Positions 1 to 53,883 of a stretch of DNA of 53,883 nucleotides are shown piece by piece (positions within the stretch are counted from its first letter, which is position 1; every line of letters begins with the position of its first letter). This DNA comes from Fidelibacterota bacterium. GTDB taxonomy: Bacteria; Fidelibacterota; UBA8477. The stretch lies in the NCBI GenBank assembly GCA_021734045.1, contig JAIPJR010000004.1:1-53883 (forward strand). Reading direction: 5' to 3'. A model generated the notes under the pieces. It searched no databases. It was not told the DNA's origin and saw only the letters and a program-made list of their open reading frames with translations. A program made the position numbers and the translations under genes.

Positions 1-693
1 GAATATCAATTGCAGGGCGTTTTTGAAGGCTATTGCCTGCAACAGGGCGCCACCGGTATGGCCTATACCAGCATTGTGGGCGCCGGAGACAATGCCACGG
101 TGCTCCATTATGTCTCCAATCGCAGCGAAATCAAACCGGGCGATCTGGTGCTCATTGATGCTGGTTGTGAATACGGCTATTACGCCTCCGACATAACCCG
201 GACCTACCCGGCTTCCGGGAAACTCACACCAGCCCAGCGTGCAGTCTATGAGGTTGTCCTGAATGCACAGAAAGCGATTATCGCCCGTTGTAAACCAGGG
301 GAGACCATGCAAGGCCTGCACCAGGTGACCGTGAAATTGCTGGTGGAAGGGATGGTGGATATTGGTCTGCTTAAAGGTGATCCGGATGCGCTGATCGAAT
401 CCGGTGAGTATCAGAAATACTACATGCACCGCACGGGTCACTGGATGGGACTGGATGTACATGATCGCGGGGATTATCGGAAAAATGATCAGGATCGTCT
501 TCTGGAACCGGGGATGGTCTTTACCGTGGAGCCCGGGATTTATGTGGCGTCCGATTCAGACGCACCGGAAAAATTCCGTGGGATTGGCGTACGGATTGAG
601 GATGATATTCTCATCACAGCCGATGGTTTTGAAAATCTTACCAGCGCCTCCAAAGAAATTGACGAGGTGGAAGCGCTCTGCTCAAAGGGTTGA
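1..693 (+). CDS. pepP: Xaa-Pro aminopeptidase (M24 family), 5'-truncated by the window edge
   Basis: This is the C-terminal pita-bread catalytic domain of an aminopeptidase P, which removes the N-terminal residue from peptides with proline in second position. The frame is open to base 1, so the N-terminal domain lies outside the window and about 230 residues are seen. The five dinuclear-metal ligands of M24 peptidases are all visible, counting from the window start: Asp53 (LIDAG), Asp64 (SDITRTYP), His147 (HRTGHWMG), Glu177 (FTVEPGIYV) and Glu200 (VRIEDD). The enzyme should therefore be active, probably in the cytoplasm. Its stop codon overlaps the 3' end of the opposing gene by 12 bases. The assignment between PepP and the related prolidase PepQ rests on the aminopeptidase-P-like motif context and is likely rather than certain. 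Confidence 0.9.
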   Translation, partial: EYQLQGVFEGYCLQQGATGMAYTSIVGAGDNATVLHYVSNRSEIKPGDLVLIDAGCEYGYYASDITRTYPASGKLTPAQRAVYEVVLNAQKAIIARCKPGETMQGLHQVTVKLLVEGMVDIGLLKGDPDALIESGEYQKYYMHRTGHWMGLDVHDRGDYRKNDQDRLLEPGMVFTVEPGIYVASDSDAPEKFRGIGVRIEDDILITADGFENLTSASKEIDEVEALCSKG

Positions 694-1875
694 GTTGGAC
701 TTGAGATAGTCCAGCAGATCTCGCAGCGGATAGCCGCTGAATTTGCTTTTTACTGCACGAAACCCGGCACCGTAAACCGGGTCCGGATTTTCCAGCAATT
801 GTCTTAACATGTACTCACTGCTGGTGTTTACAGATTCTTTTAAGTAGATATAGCTCAGGTAATTACACACACCTTCTTCAAGTTTCGGTTGATGGTAATT
901 CGTGGTGTTCTGGGCAATCCAAATGTGCATCAGTTCGTGCGCCAGCGTGGACCCAATGGCCAGAGGTGGGACATTGTCTAAAACATAAATGGTGTGGCTT
1001 TGATTGGTCAGCCGGCCATTGAGCGTTTGGGTGCGGGTGTTGCAGAATCCGCGGAGTTGCTGGGAGTAAGCCTGCCCGGCTATATCCTTCAATTGGGTGC
1101 GATTCACCGGCTTAATATCCACCTGGTTCAAGTCAACGGTAAAACCGTAATACCCAAGAGTCTTCACCACTTCGTGGAAAATGTCATAATACCGGTCCAA
1201 ATCCTTTACCGCAGCCTGAAAGCACAGCGTGCAGATGTGACGACCGTCTGAATAAGTTTCGCCACCCCGGGTTGTCTGGGGCGTGATGATGCGACCGCAA
1301 TTATCACACTCCGGGTATTCACCGGTATGGCGAGTGTGGTATTGATTGCCAAACGCGTCCTCAAAATAGCGTCCCTCCAAAGGCTCACCACAGATGACGC
1401 ATCTGGGCAGGATGTGCTGACGGTAACAAGTCTCGTGATAGGACTTTCCCTCGTGCTCGAAGTAGGTGTGGGTGATTGGTTCACCACACCAGGCACATCT
1501 GGACTGAATATGATCCCGGTAGCAATCGGGATGGTATTTCACACCATCTTTTTCAAAATACTCACCCCGGATCTCCGTTGAACACACACCGCAAATCAAA
1601 TCGTGTACAACGATATAGCACGCTGGATGGTAAAAACGATTATCCTCTTTCTGAAATTTTCCCTGAATGGGTTTTTCACAATGGGCACACAGGAAGTGGT
1701 GGGGATGATAGAAATAGCCATGCACCTGTACATAGGAGCCGGTGATGAGTTCGCCACAATAACGGCAATGTTTATCTGACCCGGTCAATACCGCAATGAA
1801 AACCAGTGTAAAGAGGAAAATTCGCCGGATTGAAGCGCTATTTCCAAGCAAGGTATTGTTTTTAAGAAAATTCAT
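682..1875 (-). CDS. exported LIM-like zinc-finger / DA1-type metallopeptidase
   Basis: The 397-residue protein has three parts. Residues 17-32 form a hydrophobic N-terminal signal or anchor. Residues 37-218 hold about six tandem CxxC...HxxC zinc-finger units: Cys37/40 with His57/60, Cys63/66 with His83/Cys86, Cys95/98 with His115/Cys118, Cys127/130 with His147/Cys150, Cys159/162 with His180, and Cys190/193 with Cys215/218. They repeat every 26-32 residues and resemble LIM-domain halves. The C-terminal part carries the zincin site HELMH (313-317) and a downstream EEGVCNYL (333-340), the arrangement of the DA1 peptidase family known from plants and some bacteria. The zinc ligands HExxH plus Glu are intact, so activity is plausible. 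The substrate is unknown. The ATG at 1873-1875 has a weak AAGG upstream. It lies alone, convergent with pepP and divergent from the UshA-like gene. Confidence 0.8.
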   Translation of the reverse strand: MNFLKNNTLLGNSASIRRIFLFTLVFIAVLTGSDKHCRYCGELITGSYVQVHGYFYHPHHFLCAHCEKPIQGKFQKEDNRFYHPACYIVVHDLICGVCSTEIRGEYFEKDGVKYHPDCYRDHIQSRCAWCGEPITHTYFEHEGKSYHETCYRQHILPRCVICGEPLEGRYFEDAFGNQYHTRHTGEYPECDNCGRIITPQTTRGGETYSDGRHICTLCFQAAVKDLDRYYDIFHEVVKTLGYYGFTVDLNQVDIKPVNRTQLKDIAGQAYSQQLRGFCNTRTQTLNGRLTNQSHTIYVLDNVPPLAIGSTLAHELMHIWIAQNTTNYHQPKLEEGVCNYLSYIYLKESVNTSSEYMLRQLLENPDPVYGAGFRAVKSKFSGYPLRDLLDYLKSNSTL

Positions 1876-1959
1876 AACCCTTGTTATTCAGATGAAGGCT
1901 CTCGGTGTGAAACAAAATTGCCGCTGGCTTTCATTCACACACAATATAAATTCGCAACC
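1876..1959. promoter_or_regulatory. divergent intergenic region; possible -10 of the UshA-like gene
   Basis: This 84-base gap separates two divergent genes and must hold both promoters. A TATAAA at 1945-1950 on the + strand would place a transcription start about 1957, only a few bases before the ATG at 1960. No Shine-Dalgarno sequence precedes that ATG, so a nearly leaderless transcript is possible. No good -35 box is seen at the expected distance, hence the low confidence. Confidence 0.25.
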
Positions 1960-3126
1960 ATGAAAACAGGAAAAAAGAGACACACTTTTACGATAATCGT
2001 ATTTCTGCTTGCATTTTTTTACTGGGGTTGTGGTCAGGCCGGTGCTGATTCAGAAAATCAGCAGGTGGATAACAATCCCTCACCCGGGGAATTCACAGTC
2101 GTTTTTGCCACCGGAAACCACGGTGAAACCGACCCCTGCGGGTGAAAGCACAATCCAACTGGCGGTCTGGCCAGGAAGACAACGATTATCAATCAGTACG
2201 CTCAGGGAGCCACTACATTTTTCATTGATGCCGGTGACGCGCTGTTTCGGGCGATTCGGGTGGCCGAACCTGATAAACCCCGGTTAGCGGCCATGGCTGA
2301 GGGTATCATCAAAATTTACAATGAGATGGGGTGCCGTGTCATGAATGTGGGCGCCAACGATCTGGCCCTGGGTGCCGGATTTATCAACCACATTAAGGAT
2401 TTGGCGGAATTCCCCCTCATCTCAGCCAACATTTTGGTGAAAGCGACGCAACAACACGCCTTTGAGCCATATATAATTTTAAACACCGGAGACCAGCGCA
2501 TTGGTGTGATTGGCGTCAGCATGGACACACCTCAGGTGTCCGAACAGTTTGAATTCGGCGATCCGGTGGTCCATACCCAGGCGATTGTGGATGCCATTAC
2601 TGCGGACACCGATGTGATCATTGTCCTGGCCAGTCTGGATGATCGCAAGACGCAACAATTGGCCGACCAGGTGCAGGGTGCTGACTTTGTGGTTTCCTCG
2701 CGGTCGCTGCGGGTGAGCAGTCAGCTCAAAACGAAGGGTAGTACGACGGTGATTCAAAATGGCACCCGGGGGAAATATGCCGGTGTTTTGCATGTAAAAC
2801 GCGCTGACAATCTTGGTACCATACGAAATCTTACACCTGAGTATAGTCAACTTCGTTTTACCCGGGAACGACTGGACGCTCTAAGCAAACCGGTTCCCGC
2901 AGGCATGACCCTGATTGAATATTATGCTGGTGATGGGGCAAAAACCCAACTGGTCCAGCGTCTGGAAGCACAGAAAAACCAGCGCGAAAAAATTATTCAT
3001 GAAACCGCCAATTATTTCTGGTTCCTGCCTGTGGCCTTGTCTGAAGAGGTCCTGGATAATCCAGAAATCCTTATGCAGGTGGAAGCGCTGAAACGCCAGG
3101 TGGAGACCGCTGCTTCCAGCCGGTGA
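1960..3126 (+). CDS. UshA-like lipoprotein, probable selenoprotein (in-frame TGA at 2143-2145 read as Sec)
   Basis: Read through the TGA at 2143-2145, one frame runs unbroken from the ATG at 1960 to the stop at 3126 and gives 388 residues. The segment before TGA ends in GNHGETDPCG and the segment after starts KHNPTGGLARK. Together they match the metal-site region of UshA/5'-nucleotidase-like metallophosphatases, in which many homologues have Cys-Gly-Cys; here the second Cys is Sec62 (C60-G61-U62). A hairpin with a GGUCU apical loop follows the TGA at the spacing of a bacterial SECIS. The N-terminus is a lipoprotein signal with Cys24 (FFYWGC). Residues 87-93 (FFIDAGD) and 131-134 (GAND) match later metal-site motifs in part. 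The usual Asp of DxHG is Gly and no GHxH is seen, so the phosphatase site looks altered. If Sec is not inserted, only a 61-residue fragment is made. The substrate is unknown. Confidence 0.78.
2159..2174 (+). promoter_or_regulatory. predicted bacterial SECIS hairpin
   Basis: A perfect 5-bp stem (CTGGC 2159-2163 with GCCAG 2170-2174) encloses the six-base loop GGTCTG. It begins 13 bases after the TGA at 2143-2145. In E. coli fdhF, the SelB-bound upper SECIS stem-loop starts about 11 bases after UGA and its loop contains GGUCU. Position, size and loop sequence therefore all fit a SelB-dependent recoding element. The element also codes for the conserved TGGLAR residues, which constrains it further. 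The structure was assigned by eye. Confidence 0.7.
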
Positions 3127-3134
3127 AAAATTAT

Positions 3135-3162
3135 TTGCATCAGGTAACCCCGCGCATATATT
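3135..3162 (+). promoter_or_regulatory. promoter of tRNA-Gly
   Basis: TTGCAT at 3135-3140 and TATATT at 3157-3162 are separated by 16 bases and sit 16 bases before the tRNA 5' end, with a G+C-rich stretch in the spacer. This is a good sigma70-type match for a tRNA promoter. Confidence 0.55.
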
Positions 3163-3178
3163 CATGCCGCTTTTTGAC

Positions 3179-3251
3179 GCGAGAGTAGCTCAGCTGGTAG
3201 AGCACCACGTTGCCAACGTGGATGTCGCGGGTTCGAACCCCGTCTCTCGCT
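3179..3251 (+). tRNA. tRNA-Gly (anticodon GCC)
   Basis: All four stems fold. The acceptor 3179-3185 pairs with 3244-3250 (7 bp, perfect). The D stem is GCTC/GAGC (3188-3191/3200-3203). The anticodon stem CCACG/CGTGG (3205-3209/3217-3221) has loop TTGCCAA, and the anticodon GCC is at 3212-3214. The T stem GCGGG/CCCGT encloses TTCGAAC. The discriminator base is T3251. The 3' CCA is not encoded, since CA then AG follow, so it must be added after transcription. Confidence 0.97.
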
Positions 3252-3257
3252 CAAGTA

Positions 3258-3285
3258 AATGCTCTGCAGTTGCAGGGCATTTTTT
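3258..3285 (+). terminator. Rho-independent terminator of tRNA-Gly
   Basis: An 11-bp inverted repeat with one G-U pair (3258-3268 with 3271-3281) has a tight loop and runs into a tract of T to 3285. It lies directly behind the tRNA. Confidence 0.85.
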
Positions 3286-3587
3286 ATATCCACCAGCTTC
3301 TTTTGTTTGACACCGTAGACCCTGAAACCAGCCTTCGCTGAGCTTAAGCTCGGAAAGAATGGCCATAGTGACAGTCGGGCGTTTTTCGTGGGTGGACGAG
3401 ATCCCTCCGCTACACTTCGTTCCGGTCGGGATGACAGGCAGGGCTCGTACGCGTACTCGTACTCGTACTCGTTTTCGTACTCTTGAAATCCATAATCCCT
3501 CTCTTGAAAAACCCATTTCTCTCGTTTTAACCACGTGATGCACCCGCTAAATTAGGGGCAGATTTTTGAACCCTGTTAACCCGGTTT
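3286..3587. repeat. non-coding gap with a short GTACTC-type tandem repeat and a possible dispersed repeat
   Basis: About 300 bases between the tRNA terminator and the antiporter gene contain no convincing gene. Around 3446-3482 the hexamer CGTACT recurs about five times with small variations. Just before it (about 3400-3440), the phrase CGTTCCGGTCGGGATGACAG resembles dispersed repeat sequences found next to tRNA and rRNA genes in many genomes; that likeness is from memory. The ORF that can be read on the - strand runs across the tRNA and is not a gene. No promoter was recognised except the Shine-Dalgarno (GAGGA, 3588-3592) of the next gene. Confidence 0.45.
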
Positions 3588-3596
3588 GAGGACACA

Positions 3597-5396
3597 TTGA
3601 ACGAACATATTCTGATTAGTCTTACCGCGATAATTGTGCTGGCAATTGGTTCCCAATGGCTGGCGTGGCGATTGAAATTTCCCTCTGTCCTGTTTCTGCT
3701 GGTGTTTGGATTTTTAGCCGGTCCGGTGACCAATTTTCTGGACCCGGATGCGCTGCTGGGTGATCTGCTCATGCCCATGGTTTCCATTGCCGTGGCCATC
3801 ATCCTGTTTGAAGGCAGTCTTACACTACACTTCAAAGATTTGCGCGCAATCGGCGGGGCACTGGCATCACTGGTATCCGTTGGGGTACTCATTACCTGGG
3901 GTTTAGCGGCATATTTTGCCTGGTATGTATTGGACATTAATACCACCATCGCGGTGCTTTTGGGAGCAATTCTGGTGGTAACCGGACCCACGGTAATCGG
4001 ACCCTTGTTGCGGCAGATTCGTCCGCTCGGAAAAGTGAATGACCTGTTGAAATGGGAGGGGATTGTCATCGATCCCATCGGTGCATTACTGACCGTGCTG
4101 GTATTTGAAGCAATTCTGGCAGGTGAAGCTCAGAATGCTGGCACAGCGGTGGCACTTGTGCTGGGCAAAACGATTGTATTTGGTGGTCTGGCCGGTGTTT
4201 TGGGGGCCGCTCAGTTGGTCATTTTCCTGAAAAAATTCTGGGTCCCCGATTACCTGCAGGAGACACTGAGCCTGGCGTTGGTGGTCACCGTGTATCTGGT
4301 TTCTGATTTAATCCAGCCGGAATCAGGGCTTTTTGCCGTCACACTCATGGGCATTCTCGTGGCAAATCAGAAATGGGTGGATGTGAAGCATATTCTGGCC
4401 TTTAAGGAGAATTTGCGCATCCTGATTATCGGCATTTTGTTCATTGTACTGGCCGCCCGCATTCAATTGGAATATTTCAATATTCTCAGCAGCAGCATTA
4501 TTGTTTTTCTGGTACTGCTAATTCTGGTAGTAAGACCTATCGCGGTGTGGATTTCTTCCCTGGGTCAGGGGATGAATTGGCGGGAGAAGCTATTCGTTGC
4601 CTGGATGGCACCGCGGGGAATTGTTGCAGCGGCCGTAGCGTCGATATTTTCAATGCGTTTGGTTGAAATCAACATGCCTCAGGCCGAACTGCTGGTGCCG
4701 GTGGTATTCTCCGTCATTGTGGGAACGGTGGCAATTTACGGGCTCACGGCTCCGCTAATAGCGCGCTGGCTAAAGGTTGCCCAGTCCGATCCACAGGGCG
4801 TTCTCATGGTGGGTGCGCACCCCTGGGCATTGGAAATTGCCAATGTCTTGAAAGCCAATGGATTTAATGTGGCATTGATTGATACGAACCGTACCAATAT
4901 CTACACGGCGAAGATGGCTGGCGTGGCAGCGTATCACTGCAATGTCATTTCGGAAAATATTCTAAACGAAATTGATCTGGATGGTATTGGGAAACTGTTA
5001 GCGCTGACTTCCAGCGATGAGGCGAATGCGCTGGCTGTTTTGATGTTTAATGAGATATTCGAGCGGGAAGAGCTTTACCAGCTGCATCCCAATCAAAATC
5101 TCACGGGCCAGGGACAGTTATCAATTCCGCAACATCTTCGTGGTCGCTACCTTTTTGATGATGGGGTTGACTTCAAGTTCATTAATACCTGTCATCTTGG
5201 CGGGTCGGTGGTGAAAATCACCAAACTAACCGAAGAATTTGACTTCAAACAGTTTCGCAGCCACTACGGTGATCTGGCCTTGCCACTTTTTATTATTACA
5301 GAAACCAATCAATTGCTGGTCTTGACACCGGACAAGGTACGCAATCCGGTACCCGGACAAAAACTGGTGATTCTGGTTGATCCGAAAATGGCGTAA
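3597..5396 (+). CDS. CPA1-type Na+/H+ (cation/proton) antiporter with C-terminal TrkA-N domain
   Basis: This 599-residue inner-membrane protein has about 12 hydrophobic segments in its first 390 residues and a cytoplasmic nucleotide-binding domain after them, the architecture of NhaP/CvrA-like transporters. Family marks include TGPTVIGPLLR (about 129-139), the helix KWEGIVIDPIGA, where CPA1 proteins usually show Asn-Asp, and MAPRGIVAAAV (about 336-346). The TrkA-N part begins near SDPQGVLMVGAHPWALEIA and contains a Rossmann-type sequence, suggesting gating by NAD(H) or another nucleotide. The start is TTG at 3597, chosen for the GAGGA five bases upstream and because it begins just before the first membrane helix. 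It probably serves pH or Na+/K+ homeostasis. The replacement of the canonical ND by ID makes the exchanged ion and stoichiometry uncertain. Confidence 0.9.
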   Translation: MNEHILISLTAIIVLAIGSQWLAWRLKFPSVLFLLVFGFLAGPVTNFLDPDALLGDLLMPMVSIAVAIILFEGSLTLHFKDLRAIGGALASLVSVGVLITWGLAAYFAWYVLDINTTIAVLLGAILVVTGPTVIGPLLRQIRPLGKVNDLLKWEGIVIDPIGALLTVLVFEAILAGEAQNAGTAVALVLGKTIVFGGLAGVLGAAQLVIFLKKFWVPDYLQETLSLALVVTVYLVSDLIQPESGLFAVTLMGILVANQKWVDVKHILAFKENLRILIIGILFIVLAARIQLEYFNILSSSIIVFLVLLILVVRPIAVWISSLGQGMNWREKLFVAWMAPRGIVAAAVASIFSMRLVEINMPQAELLVPVVFSVIVGTVAIYGLTAPLIARWLKVAQSDPQGVLMVGAHPWALEIANVLKANGFNVALIDTNRTNIYTAKMAGVAAYHCNVISENILNEIDLDGIGKLLALTSSDEANALAVLMFNEIFEREELYQLHPNQNLTGQGQLSIPQHLRGRYLFDDGVDFKFINTCHLGGSVVKITKLTEEFDFKQFRSHYGDLALPLFIITETNQLLVLTPDKVRNPVPGQKLVILVDPKMA

Positions 5397-5461
5397 TCTG
5401 ATGGACTTGGACAGAAACTATATGGGTATTTTTCAAATCTGGTTTTCCAAGGATTATATCG

Positions 5462-6127
5462 ATGCTGATGGGAATCAAGGCAATGGATGAGAATCGGGAA
5501 CGTCGGGGGGAGATATCCCGGATGATTGAAACCCAGCTAAAACGCCGAGGCATTCGAAAGCCCGAAGTACTGGAGGTCTTTCAACGGATTCCACGGCATC
5601 TATTCGTACCCGGACGGCACCAGGTTGAAGCGTACGGTGATTTTCCGCTGCCGATTGGGTCCGGTCAAACCATTTCCCAGCCATTCGTTATTGCCCTCAT
5701 GCTGGAATATTTAAACCTGGAGCCGCACCACCATGTGCTGGAGGTGGGAACCGGGAGTGGGTATGCTACAGCGCTGTTATCCTCGATGGTGGCATGGGTA
5801 GATAGTGTGGAATTCTACCAATCCTTACTGGATGAAGTCGACGCGCGGTTGGAGCAGGTTCAAATCACAAACTGTGCATTGTTCCACGGCAATGGCTGGG
5901 AGGGACCGCCGGCGAAAAAATTGTACGACCGGATTGTCGTGTGGGCCAGCCCGAACCAGGTACCGGAAAATTTGGTCAGGGCATTAAAACCGGATGGTCG
6001 CATGGTAGTGCCGGTTGGAAAGGGTGACCAGCGCTTATACATTATCACACAGTCAGCAGGTAAGGTTCAGAAGGAGTTTGTGGATTGGGTTCGATTTGTG
6101 CCCTTAATTAATGGAGACCCTTTGTAA
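5462..6127 (+). CDS. pcm: protein-L-isoaspartate O-methyltransferase
   Basis: It repairs damaged proteins by methylating L-isoaspartyl residues with S-adenosylmethionine. The 221-residue product has the usual family size and motifs: SGQTISQPFVIALML, the SAM-binding LEVGTGSGYATALL (about 94-107), PNQVPENLVRALKPDGRMV and the C-terminal VRFVPL. The first ATG at 5462 has an AGGA about nine bases before it. A second in-frame ATG at 5483 would remove seven residues and is equally possible. It stands between two membrane-protein genes with short gaps on either side, and nothing suggests a shared function. Confidence 0.94.
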   Translation: MLMGIKAMDENRERRGEISRMIETQLKRRGIRKPEVLEVFQRIPRHLFVPGRHQVEAYGDFPLPIGSGQTISQPFVIALMLEYLNLEPHHHVLEVGTGSGYATALLSSMVAWVDSVEFYQSLLDEVDARLEQVQITNCALFHGNGWEGPPAKKLYDRIVVWASPNQVPENLVRALKPDGRMVVPVGKGDQRLYIITQSAGKVQKEFVDWVRFVPLINGDPL

Positions 6128-6183
6128 TTTTTTACCCTGCTGTTTAGATTAAGCGTTCATTGAGCCACAAAGAGGAGCCAGAA

Positions 6184-6834
6184 ATGAAAAAGCTGTATAA
6201 GTCTTCCACCAATAAAGTATTTGATGGTGTCTGTGGAGGCATCGGGGAGTACTTCGCCATTGATCCGGTCATTATTCGCATTCTCTGGATGCTGTTGGTG
6301 GTATTTGGTGGAACCGGCTTTATCGCCTACATCATCGCCATGTTCATTATTCCGCGCGAAAGTGAAGTGGAATCCACTGATGTGCCCGAGGAGGAGGTTG
6401 TGGAGCCGGAAGTTGAAACCCCACACCACACCGGTCGTCTCTTTGGCTCGCGGTTCTGGGGTGTTCTCCTCATTGTCATCGGTGGCTTAATGCTGCTACG
6501 CTATATCGATCCGGTCTGGTCCATATTTAGTGTAATGGGTCGCTTTATGGTGAGCATTATCTGGCCGGTGGCGCTGATTCTTTTGGGTATTTATCTGGTG
6601 ATGCATCATCGCGCTGACGGCCATTTTATTACCGGCTGGTTCAAACCGGAAGGGAAGCTGACACGGAGCAAGACAGATCGCCGTATTGCCGGAGTTTGTG
6701 GCGGATTGGGAACCTACTTGGGCATTGACGGTAATATTGTCCGCATCCTGTGGGTAATGGGTTCGTTAACTTCCATGGGATTTGGGATACTGGCATACAT
6801 CATTATGGCGATTTTTGTACCCGAGGAAACCTAA
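6184..6834 (+). CDS. double PspC-domain membrane protein
   Basis: The 216-residue protein has a PspC domain at each end: KVFDGVCGGIGEYFAIDPV near residue 10 and RRIAGVCGGLGTYLGIDGN near residue 165. Each is followed by one long hydrophobic hairpin (ILWMLLVVFGG..., ILWVMGSLTSM...). The middle holds an acidic stretch and two more membrane segments. PspC proteins sit in the inner membrane and belong to envelope-stress responses, and duplicated forms are common outside Proteobacteria. The ATG at 6184 follows an AGAGGAG at 6170-6176 and is preferred over an in-frame TTG at 6160. No pspA or pspB lies nearby, so a role in the classical Psp pathway is only inferred. Confidence 0.85.
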   Translation: MKKLYKSSTNKVFDGVCGGIGEYFAIDPVIIRILWMLLVVFGGTGFIAYIIAMFIIPRESEVESTDVPEEEVVEPEVETPHHTGRLFGSRFWGVLLIVIGGLMLLRYIDPVWSIFSVMGRFMVSIIWPVALILLGIYLVMHHRADGHFITGWFKPEGKLTRSKTDRRIAGVCGGLGTYLGIDGNIVRILWVMGSLTSMGFGILAYIIMAIFVPEET

Positions 6835-6883
6835 ACTCTTTGTCTCACCAATCAGCGAACAATCAGGGGGCCAATTTTCAAGA

Positions 6884-6923
6884 CCCGGCTTGGGTAGTGA
6901 ATACTCGACCGGGCTGTTTTTTT
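6884..6923 (+). terminator. Rho-independent terminator after the PspC gene
   Basis: A stem of two parts forms a hairpin: CCCGG/CCGGG (6884-6888 with 6909-6913) and, inside it, GGGTA/TACTC (6892-6896 with 6902-6906) with a five-base loop. It is followed by CTG and seven T. This is a convincing intrinsic terminator, yet it overlaps the only plausible start codon of the next gene. Confidence 0.65.
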
Positions 6924-8579
6924 CTGAAAAAATCAGCTAAACGGGCGACTTTTCTACACGGTATTACTACAGCCTTCTTACTCGCGCTTACCGGAGTACT
7001 CTTCACGCCTGAGCAAGCGATGGGACAGAACCGGTATGCACCGGGGATATTCTATACCTATCCCTCCGGCAAATATGTGTATCACATCCATGTATCCACC
7101 TGGCACGCCTATTTTGCCACCAATGACGGCGTGTTAATCTACAATTACACACAGGACGAATGGGAAGACCCCATCTCACTGAGTAACGGTTTGCCACAGA
7201 TCCCGGCCATGTATGTGTATGGTGATGATGAGCAACAACTGGTATGGGTGGTTTCGCCCAATTTCGTGACGCGCTATCGTCTGTACAGCGAATGGGCCAA
7301 CAGCAGCCGGTTACCACCCCAATTGATTGGCAAGGAATTGCACGTTGGGATAACGCCGAAGGGGTTTGCTGTTGGCAATGACCAGGGACAGACCGCGTTG
7401 TTTGATGGCACGACCGGTGATTTCAGTTACTGGATCACCGATTCGGCCGAGGTGCGGAGTATCCGGTACGCCAACAAAATGCCTGCTAGTATTCAGAGTG
7501 TGCACCAACTGCCACTTTTCAGTATGCCGGGACAGGCACAATTCACGGCCAGCGGCGAGATTGAAACCGATTACTTTCGTACCTTCCGCGTCACTACGGT
7601 GGGAGAGGGGCCGGCCAGTCAGGTTTTTGTGGGGACAAATGGCGGCGGGATTTATCAGGGAAATTTACGAACGCAATATTTGGAACCGCTTTACACGGGG
7701 TTATTGGAGCCGGGAGTCATGAGTTTGAATACCACCCCGGAAGGTGTAGTAACAGTGGGCGGGATGATGGGATTGACGACGATTTCAAATCTGGATCAAT
7801 TCACCTATTTCCGGGCTGCAACGGAGCCGGGGCTGTCGCCGGGGCCCACCTATATTTCGACAATTCTTTCAGCGGGAAAAGAATTTGTGATTGGCGCTCG
7901 TGGTGGTGTGTTAAAGCTCGATCCGGTGAAGAAGAACTGGACCCAGGTAGTTAGCGCTACCAATCTGGAGGGTCGCCGGATATATGATATTGCGCGGCAT
8001 CAGCGACTCCTGGCAATCGCCACGGGACAGAATTTATACCTGAAGTGGGGCAATGCACCGCTCACCACTTTGTTTCAGGAGCCGGATGGCATTCCCATTT
8101 ACACACTCCACTTTCATAATGACACACTCTGGATGGGTACGCTGTACGGATTGTACCTGTATGATGTGAATTCTGAAACGTTGCTCACATCGGATTCTAA
8201 CATTCTACAAAATGGACCCGCTCCCGGTGCCTCCACGCCTGTCTATGAGTTGTACGCTCATGGTGATGAGATTTGGATGGCAACCAACCGCGGTATGGCG
8301 CGCTATAACACCCGGGTGGGGGATTGGGCTGTGTTTCAGTCCCCGGTTGAATATCTCACCCCCCGTGGCTTGGTGGTTGATTCTTCCGGTGTCTGGGTGG
8401 GTACTGAACAGGGGTTACGATTTCTCAACCCAGAATCGGGGTTATGGGCCGTGTTCACGGTTTCCGATGGCCTGGCTTCCAACTTTATCACTGACCTGGC
8501 AACGACTGCCGATTATATTTGGGCCGGTACCGATCGGGGCCTGACACGCATCTACCGGAAAGGTTTAAGATTACCGTAA
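6897..8579 (+). CDS. exported beta-propeller protein (two-component-regulator propeller-like repeats)
   Basis: The protein has an N-terminal signal sequence (LKKSAKRATFLHGITTAFLL...) with a probable cleavage after EQAMG, then a series of about 40-residue repeats with phrases such as DTLWMGTLYGLYLYD, GDEIWMATNRGMARYN, SGVWVGTEQGLRFLN and DYIWAGTDRGLTRIY. These are typical of the seven-bladed propellers that form the sensor part of hybrid two-component proteins. Here no kinase follows, so it is a free periplasmic or surface propeller. The frame is open back to 6750, inside the PspC gene; I chose GTG 6897 as the last conventional start before the signal peptide. A terminator hairpin spans this codon. 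The stop overlaps the next start as TAATG, so it is translationally coupled to the GWxTD gene. Confidence 0.7.
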   Translation: MNTRPGCFFLKKSAKRATFLHGITTAFLLALTGVLFTPEQAMGQNRYAPGIFYTYPSGKYVYHIHVSTWHAYFATNDGVLIYNYTQDEWEDPISLSNGLPQIPAMYVYGDDEQQLVWVVSPNFVTRYRLYSEWANSSRLPPQLIGKELHVGITPKGFAVGNDQGQTALFDGTTGDFSYWITDSAEVRSIRYANKMPASIQSVHQLPLFSMPGQAQFTASGEIETDYFRTFRVTTVGEGPASQVFVGTNGGGIYQGNLRTQYLEPLYTGLLEPGVMSLNTTPEGVVTVGGMMGLTTISNLDQFTYFRAATEPGLSPGPTYISTILSAGKEFVIGARGGVLKLDPVKKNWTQVVSATNLEGRRIYDIARHQRLLAIATGQNLYLKWGNAPLTTLFQEPDGIPIYTLHFHNDTLWMGTLYGLYLYDVNSETLLTSDSNILQNGPAPGASTPVYELYAHGDEIWMATNRGMARYNTRVGDWAVFQSPVEYLTPRGLVVDSSGVWVGTEQGLRFLNPESGLWAVFTVSDGLASNFITDLATTADYIWAGTDRGLTRIYRKGLRLP

Positions 8580-9853
8580 TGTTCTATAAACGGCTTTTGA
8601 CTACATATCTCTTGCTCATCTTCAGTGTTACGCTGACGCTGCAGGCGCAGACCCGGCAGGAGGAGGAATTAATCGGTTTGCCGGAATTCTCCTTCATTGG
8701 GATTACCTCACCCATGGCCGACCGGGAGCATCTCAAAGTGGATATCCAGGTCTCCGTTCCCTATAACCAAATTCAGTTCATCCGTCAGGAAGGTCAATTT
8801 CATGGGAAGTACGAAGTTGGTATAACATTCTCCACCCCGGAGGATATCAAAATTACCGGTCGTATCGTTAAACGAGATTTATACAGTGAACGATATGAAG
8901 AGACCCGGGATGCCCATCGGTCAGACATTATTACCGAACCCTTTATCCTGCCCGCCACAGATGTGAGGGTGATCATTCGCGTGACTGATTTGGATACGCG
9001 CAAAACCCGGTTTCTGGATGATTCCCGTGATTATTCAGAATTTTATAAGTCTGCTCTGGTGTTGGGTGATGTGGGAATTATCCGGTCCCAATATGAGGAG
9101 AATAGCCGTGAACACACCGTTTTCTGGGGGAATCAGCTTCCAGAACCGCTGGATACCATCAAATTTCAAGCCCGGCTGCTCGGCGAGCAGGGGCCGTATG
9201 ACATTCAGTACCGGCTTCTGAAAGAGGAAACCCCGGTTTATTACCTCAGCAGTAAAATAAATACGCCCATGGCGGTGGATACGCTGCTGAATCTCATTAT
9301 GCCTACTCAGAAAATGAGTTTCGGCCAGTATTCGCTTGAATTGAGCGTGCGCGATGGAGAGGGAACTACCGTTGCGTCCCGTGCCCAGTTCCGCGTCCAC
9401 TGGCGTGGTGTGAGCGGCAGCATTCAAAATCTACCCCTGGCGATTGAACAACTGCGTTATATCGCATCCGAGAAGCAAATAAAACAGATGTTGAAAGCCA
9501 GGGATGAGGAAAAACGCCAGCTTTTCCTGCAATTCTGGCGCGAGAAAGATCCGACACCCAATACAGTGGAAAATGAATTGATGGACGAATATTACCGCCG
9601 GGTCAGCTATGCTAACGAGCATTTTTCCAGTATCCGGGAAGGCTGGCTGACGGACATGGGGGCAATATATATCCTGTTCGGTCCCCCGAATGAAATTGAG
9701 CGGCGTCCGTTTGAAATGGATATGAAGCCCTACGAAATCTGGTACTATTTTGACATTGACCAGCAATTTATTTTCGTCGATATGACCGGATTCGGAGAAT
9801 ACCGCTTATCCCAGCCGTACCGGTTTTTACGCGACTGGGAATATCACCCCTAA
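8579..9853 (+). CDS. GWxTD-domain exported protein
   Basis: A signal peptide (MFYKRLLTTYLLLIFSVTLTLQAQ) precedes a beta-rich region of about 300 residues and a C-terminal GWxTD domain recognised by REGWLTDMGAIYILFGPPNEIE followed by YEIWYYF and FGEYRL. This domain is common in Bacteroidota, Acidobacteriota and relatives and has no established biochemical role. The ATG at 8579 overlaps the preceding TAA by one base, so the two exported proteins are probably made together at a fixed ratio and may act as partners. The first region (residues 30-300) shows no domain that I recognise; it alternates hydrophobic and polar residues as in stacked beta-sandwich units. Confidence 0.82.
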   Translation: MFYKRLLTTYLLLIFSVTLTLQAQTRQEEELIGLPEFSFIGITSPMADREHLKVDIQVSVPYNQIQFIRQEGQFHGKYEVGITFSTPEDIKITGRIVKRDLYSERYEETRDAHRSDIITEPFILPATDVRVIIRVTDLDTRKTRFLDDSRDYSEFYKSALVLGDVGIIRSQYEENSREHTVFWGNQLPEPLDTIKFQARLLGEQGPYDIQYRLLKEETPVYYLSSKINTPMAVDTLLNLIMPTQKMSFGQYSLELSVRDGEGTTVASRAQFRVHWRGVSGSIQNLPLAIEQLRYIASEKQIKQMLKARDEEKRQLFLQFWREKDPTPNTVENELMDEYYRRVSYANEHFSSIREGWLTDMGAIYILFGPPNEIERRPFEMDMKPYEIWYYFDIDQQFIFVDMTGFGEYRLSQPYRFLRDWEYHP

Positions 9854-9872
9854 TCACCGATAAAGAGGATTC

Positions 9873-10475
9873 ATGTCAATCGCCCAATCTGTCTATCAAT
9901 TCCTGGATGAGAGAGGCTTTTTCCAGGCAAATCCCGGTCAGGAAGAAGCTGTGAGAATTCTGTTGGGGTTGAACGAGCGCCAGCGGCAGAAGCTGCCTGA
10001 ATCGGCTGATTTTGAGCGCAAGGCCTCTGAGCAACCCTATCTGCAGGGCGATGTGGATTTGGAGATATTTGTAGACGGCGCTGCTGACTTGCAGAAAAAG
10101 GCTGCCGGTATTGGTGGCGCATTTTTCCGAAAAGGGATGGAGATTTATAGTTTTGCGGAATATCTGCCGGATGCCACCAATAACCAGGCCGAGTACACCG
10201 CGCTGTGTAAAGCCCTTGAAATTGCCGCCCAATTTGATGTGAAATCGGTGCGGGTATCGTCAGACAGTCAGCTTATGATTCGGCAGTTGAATGGTGAATA
10301 CCGGGTGAAACACGCTAACATGAAACCACTCTACGAACAGGCTAAACGCCTGGCTGGAAAATTTGACCGGATTGAGTATGTGCATATCTCGCGTCAATTG
10401 AACAAACTGGCGGATAAACTATCCAAAATTGGCATGAGCAAATCAGACACGGCACAATCCAGGTCGAACCGGTAA
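9873..10475 (+). CDS. RNase HI-like protein with a short N-terminal extension
   Basis: The C-terminal two thirds are an RNase H fold that cleaves RNA in RNA-DNA hybrids. The four acidic residues expected for catalysis can be traced: Asp in IFVDGAA, Glu in NNQAEYTALC, Asp in SSDSQLMIRQL and Asp in NKLADKLSK. It resembles the ribonuclease-HI-family proteins of about 130-200 residues rather than E. coli RnhA. Residues 1-65 form a separate helical extension (DERGFFQANPGQEEAVRILL) that is not the known RNase H1 hybrid-binding domain. The ATG at 9873 has a good AAGAGGA upstream. It precedes the ABC ATPase gene by 30 bases. Confidence 0.85.
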   Translation: MSIAQSVYQFLDERGFFQANPGQEEAVRILLGLNERQRQKLPESADFERKASEQPYLQGDVDLEIFVDGAADLQKKAAGIGGAFFRKGMEIYSFAEYLPDATNNQAEYTALCKALEIAAQFDVKSVRVSSDSQLMIRQLNGEYRVKHANMKPLYEQAKRLAGKFDRIEYVHISRQLNKLADKLSKIGMSKSDTAQSRSNR

Positions 10476-10505
10476 ATCAAAAGTATTTATGATAGAACAC
10501 AAGTA

Positions 10506-11537
10506 ATGGAAGAAGTAATGACACACGACACGCTGCTTGAAGTCAAGAACCTCAAAAAATATTTCCCCATTAAAAAGGGGCTTTTTTCTAAAACCATCGG
10601 ACATGTGAAGGCGGTTGATGGTGTTTCATTTTCCATTCGCCGGGGTGAGACACTTGGACTGGTAGGGGAATCAGGTTGTGGCAAAACCACGACCGGACGG
10701 GCACTCCTCAGGTTGATTGAGCCCACCGCCGGAGAAATCTATTTTGAAGGCCGGGAGATTACCCATTTGGAAAAGGAAGGGATGCGAAAAATCCGGAAGG
10801 ATATTCAGATTATTTTTCAGGATCCGTATTCCTCGTTGAATCCCAGAATTACCGTGGGCAGCATGTTATCGGAAGCAATGATCCAGCATAAAATTGCTCC
10901 CAAAAACGAAATTCAGGACAGAGTCGGGTACTTATTGGACCGAGTGGGTATGTCACCCAAGCACGCCACACGGTATCCCCATGAATTCTCCGGCGGCCAG
11001 CGTCAACGCATCGGAATCGCCCGGGCGCTATCCGTTGAACCAAAATTCATCGTTTGCGACGAGCCCGTATCTGCCCTGGATGTTTCCATTCAAGCGCAAA
11101 TAATCAATCTCCTCCAGGATTTACAGGAGGAGCTGCATTTGACCTATTTGTTCATCGCCCACGACTTGAGTGTGGTGGAGCATATATCCACGCGAGTTGC
11201 GGTGATGTATCTGGGACATATTGCGGAAATTTCCAAGTCTTCAGAGCTTTATGATTCGCCGAAACATCCATATACACAAGCCCTTTTGTCCGCGGTACCG
11301 GTTCCGGATCCTGACCACCAGCCGGATCGAATCTTACTTGAAGGTGATGTTCCGTCGCCGTCCAATCCGCCGCCGGGTTGCACCTTCCATCCCCGGTGCC
11401 CCGTTGCCGAAGCACAATGCAAAAAGACCGTGCCCCATCTCAAATCCGTCCCGGGTGATCATGAAGTATCCTGTCTTCTGGTAGATGATGAAGGAAAGGG
11501 GCCTGACATTCGCGATAAAGCGTCTCAGGTTGCCTGA
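10506..11537 (+). CDS. oligo/dipeptide ABC transporter ATP-binding protein (OppF/DppF type)
   Basis: This 343-residue ATPase has Walker A ([15 protein letters not shown], about 55-69), the signature [15 protein letters not shown] and Walker [15 protein letters not shown]. It also has the C-terminal extension diagnostic of oligopeptide transporters, [19 protein letters not shown], whose cysteines can bind an iron-sulfur cluster or zinc in related proteins. It energises peptide or nickel import with OppD, two permeases and a binding protein, none of which is in the window. Two ATG codons (10506 and 10518) compete; the second has GGAAG upstream. The next gene starts on the base after its stop. 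Confidence 0.92.
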
Positions 11538-12203
11538 GTGGGTTTACGAATTGGAATTGCAGGAAATATTGGTGTTGGTAAATCAACACTCACGGAACAT
11601 TTAGCTACCTACCTTGAAGCCAAGCCCCATTATGAACAATTTCAGGGGAATCCCTACCTCCAAGATTTCTACCGGGATATGGAGAGCTGGGCTTTTCACA
11701 GCCAGATCTATTTTCTTATCCAGCGGGTAAAGGAAATTCAGGCCCTCGCGACAGAACAGGGAGATATTATTCTGGATCGCACCATTTATGAAGATGCGGA
11801 GATTTTTGCACGGAATCTGTACCGTCAGGGCAAACTGGCGACACGTGATTTTCAGACCTATTTTGAATTGTACGAAACCGTGAATCATCTGCTGCCACCA
11901 CCAGATCTGCTAGTTTACCTGGCTGCTGATGTATCAACGTTGCTTAAACGAATTCATCTGCGGGGGCGTGGGAGTGAACAGCAGATAAAGCCGGAATACC
12001 TGGGTCAGCTCAACCAGCTTTATGACACACACATGGAAAAAATATCCCACACAATCCCTGTCTTACGCATACAAACCGATGAGCTGGAATTAACACATGT
12101 GAAAGATCGGGACATCATTTTCCAGGCAATCAAAAATTGTTTGAGAAAAAACGATTCACCCATCCTTTCAACCTATTTTCAGCTATTGCCTGCCGAAAAA
12201 TAA
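11538..12203 (+). CDS. deoxynucleoside kinase
   Basis: The enzyme phosphorylates deoxynucleosides with ATP for salvage of DNA precursors. Motifs of the dNK family are present: the P-loop GNIGVGKSTL near residue 9, DRTIYEDAEIFARNL near residue 81 (the DRS/ERS-type base of the family), and the lid region IHLRGRGSEQQI with its arginines. The length of 221 residues is typical of bacterial dAK/dGK. The GTG start follows the oppF TGA directly (TGAGTG), so the two are probably cotranscribed and coupled. Which deoxynucleoside is used cannot be read from the sequence. Confidence 0.88.
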   Translation: MGLRIGIAGNIGVGKSTLTEHLATYLEAKPHYEQFQGNPYLQDFYRDMESWAFHSQIYFLIQRVKEIQALATEQGDIILDRTIYEDAEIFARNLYRQGKLATRDFQTYFELYETVNHLLPPPDLLVYLAADVSTLLKRIHLRGRGSEQQIKPEYLGQLNQLYDTHMEKISHTIPVLRIQTDELELTHVKDRDIIFQAIKNCLRKNDSPILSTYFQLLPAEK

Positions 12204-12466
12204 CCCGGCTTGAAGGGCTGATTCCTAGTGATTGAAATAATGCTTAACTATCAACAAGATATTCTCAAAAATATTGATTTCCGGTGCTTTCATTCGCGTA
12301 AAATGGAATTTAGATTTGGGCGTGATCAGACGACGGCAACCAGCCAATCCGGATCGAACCTTCGTGATCTCCCGGTAGTGGTTGTAAATTATATAATATT
12401 AGCAGGTTATATGAATCTGCTCTTGGAGTGGAAAGCTGTGAAAGCAAAGGAAGTGGGGTTAGTGCA
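12204..12466 (+). promoter_or_regulatory. intergenic region upstream of mreB, probably holding the rod-operon promoter
   Basis: This 263-base gap has no believable gene. A TATAAT at 12392-12397 lies in an A+T-rich patch about 75 bases before mreB and is the best candidate for a -10 box. The matching -35 position (CTCCCG) is poor. No terminator was seen after the kinase gene, so read-through from upstream is also possible. Confidence 0.3.
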
Positions 12467-13477
12467 TTGGCAGGCTTGGTAAGCTTTATGGGTGGTGACC
12501 TGGCAATTGATCTGGGTACCGCCAACACACTGATTTATGTGAAAGGCCAGGGAATTGTCATTAATGAACCCAGCATTGTAGCCCGGTCACTTACCACCGG
12601 AAAAGTGATTGCGGTGGGAAATGAAGCCAAGGACATGCTGGGTAAAACCCACCACGATATTGAAACGATTCGGCCACTGCGCGATGGCGTGATTGCAGAT
12701 TTTGAGATGGCCGACGGTATGCTGAATGGCTTTTTGAACAAGCTGAAGATGAGTAAGCTGTCCCGGCCAAAAATGGTCATTTGTATTCCCACCGGTATTA
12801 CCGAAGTGGAAAAACGAGCCGTAAAAGATTCGGCCGAACGGCGAAATGCCCGTGAGGTTTATCTCATTGAAGAGCCCATCGCCGCTGCTATCGGGATTGG
12901 GATTGACATCAGCCAGCCCGTGGGCAGTATGATTGTGGATATTGGCGGTGGTACCACAGAAATTGCTGTAATTGCGCTGAACGGTATCGTAACCAAGGAG
13001 TCTATCCGGATTGCCGGTGACGAAATGGACGAAGCGATTATCCAATATTTCAAACGCGAACACAATCTGCTGATCGGTGAGCGGACGGCTGAGCAGATTA
13101 AATGTACAGTGGGCTCAGCAATGCCGGCAGAAGATGTGATGATTAGCGTGAAAGGTCGTAACATGGTGGCGGGTATCCCCAAAACCATCGAAATTTCATC
13201 GTCTGAAATTCGGGAAGCCCTGAAAGATACCGTTGATTTAATCGTGGATGCAGTCAAACAGTCGCTGGAGCGGACACCACCGGAGCTCAGTTCAGATTTG
13301 TTGGATCGCGGCATCATTCTGGCGGGGGGCGGTGCTTCACTGAAAGGATTGGATCAGCGTATGCGGCTGGAGACAGATTTGCCTGTCAATGTGGCCGAAG
13401 AACCGCTCTTGGCAATCGTTAGAGGAACCGGTCGGGTTCTGGATGATTTGGAACGCTTCAAAGATGTTCTCTATTAA
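12467..13477 (+). CDS. mreB: rod shape-determining protein MreB
   Basis: This is the bacterial actin that directs lateral wall synthesis in rod cells. The actin-ATPase phosphate loops are clear: DLAIDLGTANTLIYVKG at the start, VDIGGGTTEIAVI in the middle and LAGGGASLKGLD near the end. The start is uncertain: a TTG at 12467 gives 336 residues, close to the family norm, while GTG 12428, TTG 12476 and ATG 12488 are alternatives. It heads an operon with mreC, mreD, mrdA and rodA in the classical order, so the whole elongasome core is encoded together. The first gap, 30 bases to mreC, holds no terminator. Confidence 0.96.
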   Translation: MAGLVSFMGGDLAIDLGTANTLIYVKGQGIVINEPSIVARSLTTGKVIAVGNEAKDMLGKTHHDIETIRPLRDGVIADFEMADGMLNGFLNKLKMSKLSRPKMVICIPTGITEVEKRAVKDSAERRNAREVYLIEEPIAAAIGIGIDISQPVGSMIVDIGGGTTEIAVIALNGIVTKESIRIAGDEMDEAIIQYFKREHNLLIGERTAEQIKCTVGSAMPAEDVMISVKGRNMVAGIPKTIEISSSEIREALKDTVDLIVDAVKQSLERTPPELSSDLLDRGIILAGGGASLKGLDQRMRLETDLPVNVAEEPLLAIVRGTGRVLDDLERFKDVLY

Positions 13478-13507
13478 TCATCCTCACACAACTTAAAAGA
13501 ATTTCCA

Positions 13508-14302
13508 ATGCAGCGAATTTTTGATTTTTTCTATCGTTTCCGTGCGATAGCTAATCTGCTATTGGTGCTCTCATTTTCCCTGCTGGTAATATTTTACCAG
13601 GATGCTCCTCAGGTACGGTATATGCGTGGTAAAATCATGGATTATGCTACCGTATTGTATCGTCCTATAGAGTGGCTGGATACGGTATTCACACTGGAAC
13701 ACGCTTACCAAGCGTTAGAAAAAAAATACATAGTCTCCCAAATCGAGTTGAACCGACTACAGGCATTGGCTGCCGAAAATGAGAGGCTTCGCCAGGCGTT
13801 GGGATTCAAGCAAACCAGCCTGTTTGAAGTGATTCCGGCCAATGTCCTTTCCAAATCAGGCACCAGCCTGCTCACCAGCATTTCTGTTGACCAGGGAGCG
13901 AAAGATGGTGTTGAGTTATTAGCGCCGGTTGTTGACGCCAACGCCAATCTGGTGGGCAAAGTTGTTGCGCTGGGTGATGCGTCCAGTCTCGTGCAGTTAA
14001 TCCACGACCGGAACTTCCGCGTTTCGGTCCGAGAGATGCGCACGCGTACCATTGGAATTCTTGGGTTTTATGATCCGGGTGTTTTTCGCATCGAAAATAT
14101 TCCGTTGAATACCAATGTTGCGATTGGGGACTCCGTGGTTACCTCTGGGTTCAGTGACATTTTCCCGCCCAATATTTATGTTGGCGTGGTTCAGAAGGTG
14201 GAGCCGGGCGTGGAGGGGTATGTGAAAGCGATTCAAGTGGAGGTGGCTACGGATTATCACCGACTGGAAGAGGTCTTTATCCTGAAGAAAAATGAAAGCT
14301 AA
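13508..14302 (+). CDS. mreC: rod shape-determining protein MreC
   Basis: MreC is a single-span inner-membrane protein whose periplasmic part links MreB to the wall enzymes PBP2 and RodA. The 264-residue product shows a membrane helix at about residues 14-32, a coiled coil (about 60-95, EKKYIVSQIELNRLQALAAENERLRQ written here in part only as EKKYIVSQIELNR) and the beta-rich domains with SVDQGAKDGVE and GDSVVTSGFSDIFPPNIYVG. That last phrase is the best family mark. Its 3' end overlaps mreD by 11 bases, indicating translational coupling. Confidence 0.95.
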   Translation: MQRIFDFFYRFRAIANLLLVLSFSLLVIFYQDAPQVRYMRGKIMDYATVLYRPIEWLDTVFTLEHAYQALEKKYIVSQIELNRLQALAAENERLRQALGFKQTSLFEVIPANVLSKSGTSLLTSISVDQGAKDGVELLAPVVDANANLVGKVVALGDASSLVQLIHDRNFRVSVREMRTRTIGILGFYDPGVFRIENIPLNTNVAIGDSVVTSGFSDIFPPNIYVGVVQKVEPGVEGYVKAIQVEVATDYHRLEEVFILKKNES

Positions 14303-14771
14303 GCACATCAATTTCATTATTGCGGCATTCCTTTCCATTCTGATGCAGTGGATGGTGCAACCCATTATTGCCATTGGTGGAATTGGTCCCAATTTTCTGG
14401 TGATTTTTATCATCGCCATGGCATTAAGATTTGGTCCGATACCGTCAGTGTGGGCAGCATTTGTATTAGGGCTGATCATTGATGCACTCACCGCTACCGA
14501 TCTTATGGGGTTGACCGCGTTCAGCCTGGCTGTGGTTGGGTATGTCTCCGCACAATTTCGGGGGTATTTGAACAAAATCACGCCCATCCTCCAATATGTG
14601 ATTCTCTTTCTGATTGTCTGTATTTACTACGTGGTCAATGACTTTATTGCGTATCAATCCTTGGATTGGCGCTTCAACACCATCTTACTGAACCATATTT
14701 TGCCATCATCTGTGTATACCTTTATTATGCTTTTCTTTATTTCTTCGGTGACACCTTTCGGTGAAGAATAA
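14292..14771 (+). CDS. mreD: rod shape-determining protein MreD
   Basis: The small polytopic membrane protein MreD works with MreC in the elongasome. The 159 residues are mostly hydrophobic, with about five membrane segments, and contain FGPIPSVWAAFVLGLIIDAL, the conserved region of the family near residues 40-60. The identification is strengthened by position between mreC and mrdA. Its stop and the next start overlap as TAATG. Confidence 0.92.
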   Translation: MKAKHINFIIAAFLSILMQWMVQPIIAIGGIGPNFLVIFIIAMALRFGPIPSVWAAFVLGLIIDALTATDLMGLTAFSLAVVGYVSAQFRGYLNKITPILQYVILFLIVCIYYVVNDFIAYQSLDWRFNTILLNHILPSSVYTFIMLFFISSVTPFGEE

Positions 14772-16555
14772 TGCTCCAGGATAGGAATGTTTTAGAATAC
14801 TGGCGCAAGCTCACAGCCTACCTTATTACCATCATCCTATTCGGGATTTTGGGTGGTCGGTACTACTGGCTCATGGTTGCCAGTCATCAGAAATACGCTG
14901 AAAAAGCTACCAGTAATCATATCCGTGAAGTACCTATAGAAGCACCCCGAGGCGTTATTTTTGATCGTACCGGGCGTATTCTGGTGGATAACCGCCCGTC
15001 CTATTCGGTGAATGTAATTCCCATTGAAATTCGCCGGCATCCTGAGACATTGACCCTGCTGGCTGATGTGTTAAACACCACCGAAGAGGCGCTGAACAAA
15101 ACCATCAAACGGTACCAACGCGGCATGTTCACCCCGGTGAAGATTCGTAGTAAAGTGTCAATTGATATCATTTCCATCCTGCAGGAGCATAACCTTGAAT
15201 TGATTGGGGTGACCTATGCCATTGAACCGACACGGTTTTATCCCACTGATGTTCAATTGACCCATGTGCTGGGGTATGTGCGGGAGATTGACGCGGAGGA
15301 TTTGAAGCGCTTGGATCGTGAGGCGTACGAACCGGGTGATGTGGTGGGCTGGAAAGGTGTGGAGAAATACTATGAATCCCAGCTGCGTGGGAAACGGGGT
15401 TACCGGTATAATGTGGTGAATGCTTTTGGCCAGGAGATCGGTGAATCGGACTGGCGGAAACCGATTACACCGGTGGCTGGGAATAACTTGCACCTGTCGA
15501 TTGATGCAGAAATCCAGCGGATTGCGGAACAGGGTATGGGGGACTCGTCGGGTGTGGTCGTGATATTAAATCATACCAATGGTGAGGTGGTAGCCATGGC
15601 CAGTGTGCCGGGTTATGACCTGGAAATAATGTCCAGTCGCCTGGAGCCGGATGCCTGGCGGGAATTACTCACCGATCGGCGTAAGCCCTTATACGATCGC
15701 GCGATTCAGGGACTGTATCCCCCGGGTTCAACATTTAAGATCGTTGCAGCTTCTTATGCCTTGGAACATCATACCGTTGACCCGGGAAAAACGATTCTGT
15801 GTCGTGGGTCGTATCGCCTGGGCATCCGGCCATTTGGTTGCTGGAATCCCGTTGGCCACGGGCGTGTGGATATGCGGACGGCTATTGAGCAATCCTGTAA
15901 TATCTATTTTTACACGCTGATTCAGGATATTGGATTGGACCCATGGGCTGAATATGCCCGCAAGTTTGGTTTTGGTAGACCTGCAGGTATTGATCTGCCG
16001 GATGAAAAGGCGGGTAATGTTCCCGATACCCGCTACATGGACCGCAAGTTTGGTGTGAATGGCTGGACCACAGGAAATCTGCTCAATTTTGTCGTCGGTC
16101 AGGGTGAGGTGCTGGCTACGCCAGTTCAACTGGCTCAGTACGCTGCGATTATTGCGCAGAAGGGACAACTTCATAAACCGCATCTGCTCAAGTATATCAC
16201 CGACGGGGAAGGCAGAATGGTGTCCACCTACAAAGACAGTGGTCAAACAGTGCTTCAACTTGCTGACACAACCTGGAAGCAATTACATACAGGTATGTAC
16301 CAGGTGGTGCAAGGGAAAAAAGGGACCGGCCGAGCAGCTCGTCAGAAGAATTGGCCTCTATATGGTAAAACCGGGACTTCTCAGAATCCTCACGGTGAAG
16401 ATCATGCGTGGTTCATCGGTTTCTCATTAGATCCTGATTTGCCTTATTCCTGGGCGATATTACTGGAAAATGGCGGCTCCGGTGGTGGGAAAGCAGCGCC
16501 CCTCATGGGAAAAATGTTGCGAGAAATCGTAAAACTGAAACGACCAAATCTGTAA
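14771..16555 (+). CDS. mrdA: penicillin-binding protein 2, peptidoglycan transpeptidase
   Basis: PBP2 cross-links peptidoglycan during rod elongation. The 594-residue protein has an N-terminal membrane anchor (about 14-36), the dimerisation domain with APRGVIFDRTGRILVDN, and a transpeptidase domain with all three active-site motifs: SxxK (Ser320-TF-Lys323), SxN (SCN at 375-377) and KTG near residue 532 (YGKTGTSQ). The order within the rod operon and the class-B architecture agree. It is anchored in the inner membrane with its catalytic domain in the periplasm. Confidence 0.96.
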   Translation: MLQDRNVLEYWRKLTAYLITIILFGILGGRYYWLMVASHQKYAEKATSNHIREVPIEAPRGVIFDRTGRILVDNRPSYSVNVIPIEIRRHPETLTLLADVLNTTEEALNKTIKRYQRGMFTPVKIRSKVSIDIISILQEHNLELIGVTYAIEPTRFYPTDVQLTHVLGYVREIDAEDLKRLDREAYEPGDVVGWKGVEKYYESQLRGKRGYRYNVVNAFGQEIGESDWRKPITPVAGNNLHLSIDAEIQRIAEQGMGDSSGVVVILNHTNGEVVAMASVPGYDLEIMSSRLEPDAWRELLTDRRKPLYDRAIQGLYPPGSTFKIVAASYALEHHTVDPGKTILCRGSYRLGIRPFGCWNPVGHGRVDMRTAIEQSCNIYFYTLIQDIGLDPWAEYARKFGFGRPAGIDLPDEKAGNVPDTRYMDRKFGVNGWTTGNLLNFVVGQGEVLATPVQLAQYAAIIAQKGQLHKPHLLKYITDGEGRMVSTYKDSGQTVLQLADTTWKQLHTGMYQVVQGKKGTGRAARQKNWPLYGKTGTSQNPHGEDHAWFIGFSLDPDLPYSWAILLENGGSGGGKAAPLMGKMLREIVKLKRPNL

Positions 16556-16564
16556 CCGGAATTG

Positions 16565-17800
16565 ATGACTGAAATGCCCAATATTTTTCAACGACAACTA
16601 AAAGACTTTGACTGGGTGTTATTCTTACTGGCCGTTTTGATTGCCTCGGCGGGGCTGCTCTCCATCTACAGCACCACCATGCAGCAGGAAGGTTTGGTGG
16701 AACGCAATTATTTCCTGCGACAAATTTTCTGGTTTATCATCGGAATTATCCTTCTGTTTGGTCTGACTTTTATTCCGAAAAAACTGGTCTTCAATCTGGC
16801 CTATGTTCTGTATGGCCTGGGGATTTTGGCACTTTTGGGCACATTTTTGGTGACGGATACCAATGGAACCCACCGCTGGTTCAGAATTGGTGGGTTCAAT
16901 TTCCAACCGTCGGAGTACATAAAGGTGGTGTTAGTCATTACACTGGCCAAGTATTTCTCCGATCACCACCGGCAGATTCAGCAGTTTAAACAGCTTATCC
17001 CACCATTGCTCATGGTCTTATTACCCACAGCTATTGTGATTTTACAGCCGGATTTGGGTACGGCATTGGTGTATGTTGCGACCCTGATCCCGGTCCTTTT
17101 CTGGTCTGGAATTCGTCCGTTAAATTTCTTCCTGCTCCTGGCTCCAATAATATCCATGCTGGCGGCATTTAATATCTTCACCTTTTTTGTCTGGATGGCT
17201 ATTTTGGTGCTGGTGCTCTATATTGGCCAGTCCAAATTGTGGTTCGCCGGTATGAATTTTTTCCTGAATGTGGTTTTAGGTGGTCTGACTAATGTGCTAT
17301 GGGGCATGCTCAAGCCCTATCAGCAGCAGCGTATCTCATCTCTTTTCAATCTCGATGCAGATCCATTGGGCGCAGGGTATCAGCTCATCCAATCCATGAC
17401 TGCTTTTGGTTCGGGGGGTATGTTCGGGAAAGGGTTGGGGCAGGGCACTCAGACTCACTTGAAATTTTTACCGGAACAGCACACCGATTTTATCATGACA
17501 GTCATTGGGGAAGAACTGGGCTTTGTGGCGGTTATTTTGGTGTTGGGGTTGTTTTTCCTGTTTATCATGCGGCTCATTTCGATTGCCTATTCTGCCCGTA
17601 CCCGTTACACATCACTGATTCTCTTCGGGACGGCATCGGTATTCCTGTTCCACATTTTTGTGAATTTGGCCATGATCGTGGGGCTAATGCCGGTCACGGG
17701 TATTCCGCTACCCTTTATGAGCTATGGCGGGTCTTTCATGTCAACCTGTTTTCTCCTGCTGGGTGTATCCCAGAATTCTCTCTTAGGGAATCGGGTATAA
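16565..17800 (+). CDS. rodA: rod shape-determining peptidoglycan glycosyltransferase RodA
   Basis: RodA is the SEDS-family polymerase that extends glycan strands as partner of PBP2. About ten membrane spans are visible, with the family phrases STTMQQEGL, NGTHRWFRIGGFNFQPSEYIK, GAGYQLIQSMTAFGSGG, FLPEQHTDFIMTVIGEELGF and PLPFMSYGGS. The glutamate and aspartate of EQHTDFIMTVIGEE belong to the conserved polar core. ATG 16565 is taken as start because a GGA precedes it; TTG 16562 and ATG 16574 are close alternatives. It ends the rod operon, with 164 bases before the next gene. Confidence 0.96.
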   Translation: MTEMPNIFQRQLKDFDWVLFLLAVLIASAGLLSIYSTTMQQEGLVERNYFLRQIFWFIIGIILLFGLTFIPKKLVFNLAYVLYGLGILALLGTFLVTDTNGTHRWFRIGGFNFQPSEYIKVVLVITLAKYFSDHHRQIQQFKQLIPPLLMVLLPTAIVILQPDLGTALVYVATLIPVLFWSGIRPLNFFLLLAPIISMLAAFNIFTFFVWMAILVLVLYIGQSKLWFAGMNFFLNVVLGGLTNVLWGMLKPYQQQRISSLFNLDADPLGAGYQLIQSMTAFGSGGMFGKGLGQGTQTHLKFLPEQHTDFIMTVIGEELGFVAVILVLGLFFLFIMRLISIAYSARTRYTSLILFGTASVFLFHIFVNLAMIVGLMPVTGIPLPFMSYGGSFMSTCFLLLGVSQNSLLGNRV

Positions 17801-17964
17801 GGGGGCCCTCATTTCCAGATATATCACAGAAATCACCATGCCTAAATGGTTAATTATAAAATATCAACCACAGGAAAATGTTTTTGGATACCCCAGTTAA
17901 CCCGTTAAATTTTGAGTCGAATGTGTAAGGCCTGCCTAATCCGTTTCTCTGGAGGAAGTATTTC

Positions 17965-19149
17965 ATGAATCGCAACCTGTTACCCATTGGATTAATGGCA
18001 CTGTTATTTGGCTTTTATGGATGTGGTAGTAGTGCCCCCGATACAAGTGAAGAATTGGTAAAAATTAAAGCGGATTTAATCCGTGCCAGGGAAGCCGCTG
18101 CCAAGGCCAATAAACAAACGGCTGATTTACAAGCCAGCATGGTCGAATATGAAAAAGAGATGAAAGCATTACGGGAAACCTATGATGAAGATCATAAGAC
18201 CATGGAAGACCTGTACAAGTTGCAGGCTGAGACAAAGGCGACCCTGCTTTCCCTGAAAGATGAAGTGAATGCCAAGGTGGAAACGCTCAGGACCGAAATG
18301 GGAGCCGGTGCAGATACGGAAATGCTTAAGACGCAACTGGACAGTCTGGCACAGCTCATGGATAATGCCATCGCTGAAAAATTTGCTGCGCTGGAAAGTG
18401 ACCTGACCGAACAAGGCGAGTCGCTAGACGCATTGACAAACCATCTGGATAGCTTGGAAGCGCAACTTTCGGATACCGCTTCACCAGTGGACAGCCTGAT
18501 GAATGGATTTGCTGAATTTCAGGTCCAGGTTCATGATGAACTCATGGCATTTGAGAAAGATATCAAAACTAATCAGCAGCATATCCGCACCCAGGACAGC
18601 TCCACTTATGATATTTTGAGTCAATTGGTATTATTGGAGAATAAAATTCTCTCCCTGACCAACTCGTTTAATGAAATCATGAACATGACACCGGCTTCTC
18701 CGGCGCAATCTACACCTCAGACAGGGCGACCCGCAGCGGACTATGCAGAGAATACCTATCAGCGCCCCCGAATGTCCGAAGAAGAGTATAAAAAACAATA
18801 TATTGATGCCTTGAGTAATTACCAGAATGGTAATTATAACGATGCGATTCGCATGTTTAATTCCCTTATTAACGCCAATCGCAATCATGATTTGGCCGAT
18901 AATGCCCAGTACTGGATCGGGGAGTGTTATTATGGTGAGGACAATTATCAGCGGTCACTGGTCGAATTCCAGAAAGTCTTCGATTTCTCCAATTCCAATA
19001 AAGCGGATGCTGCCCAATTCAAGATCGGATTGTGTTATTTGAATATGGGTAATGCTTCACAAGCCCGGTCGGAATTTCAAAAATTTCTGAATCTGTTTCC
19101 CAATAGTGATTACACCCAAAAAGTACGGGACATGTTGTCTAAATTATAA
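17965..19149 (+). CDS. coiled-coil/TPR lipoprotein, CpoB/YbgF-like
   Basis: A lipoprotein signal ends at Cys20 (FYGCGSS). A long, charged coiled coil follows (about 30-230), then a Pro/Gln linker and three TPR-like repeats at the C-terminus (NGNYNDAIRMFNSLI, EDNYQRSLVEFQKVF, MGNASQARSEFQKFL). This is the design of CpoB, which coordinates outer-membrane constriction with PBP1B and the Tol-Pal system, though the coiled coil here is far longer than in E. coli CpoB. No tol or pal gene is adjacent. The start has a strong GGAGGA seven to ten bases upstream. The class is secure, the exact function less so. Confidence 0.75.
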   Translation: MNRNLLPIGLMALLFGFYGCGSSAPDTSEELVKIKADLIRAREAAAKANKQTADLQASMVEYEKEMKALRETYDEDHKTMEDLYKLQAETKATLLSLKDEVNAKVETLRTEMGAGADTEMLKTQLDSLAQLMDNAIAEKFAALESDLTEQGESLDALTNHLDSLEAQLSDTASPVDSLMNGFAEFQVQVHDELMAFEKDIKTNQQHIRTQDSSTYDILSQLVLLENKILSLTNSFNEIMNMTPASPAQSTPQTGRPAADYAENTYQRPRMSEEEYKKQYIDALSNYQNGNYNDAIRMFNSLINANRNHDLADNAQYWIGECYYGEDNYQRSLVEFQKVFDFSNSNKADAAQFKIGLCYLNMGNASQARSEFQKFLNLFPNSDYTQKVRDMLSKL

Positions 19150-19197
19150 TAGACTCCTCGCACTCAACCATAACATCCTGAATAGATTGCCAAACTT

Positions 19198-20031
19198 ATG
19201 CCCCGACGAATCTACTTCCTGACGACTGAAATTGACCCGTTTGCACAAACCTATCAGTTGGCACCATTCTCCAACCAGATACCAGCGATTTTCAATGAAA
19301 AGAAACAGGACATCCGAATTATCTCACCGCGCTACGGCTTTATCAGTGAGCGTCGGTATATCATCCGGGAGGTCATTCGCCTGCGTGAAATTGAGGTAGA
19401 TTATAAGGATGAGATGCTGATTGGCGCTGCAAAATCTGCCTTTGTTCCCAATACGAAGGTACAGGTCTATTTCTTGGATTATCTGCCATACTTTGGCAGC
19501 ACGACAAAATCATTGTACACCGTTCGCGGGGGACGCTTTAATCAACGCAATGCAGAAAAGTTCTTCTACTTCGGGAAAAGCGCCATTGAAAACCTCACCT
19601 ATCTTTATTGGCAGCCTGAATATCTGTTTTTGAATGACTGGACGTCTGCGATTGTGGCAATATTGATGAAAACCGTGTATAAGGATGAGGAATTTTTCGC
19701 GGGAATGAAAACCGTGTTGAATCTCATTAATCCGGTGGAAATGGGGCCGGTGGAAGAGAAGCATTTCCGGATGGCCGGCATTGATCCTGAGATAACGGAA
19801 GGCTTCGAAAACAATCTGTTGGGTCTCGCCGCCAAATATGCTGATGAGATTACGGCCATTTCATTTCCCGATTCGGACGCAAAAGAAAAAATTAAACAAA
19901 ACCAACAGCTGAGCCAGGCATTGGAGCAGGAACAAAAACCGGTGAAGCACTTTTCACTGAGCGATGATACGGAAGAAGGATGGCGAGCGCTTAGTGCTCA
20001 GTTTGAGGAATATTTCAATATCGAAGTTTGA
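19198..20031 (+). CDS. stand-alone N-terminal (GT5) glycogen/starch synthase domain
   Basis: The 277-residue product corresponds to the first Rossmann domain of glycogen synthase and starts like that family (YFLTTEIDPFAQTYQLAPFSNQIP). The ADP-glucose-binding KxGGL motif is replaced by QTYQL. Further family-like phrases are FLNDWTSAIVAILMKTVY and LAAKYADEITAIS. The C-terminal catalytic domain is absent and the frame is not broken, so this is not a recent truncation. Similar short proteins are known in Bacteroidota, where as I recall they sit near a DUF4270 lipoprotein gene. Here too a lipoprotein gene follows. Glycogen synthase activity is unlikely; a regulatory or sugar-binding role is possible. 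Confidence 0.78.
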   Translation: MPRRIYFLTTEIDPFAQTYQLAPFSNQIPAIFNEKKQDIRIISPRYGFISERRYIIREVIRLREIEVDYKDEMLIGAAKSAFVPNTKVQVYFLDYLPYFGSTTKSLYTVRGGRFNQRNAEKFFYFGKSAIENLTYLYWQPEYLFLNDWTSAIVAILMKTVYKDEEFFAGMKTVLNLINPVEMGPVEEKHFRMAGIDPEITEGFENNLLGLAAKYADEITAISFPDSDAKEKIKQNQQLSQALEQEQKPVKHFSLSDDTEEGWRALSAQFEEYFNIEV

Positions 20032-20099
20032 ACCAGTTCCCCACGAAAACATCATGGGTATGATTATTTCAAGTGTCCCACGCTTGAGAGAAGAGTAGG

Positions 20100-21275
20100 A
20101 TGACGTCAATGCGATTTATGCATAAAATAGAGGTGAAATTAATTGGGTTGGCGATTGTCGCCCTCATGGGATGCGAAGACCCGCAATCACTGAATGACAC
20201 TTCGGTGGTAAATAATCCCTTTGAGCAGCGGACGGACACACTCTCCCAAGTCGTGAGCATCAAATCGTTCCAGGATTCGGTCCAATGGTCAAAATTAAGC
20301 CGGCTGGTGATGGGCATGCTTCCTGGATATAACACAGGAATTCAGTTTAACATCCTGCTGGACAGTTCACTGGTAGATAGTGTGGTTTTTGATTCGGTAT
20401 ATGTGCGTTTTGAACGGGATTTGCTCTATCAAGCTGATCCTGATAACATGAGTGTCCCTGGCCCGGCTAATGTAAACCTTTATGACGCCCGGAACTTAGG
20501 ATCAGACGCGGACCCGAGCACCTGGAGTTCACCGATTGGGGTAACGCAAATGACCTTTGCTGAAACGGATACCACGCTAATTATCCATCTTAATCGTGAT
20601 TCTGTGCTTAGTACGCTTCAATACGATACATTGAAGGTTATGGAACTGGCTATGAATCTTCCCGATGTAACCGACCGTATTCAACGATTCTATTCGGCAG
20701 AAACCGCCTTCCCCCCGAAAGTCTATTTTTCATACACGAGTCTGGATACGGTCATTTCACGAAATTTCCTTTACGATGCATCCGTAGTTACCTGGAATCC
20801 CGCGGCTCCGGGTTTGGATACAACGCAGTTTGAATATGTGTCGGTACTGGGTGCTCAAAAACTGCAGATCAGATTAAAATCAGACAGCCTGACATTCCAG
20901 GGGAGCGACCAACTTCAGCATGTTATCAGAGCCCTGGCTACACTAACGGTGGATTCGACGGCATCAAGGTTCTACTTGCAATCCGGCATTGATTCAATAC
21001 CGGCGGTTGCGCTGTCCTTGCGACAATTGGATGCGGATACATGTAACTGTAATACCGTAAGTTTTAATTTCAAATCCGGGGATAGTGGTCAGACCAATTA
21101 TGCCATCACCAACATCATGGCTGAAGCTGTGGCTGAACCCGACAGCGTTACCAGCTTTTATATCCGTCCACTGAATGCAGGTCTGGATCCGGGACTACTG
21201 GCCTTCCCTAAAAATCAATCGGGAGAATCACTTTTGGATGTGGTTGTAACTTCAGCCCGGGTGGGGAAGCCATGA
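20100..21275 (+). CDS. outer-surface lipoprotein of unknown function (DUF4270-like by context)
   Basis: The 391-residue protein has a lipoprotein signal with the lipobox VALMGC (Cys25), then an all-beta body with many Asp, Ser and Thr and hydrophobic strand patterns. I do not recognise a catalytic motif. A CNCN cluster lies near residue 320. The gene follows the glycogen synthase N-domain gene and overlaps the next gene by four bases (ATGA). That context resembles a Bacteroidota neighbourhood in which a DUF4270 lipoprotein follows the same synthase fragment; the sequence link is unproven. ATG codons at 20100 and 20109 are both possible starts. Confidence 0.6.
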   Translation: MTSMRFMHKIEVKLIGLAIVALMGCEDPQSLNDTSVVNNPFEQRTDTLSQVVSIKSFQDSVQWSKLSRLVMGMLPGYNTGIQFNILLDSSLVDSVVFDSVYVRFERDLLYQADPDNMSVPGPANVNLYDARNLGSDADPSTWSSPIGVTQMTFAETDTTLIIHLNRDSVLSTLQYDTLKVMELAMNLPDVTDRIQRFYSAETAFPPKVYFSYTSLDTVISRNFLYDASVVTWNPAAPGLDTTQFEYVSVLGAQKLQIRLKSDSLTFQGSDQLQHVIRALATLTVDSTASRFYLQSGIDSIPAVALSLRQLDADTCNCNTVSFNFKSGDSGQTNYAITNIMAEAVAEPDSVTSFYIRPLNAGLDPGLLAFPKNQSGESLLDVVVTSARVGKP

Positions 21276-22510
21276 GATTTTGTAAAACCAACTTTATCCT
21301 TTTACTCATAATGCAGAGTACACTCCTGGCGCAACCGCTATTACAGGCGATTGGATATGGCGATTTTCAGGACAATGGATCTGCCATCGAAGCCGGTCTT
21401 GGTTACGCAACTACAGCGCATTATGACTCGGCTAATTTCCTCCCCAATAATCCTGCCAGTTGGCATGATCTGAAAACGGTCAAGATTCTGACCGGTGGTA
21501 CGGCAGGCCTACACATGCTGCCGGGTGATGCCCTCTATCAACCGAGCGCATCGTCTGTCGCTTCGCAATTTCAACGCCTGAGCCGCTTACAGTTGGGGTT
21601 TCCAGTCGGTCAGCGAATTTACACCTCCGTTGGAACCGAACCGCTGACGGATATGGCCGGGTCTTTTAAAAATGCTTCCGATACCAGCGCTACTGCACCG
21701 GTTTTAACCGTGGAAAATTCAGGTGGTATCTGGAGCATGTTTATCGGTGCAGGTTTTAAGGTTAACGATGCAATTAGTCTGGGGCTAAAATGGCACCGCC
21801 TAACCGGGTATTATGCCGAAGAAGCGCTTCAGTATTATCCTGACCTGTCCACCAGCAGCAGTTCCAAAATAGCCGGGAATATCCGGGGAAATTTGCTGGA
21901 GATGGGCTTGCAGGCAAAATTGTTCGACAACATGATTTATGGTATCACGCTCAATCTGCCGGTCGTAGAACCCAGTTTTTCTGGTGAGGTGACACTGGTG
22001 GGATCGCCCGATGCGTTGTCTTATACGGAAGCCCTGTCGGATTGGCCCGTGCGACTCGCTATGGGGGTTGAATATCAATATTCGGAGCGCGTTTATTTCT
22101 TACTCGACCTGAGTCAGCGATTTTTCAGTGAAGATGCCTTCAAGGACAATCATCTTTTTACCATACCGGACAACTGGGATGAGAGCATTCACTCAGCCTC
22201 ATCATTTAATTCGGGTCTTTTACTCAGGCATCGTGATCTGGCAGGTACATTTTTTGAACGGACTGATTGGCGCATGGGGTTTTATCATAAAATATTCTAC
22301 GCCTCACCATCTCCGAACATGTATATTCGCGAAACATATTTGACAGGGGGATTTGGCGTTCCATTGCCACAGAACCGGTCGCGCCTGGATTTTTCACTGG
22401 GTGTGGGTAAGCGCGGGGGAATGTCCGGATATCCGGAAGAAAATTTAGTGAATTTTAAAATAAGTATTCAGACCAGCGAGCGCTGGTTCACGAATGCCAA
22501 GCGCAGATGA
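21272..22510 (+). CDS. outer-membrane beta-barrel protein of unknown function
   Basis: A signal peptide (cleavage near LLAQP, residue 21) is followed by alternating polar/hydrophobic strands and aromatic girdle residues characteristic of a barrel, including GLKWHRLTGYYAEEALQYYP and FFERTDWRMGFYHKIFYAS. The NNPASWHDL phrase near residue 60 resembles the NPA/NPAG turn of PorV/FadL-type barrels. It starts inside the stop of the preceding lipoprotein gene (ATGA), so the two should be made together and may form a complex at the outer membrane. No substrate can be inferred. Confidence 0.65.
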   Translation: MRFCKTNFILLLIMQSTLLAQPLLQAIGYGDFQDNGSAIEAGLGYATTAHYDSANFLPNNPASWHDLKTVKILTGGTAGLHMLPGDALYQPSASSVASQFQRLSRLQLGFPVGQRIYTSVGTEPLTDMAGSFKNASDTSATAPVLTVENSGGIWSMFIGAGFKVNDAISLGLKWHRLTGYYAEEALQYYPDLSTSSSSKIAGNIRGNLLEMGLQAKLFDNMIYGITLNLPVVEPSFSGEVTLVGSPDALSYTEALSDWPVRLAMGVEYQYSERVYFLLDLSQRFFSEDAFKDNHLFTIPDNWDESIHSASSFNSGLLLRHRDLAGTFFERTDWRMGFYHKIFYASPSPNMYIRETYLTGGFGVPLPQNRSRLDFSLGVGKRGGMSGYPEENLVNFKISIQTSERWFTNAKRR

Positions 22511-22526
22511 GAAAGGGATACATCTC

Positions 22527-23801
22527 ATGAAAAGCAGAATCTGGACGATTGCAATTGTCGGAATTGTCGGCCTGGGAATGATGTTGTCGGCTTGTCAACC
22601 GCCTTCCGCCATGACGGAGGAAGAAATGGCGTTACGGCAAAAGGCGTATAAAGATTCCATGAAAAAAGCCAATATGCGTGAGTGTATGAAATTCCTGAGC
22701 TTTGCCACGGAATACTATAAGAATAAAGACTATGAAGATGCCCTCAGGAATTACAAGAAACTCTTCGAACTTCAGTGCGTGGATGAAGAGTTGGCGCGTG
22801 ATGTCTTTGTTTTTGTCGGTAATTCCTATCGGGAATTGAACCAGCTTGATTCAGCATTGTATTACTATGATCGGGGACTCTCTTACATCCCGGAGAACGC
22901 TTATCTGCGCCAAAACAAAATCTACACATTAAAACTCATGGGCGATACGGATGGCGTTCTGGCTGAAAAAGCGGAATTGCTCCGTTACACGCCCGATGAT
23001 ATGAAATTGGCTGAAGAGCTGGTAGATGAATATCTCCTGAACAAGTATTTTGAGGAAGCCAAGGCGCTGGCGCAGCAGATATTAGAAAAAGATCCCAACA
23101 ACCGGAATGTGCAAAATATTCTCCGTGAAGCAATGGTTGAGCTGGGTGAGGATATATTTGATATGATCAAAGCCCGGTATGAGGAGGATCCTGCCAACCT
23201 TCAGAATATCAACGAGTATGCCGGACTGCTCATCGAGCGGAATATGATGACCGAAGCAACCCAGGTCCTGGAAAATGCGGTCAAGGTGAACCCGGACAAT
23301 GAAAACATCATGCGCAGATTGGTTGACGTGTACAACTCCAAGGGCAATACCGCCCAAACGGTGACAATTCTGACAAAATTGATTAAACTGAAGCCTAATG
23401 ACACGGAGTATCAATACCAGATCACTGACGCATACCTGAATACGGGTGATCATAAATCGGCATTGAAACAAGCCGAAGCCATTATCAAGGCCAATCCGCA
23501 AGATGGACGCGCTTATGCCAATCGCGCGAAGGTCTATGAAGAAATCGCCAATGCCTGCACCGGCGCAGCTCCGGATTTTAGTGATAAACTGGTTTTCAGT
23601 ATGGCCTACGAGGATTATTTAAAAGCTCGTGACTTACGATATTCTAAAATCCAGAATAAAATCGATTTCCTGGGTGAAGCCAGAATTCCCCAGAAGGGTG
23701 ACTGGTTTTTCTACAGGGACGATTATGTGGATAAACAGGGTTATGCCACACCTCAGAAAAAATGTTACAGCTGGCTCACCCGAAAAGTGAAAGCACCGTA
23801 A
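22527..23801 (+). CDS. TPR-repeat lipoprotein
   Basis: The lipoprotein signal ends in MMLSAC near residue 19. The remainder is a run of about nine tetratricopeptide repeats, for example KNKDYEDALRNYKKLFELQ, LNQLDSALYYYDRGLSYIPE, MMTEATQVLENAVKVNPDNE and TGDHKSALKQAEAIIKANPQ. A short C-terminal region with aromatic residues ends in CYSWLTRKVKAP. TPR lipoproteins usually scaffold envelope complexes. The ATG at 22527 is preferred over an earlier start at 22494 because the signal peptide begins there and GAAAGGGA stands about eight bases upstream. It is likely cotranscribed with the barrel gene, which ends 16 bases before. Confidence 0.8.
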   Translation: MKSRIWTIAIVGIVGLGMMLSACQPPSAMTEEEMALRQKAYKDSMKKANMRECMKFLSFATEYYKNKDYEDALRNYKKLFELQCVDEELARDVFVFVGNSYRELNQLDSALYYYDRGLSYIPENAYLRQNKIYTLKLMGDTDGVLAEKAELLRYTPDDMKLAEELVDEYLLNKYFEEAKALAQQILEKDPNNRNVQNILREAMVELGEDIFDMIKARYEEDPANLQNINEYAGLLIERNMMTEATQVLENAVKVNPDNENIMRRLVDVYNSKGNTAQTVTILTKLIKLKPNDTEYQYQITDAYLNTGDHKSALKQAEAIIKANPQDGRAYANRAKVYEEIANACTGAAPDFSDKLVFSMAYEDYLKARDLRYSKIQNKIDFLGEARIPQKGDWFFYRDDYVDKQGYATPQKKCYSWLTRKVKAP

Positions 23802-23828
23802 GCTCATCTTTCCTGCCGGAGAAGAGAT

Positions 23829-24269
23829 ATGAACCTGGCTATCGGATCGGATCATGCGGGATTCGAAGCAAAACAGGAATTGATCCCCTTCCTGACAAAC
23901 GAAGGGCATACCGTCATTGACCTGGGGTGTAATTCTGCTGATTCGGTTGATTATCCTGATTTTGCAGTGATGGTCGCCAAAAGTGTCCAATCCGGCGAAA
24001 GTGACCTGGGAATTCTAATCTGCGGAACCGGTATCGGGATGTCGATCACTGCCAATAAGGTTCTGGGGATAAGGGCTGCGTTATGTACCAGCATCGCCCA
24101 CGCGGAGCTGAGCCGTCAGCACAATAACGCCAATATTCTATGCCTGGGTGCACGGCTCCAAAGTGCCCAGGAGCAGATGGATATTACGCTTGCGTTTTTA
24201 AACGCTGAGTTCGAAGGTCAGCGGCATGCCAGGCGTGTTGACAAGATTCATGACTTAACGGGGTGCTAA
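23829..24269 (+). CDS. rpiB: ribose-5-phosphate isomerase B
   Basis: RpiB interconverts ribulose-5-phosphate and ribose-5-phosphate in the pentose phosphate pathway. The 146-residue length is normal. Motifs include the N-terminal [15 protein letters not shown], the catalytic-cysteine loop [15 protein letters not shown] (near 65-80) and [12 protein letters not shown]. The gene begins a compact + strand run with glyA four bases behind and has GGAGAAGAG before its ATG. A role in supplying nucleotide precursors fits nrdR further down. Confidence 0.95.
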
Positions 24270-24273
24270 AATC

Positions 24274-25572
24274 ATGTTAGAAAAATTACGTCAGACCGAT
24301 CCGGAAATCTTTGCGTCAATTCAGCATGAAAGGGACCGTGAAGCGGGAACGCTGGAGCTTATCGCATCGGAAAATTTTGTGAGCCAATCGGTCTTGGAAA
24401 CGGCCGGTAGTGTCATGACCAATAAGTACGCGGAAGGGTATCCAGGACGACGTTACTATGGTGGCTGTGATGCGGTGGATGAGGCGGAAAATTTAGCGAT
24501 TGAGCGGGCGAAAAAGCTTTTTGGTGCGGCCTATGCCAATGTTCAACCTCATTCCGGCTCGCAAGCCAATATGGCGGTCTATTTTACATTTCTGAATCCG
24601 GGTGATAAGGTCCTTGGAATGGATTTAGCCCATGGAGGACACCTGACTCATGGGAGTCCGGTTAACTTTTCCGGGCGATTTTTTCAGGTCATGGGATATG
24701 GCGTGAAACGGGACTCGGGTTTGATTGATTACGATCAGGTACGCGATTTAGCGAAAAAACACCAGCCCGGAATGATTATCGCAGGAGGCAGTGCCTACCC
24801 ACGCCATTATGACTTCAAATTATTCCGTGAAATTGCGGATGAGGTCGGTGCATTTTTAATGGCCGATGTGGCACATCCGGCAGGTTTAATAGCCGCGGGT
24901 GAACATCCCAGCCCACTGCCGTATTGTCATGTGGTCACCTCCACGACCCACAAGACACTGCGTGGTCCCAGGGGTGGTCTGATTTTACTCGGTGAAGATT
25001 TTGAAAATACTTTCGGGATCGTGGCACCCAAATCGGGTCGCACAAAGATGATTTCCGAACTTCTGGATAGCAATGTGATGCCTGGTATTCAGGGCGGACC
25101 GCTCATGCACATTATCGCAGCGAAAGCGGTGGCTTTCGGGGAAGCGCTGCAACCAGCTTTTAAAACCTATGCGAAACAGGTGATTACCAATGCCAAGGCA
25201 TTAGCCGATGCCCTCGTCGAGCGGGGATTTGATCTGGTTTCGGGCGGGACCGACAATCATTTAATCCTGATGGATTTGACAGCCAACGGGATTTCCGGTA
25301 AAAAAGCTGAACGGGTATTAGAAGAGGCGGGGATTACCGTGAATAAAAACATGGTACCATTTGACGAACGCAGTCCGCTTATCACCAGCGGTATACGAAT
25401 CGGTACGGCGGCGCTGACAACCCGTGGATTTAGAGCAGGCGAAATGGCGCTTGTGGCCGATTTCATCCACCGAGTCCTCTCCAATCCTGATGATGATACG
25501 GTTAAACAGACCGTTCGAAATGAAATTGCTGCCCTGACCGGTAAATTTCCATTATACGCGGATATTTTATGA
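24274..25572 (+). CDS. glyA: serine hydroxymethyltransferase
   Basis: GlyA converts serine and tetrahydrofolate to glycine and methylene-tetrahydrofolate, using pyridoxal phosphate. The 432-residue product has the expected length and motifs: [56 protein letters not shown] and the PLP-lysine loop [14 protein letters not shown]. It is one of the most certain genes here. Its last bases overlap the nrdR start (ATGA), linking one-carbon metabolism with control of deoxynucleotide synthesis. Confidence 0.98.
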
Positions 25573-26012
25573 ATTGCCCCAAATGTAAACAATCGGATAC
25601 TCGGGTCGTTGACTCGCGTTCGACGCAGGAAAACACCGCCATTCGCCGGCGACGTGAATGTCTGGAATGCCATTATCGCTTCACCACTTACGAGTATGTG
25701 GAATCGGAAGCCATGATGGTGATTAAGACGGACAATAAGCGGGAAGCCTTCAATCGTGATAAAATTTTAAAAAGCATGGTGGTTGCCTGTAATAAACGTC
25801 CCATTACGCTGGATGCGCTGAATTCGGAAGTGGATAAAATTATTCAGGATATCAATGACCTTGGGCAACCGGAAATTTCCTCCAAGAAAATTGGTGAAAT
25901 AGTGATGAATCATCTGGCGACCCTGGATCAGGTTGCCTATGTACGTTTTGCCAGCGTTTACCGCCAATTTCGAGATGTGGAAGCCTTCCGGGCTGAATTA
26001 GACCGTATCTGA
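25569..26012 (+). CDS. nrdR: transcriptional repressor NrdR
   Basis: NrdR represses ribonucleotide reductase genes by sensing ATP/dATP. The 147-residue protein has the zinc ribbon [15 protein letters not shown] ... [12 protein letters not shown] (Cys3, Cys6, then the second CxxC) and the ATP-cone (about 49-139) that begins [16 protein letters not shown]. Both domains are intact. It overlaps glyA by four bases, a neighbourhood seen in many bacteria. Confidence 0.97.
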
Positions 26013-26031
26013 TTTATCTGATGACCCCACC

Positions 26032-26793
26032 ATGATACGCGTGGAAAATATTTATAAGCGCTTCAATGACAAGCACGTACTCCGTGGTGTCAATCTGGCT
26101 GTACAGGATGGCGAGACACTGGTTGTGCTGGGGAAAAGCGGTGTGGGTAAAAGTGTCCTACTGCGATTAATCCTGCGGTTAATGGAAGCTGACCAGGGAC
26201 GAATCATTATTGATGATAAAGACATTGCCACCCTGACACCTAAAGAAATGAACAAGATTCGGTTGAAGTTTGGTATGTTGTTCCAGTCATCCGCTCTTTT
26301 TGACAGTATGAATGTGGAAGATAATGTGAGTATTGCGCTCCGGACGTTGACAGAAAAGCCAGAAAATGAGATCCACCAACGTGTCGCAGATTGTTTGAAG
26401 ATGGTTGATTTGGACGGAACCGAAGCGTTGTTTCCAGCGGAATTAAGTGGCGGCATGCGAAAGCGAGTCGGGTTAGCCCGAGCGGTGGCCATGAATCCGG
26501 CGTATCTACTGTACGATGAACCGACAACCGGTCTTGATCCGGTCATGACAGAATCCATTGCTCAGATTATCCGTAAACTGCAACGGGAACTCAACGTCAC
26601 CAGCATTGTCGTAACTCACGATTTACAGACAGCGTTTACTGTAGCCGATAAAATGGCGTTGTTGCACGAAGGACAAATTCAGATCGAGGGTTCAATTGAA
26701 GCGTTACGGGATTCAAACGATCCGATTGTAAAAGAATTCATTCGCGGGTATGCCCGCAAACACAAAGAAGAGGTACACCACATTGATGATTGA
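26032..26793 (+). CDS. ABC transporter ATP-binding protein (MlaF/Ttg2A type)
   Basis: The 253-residue ATPase has Walker A GKSGVGKSVLLRLI (near 37-50), Q-loop LFQSSALFDSMNVEDN, signature ELSGGMRKRVGLARAVA and Walker B LLYDEPTTGLDPV. The SGGMRKRVGLARA form and the ALFDSM phrase point to the phospholipid-transport ATPase MlaF. The permease MlaE and substrate-binding MlaD are not adjacent, so its partners lie elsewhere. The stop overlaps the next start by eight bases. Confidence 0.85.
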   Translation: MIRVENIYKRFNDKHVLRGVNLAVQDGETLVVLGKSGVGKSVLLRLILRLMEADQGRIIIDDKDIATLTPKEMNKIRLKFGMLFQSSALFDSMNVEDNVSIALRTLTEKPENEIHQRVADCLKMVDLDGTEALFPAELSGGMRKRVGLARAVAMNPAYLLYDEPTTGLDPVMTESIAQIIRKLQRELNVTSIVVTHDLQTAFTVADKMALLHEGQIQIEGSIEALRDSNDPIVKEFIRGYARKHKEEVHHIDD

Positions 26794-27034
26794 TGAAACA
26801 TTACTGGAAATCCTGCGTTGTCCTGAAACCATGCAACCCTTACGCATGGCGGATTCGGCGCTTATTGAAAAAGTCAACACAAAGGTCAAAACCGGAACGC
26901 TGAAAAATATCGGTGGCGAGGTGATTGAAGAACCCCTGACATCCGGTTTAGTGCGGGAAGATGAGAAAATCCTGTATCCTATCCGGGATGATATTCCGGT
27001 GATGCTCATTGATGAAGGAATATCACTCACTTAA
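26786..27034 (+). CDS. Trm112/YcaR (UPF0434)-type small protein
   Basis: The 82-residue protein begins LLEILRCPETMQPLR and ends in the family's typical ILYPIRDDIPVML. In other organisms Trm112-like proteins activate methyltransferases, while the role of the bacterial versions is poorly known. Only a single Cys of the usual first CPxC pair remains (RCPET), so the zinc site seems lost, as in several bacterial members. The ATG at 26786 lies within the stop region of the ABC gene, implying coupled translation. Confidence 0.82.
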   Translation: MIDETLLEILRCPETMQPLRMADSALIEKVNTKVKTGTLKNIGGEVIEEPLTSGLVREDEKILYPIRDDIPVMLIDEGISLT

Positions 27035-27089
27035 CGCAAAGCTCGTATTTTTACGGCGTGATGAAAAATACAATGCCAAACCTCTTTTG

Positions 27090-27118
27090 TTGACACACCA
27101 TTTTGAACCGTCTATATT
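27090..27118 (+). promoter_or_regulatory. strong sigma70-type promoter of the PorV-like operon
   Basis: A perfect -35 TTGACA (27090-27095) and a near-consensus -10 TATATT (27113-27118) are separated by exactly 17 bases. Transcription would start about 27125, giving a 5' leader of about 150 bases. This is the best promoter in the window. Confidence 0.75.
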
Positions 27119-27124
27119 CGCCGC

Positions 27125-27271
27125 ATAAACAGGGGATAGCCTATCGAGAAATTGGTAATTCGGAGCTAGAACAACCAGATGACATGAAAGAACCACTCGC
27201 TGAATGAGTGGTTTTATCTCGAAAAGGCACAAAACCGGATGTAGAAGCGTTCGGTTTTTATTTTTAGGAGG
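27125..27271 (+). promoter_or_regulatory. structured 5' leader with attenuator-like hairpins
   Basis: The leader contains hairpin 1 AACCACTC/GAGTGGTT (27191-27198 with 27206-27213, loop seven bases). Hairpin 2 is AAAACCGG/TCGGTTTT (27231-27238 with 27251-27258, loop 12 bases), followed at once by a T-rich tract TTTTTATTTTT and then by the Shine-Dalgarno AGGAGG (27266-27271). A long-range pairing CGAGA/TCTCG (27145-27149 with 27217-27221) could close a larger junction around hairpin 1. Hairpin 2 has the form of an intrinsic terminator placed just before the ribosome site, so transcription attenuation is possible. I do not recognise it as a known riboswitch class. Confidence 0.45.
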
Positions 27272-27275
27272 ATAA

Positions 27276-28631
27276 ATGAACCGTAAAGGTCGAATTTTAA
27301 TTGGAATAATGTTGGGGCTTTTGGGAAGCCAAATAGGGTATGGTCAGAGTACGGCCGGCGCGCTGTTTCTGCTAATTGCACCCGGTGCGCGAGCAGGCGG
27401 TATGGGTGAGGCACAGGTTGCGGTAGCAGATGACGCCTATGCTAGCTATTGGAATCCGGCTGGGATGGCTTTTCAGACGGGTTATGAACTTTCCGGTATG
27501 CATGTAAAATGGCTGCCGGGCCTGGCTGATGACATGACCTACGATTTTTTGGCTTACCGCCAGAATCTGAAAAATATCGGTTCCATTGGGGGACATATCA
27601 TTTACCTGGATGCAGGGACACAAACCCGCACCGATTCACAGGGGAATGTGGAAGGTACATTTTCGACATATTTCGCTGCAGGAGCACTTAGTTACAGCGC
27701 ATTACTTACTCAGACATCAAGTATTGGTTTAAATGCAAAGATTCTTTATCAGCACTTGTCTGACCGGGCGACGGGGACGGAGCAGGGAAATCCCTGGTCC
27801 ACTGATTTCGGTTTTGATGTAGCGTATTTAAAGCGGGATGCAGCCAATGGCTGGTACGATTTTGCTGCTCTTTTGACCAACATCGGTCCCAAGGTATCAT
27901 TCATTGATGAAAATCAGGCTGACCCCATGCCCACTACCCTGAAACTGGGAATTAACCTGCATTTGGTGAATCAGACACATAACAAGCTCAATATAGTTTA
28001 TGATATTTCCAAACTCGCGGTCGCTTCCTACCCGGCGATGGATTGGGATGGTGATGGCTGGGTTGGTGGCTACAATGAAGATGGCCTGGGCGATTTTATT
28101 AATGGGGAACCTGCCGCCACGAAGGGGTATGATTATAGCCAGACGGGCGATCTTGAAGCTGCTCATACCGATCCCTGGTATATTGCTTTGGTGACTTCCT
28201 GGTTGGATGACTGGTATCTTGGTGGTGATTGGGATGTGAATGGTGATCGCCGCATCGGGGGATATGATGAGGATGGGAATGCCACCTTTATTGGCAGCGA
28301 TTCTTTACCAAATGGCGTTACGTATGGCGATCCAGCTTATGGAAAATATGACCATGAGGGCAATCTGGAAGTAGGGAATAAGGAGGATCGGACATTTAAT
28401 CGTGAGCTGGAATCTCTGGTCCACAATGTGGGTGCGGAGTATTGGTACAACGATTTGTTCGCGATTCGTGGGGGGCTCTATTATGACAAGCTGGGCTCCA
28501 TTTTCTCACCCACATTCGGTTTTGGCCTGCGTTTTGGGAACTTTGGATTTGATTTTGGCTACACCAGCGCCAAGGCAGACACAGATCCACTGAACAATAC
28601 CATGCGTTATTCCTTATCCTATAAGTTTTAA
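27276..28631 (+). CDS. PorV/UPF0164-like outer-membrane protein with an Asp-rich duplicated insert
   Basis: A signal peptide ending near residue 23 (IGYGQS) leads into the PorV family start LIAPGARAGGMGEAQVAVADDAYASYWNPAGM (positions about 33-64, its key residues being the GARAGGMG turn and WNPAG). Such barrels shuttle proteins exported by the type IX system. Residues about 256-367 form an unusual insert: two loops rich in Asp/Gly (DWDGDGWVGGYNEDG at 256-270 and DWDVNGDRRIGGYDEDG at 318-334), each followed by a matching YD...GNLE or GDLE segment. They look like calcium-binding loops of the EF/dockerin type, arising by duplication. The C-terminal strands (FGFGLRFGNFGFDFGYTSAK) close the barrel. 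The ATG follows AGGAGG by four bases. It opens the envelope block. Confidence 0.78.
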   Translation: MNRKGRILIGIMLGLLGSQIGYGQSTAGALFLLIAPGARAGGMGEAQVAVADDAYASYWNPAGMAFQTGYELSGMHVKWLPGLADDMTYDFLAYRQNLKNIGSIGGHIIYLDAGTQTRTDSQGNVEGTFSTYFAAGALSYSALLTQTSSIGLNAKILYQHLSDRATGTEQGNPWSTDFGFDVAYLKRDAANGWYDFAALLTNIGPKVSFIDENQADPMPTTLKLGINLHLVNQTHNKLNIVYDISKLAVASYPAMDWDGDGWVGGYNEDGLGDFINGEPAATKGYDYSQTGDLEAAHTDPWYIALVTSWLDDWYLGGDWDVNGDRRIGGYDEDGNATFIGSDSLPNGVTYGDPAYGKYDHEGNLEVGNKEDRTFNRELESLVHNVGAEYWYNDLFAIRGGLYYDKLGSIFSPTFGFGLRFGNFGFDFGYTSAKADTDPLNNTMRYSLSYKF

Positions 28632-28655
28632 TAACCCATCATTAACGCAGGTAAC

Positions 28656-31538
28656 ATGCACAAATTCGGCTTTTCCTGGTTACTGCCGGCAGTCATTGGC
28701 GCGACCTCATTCCTGATAATTGGACTGCAACATGTTTCGGCACAAACGCTGACCGTTGCGGCAGTACGGGTTGAATTTCAGCCCGACACGACAGCAGGGA
28801 CTGCCGGATCCGGGCAATTTGTCTATAATCCTGACTTTGGCGTGGCGTGTCCTGATTTCAGTATGGATGCACCGCCGCATGATAAGGTTTTTTTTCAGGA
28901 TCATCTGCGTGCTGCCAAAACCTATTGGAATCGCGTGTCACAGGGCGCTGTGGACATTGATTTGGGAGCGTCGGTCGTACTGCCGGCTGGGAATACTGAA
29001 AGCTATGTCTTGCCACACGAGATGGCGTATTACCATCCCTTTGATCGCGCTTTTGACACCGACACCAAGCTGGCAGAATTTATAGCTGATGTTGTCACCG
29101 CAGTGGGGGGTGATATTGATTTTACGCAATACAACACCTTTATCATTTTCCACGCGGGCCTGGGAGGTGATTTTGAATTCGCACTGGACCCCACGCCCGG
29201 GAATTTACCATCGGCATATTTTTCGGCTGAGGAATTGGCTAATCTGGGTGTGACAGCACTTCTTCCCAATGCCCTGATTGTTCCTGAATCCCAGAACATG
29301 CTCCATTTCCCGGAGACACGGGAAATGTTTGTAGACGCTGATGATCCCTGTTTTTACCAATTTGGTCTGAATGGTACACTGGCGCTTATACTGGGGTTTC
29401 GATTGGGATTACCGCCCATGTATAACACGGATACAGGGCAGTCGTTGATTGGAAAATTCGGTCTCATGGATCAGGGGGCAGCCAATATGCAGGGTATCGC
29501 TCCCGCAGAACCCAATCCATTCACCCGCATTCAACATGGCTGGCAATCGGCAAATTCAATCTATGTTGGCGACACGATCCAACTTCAGGTGAACGATGCC
29601 CCGATGAGATTCCAAATCGCTCCCCGGGAGTATTTCCTCATTGAAAACAGGCAACGAAATTTAACACCCACACCGAGCGGATTCAGGGAATGGATTGTGA
29701 ATGCGGACACCGCTGGCGTCAAACTTGCCAATTCAGGTGTGGTTTTACAGACAGATGAAGCCGGTGCAGGTTATCCGGGGAATGGTCTGCTCATTTGGCA
29801 TGTGGATGAGAATGCGCAGTACACCGCAGCAAACCCCAATGGTGGACCTGTGCAAATAGTGGATTTGATGGAAGGGGATGGCGCGCAGGATTTGGGGAAT
29901 AGAACACGGATTTTGTTTGGTGAATTTTTGGAAGAGGGGTGGTGGTTTGATCCGTGGTTTGCCGGAAACGCTGGATGGTTTGACCTGAACCGGAATCAGC
30001 GTGTCACCCAGGATAGTTTGGTGCGATTCGGTCCCCACACACGCCCCGGTACACATTCCAATACTGGCCGTCCCAGCCATTTGGTTCTGGACCAAATCTC
30101 CCGACCGGGGCAGACCATGTCATTTGTTGTTACCTCCCCACGATTGGCTGGTAACCGTTTTGTGGAAAAACTCTACGGACCCGTGCCAAACGATCTCCCC
30201 ACAGTGCTGGGGAAAATCCGCGATCAGGATTCGCTGGCACTTTTCCAGGTTAATTCGGCAGGAAATTTTGTATCGCTAGGAAACACTTCGTTAGCACTTG
30301 ACAGTGTCCTTCAGACAGCCACCGATTCCACGCTTCAGTACCGCTATCCTTACCTGGTGACGGAGACTGCCTTTGGTAACCGATTTTTTGATATTCGGGA
30401 TGGCAATTCTTTTACCGATCAGTCCCCCGGACCGGTTTCAGGGTTGCATTCTGGCGAATCCAATCTGTACTACTGGGTAAATACCGTGGATTCTGGTTAT
30501 GTGTTTCAGATTGGAACCTCCACCAATCAGATCAACCGTTTTGCTGCATATCCTGATTCCGTTGTAGGGATGATGGGGATCGAGCAGGTCGTTACGACTG
30601 ACAGTTTGTACCACAATCGCGGAGAATTGGGAGAGCCGGCTCTGGCCATTGATGGTCGTGGTTTTCTGCCTGTTGAATTTCAAACGACCAATCAGCAGGA
30701 CAATTGGGGCTATCTCTACGCTACGCAACAGGGGGAGTTGGTTTACCATAGCAGTGTTGATGAGATCCACACGATTACCACGCAATTACCGCGGTTCGCT
30801 ACGCCACTTCACGCTGATACCGGTACTGCCCCGGAATTTTTACTCGTCTATGATGATCATATCAAGGTCACTACGCTAAATGGGACGCTATTTCCCAATT
30901 CACCTTGGAAAGTCTCAGAATGGATTGGCAACCCGCTCGTGGGTTGGTTCACCCGTTCGGAATTGCCGGAAATCTTTCTGCGCCATCCCGATGGTTGGTC
31001 GCTTTATAGTATCAAAGGAGAGCTTCTTGAAAGCGGTTCATTGCCATGGACTAACACGAATAGTGCAACAGTGCCTGATGTTTTTGCCACTGGTGTTGAG
31101 GCCTGGCAGATCATTGGGGAAGGTGGTTCTGCTCTGAAGTTTTTGCTGCCGGGAGAATTCCGACCACCACTCTGGCCTGCAGCTCAATTGGGGAATGGCG
31201 GATATCAGCGCGTGGTCAGCACAATCCCCGAAAACGCAACAGCGGTTGATCTAATGGAGCCGGCCAGCGTGTTCAACTATCCCAATCCGGTGTATGGAAA
31301 TGCCACCACATTCAGGGCATACCTGGGAGATGTGAAAAAATGGCAAGTCGATATTTTCGCCCTTTCCGGTGGCCGGGTTGCGCGTCTTCAGTCCACGAAT
31401 CCAATCAAAAATAGCTATAACGAATTGGATTGGGATACTTCCCACATTGGGAATGGTGTTTATCTGGTAAGTGTGGAAGCAACCGGATCGGATGGAAGGT
31501 CCACAGGCAAAATTCTGAAAGTAATGGTAATTCATTAG
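28656..31538 (+). CDS. M6-like secreted protein with T9SS sorting domain, catalytic site lost
   Basis: This 960-residue exported protein (signal cleaved near HVSAQ, residue 30) aligns with M6 (immune-inhibitor-A type) metalloproteases around the active-site region. Where active enzymes read HExxHxLGLPDLYDT, this protein has GTLALILGFRLGLPPMYNTDTG (residues 240-261), so His, Glu and His are replaced by Leu244, Ile245 and Phe248. The following GKFGLMDQG matches the family's later GxWDLMD. It is therefore probably an inactive protease homologue. The C-terminal 90 residues (FNYPNPVYGNATTFRAYLG and GVYLVSVEATGSDG) are a type A sorting domain for T9SS. It lies 25 bases behind the PorV-like gene, a likely partner in secretion. 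Confidence 0.75.
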   Translation: MHKFGFSWLLPAVIGATSFLIIGLQHVSAQTLTVAAVRVEFQPDTTAGTAGSGQFVYNPDFGVACPDFSMDAPPHDKVFFQDHLRAAKTYWNRVSQGAVDIDLGASVVLPAGNTESYVLPHEMAYYHPFDRAFDTDTKLAEFIADVVTAVGGDIDFTQYNTFIIFHAGLGGDFEFALDPTPGNLPSAYFSAEELANLGVTALLPNALIVPESQNMLHFPETREMFVDADDPCFYQFGLNGTLALILGFRLGLPPMYNTDTGQSLIGKFGLMDQGAANMQGIAPAEPNPFTRIQHGWQSANSIYVGDTIQLQVNDAPMRFQIAPREYFLIENRQRNLTPTPSGFREWIVNADTAGVKLANSGVVLQTDEAGAGYPGNGLLIWHVDENAQYTAANPNGGPVQIVDLMEGDGAQDLGNRTRILFGEFLEEGWWFDPWFAGNAGWFDLNRNQRVTQDSLVRFGPHTRPGTHSNTGRPSHLVLDQISRPGQTMSFVVTSPRLAGNRFVEKLYGPVPNDLPTVLGKIRDQDSLALFQVNSAGNFVSLGNTSLALDSVLQTATDSTLQYRYPYLVTETAFGNRFFDIRDGNSFTDQSPGPVSGLHSGESNLYYWVNTVDSGYVFQIGTSTNQINRFAAYPDSVVGMMGIEQVVTTDSLYHNRGELGEPALAIDGRGFLPVEFQTTNQQDNWGYLYATQQGELVYHSSVDEIHTITTQLPRFATPLHADTGTAPEFLLVYDDHIKVTTLNGTLFPNSPWKVSEWIGNPLVGWFTRSELPEIFLRHPDGWSLYSIKGELLESGSLPWTNTNSATVPDVFATGVEAWQIIGEGGSALKFLLPGEFRPPLWPAAQLGNGGYQRVVSTIPENATAVDLMEPASVFNYPNPVYGNATTFRAYLGDVKKWQVDIFALSGGRVARLQSTNPIKNSYNELDWDTSHIGNGVYLVSVEATGSDGRSTGKILKVMVIH

Positions 31539-31542
31539 CCGC

Positions 31543-34500
31543 ATGTTTTTTTATCGCTTGAAACGCTCCCTTTTTCCACACCTGATCCTCCATGGAATCA
31601 TCGGATTGGTACTTTTCCTGCTTTTGCCCAGCCTTGTACAGGGGCAATTCGGATATAACCACCCTGAATTGAATTGGCATACGATTGAAGGCGAGCATTT
31701 CATTGTTCACTACCATGACGGTACCGAATGGACCGCAAATGAAGCGTTGGTGATTGCCGAGGATATTTATCCGGCCATAACGGCGGTGTATGACTACGAG
31801 CCATCGGACAAGACCCAGTTGATAATCCGAGACACCGATGATTACGCCAATGGCGGCGCCTATTACTACGACAATAAGATTGAGATTTGGGCGATGCCGC
31901 TGGATTATTCCCTGAGGGGCTCGCACTACTGGTTGCGCGATGTGCTGACCCACGAATTCACACACATTATTTCCCTGCGGGCTGCTCGGAAATTCGGGCG
32001 AAATATTCCGGCAGCCTACTTCCAGGTCATTCAGTACGAGCCGGAACGGCGCGATGATGTACTCTACGGTTATCCCAACGGCATCATGTCCTATCCACTG
32101 CCGGGTGTTGTTGTACCGATGTGGTGGGCAGAGGGCGTAGCCCAATATCAGTCCAATGCCAAACGCTATGATTGGTGGGACAGTATTCGGGACATGATCA
32201 CCCGTGACAGGCTATACCATGATGATTTCCCTTCATTCACTGAAATCAACAGCTTTGGTAAGGAAGGCGTTAAAAATGAAGCGGTCTATAACCAGGGCTT
32301 CAATCTGGTGCACTTTTTAGCGAAAAACTGGGGTGAGGATATTCTAAACCGGATTACCCGGCGATTGGGTTCCCCGCTCAACTATTCCTTTTACCAGGCC
32401 CTTGCCGCCGAAACCGGGCTCACCAAGCGTCAATTTCACGCTGCCTGGCAAGACTCGCTGCACAAACTATACGCGCCGCTTCTGACTGATCCCAATCGAA
32501 CGCCGGTCAAGCTTATCCAACGTGAGGGTGCCACCAATGGTCATCCTCGTGTTGCACCGGGGGACAGTATCATTGGCTATATCAGCAATGCCGGGCAAAG
32601 TTACATGGCACTTACGGGGTTATACCTGAAACGGGATAAGGAAGAACCGCAATTGCTGGTTCCCGGCGCGGAAGGATTTGACTGGGCACCCGATGGCGAG
32701 TGCGTGGTCGTCAGCCGAAAAAATTTCTGGGATGGGGGATTGGTTGTTCCGCCGGCATTGAGGAACGCCACCGCACCCGGCATGGCCGCTCATCATCACC
32801 CGACAAGCCTGAAGCAACAACAGAATTGTGACCGGTGCAACTTTGCCCTTACCGGTTCGCGTTTCAATGATTTGTTTAGTCGTTCGATTCATCCGGACAG
32901 CAGCGAGCGACAACTCACCTTTGGTGAGCGCGCTAAAAATCCAGCCTGGTCACCAGGTGGTGGCAAAATCGTTTATGTAAGTTTGCACGATGGTACCAAT
33001 AACCTAAAAATGGCTTTCCCTGACTATCCGGATTCCACGGTTTCGCTCACCCAAATGTTGCCGGGAACGCAGGTCTTCACGCCCCGGTGGCTGGACAGTA
33101 CGCACATCATTTTCGACTATGTGAACGGGTATAATCGTGATATTGGTCTTCTGAATCTTGAAACCAACTCATGGACACCGTTGCTGGACAATGATTGGGA
33201 CGAGCGGGATCCTTACCCTGTGGACGAAAACACGCTGATTTATGCTCATGACCGTTCGGGTGTGTTTAACATTTATCAGCGCGACTTGGTAACGGGAAGC
33301 GAGGCAGCACTGACCCATGTGGTTGGTGGTGCATTCCAGCCTGAATTACACAACGACCGTCTGATTTACTCGCTTTATGACAGTTTGGGGTACAATATTG
33401 CAGAATTGCGCCAGCAGGATTTTTATTACACCAAAAATCCAGAGTCCGGGACTGGTGATACTTCCACGCCGGTTTTTTTCCAGCGTGATCTGCCGGCAAA
33501 GGATTGGAGCAGGCACGAATCCACGTTGCAGCATGTGCCGTATGAATTGCGGTATGGCCCCATGTTCATTCTGCCCCGACTTCAGGTTGACATTGACAAA
33601 TCAAAAAACAAGACGGTGGTCAAACCGGGACTCTACTTTTTTTCAAATGAAATCCTGGATAACTATCTGCTCATGGGTGGTGGGGATTTTGGTTTGAATG
33701 GGGATTCAGACCTTTTTCTACTGGCGGAATATCACGGTTTTTTACCAACACTGTCACTGGAAGTGTATCACATGACCCGGAATACACGCGAGGATTTAAT
33801 CTATTACGATGGCGTCTATACGGCGGAATCTGAAATTAAATTCCGTCTCACGGAAGCCACATTAAAAGCCGCTGTGCGGTTGCCGGATATTCATTATTTG
33901 GACGCTGACCTGCGAGCAGGAACATACAACACCTATATTGATGACCATTTGATTACAACCGGTGACGGTGGGAACCTTGCTGTGGGTGGTCTGTCTTACG
34001 ACTATTTCAAGGGAATCGATTGGGGTGTGCATTATCGTTATGCCGGACTGGCTGTGCGCCAGGAGAGTGGCATTAATCCTTCCGGGTTTCAATTCGATAT
34101 CTCTCTGCGGGATAATTACCATAATTTCATGGATCAATTTGGTTATAATGAAGACACCGGGAGTTGGGGTGAGATTTATAATCTTTATCACTACCAGCGG
34201 CTGGATATGAAAACCTTCTATGGCAAGCGGCTGGGCGTAAATTCCAAAACGGTATTATCGTTGAACACTGACATAGCCGTCCTTCCCCATAATCAGCTGG
34301 ATGATTTTTTCTACGATTTTGGGGGTGGATTACCGGGATTACGGGGCTATCCGTTTTACGGTATCAGCGGTACCCGGAAAGCGGTTGTTACTGGAGCGCT
34401 ACGATTCCCGGTCATGCGCAATCTTTACCAACCGATTGCTCAATTTGGCCTGCAGGATATTTATCTGGGAATCGTGGGGCAGATTGGTAGTGCCTGGACC

Positions 34501-34758
34501 GGTGAGCCCGATGCCAATTTGAATTCAGAGCAGGACATTTCCAGTTTGATCCGGAATGATTTGGCCAATTCCCGTTGGCGGAAAGACGTGGGGGTGGAAT
34601 TACGCCTGAAAGGGTTCTCATTCTACGGGTATCCTACAGCGATTGAATTTTCCGGCTATTATGGTCTGGACCCCCTGACGGTAGAAACACTATCAACCAC
34701 CTACCAGTATGGGCGGGAAATGCGCTATTACTGGAGAATTTTATTTGGGTTTGAGTAG
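31543..34758 (+). CDS. very large metallopeptidase-propeller-outer-membrane-barrel protein
   Basis: Three modules appear in order. Residues about 35-330 are a gluzincin-type peptidase with HEFTHIIS (137-144) and the downstream glutamate motif WWAEGVAQY (194-202). Residues about 340-690 are TolB-like WD40/PD40 propeller blades (for example KNPAWSPGGGKIVYVSLHDG). Residues about 700-1071 are a barrel whose end resembles Omp85/FhaC or surface-antigen proteins: LPGLRGYPFYGISGTRKAVV near 928-947, then a final strand ending in YYWRILFGFE. The N-terminus has a signal or anchor (about 14-33). A CDRC pair (about 429-432) sits in a loop of the propeller. The zinc ligands are intact, so a surface-exposed, membrane-tethered protease is likely. 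It follows the previous gene by four bases. Confidence 0.72.
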   Translation: MFFYRLKRSLFPHLILHGIIGLVLFLLLPSLVQGQFGYNHPELNWHTIEGEHFIVHYHDGTEWTANEALVIAEDIYPAITAVYDYEPSDKTQLIIRDTDDYANGGAYYYDNKIEIWAMPLDYSLRGSHYWLRDVLTHEFTHIISLRAARKFGRNIPAAYFQVIQYEPERRDDVLYGYPNGIMSYPLPGVVVPMWWAEGVAQYQSNAKRYDWWDSIRDMITRDRLYHDDFPSFTEINSFGKEGVKNEAVYNQGFNLVHFLAKNWGEDILNRITRRLGSPLNYSFYQALAAETGLTKRQFHAAWQDSLHKLYAPLLTDPNRTPVKLIQREGATNGHPRVAPGDSIIGYISNAGQSYMALTGLYLKRDKEEPQLLVPGAEGFDWAPDGECVVVSRKNFWDGGLVVPPALRNATAPGMAAHHHPTSLKQQQNCDRCNFALTGSRFNDLFSRSIHPDSSERQLTFGERAKNPAWSPGGGKIVYVSLHDGTNNLKMAFPDYPDSTVSLTQMLPGTQVFTPRWLDSTHIIFDYVNGYNRDIGLLNLETNSWTPLLDNDWDERDPYPVDENTLIYAHDRSGVFNIYQRDLVTGSEAALTHVVGGAFQPELHNDRLIYSLYDSLGYNIAELRQQDFYYTKNPESGTGDTSTPVFFQRDLPAKDWSRHESTLQHVPYELRYGPMFILPRLQVDIDKSKNKTVVKPGLYFFSNEILDNYLLMGGGDFGLNGDSDLFLLAEYHGFLPTLSLEVYHMTRNTREDLIYYDGVYTAESEIKFRLTEATLKAAVRLPDIHYLDADLRAGTYNTYIDDHLITTGDGGNLAVGGLSYDYFKGIDWGVHYRYAGLAVRQESGINPSGFQFDISLRDNYHNFMDQFGYNEDTGSWGEIYNLYHYQRLDMKTFYGKRLGVNSKTVLSLNTDIAVLPHNQLDDFFYDFGGGLPGLRGYPFYGISGTRKAVVTGALRFPVMRNLYQPIAQFGLQDIYLGIVGQIGSAWTGEPDANLNSEQDISSLIRNDLANSRWRKDVGVELRLKGFSFYGYPTAIEFSGYYGLDPLTVETLSTTYQYGREMRYYWRILFGFE

Positions 34759-34761
34759 CTC

Positions 34762-35508
34762 ATGGTAAGACAAGCTCTGATGACAAAAGCAATCGTATTG
34801 TTGGTGGGCATTTCAACCGGATTCGCACAATATGCTGAACCCGGCTCGGGCCAACCCCAACCGATTCCCCGGGAAATGCAGAGAAATTTTGTAAAATCGC
34901 TCCTGATTCCGGGTTGGGGCCAGTTGAGTGAAGGCCATTATAAGCGTGCTGCAGCGTTCGCATTGATTGAAGCAGGCGCCATCGCCGGTCACTACCTTTA
35001 TTTGGCGAAGGAAGTGGATGCCGTTACCGATTTTGAAAATTTTGTGAACCTGCACTGGGATTTTAACCAGTGGATTGCCACGGAGAGTATAATCAATGGT
35101 AGTGTTTATCATTGTGGCTTTATTCAGACGCATGCCATGGATTATGAGACCATTGACGGTGTTAAATATCCCATCAAGGATAGCCATTATTATGAAAATG
35201 TGGGTAAGTACAATGAATTTATATGTGGCTGGGATGATTATGACCAGGCCAATCCGGATTCAACTGCTGATGGCGAATTATTAACGCCCCATAAATATGA
35301 ATATTCGCTCATGCGCCGCACAGCCAACGATTATGGGAAAAAAGCTAAACACGCGGTGACCATCATTATGTTTAATCATCTGATTAGCGCTTTCGAAGCG
35401 GCAATTGGCACCGATATTACCACCTATACGGGTAAGAATTGGCAGGCAACACTTCTGCCTGATACCCACATTGAACGGCGTGGCTTACAGGTTGTGGTGA
35501 CATTCTGA
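34762..35508 (+). CDS. small exported/membrane protein (DUF5683-like)
   Basis: The 248-residue product has an N-terminal signal (TKAIVLLVGISTGFAQY) and a core FVKSLLIPGWGQLSEGHYKRA followed by hydrophobic AAFALIEAGAIAGHYLY, the phrase found in DUF5683 and related small membrane proteins. A second hydrophobic segment lies near residue 205 (AVTIIMFNHLISAFEAA). The middle is Tyr/Asp-rich. The function is not known. It starts three bases after the large peptidase gene and ends ten bases before bamD, so it is part of the same transcription unit. Confidence 0.6.
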   Translation: MVRQALMTKAIVLLVGISTGFAQYAEPGSGQPQPIPREMQRNFVKSLLIPGWGQLSEGHYKRAAAFALIEAGAIAGHYLYLAKEVDAVTDFENFVNLHWDFNQWIATESIINGSVYHCGFIQTHAMDYETIDGVKYPIKDSHYYENVGKYNEFICGWDDYDQANPDSTADGELLTPHKYEYSLMRRTANDYGKKAKHAVTIIMFNHLISAFEAAIGTDITTYTGKNWQATLLPDTHIERRGLQVVVTF

Positions 35509-35533
35509 ACCAGAGGCGATGAAAGAGGATTTG

Positions 35534-36319
35534 ATGAATTTTTTGGGAAAATGGCAAAGACTTATTGCTCTAAGTGGATTTGCCCTTTGGCTGTTACACG
35601 GATGCGCGGGTTCCAAACCCCAGTTTGATGTGAATAACATTGAGCAGGAGTATGCAAACGGTTTGGAACTCATGGAGAAGAAAAACTGGCTGCGAGCGGA
35701 GGAAACTTTCACCTTTATCGTCTATAATGACCCGGTGGGTGAATATGCTGATGATGCCCAGTTTCAGCTCGCCGAAACACACTATTATCGAGAAGAGTAC
35801 TTGATTGCCATTGATGAATATAATCGACTCATCAACCGCATGCCAAATTCGCCTCTGGTGGAGCAAGCCAGTTGGCGTAAAGCAGAGTGTTACTACCTCT
35901 TATCGCCTGATTACCGCCTGGATCAAACCCTGACTAAGCGGGCGCTGAAAGAAATGCAAAACTTCATCGACCTGTTTCCCCAGAGCGAACATGTACCCCG
36001 AGCGACTGAATATATCGTGGAAATTCGGGAAAAGCTGGCGCACAAACTGTATGGGTCAGGTGTGCTCTATCTGAAGCTGCGGGAATGGGATTCGGCGTTA
36101 CTGTATTTCAATGAGATTTTAGATTTGTACTACGACACCACTTATCGCGAAGCGGCACTGGTGGCAAAGGCAGAAGCGCTTGTGGGAAAAGATGAGCTGG
36201 ATGAAGCAGAACTTATTATGCGCCAGGTTAATCCGGAGGCTCTGGATAAATCCAGCCGCAAAAAGCTTACGCGCACCTATGAGGAGCTGCAGGATAAACG
36301 GGAAGAGGCGTCCGATTAA
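35534..36319 (+). CDS. bamD: outer-membrane assembly lipoprotein BamD
   Basis: BamD joins BamA in inserting barrel proteins into the outer membrane. The product has a lipoprotein signal (LLHGC, Cys near residue 23) and five TPR-like repeats, including ADDAQFQLAETHYYREEYLIAIDEYNRLI (only the first residues need matching: ADDAQFQLAETHYYREEY) and SALLYFNEILDLYYDT. The family's fold and spacing fit its usual 240-270 residues. ATG 35534 is preferred over 35519 because AAAGAGGA sits four bases upstream. The location directly behind outer-membrane proteins fits its task. Confidence 0.86.
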   Translation: MNFLGKWQRLIALSGFALWLLHGCAGSKPQFDVNNIEQEYANGLELMEKKNWLRAEETFTFIVYNDPVGEYADDAQFQLAETHYYREEYLIAIDEYNRLINRMPNSPLVEQASWRKAECYYLLSPDYRLDQTLTKRALKEMQNFIDLFPQSEHVPRATEYIVEIREKLAHKLYGSGVLYLKLREWDSALLYFNEILDLYYDTTYREAALVAKAEALVGKDELDEAELIMRQVNPEALDKSSRKKLTRTYEELQDKREEASD

Positions 36320-36331
36320 GGAGTACGATGC

Positions 36332-36925
36332 GTGAAGATGTGTCTCTTCGGTGGAACTTTTGACCCGCCCCATAACGGACATTTTATCATCGCAGATGCG
36401 ATTCGTCAGATTTTGGATTTGAATAAAATCATTTTTATCCCCGCTTACAATCCCCCGCACAAATATGCCCAATTTCCAGTCACCCCCGTAGAGCATCGGC
36501 TGGCCATGCTGGAATTGTGTACACGATATGATGAACACTTTGAAATTAATGATTTGGAAATTCAACGCGGCGGTATCTCCTATACCATTGAAACCATCCG
36601 GCAAATCAAATCGGATAACCAGTTAAAAACTGGGGATATCTATTTTCTCATCGGATCCGATTCACTGATTGAGTTTAAAACCTGGTACCACTGGGAAGCG
36701 ATTTTAGCGGAATGTAAGGTCGTGGTAGCGCGGCGGCCACGGTTTGAAAAAGAGGCGATTGATCCGGAGATTCTGGAACAGGTTTTGTTCCTCAATCTTC
36801 CCAGAATCGAAATCTCCAGTACGGATGTGCGGGAGCGATTTCTGAAAGGACAGATGACCCGGTTTTATATCAGTGATGCGGTTTATGATTACATTGAAGC
36901 CAATGGGCTCTACCGTACACTATGA
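36332..36925 (+). CDS. nadD: nicotinate-nucleotide adenylyltransferase
   Basis: NadD adenylates nicotinate mononucleotide in NAD synthesis. The 197-residue protein opens with CLFGGTFDPPHNGHF, the nucleotidyltransferase HxGH-type site, and has FLIGSDSLIEF and the C-terminal ISSTDVRERF motif that binds ATP phosphates. GTG 36332 has an AAGGAG nine bases upstream; ATG 36338 is an alternative two codons on. Its end overlaps the exchanger gene by four bases (ATGA). Confidence 0.94.
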   Translation: MKMCLFGGTFDPPHNGHFIIADAIRQILDLNKIIFIPAYNPPHKYAQFPVTPVEHRLAMLELCTRYDEHFEINDLEIQRGGISYTIETIRQIKSDNQLKTGDIYFLIGSDSLIEFKTWYHWEAILAECKVVVARRPRFEKEAIDPEILEQVLFLNLPRIEISSTDVRERFLKGQMTRFYISDAVYDYIEANGLYRTL

Positions 36926-37908
36926 CCGCATTGTTGAACAGTTATGGACCGGTCAGCAGTTATATATTTATCCTGATTAGCGTTGGGTTACTGTTTTACG
37001 GCGCCGACTGGCTGGTGCGCGGAGGTGCACAAATTGCCCGTCGGTTCGGTGTACGACCGTTAGTGGTGGGGTTGACGGTGGTAGCGTTCGGAACGAGCCT
37101 GCCTGAATTTGTGGTGAGTTTCTTTGCGGCGATGCAGGGGTCTTCCACCATTGCAATTGGCAATATCATCGGCAGTAATATCACCAACATAGGATTGATA
37201 CTGGGGCTCAGCGCGCTGGTTTTTCCTATTGTGGTCAGCTTTCGAACCATGTATCGCCAATTGGTGGTGATGATTGTAGTCGTAGTTTTGCTCTATGTGT
37301 TTGCGTTGGATGGTATCGTAGCCCGTTGGCAGGGCATCGTCATGGTTTTGCTGCTTTTCGCGTATATTTATTACTTGTACAACCATCCGGATGAGGCGGT
37401 CATTGAAACCATTGACGAGATACCGGAGAATTTGACCAAAAGCATCGCGCTGGTCATTTTTGGAATTTTGGGCTTGATGCTGGGCAGTCGCCTATTTGTG
37501 GACAGTGCCATCTGGCTGGCCCAGTATTATCACATTCCGGAGGTTATCATTGGTTTGACGATTGTGGCATTGGGGACCTCACTTCCGGAGCTAGCGACCT
37601 CCATGGTAGCGGCCTTCCGCAAACACAGTGATATCTCATTAGGGAATATCGTGGGGAGCAACATTTTCAATGTCCTGTTCATCATGGGGGGCGTGAGTGT
37701 TATCAAACCTTTGGGGGTCAACGAAACGCGTGTGAATCCGGATGGCACACTGACTTCCTTTTTTCCTCATTTTGAGTACCTCTTCATGCTGGGATTGTCC
37801 TTTGTGCTTATGCTGTTATTGCTAAGAAACCGGATTGGCCGGTTAGCCGGCGTCATTTTCCTGGGCAGCTACATCTTTTTTTATATCTATTTATATCAGA
37901 ACCTCTAA
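36922..37908 (+). CDS. calcium/sodium antiporter (CaCA family, YrbG-type)
   Basis: The 328-residue inner-membrane protein is built from two inverted repeats, each with the CaCA signature: AFGTSLPEFVVSFFA (about 53-67) with GNIIGSNITNIGLIL, and ALGTSLPELATSMVA (about 214-228) with GNIVGSNIFNVLFI. About ten membrane spans are visible. The conserved acidic residues of both alpha repeats are intact, which supports ion exchange. The exchanged ions are inferred from the family. A short acidic cytoplasmic loop (IIETIDEIPENL region) separates the halves. Confidence 0.93.
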   Translation: MTALLNSYGPVSSYIFILISVGLLFYGADWLVRGGAQIARRFGVRPLVVGLTVVAFGTSLPEFVVSFFAAMQGSSTIAIGNIIGSNITNIGLILGLSALVFPIVVSFRTMYRQLVVMIVVVVLLYVFALDGIVARWQGIVMVLLLFAYIYYLYNHPDEAVIETIDEIPENLTKSIALVIFGILGLMLGSRLFVDSAIWLAQYYHIPEVIIGLTIVALGTSLPELATSMVAAFRKHSDISLGNIVGSNIFNVLFIMGGVSVIKPLGVNETRVNPDGTLTSFFPHFEYLFMLGLSFVLMLLLLRNRIGRLAGVIFLGSYIFFYIYLYQNL

Positions 37909-37933
37909 TACCGGGTAGGGGTACCTCTTACAC

Positions 37934-38707
37934 ATGCGCAAGAAAGAACCAGACATTATCCGGACAATCATTCCACCGTACCATCGGTTAGCGCCCTATT
38001 ACGATCAGCTCATGGACTATATCGATTATGATATTTGGGTGGAGGATATTCTCAATTTTATCCGGGATGATGGGGCGGTAAAAACACTGCTGGATGCTTC
38101 CTGCGGTACGGCTTCAATGGCCATTCGCTTTGCCAGGGCTGGTTTAAGGGTGAGTGGCGTGGATATCAGCCCGGAGATGATCGGGGAAGCGCGGAAAAAG
38201 GTTGACGCAGCGGGACTGACTGATGAAATCGCGTTGGTGGTGGGGGATATGCGGGACATTCAATTCCCCGAGCCATTTGATCTTATCATCAATCTTCATG
38301 ACGGATTGAATTATTTACCTGACCCAGGTGCTGTACACGATTTTTTTCAACACGCCTATGATCTTCTTCGTCCTGAGGGCTGGCTAATCGCCGATGTGGT
38401 AACACCGTTACTGTGTGAAAATCATTTTAAAGGTTATCGGGAAATTTTTGCAGATGAAACGGGTGGTTATGAGCGGGTGACGGATTATGACAGTCACACC
38501 CGCATGGCGTCCACCATCTTTACATTTGAAGATTCGCCCACGGCACTCCAGCTAGAAGAGCACCTGCAGCGCGCTTATGATCTGGATGAGGTGAAAGCCA
38601 TGTGTAAGGCAAGTCCCTTTAAGAAATTCCAAATTGTCGATGACGAGGATTTTCGTCCGGCAGATGGTTCATCTGAACGATTTTATGTTATCTTACGCAA
38701 AGCATGA
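37934..38707 (+). CDS. class I SAM-dependent methyltransferase
   Basis: The 257-residue enzyme begins YHRLAPYYDQLMDYIDY and has the SAM-binding LLDASCGTASMAIRFA (motif I, about 54-69), the acidic VSGVDISPEMI (motif II) and VVGDMRDIQFPEPFDLIINL. The C-terminal half carries a family-specific domain with DEDFRPADGSSERFYVI. The substrate is not identifiable. The stop overlaps the ftsE start (ATGA), so it may serve the cell-division module or merely be cotranscribed. Confidence 0.85.
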   Translation: MRKKEPDIIRTIIPPYHRLAPYYDQLMDYIDYDIWVEDILNFIRDDGAVKTLLDASCGTASMAIRFARAGLRVSGVDISPEMIGEARKKVDAAGLTDEIALVVGDMRDIQFPEPFDLIINLHDGLNYLPDPGAVHDFFQHAYDLLRPEGWLIADVVTPLLCENHFKGYREIFADETGGYERVTDYDSHTRMASTIFTFEDSPTALQLEEHLQRAYDLDEVKAMCKASPFKKFQIVDDEDFRPADGSSERFYVILRKA

Positions 38708-39366
38708 TATCCTTTAAAGACGTGAGTTTGCGCTACGACCGTGGCGCCGGAGTAAAAAATATTAATTTCCAGGTTCGGCGTGGTGAGTTTGTTTATCTCA
38801 TCGGACCTTCGGGAGCCGGCAAGTCCACACTGCTGCGCATGCTGTATATGGATATCTTTCCCAATACGGGTTATGTGGAAGTCGATCAGTTCAATTCCAA
38901 CACCATCAAACGGCGTCAAATCCCCAAGCTGCGACAAAAAGTGGGAATGATTTTCCAGGATTATAAGCTGTTGAACGACCGGGATGTCTTTCAGAATGTG
39001 GCCTTGCCATTGGTGGTGATGGGCGCCTCCCGTCGGGACATCGATCGTCGTGTGACAAAGACGCTTGAAGAGGTGGGACTTACCCATCGCAAGCATTACT
39101 ACCCGGCCGAGCTATCCGGTGGTGAACAGCAGCGGGTTTCTATTGCCCGGGCCATTGCCAAGGATCCTCTGGTGTTGCTGGCGGATGAGCCCACCGGAAA
39201 TCTAGATTATGGTGTTGCGCAGGAAATTTTGAATCTCCTCTGGCGGGTTAATGCCAAGGGCACTGCGGTTTTTATGGCTACCCACAATATTGAGCTTATC
39301 AAGAATCGTCCGGCACGGACATTTCGCTTGAGCCACGGAGAGTTTAAAGGGGAGCTCTTACCGTGA
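38704..39366 (+). CDS. ftsE: cell division ATP-binding protein FtsE
   Basis: FtsE is the ATPase of the FtsEX complex that activates wall hydrolases at the division site. The 220 residues show Walker [16 protein letters not shown]-loop [20 protein letters not shown], signature [15 protein letters not shown] and Walker [13 protein letters not shown], with the FtsE-type DYKLL and TGNLD forms. It is followed by ftsX with an overlap of four bases (GTGA), the standard order. Confidence 0.96.
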
Positions 39367-40235
39367 ACCTGGGCTTCATTTTTCGTGAGGGCTTCAGTGG
39401 CTTTTCCCGCGCCAAATATCCCTTTGTGGTATCGGTGGTCACCCTTGCCATCAGTCTGACCCTGATTGGTGTGAGCATTGTGATGGGGGATAATGTCTTT
39501 AGTTATTTTCGTAATCTACAGTCCGATTTTGATGTCCAGCTTTTCTATAGTCCCAATGCCACCCGTGATCAGCAGGCTGCTGCCCTGGAATTCTGCAATA
39601 CCTATCCCGGGGTGGTTTACACACGCTACATCTCACAGCACGAAGCCATTGCCGTATTCCAGGAAGAATTCGGTGAAAATATCTTTGAAGTACTTCAGGA
39701 TAATCCCTTCCCTGCTTCTGTGCGAATCGGGTTTGATCGCTACCATCAAAATACTGGCTATATCTCAGGGTTTACGGCCAGCTTGGAGCAATTGCCTGGT
39801 GTGGATACTGTTACTTTTCACAAGGCGCTTTTTTTAAAACTCACCTCAATTTTACGCATTCTCACCATGGTGGGGGGTATTTTTCTACTGGTTCTCTTTA
39901 TTGCTGCCGTATTGCTCACCTCTAACACTATTAAACTCATCATACTGGCACGCTTTGACTGGATTGAGACCATGCGATTGATAGGTGCATCTGACTTCAC
40001 CATCCGGGCACCTTTTTTAGTGGAAGGTGCCTTTCAGGGATTTTTGGGCGGTATGTTGGCCATGGGGGCAATTCATGGGATTGAAGCCGGTGTCATTAAG
40101 CTTACCAACCTCAATCTGGCCTCCCGGCTCATCCAATTTCCCGAAGTCATACTCATCCTGCTGGGTACCGGTATTGTCCTGGGAATTCTGGGTAGCTACC
40201 GTGCCGTTCGTCGCTTTATTTACCTGGTTGTATAA
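39363..40235 (+). CDS. ftsX: cell division protein FtsX
   Basis: FtsX is the permease-like partner that relays FtsE ATPase cycles to periplasmic amidase activators. The 290-residue product has the N-terminal membrane helix (about 19-40), a periplasmic domain with NPFPASVRIGFD, and three C-terminal membrane helices with LTMVGGIFLLVLFIAAVLL, then a helix with RLIGASDFTIRAPFLVEG, the FtsX family mark. The GTG start lies in the ftsE stop region. It ends the unit; 81 bases later hrcA begins. Confidence 0.94.
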   Translation: MNLGFIFREGFSGFSRAKYPFVVSVVTLAISLTLIGVSIVMGDNVFSYFRNLQSDFDVQLFYSPNATRDQQAAALEFCNTYPGVVYTRYISQHEAIAVFQEEFGENIFEVLQDNPFPASVRIGFDRYHQNTGYISGFTASLEQLPGVDTVTFHKALFLKLTSILRILTMVGGIFLLVLFIAAVLLTSNTIKLIILARFDWIETMRLIGASDFTIRAPFLVEGAFQGFLGGMLAMGAIHGIEAGVIKLTNLNLASRLIQFPEVILILLGTGIVLGILGSYRAVRRFIYLVV

Positions 40236-40279
40236 ACCCGAATAAACGCCCAACTATCAGTCATTTACCGATTTATACC

Positions 40280-40308
40280 TTGACCTCCGAGAGGGTCAAA
40301 ATTATTTT
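40280..40308 (+). promoter_or_regulatory. hrcA promoter overlapped by an inverted-repeat operator
   Basis: TTGACC (40280-40285) and TATTTT (40303-40308) are exactly 17 bases apart and form a good promoter. A six-base inverted repeat, TTGACC and GGTCAA (40280-40285 with 40294-40299), covers the -35 and spacer. This is not the standard CIRCE (TTAGCACTC-N9-GAGTGCTAA) but sits where HrcA would repress its own gene. The transcription start would fall near 40315, two or three bases before the ATG, so the message may be leaderless. Confidence 0.5.
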
Positions 40309-40316
40309 TCCGAGCC

Positions 40317-41372
40317 ATGACGGAGCGGCTAAAAAATAGGCTTGAGACACTATCGGAACGGGAGCAATTGGTCCTCTCTTATGTCATTCAGAAATACATT
40401 CAGGAGGGTCAACCGATCTCCTCGCGGAGTCTAACCGAACTACCTGATTTGAGAGTTAGCAGTGCCACCGTACGCAATATTTTATCCCGGTTGGAGTCCA
40501 TGGGACTACTCACACACCCTCACACGTCTGCCGGCCGCATTCCCACTGAAGACGGTTACCGCTATTATGTGGACCATCTCATGATGATGGAGCCCCCAGG
40601 TCGGGATGTTCAGATGGAGCTGGAAACCCTGGTTCACCAGTTTGCCCGGGATTTGGAGATGCTCATAGATCGAACCAGCCATTTTTTGGGTGAAATGTCC
40701 ACGGCATTGGTGCTCATTAGTTTGCCCAGCTATTTGGGCGCAAGGGTTCGGGATATCAATTTGGTAGAGCTGAATCAGCAGCGCATCCTCATTGTGGTTC
40801 AAATGACTTCCGGCCCGCTAAAAACGGCTGCTCTGCAAGTGGATAGCCGGCTATCACCCAGATTACTCAAAGAAGCTGAGACCATTCTACGCGATCTTTT
40901 TGTTGGTCGCAAATTGTTGGAAATTGATGATTCGGAAAGTGAAAAACTACCGCAACTTCCTCCGGAACACCAATTTGTCCGCCAGATTCTGGATAATGCC
41001 TTCCAGATTTTCCGCAGCCTGACCAATACAGAATACAAGTATTACGGTACCCATCAACTGATACAATACCCTGAATTTGCCAATGCCCGTGAAATTGAAC
41101 CGGTTCTGGAGGCTGTTGAAGAAGGGCGAGTGTATCAATTACTACCGACTACGCACATCAGCGGGCTGCCCCGGATCATGATTGGTGGAGAGATTGGCCT
41201 TTCGGCATTAAAACACTTTTCGTTGGTTTCCAGGAAATATCGTAACCCATTCATGGAGGGGAGTATCCATATTCTGGGACCGACGCGTATGGCGTATGAT
41301 AAAATTTGTGGTCTGGTTGAGTATACAGCAGATGAAGTAGGTAAAAACATAGGAGTGGAAATACTCGAATGA
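40317..41372 (+). CDS. hrcA: heat-inducible transcription repressor HrcA
   Basis: HrcA represses chaperone genes and is kept active by GroEL. The 351 residues include the winged-helix DNA-binding domain (LVLSYVIQKYIQEGQPISSR, then VSSATVRNILSRLESMGLL, then HPHTSAGRIPTEDGYRYYVD), followed by the large effector domain with its typical LGPTRMAYDKICGLVEY end. No Shine-Dalgarno sequence precedes the ATG. Its stop overlaps grpE by four bases. Confidence 0.97.
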   Translation: MTERLKNRLETLSEREQLVLSYVIQKYIQEGQPISSRSLTELPDLRVSSATVRNILSRLESMGLLTHPHTSAGRIPTEDGYRYYVDHLMMMEPPGRDVQMELETLVHQFARDLEMLIDRTSHFLGEMSTALVLISLPSYLGARVRDINLVELNQQRILIVVQMTSGPLKTAALQVDSRLSPRLLKEAETILRDLFVGRKLLEIDDSESEKLPQLPPEHQFVRQILDNAFQIFRSLTNTEYKYYGTHQLIQYPEFANAREIEPVLEAVEEGRVYQLLPTTHISGLPRIMIGGEIGLSALKHFSLVSRKYRNPFMEGSIHILGPTRMAYDKICGLVEYTADEVGKNIGVEILE

Positions 41373-42022
41373 CCTCTAAGAAGGATCAGCAGACGAAAAC
41401 AACAAGTGATGAAACGGTGGCGCAGGAGACTGAATCCACCGCCACCAAGAGCAAAAAAGCCAAATCAACCCGAAATAAAGATAAAAAGAAAAAGCTATCA
41501 CCCGCTGAGCAGGAAATCGAAAGGCTGGAGCGTAAAGTGGAAACACTTGAAACTGAGCTGACGGTTGCGCTGGAAGCGAAAATTCTGGCAGAGGACCGGA
41601 TGAAGCGTGTGGTGGCTGAGTTTGAAAATATGAAAAAGCGTCAGGAGCGGGAGTTTGACCGGGCGCTCAAGTTTGCCCGTGAAAACCTGATTCGTGAGCT
41701 TTTGCCGTTGCTGGATGATTTGGAAAGGTCCGCACAATTTGATAATCAAGAGGCTGATTCGGCACCATCCGAGTCCGCCCAAAACGATTCACATAAAACT
41801 GGTATTCGTATGATTTACGATCGATTCCTCAAGTATTTGCAGGATGTGGGCGTGGAACGCTTCGATCCGACCGGGGAGCCATTTAATCCGGACATCCATG
41901 ATGCCATGATGACCCGCCCGGCAGAAAATGGTGATTCGGGCATTGTGCTGGAGAGTTTCCAGCCAGGGTACAAAATGGGCGATAGAATCTTACGACACGC
42001 AAAAGTCATTGTGAGTGAGTAA
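41369..42022 (+). CDS. grpE: nucleotide exchange factor GrpE
   Basis: GrpE releases ADP from DnaK. A long Lys/Glu/Thr-rich N-terminal tail (1-50) leads to a coiled coil with [19 protein letters not shown] and the family core [20 protein letters not shown], then the beta domain with [22 protein letters not shown] (short parts matched: [19 protein letters not shown]) and [21 protein letters not shown]. The 217 residues are a usual length. It lies between hrcA and dnaJ, but dnaK is not present. Confidence 0.95.
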
Positions 42023-42036
42023 CCGGGTTAGGTAGT

Positions 42037-43188
42037 ATGTCAAAACGAGATTATTATGAAGTATTGGGTGTGTCACGCGATGCCAGTAAAGATGAAATTA
42101 AAAAGGCTTATCGCAAATTAGCCATTAAGTATCATCCTGATAAAAACGCTGGCGATAAAACCGCCGAAACCAAATTCAAAGAAGCCGCTGAAGCTTATGC
42201 TGTATTGAATGACGAGAACAAGCGTGCGCAGTATGACCGCTTTGGACATGCCGGCATGCAGGGTGGTGGTGCCGGTGGTGGATTTGGTGGTTTTAGCGGT
42301 GGCATGACCATGGACGATATTTTTGAGCAGTTCGGGGATATTTTTGGTGGCCATTTCGGTGGTTTCGGGGATTTCTTCGGTGGTGGCGGTGAGCGACGTG
42401 GTGCACGTCAACAACGCGGCAGCGATTTGAAAATTCAGCTGAAGCTTACGCTGGAGGAAATCGCCACTGGTGCAAGTAAGAAGCTGAAGGTTCGTCGTTG
42501 GGAAACCTGTGAGCGTTGTGGGGGTGATGGGGCAGAACCCGGCAGCAACATGCGCACCTGTCCCACTTGTCAGGGAACGGGAGAAATTCGCCAGGTTCAG
42601 CGCTCTATTCTGGGACAATTTGTCAATGTCCGGCCGTGCACCAGTTGTGGCGGCAAAGGGAGAATACCCAGTACACGTTGCCGCACCTGTGATGGTGAGG
42701 GACGCGTCAAGGGAACCACCGCAATAAGTGTAAATATTCCCCCCGGTGTGACGAGCGGCAATTATATTACCATGCGTGGTGAGGGTAATGCACCGCAACA
42801 GGGAGGCGCACGAGGCGACCTCATTGTTCTCATTGAAGAAGCTGAGCACGAAATTTTCATCCGGGACGGTGATGACATTCTCATGGAGGTTGAAATCAGC
42901 ATACCCCAAGCCGTTCTGGGGGATCAAATTGAAATTCCCACGCTGGGTGGTAAGGTGAATATGAAAATACCTGCCGGCATCCAATCGGGAAAAATGTTGC
43001 GGCTCCGAAATAAGGGCATACCACGATTGAACAGCCATTATGTAGGCGACCAATTGGTGAAGGTGCAGGTCAAAACACCGGAAAAGCTCAGTAATGAAGA
43101 GCGAGAGCTGTATAAAACGTTGGCTAAACTTGACGGTCAAACCCCGAAAGGGTCCGGACTATTCAGAAAGATAAAATCAGTACTCTGA
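42037..43188 (+). CDS. dnaJ: molecular chaperone DnaJ (type I)
   Basis: DnaJ stimulates DnaK ATPase and delivers substrates. It has a J domain (1-70) with HPD at 33-35, a Gly/Phe-rich linker (about 75-125), four zinc-binding CxxCxGxG repeats (CERCGGDG from about 158, [24 protein letters not shown]) and the two C-terminal beta domains. All key residues are intact, length 383. ATG 42037 lies 14 bases behind the grpE stop. Its stop overlaps the comEA start by one base. Confidence 0.97.
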
Positions 43189-43613
43189 TGGTATTTACAA
43201 ACTTCACCTCACAGGAACGGATGGTGATTCTGTTTCTGGGCATCACGCTCCTGGCTGGTGGAATTGTGCGTTGGACAAAGATTCAACAATCACCAATGCT
43301 GCAAATTCAGACAAAAAGCGTCTACGAGGAGATGTCCACATTTCAAGCCGTCAGTCACGAATTGAATTCGAATACTGCTATCGTGGAATCGAAGGCAGAA
43401 AAAATCAGTATGTTAGAAGGTACCATAAACATCAATCAGGCGGATACTGCGACATTGCAGCAATTGCCAGGGATTGGTCCGACCCTTGCAAGCCGCATTA
43501 TAGACTTTCGTTCTGAGCATGGACCGTTCACCCAAATCGAAGATTTGAAAAAGGTGAAGGGCATCGGGACAAAAATGTTCGAGAAAATTTCAAAGATTAT
43601 CAGCGCCGAATAG
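43188..43613 (+). CDS. comEA: ComEA-like helix-hairpin-helix protein
   Basis: A hydrophobic anchor (about 12-28) precedes a linker and a C-terminal pair of helix-hairpin-helix motifs, INQADTATLQQLPGIGPTLA then FTQIEDLKKVKGIGTKMFEK. This is the ComEA design, in which the membrane-anchored protein binds incoming DNA in natural transformation. The related family of short secreted HhH proteins is a possible alternative. The neighbouring PilM-like genes behind it strengthen a link to a DNA-uptake or pilus-type machine, but that is inference. Confidence 0.8.
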   Translation: MVFTNFTSQERMVILFLGITLLAGGIVRWTKIQQSPMLQIQTKSVYEEMSTFQAVSHELNSNTAIVESKAEKISMLEGTININQADTATLQQLPGIGPTLASRIIDFRSEHGPFTQIEDLKKVKGIGTKMFEKISKIISAE

Positions 43614-43626
43614 GTAGGGAGGCTCC

Positions 43627-45834
43627 GTGGCTGAGAAGAAGACCATCCATACGATTAACACCATTGTTATTGTTCTCCTGGTTCTCATGCTCATCGCAGT
43701 AATTTGGATTCCAACAAGAATTTGGAATGAAGAAGCTGAATTGCGGGATATTGGACGGGAACGCATGGTGGCCATTAATACTGCCGAAAAGGCATTTTAT
43801 GTTTTATCCGAATCCTATACACCGGATCTGGATATTTTATTCAGTGTGGTGAATGGCGTCTATGACAGCGTACAGAGTGCCAGGGCGGATTCGGGGGAGG
43901 AATACCTGGGCGAGAAGCAGTTTGTCTTTCCCAAGGATTCCGTGGTCATTCATTACACACCCGAGTACGAAGAACGCTATATACAATTACACCGGGAGCT
44001 TTATGAAGCCCTGGATCCCAGTCATTATTTGCCGGCGGAGCGTGTCGCTGAATTTATTGAACAGGTACGGAAACATTTTGAAGCAGGCAATTTTGTGGGG
44101 GAGCAAACCATGTCGATTGGGAATGATAGTCTGCGGTTCCATGTCCCGGAACGCTTCGACATTCTCTATCAAAATGGCAAATTTCGCATGTTCAATGTGT
44201 TGACCGGGTCCGCTACTAAAGACAAGTCCTTCGCAAATCCGCTGGTGGAGGCGGTAATGGACACGGTTCTGGCAGATGAGGGCTTGCGAGGAGAAGTAAG
44301 TTTTCCCAATCTCTACGAGACCATCACCTTTGAATACACGGTGGCACCCACCTTTCCTGAGTTTCTGGAAAAAACAAAAATCCGGTTGCGTAAACACGTG
44401 AAATTCTCCGCCGAAGACTCGCTCACATATGGCGAGACAATTTATGATGAGGCAGTAAACCGTATTCTTGCTGCCCCTGAAATTCCAACAGAAGTGGAGA
44501 TTCCGGTAACCGACTCCACCGGAACAGATGTAACACTCTCTGCCAGTGTGGACATTGAGAATATGCAAAAAGGGTTGGACGAGAGATTAAATACACTTTA
44601 TAAAGACCTCTCTGGAGGATATAAAGAACCGCATAAAGATATTGCCCGTCGGATTCTGGCCATGGTTACGGATTCCTTAAACAATAACCCGCAATTTATG
44701 GGAACCAAGTCCGTGACGCTTGATCTGAGTGATATTGTATTTACGGTTAATATCGGACCCAGTATCGCTCTGAATCAGATCAAGATTAACAAAGATATTT
44801 ATGTCCAGTTAGCGCCGAGGCTTATTGGTGTGGACGAGAATAAAGCTGCTGTCGATCTGGTGGAACTGGTAGCGGACACGTTGAGAAAACGGAATGATCA
44901 GGTGGACTGGCAGGTCTATTCGATTCCCCAGGATATGTACAATGTCAATGTACCCCGGTCCTTTTTGCGGATGTATGATGACATGAACATAGCATTGTAT
45001 GAATTACTCACCGGGCAATTCAACAATGTGAATACACACACCAATTACATTGTGCAAACCACGAGTAAGATGGCTGCAAATGATACCACCGGTTTTATGG
45101 GAGAGCATGTAATTTACCCCGATGCAATCACCGTAGATGTCACTGTCGATCCCGACTACACCGCTTTTTATGATTCAATTTTTGTGAATCTCAAGGATAC
45201 GGTCATCGAGTTCTCTGACAGCTCCTTCATCGGTGTATACTCGCGTGGGACGATGCATTTGACTGATGTTTCAAATCCATCTGAAATTGCGTTTATCGCT
45301 TCCGCGCCAACTGGTGAATTACGGTACCAGGCTGGTATGGCCGATTCTGTGCGGGAATATTTTGTGGCTGAAATCGGTGAGGCTACCCGGACCGAGCGCG
45401 CCTATCTGGGTGAGAGTTCTTATGTTGTGCACTTTTCAGTGGACAGCGTTCTCATGGGGTTGTACAAATTTACAACACCAGACGATTCAACTGCTTCCCT
45501 CTACACGTCCGTTTCACCCCGCTTTATTGTAGGTATTCAGGAGAAACCCATCATCATGGCGATGGACTCCTTTGCAACTTGGCTGGATACTACTGTTGCG
45601 AAAAAATTCACAAAAATCGAAAAGAAGTACCCATATAAACTGGTTGACGAAATGAAATACTGCCCGGTGACCGGACTGCCTTTCCGGGTGACCATTCGGA
45701 ATCAGGTGAATCTGAGAATTGAATCACCTTTGGAAGGTCAATCCGTAGAAACCAGGCGATATCTTTTCTTCACACAGGTTGATACAACAGCAGGTCGTAT
45801 CATTGACGGTGAATTAAGCTGGTCAACCGACTAA
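43627..45834 (+). CDS. large single-pass membrane protein of unknown function in a PilM-like cluster
   Basis: The 735-residue product has one N-terminal membrane helix (about 11-29, INTIVIVLLVLMLIAVIWI) and then a long extracytoplasmic region without a known domain. The first 70 residues follow the pattern of pseudopilins (hydrophobic helix leading into a polar helix, AINTAEKAFYVLSESYTPD), but a GFTLIE prepilin cleavage motif is missing. By eye, segments of the type hxVxPxYxxFxxxhxxxL recur several times (IHYTPEYEERYIQLHRELYE, VDPDYTAFYDSIFVNLKD), suggesting repeated domains. Near the C-terminus stands MKYCPVTGLPFRV. The GTG start has GGGAGG five to eight bases upstream. It is followed by the PilM-like gene. 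I do not assign a function. Confidence 0.6.
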   Translation: MAEKKTIHTINTIVIVLLVLMLIAVIWIPTRIWNEEAELRDIGRERMVAINTAEKAFYVLSESYTPDLDILFSVVNGVYDSVQSARADSGEEYLGEKQFVFPKDSVVIHYTPEYEERYIQLHRELYEALDPSHYLPAERVAEFIEQVRKHFEAGNFVGEQTMSIGNDSLRFHVPERFDILYQNGKFRMFNVLTGSATKDKSFANPLVEAVMDTVLADEGLRGEVSFPNLYETITFEYTVAPTFPEFLEKTKIRLRKHVKFSAEDSLTYGETIYDEAVNRILAAPEIPTEVEIPVTDSTGTDVTLSASVDIENMQKGLDERLNTLYKDLSGGYKEPHKDIARRILAMVTDSLNNNPQFMGTKSVTLDLSDIVFTVNIGPSIALNQIKINKDIYVQLAPRLIGVDENKAAVDLVELVADTLRKRNDQVDWQVYSIPQDMYNVNVPRSFLRMYDDMNIALYELLTGQFNNVNTHTNYIVQTTSKMAANDTTGFMGEHVIYPDAITVDVTVDPDYTAFYDSIFVNLKDTVIEFSDSSFIGVYSRGTMHLTDVSNPSEIAFIASAPTGELRYQAGMADSVREYFVAEIGEATRTERAYLGESSYVVHFSVDSVLMGLYKFTTPDDSTASLYTSVSPRFIVGIQEKPIIMAMDSFATWLDTTVAKKFTKIEKKYPYKLVDEMKYCPVTGLPFRVTIRNQVNLRIESPLEGQSVETRRYLFFTQVDTTAGRIIDGELSWSTD

Positions 45835-45866
45835 ATAACCCTAAACGAGTAGGGTAACCGCTCCTC

Positions 45867-46805
45867 ATGATCGGGACACAATTTACAGACGGTGTCGTGC
45901 GTTATGCGCAACTGGTAGACTATCAGGGTTTACCCTATATCGAAGCTTTGGGTAATTTCTCTACTCAGGTGGACATGAATCCCAGTCGCTGGTCGCGAAC
46001 CAACATACGGTATGAAATCACCGAGATTGTTGAGAATATCAAATCCAAGGTGGATTTCCCCGATCGACAAGCTGTGGCGGTAGTCGAAAGTCGCTGGTTT
46101 CCCCACATGTTTCAAAAAGTGGATACCGAACTCCCTGGTGCCGACCGGGAGAAATTTCTCAATTGGCAATTCCATGAAGTCTATGATCTGGATCCGCGTG
46201 AATTTCACATGGTCCATCAGCGGCTTTATGGGAGGAATGACTCTAATTATTTACAGTACTTTACCGTTGCCATCCCGGAGGAATTTCGCCAGACATTTCA
46301 TGTGGGGTTTGATAAAGCCGGGCTTACACTGAGCCGTGTAGAGCTGGATAGCTTTTCCGCCGCAGATATGCTTTCTTATGCAGGTCATATCCGTCATCTG
46401 GAACGGACGCTTCTCATTGGGTGCGAAGGTGTCCAATACCATATGATTCAGATTGATCGCGGGGAGATAACCGGGACTGCCGATTTTTCCATCGGTAAAA
46501 ACAGTGATATTGGGTTTGATGTCCTCCGGGGCGACTGGTCCGACATCGATCGAATCGTCATTTTTCTGCATACGCTGTTGAAGGGGAATCCACGCCGAAC
46601 CAGTCCCGTGGATCATACTTACCTGTATGGACGACCGTTAGAATTGGATCGCTGGGAGCGGTTACTCAAAGGACCGGAAGTTTCACTTTTCAATCCCACA
46701 CAGGTTTTTCATCTGCGGGAGAGTAAGATCCGGAATGGTAGCCAGTACACCGAACTTCTGGGAAGTATCAGCAGTGTGATCCGGGAGCGCTTTCGTGAAG
46801 ATTGA
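45867..46805 (+). CDS. PilM/GspL-like actin-fold protein (divergent)
   Basis: The start IGTQFTDGVVRYAQLVDY resembles the first strand-loop of PilM/GspL actin-fold proteins (IGLDIGSxSVKxVxL), and the middle DREKFLNWQFHEVYDLDPREFHMVHQRL region (quoted in part: REKFLNWQFHEVYDLDPRE) matches PilM's segment of the form EL-EAEQYIP-LEDVELD. About 312 residues, with no membrane helix, so it is cytosolic. PilM binds ATP and anchors PilN at the inner membrane. The ATG at 45867 is 32 bases after the big unknown gene; its end overlaps the next gene by 11 bases. The match is weak and based on pattern, not on a search. Confidence 0.55.
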   Translation: MIGTQFTDGVVRYAQLVDYQGLPYIEALGNFSTQVDMNPSRWSRTNIRYEITEIVENIKSKVDFPDRQAVAVVESRWFPHMFQKVDTELPGADREKFLNWQFHEVYDLDPREFHMVHQRLYGRNDSNYLQYFTVAIPEEFRQTFHVGFDKAGLTLSRVELDSFSAADMLSYAGHIRHLERTLLIGCEGVQYHMIQIDRGEITGTADFSIGKNSDIGFDVLRGDWSDIDRIVIFLHTLLKGNPRRTSPVDHTYLYGRPLELDRWERLLKGPEVSLFNPTQVFHLRESKIRNGSQYTELLGSISSVIRERFRED

Positions 46806-48030
46806 CCTGCTCAAGGATAAGGGGTTGCTGGATCCACAAGAATTTCAGGAGCGCGTTGCCCCTGACCTGCGAACCGATGCCCACATTGAACGGGTCGATA
46901 CCGAGTCAAAACCAGTAAAAACCAGCACAAGGAAACCAGAACAACCACCGCTTCCACCGATTGATGACCAACCCAGGGAATCGGTGAGAGGACTTTTTCT
47001 GGTGCTGGGTACACTTGCAGTGATTATCGTTTTGGGATTTTTATATAAGCAGGGGAAGCTTGACACCATTATAGCTGCATTAAAACCGGTTCCGACAGTG
47101 GTAGATACCACATTTTCCAGCGACACCACAGGTGGGCAGGAAACTGACATGCCATTCCTACTGGACTCGATAGAAATTGCGCGGATTGAAGACAGCCTCG
47201 CTCAAGTTTTAGCCGATTCCATTCTGCCTCAGGATGTTTTTGAACAATTACTGCCAGCTCCATCCGCGATTTCTATTACGGAGGAAGATTCACAACTGAC
47301 TTCCCGACCAGAGATTATAGCAGATTCAGGAATGGCAGTGACGCAGATTGATGAGACCTTGGAACAGGACCAGACAATAATGGCTGGAGAATCGGACGCT
47401 TCGGAGGATACGGTTACTGCGCTGATGACGGATACAGACACGTTAATCGCAGAGATAGGTGCGATTGAACCGGAAAAACAGTACACATTTCGGGACTCTC
47501 AAATTGTCACGAACCAGACCATGTTTCAATTGGCTGCCAAGCTGGTGAGCGTGTTGAATCGATCCGAAAAATCCTCGCAGCTCTATCTCGATCGTCAGCA
47601 GGTTAAACTGGAAATGGATCAAGGTAAATTGGATTTACGGGAAACCGTACAATCAACCATTCGACCGGTTGCCGACGGTGCGCTAAAAGAATCTGTTCAA
47701 ACGGGCAAACTCATCATCAGTGGAAAATTTCAGTACATTTTTGAAATTTCACCGGCTTTTGAGCCTGAGGCTGGTGATATCCACTTTGTGCTGGATAAAC
47801 TGGTGGAACCATTTGACCAGTACATCACCCATATCATTACCAAGCTTGATGGTGGAATCGATGGGAATCCCGTGCAAATCCGGATTACCGGTAATCATTG
47901 GGTCACTCGCGTGATTTTGGAGCACTGGGGGCAGTTATCTGTGAATTTCATCTTAAATGACCTGTCGATTCAGAAAAGCGAAACGGGTTTTGAATCCATC
48001 GTCAATCTCACACTTTTTCGATACGAATAA
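46795..48030 (+). CDS. single-pass membrane protein, possible PilN/PilO-like partner
   Basis: The 411-residue protein has a Pro/Lys-rich cytosolic tail (1-60), one membrane helix at about 63-83 (VRGLFLVLGTLAVIIVLGFL), a Ser/Asp/Glu-rich linker of about 130 residues and a periplasmic globular C-terminal domain (about 225-411, FRDSQIVTNQTMFQLAAKLV to NLTLFRYE). PilN and PilO have the same topology and follow pilM in pilus operons; the C-terminal alternation of strands agrees, but I see no family-specific motif. GTG 46795 overlaps the PilM-like gene by 11 bases, so the two are translationally coupled. Confidence 0.5.
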   Translation: MKIDLLKDKGLLDPQEFQERVAPDLRTDAHIERVDTESKPVKTSTRKPEQPPLPPIDDQPRESVRGLFLVLGTLAVIIVLGFLYKQGKLDTIIAALKPVPTVVDTTFSSDTTGGQETDMPFLLDSIEIARIEDSLAQVLADSILPQDVFEQLLPAPSAISITEEDSQLTSRPEIIADSGMAVTQIDETLEQDQTIMAGESDASEDTVTALMTDTDTLIAEIGAIEPEKQYTFRDSQIVTNQTMFQLAAKLVSVLNRSEKSSQLYLDRQQVKLEMDQGKLDLRETVQSTIRPVADGALKESVQTGKLIISGKFQYIFEISPAFEPEAGDIHFVLDKLVEPFDQYITHIITKLDGGIDGNPVQIRITGNHWVTRVILEHWGQLSVNFILNDLSIQKSETGFESIVNLTLFRYE

Positions 48031-48033
48031 TTA

Positions 48034-48579
48034 ATGAGTAGGATTATTGCCGGTCAGTGGAAAGGACATCCGTTACCTGTATTTCACCGTGGCCCGGTAC
48101 GTCCCACCAGCAGCAGAACGCGAACGGTTTTATTTGATACCCTGCCTGAATTGGCAAATTTTCAAGTTTTAGATTTATTTAGTGGAAGTGGGAGTCTGGG
48201 TTTTGAAGCCTTGTCCCGGGGAGCGCTTCACCTGACATCGGTGGACAAGCGCTCCGGTTATCTTCGCCAGCAAATTGAGTGGATCCGGAAACACGATGCC
48301 CAGGATCAGTTTGAGTCATTTGCGCTGGAGGCGGAAAAGTACTTGACCAGGTTTGAGCAAGAATTTGACTTGATCTTACTTGATCCGCCTTATGATTTAG
48401 TCTTGGATAACAATTTCTGGGAACGGTTGGTCCGGCATTTGAATGGTAATGGCTGGTTGGTATATGAATGTGGTGAGCGTACAAATTTTGAAATGAAGGA
48501 AGATTTGTGTGTGACGCTGTATAAATCGAAGAAGATGGGGGACAGTGTGTTGCATTTTTACAGACGGGGCGAAGCATGA
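48034..48579 (+). CDS. rsmD: 16S rRNA (guanine966-N2)-methyltransferase
   Basis: RsmD methylates G966 in helix 31 of 16S rRNA. The 181-residue protein shows the family's opening IIAGQWKGHPLPV, the GRPT-like VRPTSSRTRTVLFD, the SAM-binding DLFSGSGSLGFEALSRGA and the catalytic LLDPPYDL (DPPY). The ATG lies four bases after the preceding gene and the stop overlaps coaD by four bases, the usual rsmD-coaD arrangement. Confidence 0.95.
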   Translation: MSRIIAGQWKGHPLPVFHRGPVRPTSSRTRTVLFDTLPELANFQVLDLFSGSGSLGFEALSRGALHLTSVDKRSGYLRQQIEWIRKHDAQDQFESFALEAEKYLTRFEQEFDLILLDPPYDLVLDNNFWERLVRHLNGNGWLVYECGERTNFEMKEDLCVTLYKSKKMGDSVLHFYRRGEA

Positions 48580-49064
48580 ATAATGTGAAACGGGCAATCT
48601 ATCCTGGGACATTCGATCCGATTACACTGGGCCATGTGGACATCATCGAACGAGCAGCTTTTCTATTCGATGAGGTGGTGGTGACCGTTGCGCGGAACAT
48701 CGGGAAGCAGCCCTTGTTCAGCGTTGAAGAACGCATGGATATGATCCGCGAGTCGGTGCGACATTTACCTGGCGTACAGGTGGATAATTTCGATGGTTTA
48801 ATCGTGGATTACGCTAAGAAAACCGGTGCCCGAGCCATGATTCGGGGGTTGCGTGCCATGTCAGATTTTGAGTACGAATTTCAGATGGCACTGGTGAATC
48901 GCACACTCTATCCCGATATGGTGCAGGTATTTTTAATGCCGCATGAAGCCTATACCCATCTCAATTCTACCGTGGTAAGGGAGGTGGCTACCTTCCAGGG
49001 GGATGTCTCTCCGTTTGTGTCAGCCTATGTTGTAAAAAAATTAAAAGAAAAGTTAGAGAAATAA
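48576..49064 (+). CDS. coaD: phosphopantetheine adenylyltransferase
   Basis: CoaD makes dephospho-CoA from phosphopantetheine and ATP, the fourth step of CoA synthesis. The 162-residue protein has [18 protein letters not shown] (T/HxGH site), [21 protein letters not shown] and the C-terminal [18 protein letters not shown]. All residues expected for ATP binding are present. It adjoins pta, another CoA-related enzyme gene, two bases on. Confidence 0.97.
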
Positions 49065-49066
49065 TC

Positions 49067-50050
49067 ATGGCACTAACACAGGATTTTCAAGCCAGGGCAG
49101 CTACACTTGGGAAACACATCGTGCTTCCCGAAGGTTCTGATCCGCGCACGCTTAAAGCCGCACGCGAATTGGTAGATAAAAGAATTTGTGCTGTTACTGT
49201 TTTGGGCAAAAAATATGAAGTGGGGCAAGCTGCCAATGATGCCGGAGTCAGCCTGGATGGCCTCACCGTTCTAGCTCCCACTGATCACGAGCAATATGAA
49301 AATTGGGCGGAAGATTTTTATCAGCGCCGGAAACACAAAGGCGTTTCAAAATCCCAAGCCCTGGAGCTCACGGCCGACCCGGTATATTTCGGTGCTATGA
49401 TGCTTCGTCACGGCGCCGCAGATGGTTGTGTGGCTGGTGCGGCACATGCGACTTCACACGTGATTCGTGCTGCGATTTTAAATGTAGGGATTCAGTCCGG
49501 CATTAAGACGGTTTCCAGCTCCTTTATTATGGTCAGTCCGGATAACGAACACATCTTTGGATTCGGAGACTGTGCCATTATTCCCCAACCAACAGCTGAG
49601 CAGTTGGCTGATATCGCCCTCTCTACAGCGGAGACATACCGGAAACTGATTGACCGGAAACCCAGGGTCGCACTGCTGAGCTTCTCTACAATGGGTAGCG
49701 CCCGGCATCCTGATGTGGATAAGGTTTTGGCAGCCTTGGAGATTCTGCGGGAAATCGCACCCAATCTGGCGGTCGATGGAGAATTACAGTTAGACGCCGC
49801 GATTGTGCCGGCTGTGGGTAAGAAAAAAGCACCCAAAAGCCCGATCGCTGGCCAGGCTAATGTGTTGATATTTCCAGACTTGGATGCAGGGAATATTGGC
49901 TATAAACTCACGGAAAGACTCGGTGGATTCGAAGCATTAGGTCCTTTCGTGCAGGGCTTGGCGAAACCGATGCACGACCTGTCCAGGGGTTGCAAATATA
50001 CTGATATTGTGAATGTGGCAGCCGTTGCATGCCTTCAGGCAGCGGACTGA
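49067..50050 (+). CDS. pta: phosphate acetyltransferase
   Basis: Pta interconverts acetyl-CoA and acetyl phosphate in acetate metabolism. The 327-residue length is the short (class I) form. Characteristic phrases are [20 protein letters not shown] at the start, [38 protein letters not shown] and [20 protein letters not shown]. No ackA is adjacent in the window. Its start is two bases after coaD, so the two are cotranscribed. Confidence 0.95.
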
Positions 50051-50099
50051 GGATGAATTGTAACCAATCATGAGGATGTAGTTGGAGGATAATGGATAA

Positions 50100-50462
50100 A
50101 TGCCGACGTATGATTATGAATGCAAGAAGTGCGGACGCCGTTTTGAAGTATTTCAGCGTATGACCGATGCACCTTTAGCCACCTGTCCAGCCGGAATCTG
50201 TGAGGAAGCGGAATGGGGCCAGGGGGAGGTTAAACGTCTGTTAAGCGGCGGCGCCGGCTTGATATTTAAGGGGTCGGGATTCTATATCACCGATTATTCA
50301 AAAAAGAGTACTTCCTCGTCACGGGCAGAAGGTAGTAGCAGCAGTAGTGATGGTGATGGAAACAAGTCACAGAAAGAAACGAAGCCTGCAACTGAAACTT
50401 CTGGCGCATCAAAAGCTGATACTGGAACGGGAAAAGCATCAGACATCAAAAAGAAGAAATAA
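50100..50462 (+). CDS. FmdB-type zinc-ribbon protein with low-complexity tail
   Basis: The first 65 residues are an FmdB zinc ribbon: MPTYDYECKKCGRRFEVFQ with Cys8 and Cys11, then CPAGIC, where the second pair is spread by two residues compared with the usual CPxC, and GGAGLIFKGSGFYITDY. The tail (about 75-120) is Ser/Gly/Lys/Thr-rich without structure. FmdB proteins are presumed regulators, with little known. A GGAGG stands about twelve bases before the ATG. Confidence 0.88.
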   Translation: MPTYDYECKKCGRRFEVFQRMTDAPLATCPAGICEEAEWGQGEVKRLLSGGAGLIFKGSGFYITDYSKKSTSSSRAEGSSSSSDGDGNKSQKETKPATETSGASKADTGTGKASDIKKKK

Positions 50463-50497
50463 CCATAGAATAGAAGCGATTGAAAAGGGGAAATCTT

Positions 50498-51889
50498 ATG
50501 TTTAAACATTTACAAGCACCGACCACTGGTGAAAAAATCACCTATCATGATGGAGAGATTACGGTTCCTAATGAACCGATTCTCCCATTTATCGAGGGTG
50601 ATGGCACGGGTCCGGATATTTGGCGTGCTGCTCAACGGGTTTTGGATGCGGCGGTGGAAAAAGCCTACGGCGGTGAGCGAAAAATCCAGTGGTTTGAAGT
50701 ATATGCAGGCGAGAAGGCATTCAAAAAATATGGTGAATGGCTACCTGATGATACGGTAGCCGCGTTCCGGGAATATCTGGTGGGAATCAAGGGACCCTTG
50801 ACAACACCTATCGGCGGTGGTATCCGTTCGTTGAATGTGGCACTGCGGCAAATCCTCGATTTGTATGTTTGTTTGCGTCCGGTTCGCTATTTCGAAGGGG
50901 TGCCCTCTCCGGTTCGGAAACCCGAGGATGTGGATATGGTGATTTTCCGTGAAAATACGGAAGACATTTATGCTGGTATCGAATGGGCTGAAGGTACACC
51001 TGAAGTGAAAAAAGTTGTGGAATTCCTTCAAAAGGAAATGGGCGTAAAAAACATCCGTTTCCCTGAAACTAGCGGCATTGGGATAAAGCCGGTTTCAAAG
51101 GAAGGTACAGAACGGCTGGTAAAAGGTGCCATTGAGTATGCATTGTTGAATGGCCGGAAATCGGTGACGCTGGTCCATAAGGGCAATATTATGAAATTCA
51201 CCGAAGGTGCCTTCAAGAGCTGGGGTTATGATGTGGCGGTGCGCGATTATCGTGACAAAGTGGTAACACAACGCGAGTCGTGGATCATCGATAATCAGGA
51301 CCGGAATCCGGATTTGTCTGTTGAAGAAAATGCCCGCAAAATTGATCCCGGTTATGACATGATGGCACCTGATAAACAGGCGGAAATTCGTGATGAAGTG
51401 TCAGGTACTTTGGCATTGATGCCCACCCACGGGAATGGTCAGTGGAAAAATAAGCTCATGATTAAGGACACCATCGCGGACATAACCCTGCAGCAGGTTT
51501 TAACCAGGGCAGGGGAATTTGATGTGATTGCGACGCTAAATCTGAACGGTGACTACATCTCCGATGCATTGGCCGCACAGGTCGGCGGGATTGGTATCGC
51601 GCCCGGAGCAAATATCAACTACATCACTGGCCACGCTATTTTCGAGGCGACCCATGGTACCGCGCCCAAATATGCCAACCTGGATAAGGTCAATCCGGGT
51701 TCGGTCATCCTCTCCGGTGTACTCATGCTGCAACACATGCGCTGGACAGAAGCGGCAGATATGATTTTGGCATCCATGTCCAAAACTATTGCCAATAGAG
51801 TGGTGACCTACGATTTTGCCCGCCTGATGGAGGGCGCTACCGAGGTCAAATGTTCGGAATTTGGGAGTGCCCTAATCGAGAACATGTAA
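50498..51889 (+). CDS. icd: isocitrate dehydrogenase (NADP-dependent)
   Basis: Icd oxidises isocitrate to 2-oxoglutarate in the TCA cycle. The 463-residue product reads like E. coli Icd: [43 protein letters not shown] and [20 protein letters not shown]. The Lys-Tyr of APKYA is the pair that gives NADP specificity in E. coli Icd. The phosphorylatable Ser of E. coli lies in [12 protein letters not shown], which is conserved. ATG 50498 follows AAGGGGA about seven bases upstream and is preferred over an earlier start at 50480. A strong terminator ends the gene. Confidence 0.97.
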
Positions 51890-51915
51890 ATTCTGAAACG
51901 AAATCGCAGATTCAC

Positions 51916-51947
51916 AAAACCCCGGGTCTAATGCCCGGGGTTTTTTT
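51916..51947. terminator. bidirectional Rho-independent terminator between icd and the opposing gene
   Basis: An 11-bp perfect stem (AAAACCCCGGG 51916-51926 with CCCGGGGTTTT 51934-51944) and a seven-base loop are followed by T to 51947. The run of A on the other side lets it serve the - strand gene, whose stop is 27 bases away. Confidence 0.92.
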
Positions 51948-51973
51948 GATGTGTACGATGAATATATCCGAAT

Positions 51974-53883
51974 CTATTTCAGCAGAATAAGCTTTCGAAC
52001 CTGTTGGTGATTTGGCGTTTCCAGACGGTACAGGTACACAGCACTACTCACTTTTTTTCCCGTGTTATCGGTGCCATTCCATCGCACGGAAAAACTTCCT
52101 TTATCCTGCCAGCCAGTGATCAGAGATCTAATAAGCGTTCCATCCAAACGATAGATTGCTAATGTTACATAACCAGGCTCCAGTAGGTGGTACGAAATCG
52201 TGGTGGTGGGGTTAAACGGATTGGGGTAATTCTGCTCCAGAATTATCCGTGCGGGGACAGCGGTTTCCGAATGAACAGTATGGGTGGGCTGAAGGCTTCC
52301 TCTCCACAAGCCTCCTCCGGCGGTGCCTGCCAGGATCTGATCAGGATTGTGGGGATTAAATCGGGCAAAATTAAAAAATGTATGTCCCATCCCTGATGAG
52401 ATAATATTCCATGTCGTGCCATTATCTGTACTGAAATAGAGTCGTCCTCCATCACCGCCAGCCCGGTACCACGGTTGGCCAGCCACCAGCAGAATATCCT
52501 CGTCAGTTGGGTGCCGTTGCACATCAATAACCCGGGAATGCGGCAAGATGAGTTCCCAGGAAACGCCATCATCATTCGAGCGATATAGTCCGCCTGTATA
52601 ATTCCAATCAAAATTGTCACTGATTGCTGCATAGACGGTGCTGCTATCATCAATGTAAACCGTGAGCACATCACCTGCCGGGAAGGATGTCAGCAAGTTC
52701 CAACCAGCACCACCATCACTGGATTTGTACAACCCTGGAATTTCCGCACCCATGCTGTTAAGACCCAGGTAGAGCGTCTGAGAGTCATTGGGGTCGATAG
52801 CGATTTCCCACGCATAGGCAGCGTTTGTCCCCAGCCCGGTGTTAATTGGGTCCCAGCTGCCACCACTATTGGCGGATTTGTAAACACCGTGGTGGTAAAT
52901 CGCTGTATAAAGTGTTCGGTTTCCCGGTGATCCGGATTGACCATCTAAAACCAAATCACTTCGACCGCGTGGTAGGGACCCGGTAATATCAGTTTGGGTA
53001 TTGCCATGGTCGTTACTGAAAACGATTCCACCGCTGGAAAAATCCTGGTTCAAACCACCCTGAGAGCCTTGATAACGGCTGATATACGCCTCACCATTCA
53101 CTGGATCAATCTGGATGTCCTTCACGGCATCTATATCCGTAAGATTGCCGATTGTAGGATCCTGATGCGAATCCAGTCGATAATAAGAGTAACCACCATC
53201 ATCAGAACGGAACAGTCCCATGTCGTCATAACCTACATACATGATATCAGGATCATCCGCGTCAAAGGCCACAACCTCGGTATTCATCAGTTCCAGCCCT
53301 GCGCCATGCCAGGCGCCATTTTGGGCATAGGTGTATTTTTGGGACCAGGTCATGCCACCATCATTGCTCTGGTCAACCTGATCCAGGCACGTGGTAATCC
53401 TGCTTGTATCGGTTGGGGCGAATTTGATTCCATATATGTAGCGTTCCCAGAACCAATCCGGGTCCAGCCAGCCAGAAGTAAAGGCCGTGTGCACCATCGT
53501 CCAGGTTGAACCACCATTCGTTGTTTTGTAAATCCCGGGTGCTTCGAAACCACTTCCCCGGGTAGGTCCCGTTAAAATGATGGCTGGATCCAATGGGTTC
53601 ACATCAAATTTCCAGTAATCATAGAAAACACCTTCATAGGGATCGTAGGTTGGTAAATTCCCCGTAATATCTGTCCAGTTTTCTCCAAAATCCGAACTGT
53701 GGTACAATCCGCCTGAAAAGCTGGTGGAATCACCGATTGTCCCCAGTGTTTTCAGGGAAAGGTATAAATGGAAAGTGCTACCATCTAAAACCCCAATCAT
53801 CTGGTAGGCATTGGTGTGAGGCAGGTTTGCATTAGTAGCCATCCAGGTATCACCAGCATTGGTGCTGCGGAAGATGCCGTTCG
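51974..53883 (-). CDS. secreted BNR/sortilin-repeat protein with T9SS sorting domain, 5'-truncated by the window edge
   Basis: The frame stays open to base 53883, so the N-terminus is outside. About 636 residues are seen; a Met at 53840-53842 is internal. Many Asp-box (SxDxGxTW) repeats form one or more propellers: STNAGDTW, SSDFGENWTDI, TTNGGSTWTMV, SNDGGMTWSQK, SSDGGAGWNLL, STDNGTTWNII. Such proteins include sialidase-like and xyloglucanase-like hydrolases and sortilin-type binding proteins; the substrate is not evident. The last 90 residues (NYPNPFNPTTTISYHL, SAVYLYRLETPN, VRKLILLK) are a FlgD-like/type A sorting domain for T9SS, so it is secreted or surface-anchored. It faces icd across a shared terminator. 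Confidence 0.87.
   Translation of the reverse strand, partial: NGIFRSTNAGDTWMATNANLPHTNAYQMIGVLDGSTFHLYLSLKTLGTIGDSTSFSGGLYHSSDFGENWTDITGNLPTYDPYEGVFYDYWKFDVNPLDPAIILTGPTRGSGFEAPGIYKTTNGGSTWTMVHTAFTSGWLDPDWFWERYIYGIKFAPTDTSRITTCLDQVDQSNDGGMTWSQKYTYAQNGAWHGAGLELMNTEVVAFDADDPDIMYVGYDDMGLFRSDDGGYSYYRLDSHQDPTIGNLTDIDAVKDIQIDPVNGEAYISRYQGSQGGLNQDFSSGGIVFSNDHGNTQTDITGSLPRGRSDLVLDGQSGSPGNRTLYTAIYHHGVYKSANSGGSWDPINTGLGTNAAYAWEIAIDPNDSQTLYLGLNSMGAEIPGLYKSSDGGAGWNLLTSFPAGDVLTVYIDDSSTVYAAISDNFDWNYTGGLYRSNDDGVSWELILPHSRVIDVQRHPTDEDILLVAGQPWYRAGGDGGRLYFSTDNGTTWNIISSGMGHTFFNFARFNPHNPDQILAGTAGGGLWRGSLQPTHTVHSETAVPARIILEQNYPNPFNPTTTISYHLLEPGYVTLAIYRLDGTLIRSLITGWQDKGSFSVRWNGTDNTGKKVSSAVYLYRLETPNHQQVRKLILLK

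Follow-up and report, generated by a model that had tools for sequence, protein, structure and literature searches.

A short UshA-like PCGU protein of Fidelibacterota with a probable Cys-Gly-Sec centre and a mostly lost metal site

The reading frame at 1960-3126 of the window (the whole stretch of DNA that was analysed, 53,883 nucleotides) encodes an UshA-like protein in which the UGA at 2143 is almost certainly decoded as selenocysteine (Sec), as judged from sequence comparison, by SelB and tRNA-Sec with the aid of a hairpin at 2159-2174. The product is exported, probably held by a membrane anchor, and it is probably not a nucleotidase. The gene neighbourhood of its relatives suggests a redox or sulfur role via Cys60 and Sec62, together with a rhodanese and a MauE/DoxX protein, and we consider this role slightly favoured. 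The whole account, which joins Sec decoding, an exported non-nucleotidase protein and the redox/sulfur role, is moderately likely and not more, because its level is set by the last of these. The host is a bacterium of marine type. Its assembly (G000), of 2.54 Mb and 92% completeness, falls in the phylum Fidelibacterota, formerly Marinimicrobia, and its closest named relative is the MAG CG1_02_48_14.

The TGA at codon 62 is in frame with the ATG at 1960 and the stop TGA at 3124-3126, and is embedded in the motif ETDPCG-TGA-KHNPTGGLARK. The first-pass annotation had proposed that one frame is joined by this single TGA without a frameshift. This was borne out, since the match to the NCBIfam model NF041198 crosses the TGA. 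Gene calling that is blind to Sec harms the annotation: the list of open reading frames shows only a 288-aa fragment at 2260-3126, which lacks both the signal peptide and the motif. The features of the gene are collected in Table 1.

Table 1. Features of the UshA-like gene in the window
Feature	Position	Strand	Remarks
UshA-like (PCGU) selenoprotein CDS	1960..3126	+	388 aa, Sec at residue 62; one open frame once TGA is decoded as Sec
Signal peptide, probably lipoprotein type, Cys24	1960..2031	+	Hydrophobic stretch ending FYWGC; non-strict lipobox
PCGU motif Pro59-Cys60-Gly61-Sec62	2134..2145	+	Cys60 in 51/51, Sec62 in 44/51, else Cys
Selenocysteine codon TGA, almost certain	2143..2145	+	TGA kept in 44 homologues; tRNA-Sec, selA, selB, selD in genome
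Bacterial SECIS-type hairpin	2159..2174	+	Stem 2159-2163/2170-2174, loop GGUCUG 2164-2169; fold, recoding test, compensatory pairs
DAGD motif, residues 90-93	2227..2238	+	Asp93 in 43/51; sole commonly kept metal-ligand position of the nucleotidase fold

We compared 51 extracted homologues, all from Fidelibacterota. Codon 62 is TGA in 44 of them and a Cys codon (TGC or TGT) in the other seven, never Trp, so that the column holds Sec or Cys and no unrelated residue. Cys60, Gly68, Gly69 and Arg72 are invariant. The nearest relative (L019) is 59% identical in the mature part and has the same TGA within the same motif. The occurrence of TGA at exactly this codon in 44 of 51 genes excludes chance, sequencing error and a private nonsense mutation. 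Changes between Sec and Cys are needed five times along the tree. Two paralogues, one with Sec and one with Cys, occur in a single genome (G187; L053 and L052), and in members (L055-L057) from a small-genome family without selA (f14) a diverged DCGC motif replaces PCGU. A search with the single protein across genome contigs returned just one relative, and no relative of the PCGU protein was found in the viral contigs searched.

Across the phylum, the NF041198 profile matches at E ≤ 1e-10 in 232 of 245 genomes, where the weaker matches may be ordinary relatives; the best matches listed mostly contain one TGA. selA is present in 123 of the 133 genomes whose best match listed has a TGA and absent from six of the eight whose best match listed has a sense codon, the position of the TGA being verified for the extracted genes only. 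Most of the 10 TGA-form genomes without a selA match are incomplete bins, several of them 55-77% complete, and we read the absence, tentatively, as missing sequence. The host genome itself contains the whole machinery. Its tRNA-Sec scores 67 bits, above the Rfam cut-off, and is called tRNA-SeC(tca) by ARAGORN; selB and selA, both above cut-off, adjoin on contig C31; and selD, also above cut-off (G000:C24:15775-16698, L016), itself bears an in-frame TGA.

The hairpin lies just downstream of the TGA and has a G in its apical loop, as expected for bacterial selenoprotein genes. It can form in all 44 TGA genes: the stem starts 12-14 nt 3' of the TGA, and five or all of its six pairs form in one or other of two registers. 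Folded as a single sequence, the window's hairpin is unexceptional against dinucleotide shuffles (z -0.38). This test was uninformative and was replaced by synonymous recoding, and the case for the hairpin thus rests on comparison across genes. The local hairpin energy of the TGA genes averages -8.78 kcal/mol versus -3.47 kcal/mol for synonymous recodings (mean z -2.57; p<0.05 in 39 of 44; p 0.027 for the window's own hairpin), whereas no hairpin signal is seen in the Cys genes taken together (z -0.08). Furthermore, the sixth codon after the TGA is GGC in 44/44 TGA genes and the seventh is GGT in 43/44, while the Cys genes use mixed Gly codons at these places, where any Gly codon would serve. 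Codons 5 and 9 co-vary at their third bases, CTA occurring with TCT and CTG with TCC, which are compensatory and synonymous changes. One Cys gene (L024) retains the hairpin and falls within a Sec clade, and marks a recent change from Sec to Cys.

The best match of the protein is NF041198, UshA-like (seleno)protein (UshA_like_PCGU; E 5.9e-61, 206.6 bits), so a family of the name given in the first-pass annotation does exist. The match spans residues 40-385 and profile positions 19-382 of 519; the remaining positions 383-519 (~137) are unmatched, and the curated cut-off of 275 bits is not reached. This cut-off is reached in just one of 245 genomes of the phylum, which indicates that the phylum carries a shorter version. 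The protein shares the PCGU motif and a significant match with NF041198 but is shorter and below cut-off; it is very probably a short variant of the UshA-like PCGU group and not a full equivalog. The second family of this name, NF049981, gives a weak match at residues 46-137 (31 bits versus a cut-off of 140) and has a CxxU motif, in contrast to CxU here. A Pfam search with the protein was negative even with the threshold set at E 1.

The selenoprotein had been taken for a new one, and the family and literature matches correct this. A COG0737/UshA-like CxU selenoprotein with 76 sequences was listed in the 2008 GOS study, which kept it apart from families with known Cys redox motifs (PMC2398784), and it was listed again in 2022 and 2026 (PMC9312934, PMC13188914). 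Where these three papers treat it, they give its name, motif and counts and assign no function. This marine-metagenome protein and the window protein have the COG0737 relation, the CxU motif and the occurrence of Sec and Cys forms in common, whereas those entries mention neither operon partners nor the loss of metal ligands, both found here. Thus, the kind of selenoprotein is already known, and the operon partners and metal-ligand loss are what the present analysis adds. It had also been supposed that Cys at the position of the stop is common to UshA-like metallophosphatases; it characterises the PCGU/PCGC family and not UshA metallophosphatases generally. The lipoprotein assignment was upheld in part. 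Cys24 ends a hydrophobic stretch and its column is Cys in 35 of 51 homologues, but the preceding residues, FYWG, are no strict lipobox and the column is a gap in 13 of 51.

In the alignment and the predicted model, the N-terminal fold of the 5'-nucleotidases and SoxB is kept and the dinuclear metal centre is not. The AlphaFold model, made from a two-sequence alignment, has a mean pLDDT of 57 and about 40 at the PCGU motif. Its core matches CD73, UshA and SoxB with Z about 23-24 over about 245 residues; beyond residue 240, where a nucleotidase would have its C-terminal substrate-binding domain, pLDDT is under 50 and the model barely aligns. UshA and CD73 (1ush, 4h2i), which match with Z about 24 over about 245 residues, share this N-terminal fold but are about 520 aa long versus 388 aa here, and the CxU motif sets the window protein apart from them. 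We mapped the metal-ligand positions by alignment to 2z1a and tested eight of them, which we take to be the dinuclear metal ligands and catalytic His of UshA. The numbers of the 51 homologues that keep them are 1 for D41, 16 for H43, 43 for D84, 1 for N116, 5 for H117, 6 for H217, 7 for H252 and 0 for H254, and no homologue retains more than four of the eight. The window protein retains just the equivalents of H43 and D84; D41 is replaced by G52, N116 by A132, H117 by N133, H217 by S225, H252 by R248 and H254 by L250. Since the metal ligands and catalytic His are mostly lost, nucleotidase activity is unlikely, and a role distinct from nucleotidases, as had been suggested, is likely. Outside the UshA-like selenoprotein family, the best-scoring named relative is the thiosulfohydrolase SoxB (TIGR04486; E 1.9e-18), which is related in sequence and fold and shares a sulfur context, but the window protein scores 66 bits versus a cut-off of 550 and the metal ligands are missing.

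Across much of the phylum, the PCGU gene stands with a rhodanese gene (PF00581) and a MauE/DoxX gene (PF07291), in two orders. Both match lists included 121 genomes, and in 79 of these the MauE gene lies at most 624 bp from the selenoprotein gene; in the loci that were read the rhodanese gene lies between or beside the two. The rhodanese is nearest to NF041203, rhodanese-related (seleno)protein, and scores below its cut-off. In the window, the PCGU gene is not beside these genes; its own genome has a rhodanese and MauE pair of reading frames overlapping by 4 bases on contig C90 (L071 920-1941), unlinked to the selenoprotein gene. The partnership is therefore proposed here by analogy with the relatives. 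A membrane-associated oxidoreductase complex of Mycobacterium has a DoxX protein and the rhodanese-type SseA as partners. Among the papers searched, none connected UshA to rhodanese and DoxX, and none connected MauE to rhodanese and selenoproteins. A different neighbour, at 682-1875 on the minus strand of the window, has LIM domains (PF00412) fused to a DA1-like domain (PF12315), which gives this bacterial protein a eukaryote-like architecture, and a homologue occupies the equivalent place beside the nearest relative (L019).

We propose that the Cys60-Gly-Sec62 pair is the most likely reactive centre. The pair would cycle between the selenol/thiol and selenenylsulfide states and contribute to thiol or sulfane-sulfur transfer in the periplasm, the rhodanese may serve as sulfur carrier, and the MauE/DoxX membrane protein may provide the link to a membrane electron chain. 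The same sequences might be explained by a nonsense mutation, by an error in the assembly or by decoding of TGA as a different amino acid, for example Trp. This is extremely improbable, since the TGA is kept in 44 genes and replaced by Cys, never Trp, in the other seven, and a conserved hairpin accompanies the full Sec machinery.

The other alternatives accept the Sec codon and differ on the chemistry. The protein could be a working metal hydrolase of the UshA/SoxB superfamily, for example a SoxB-like thiosulfohydrolase, with Cys60 and Sec62 as metal ligands or nucleophile. The standing of SoxB as best named outside relative and its place among the fold matches, the retention of Asp93 and the sulfur-type neighbours in relatives all fit such an enzyme, but six of the tested equivalents (D41, N116, H117, H217, H252 and H254) are gone in nearly all members and at most half of the eight are kept in any sequence, which makes it unlikely. 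More doubtful still is binding or trafficking of a metal or metalloid, in which CxU would hold a soft metal without redox catalysis. A CxC or CxU pair suits soft metals and the predicted exported location agrees with this, but the recurrent identified neighbours include rhodanese and MauE/DoxX and none is a metal-resistance gene.

In summary, the family picture is that of a metallophosphatase fold without its metal site and with an invariant Cys-x-Sec(Cys) pair, whose gene is accompanied by rhodanese and MauE/DoxX genes in most genomes of the phylum. A testable function is thereby proposed for a family that has been listed since 2008 without one. More tentatively, and with less confidence than in the redox/sulfur role itself, the phylum-wide PCGU protein may be a pseudo-phosphatase turned redox selenoenzyme, in which the old pocket would bind a sulfur or selenium compound that the CxU pair, the periplasmic rhodanese and MauE/DoxX oxidise or reduce. 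If true, Fidelibacterota (Marinimicrobia) would have a hitherto undescribed sulfur pathway that operates in the periplasm and depends on Sec.
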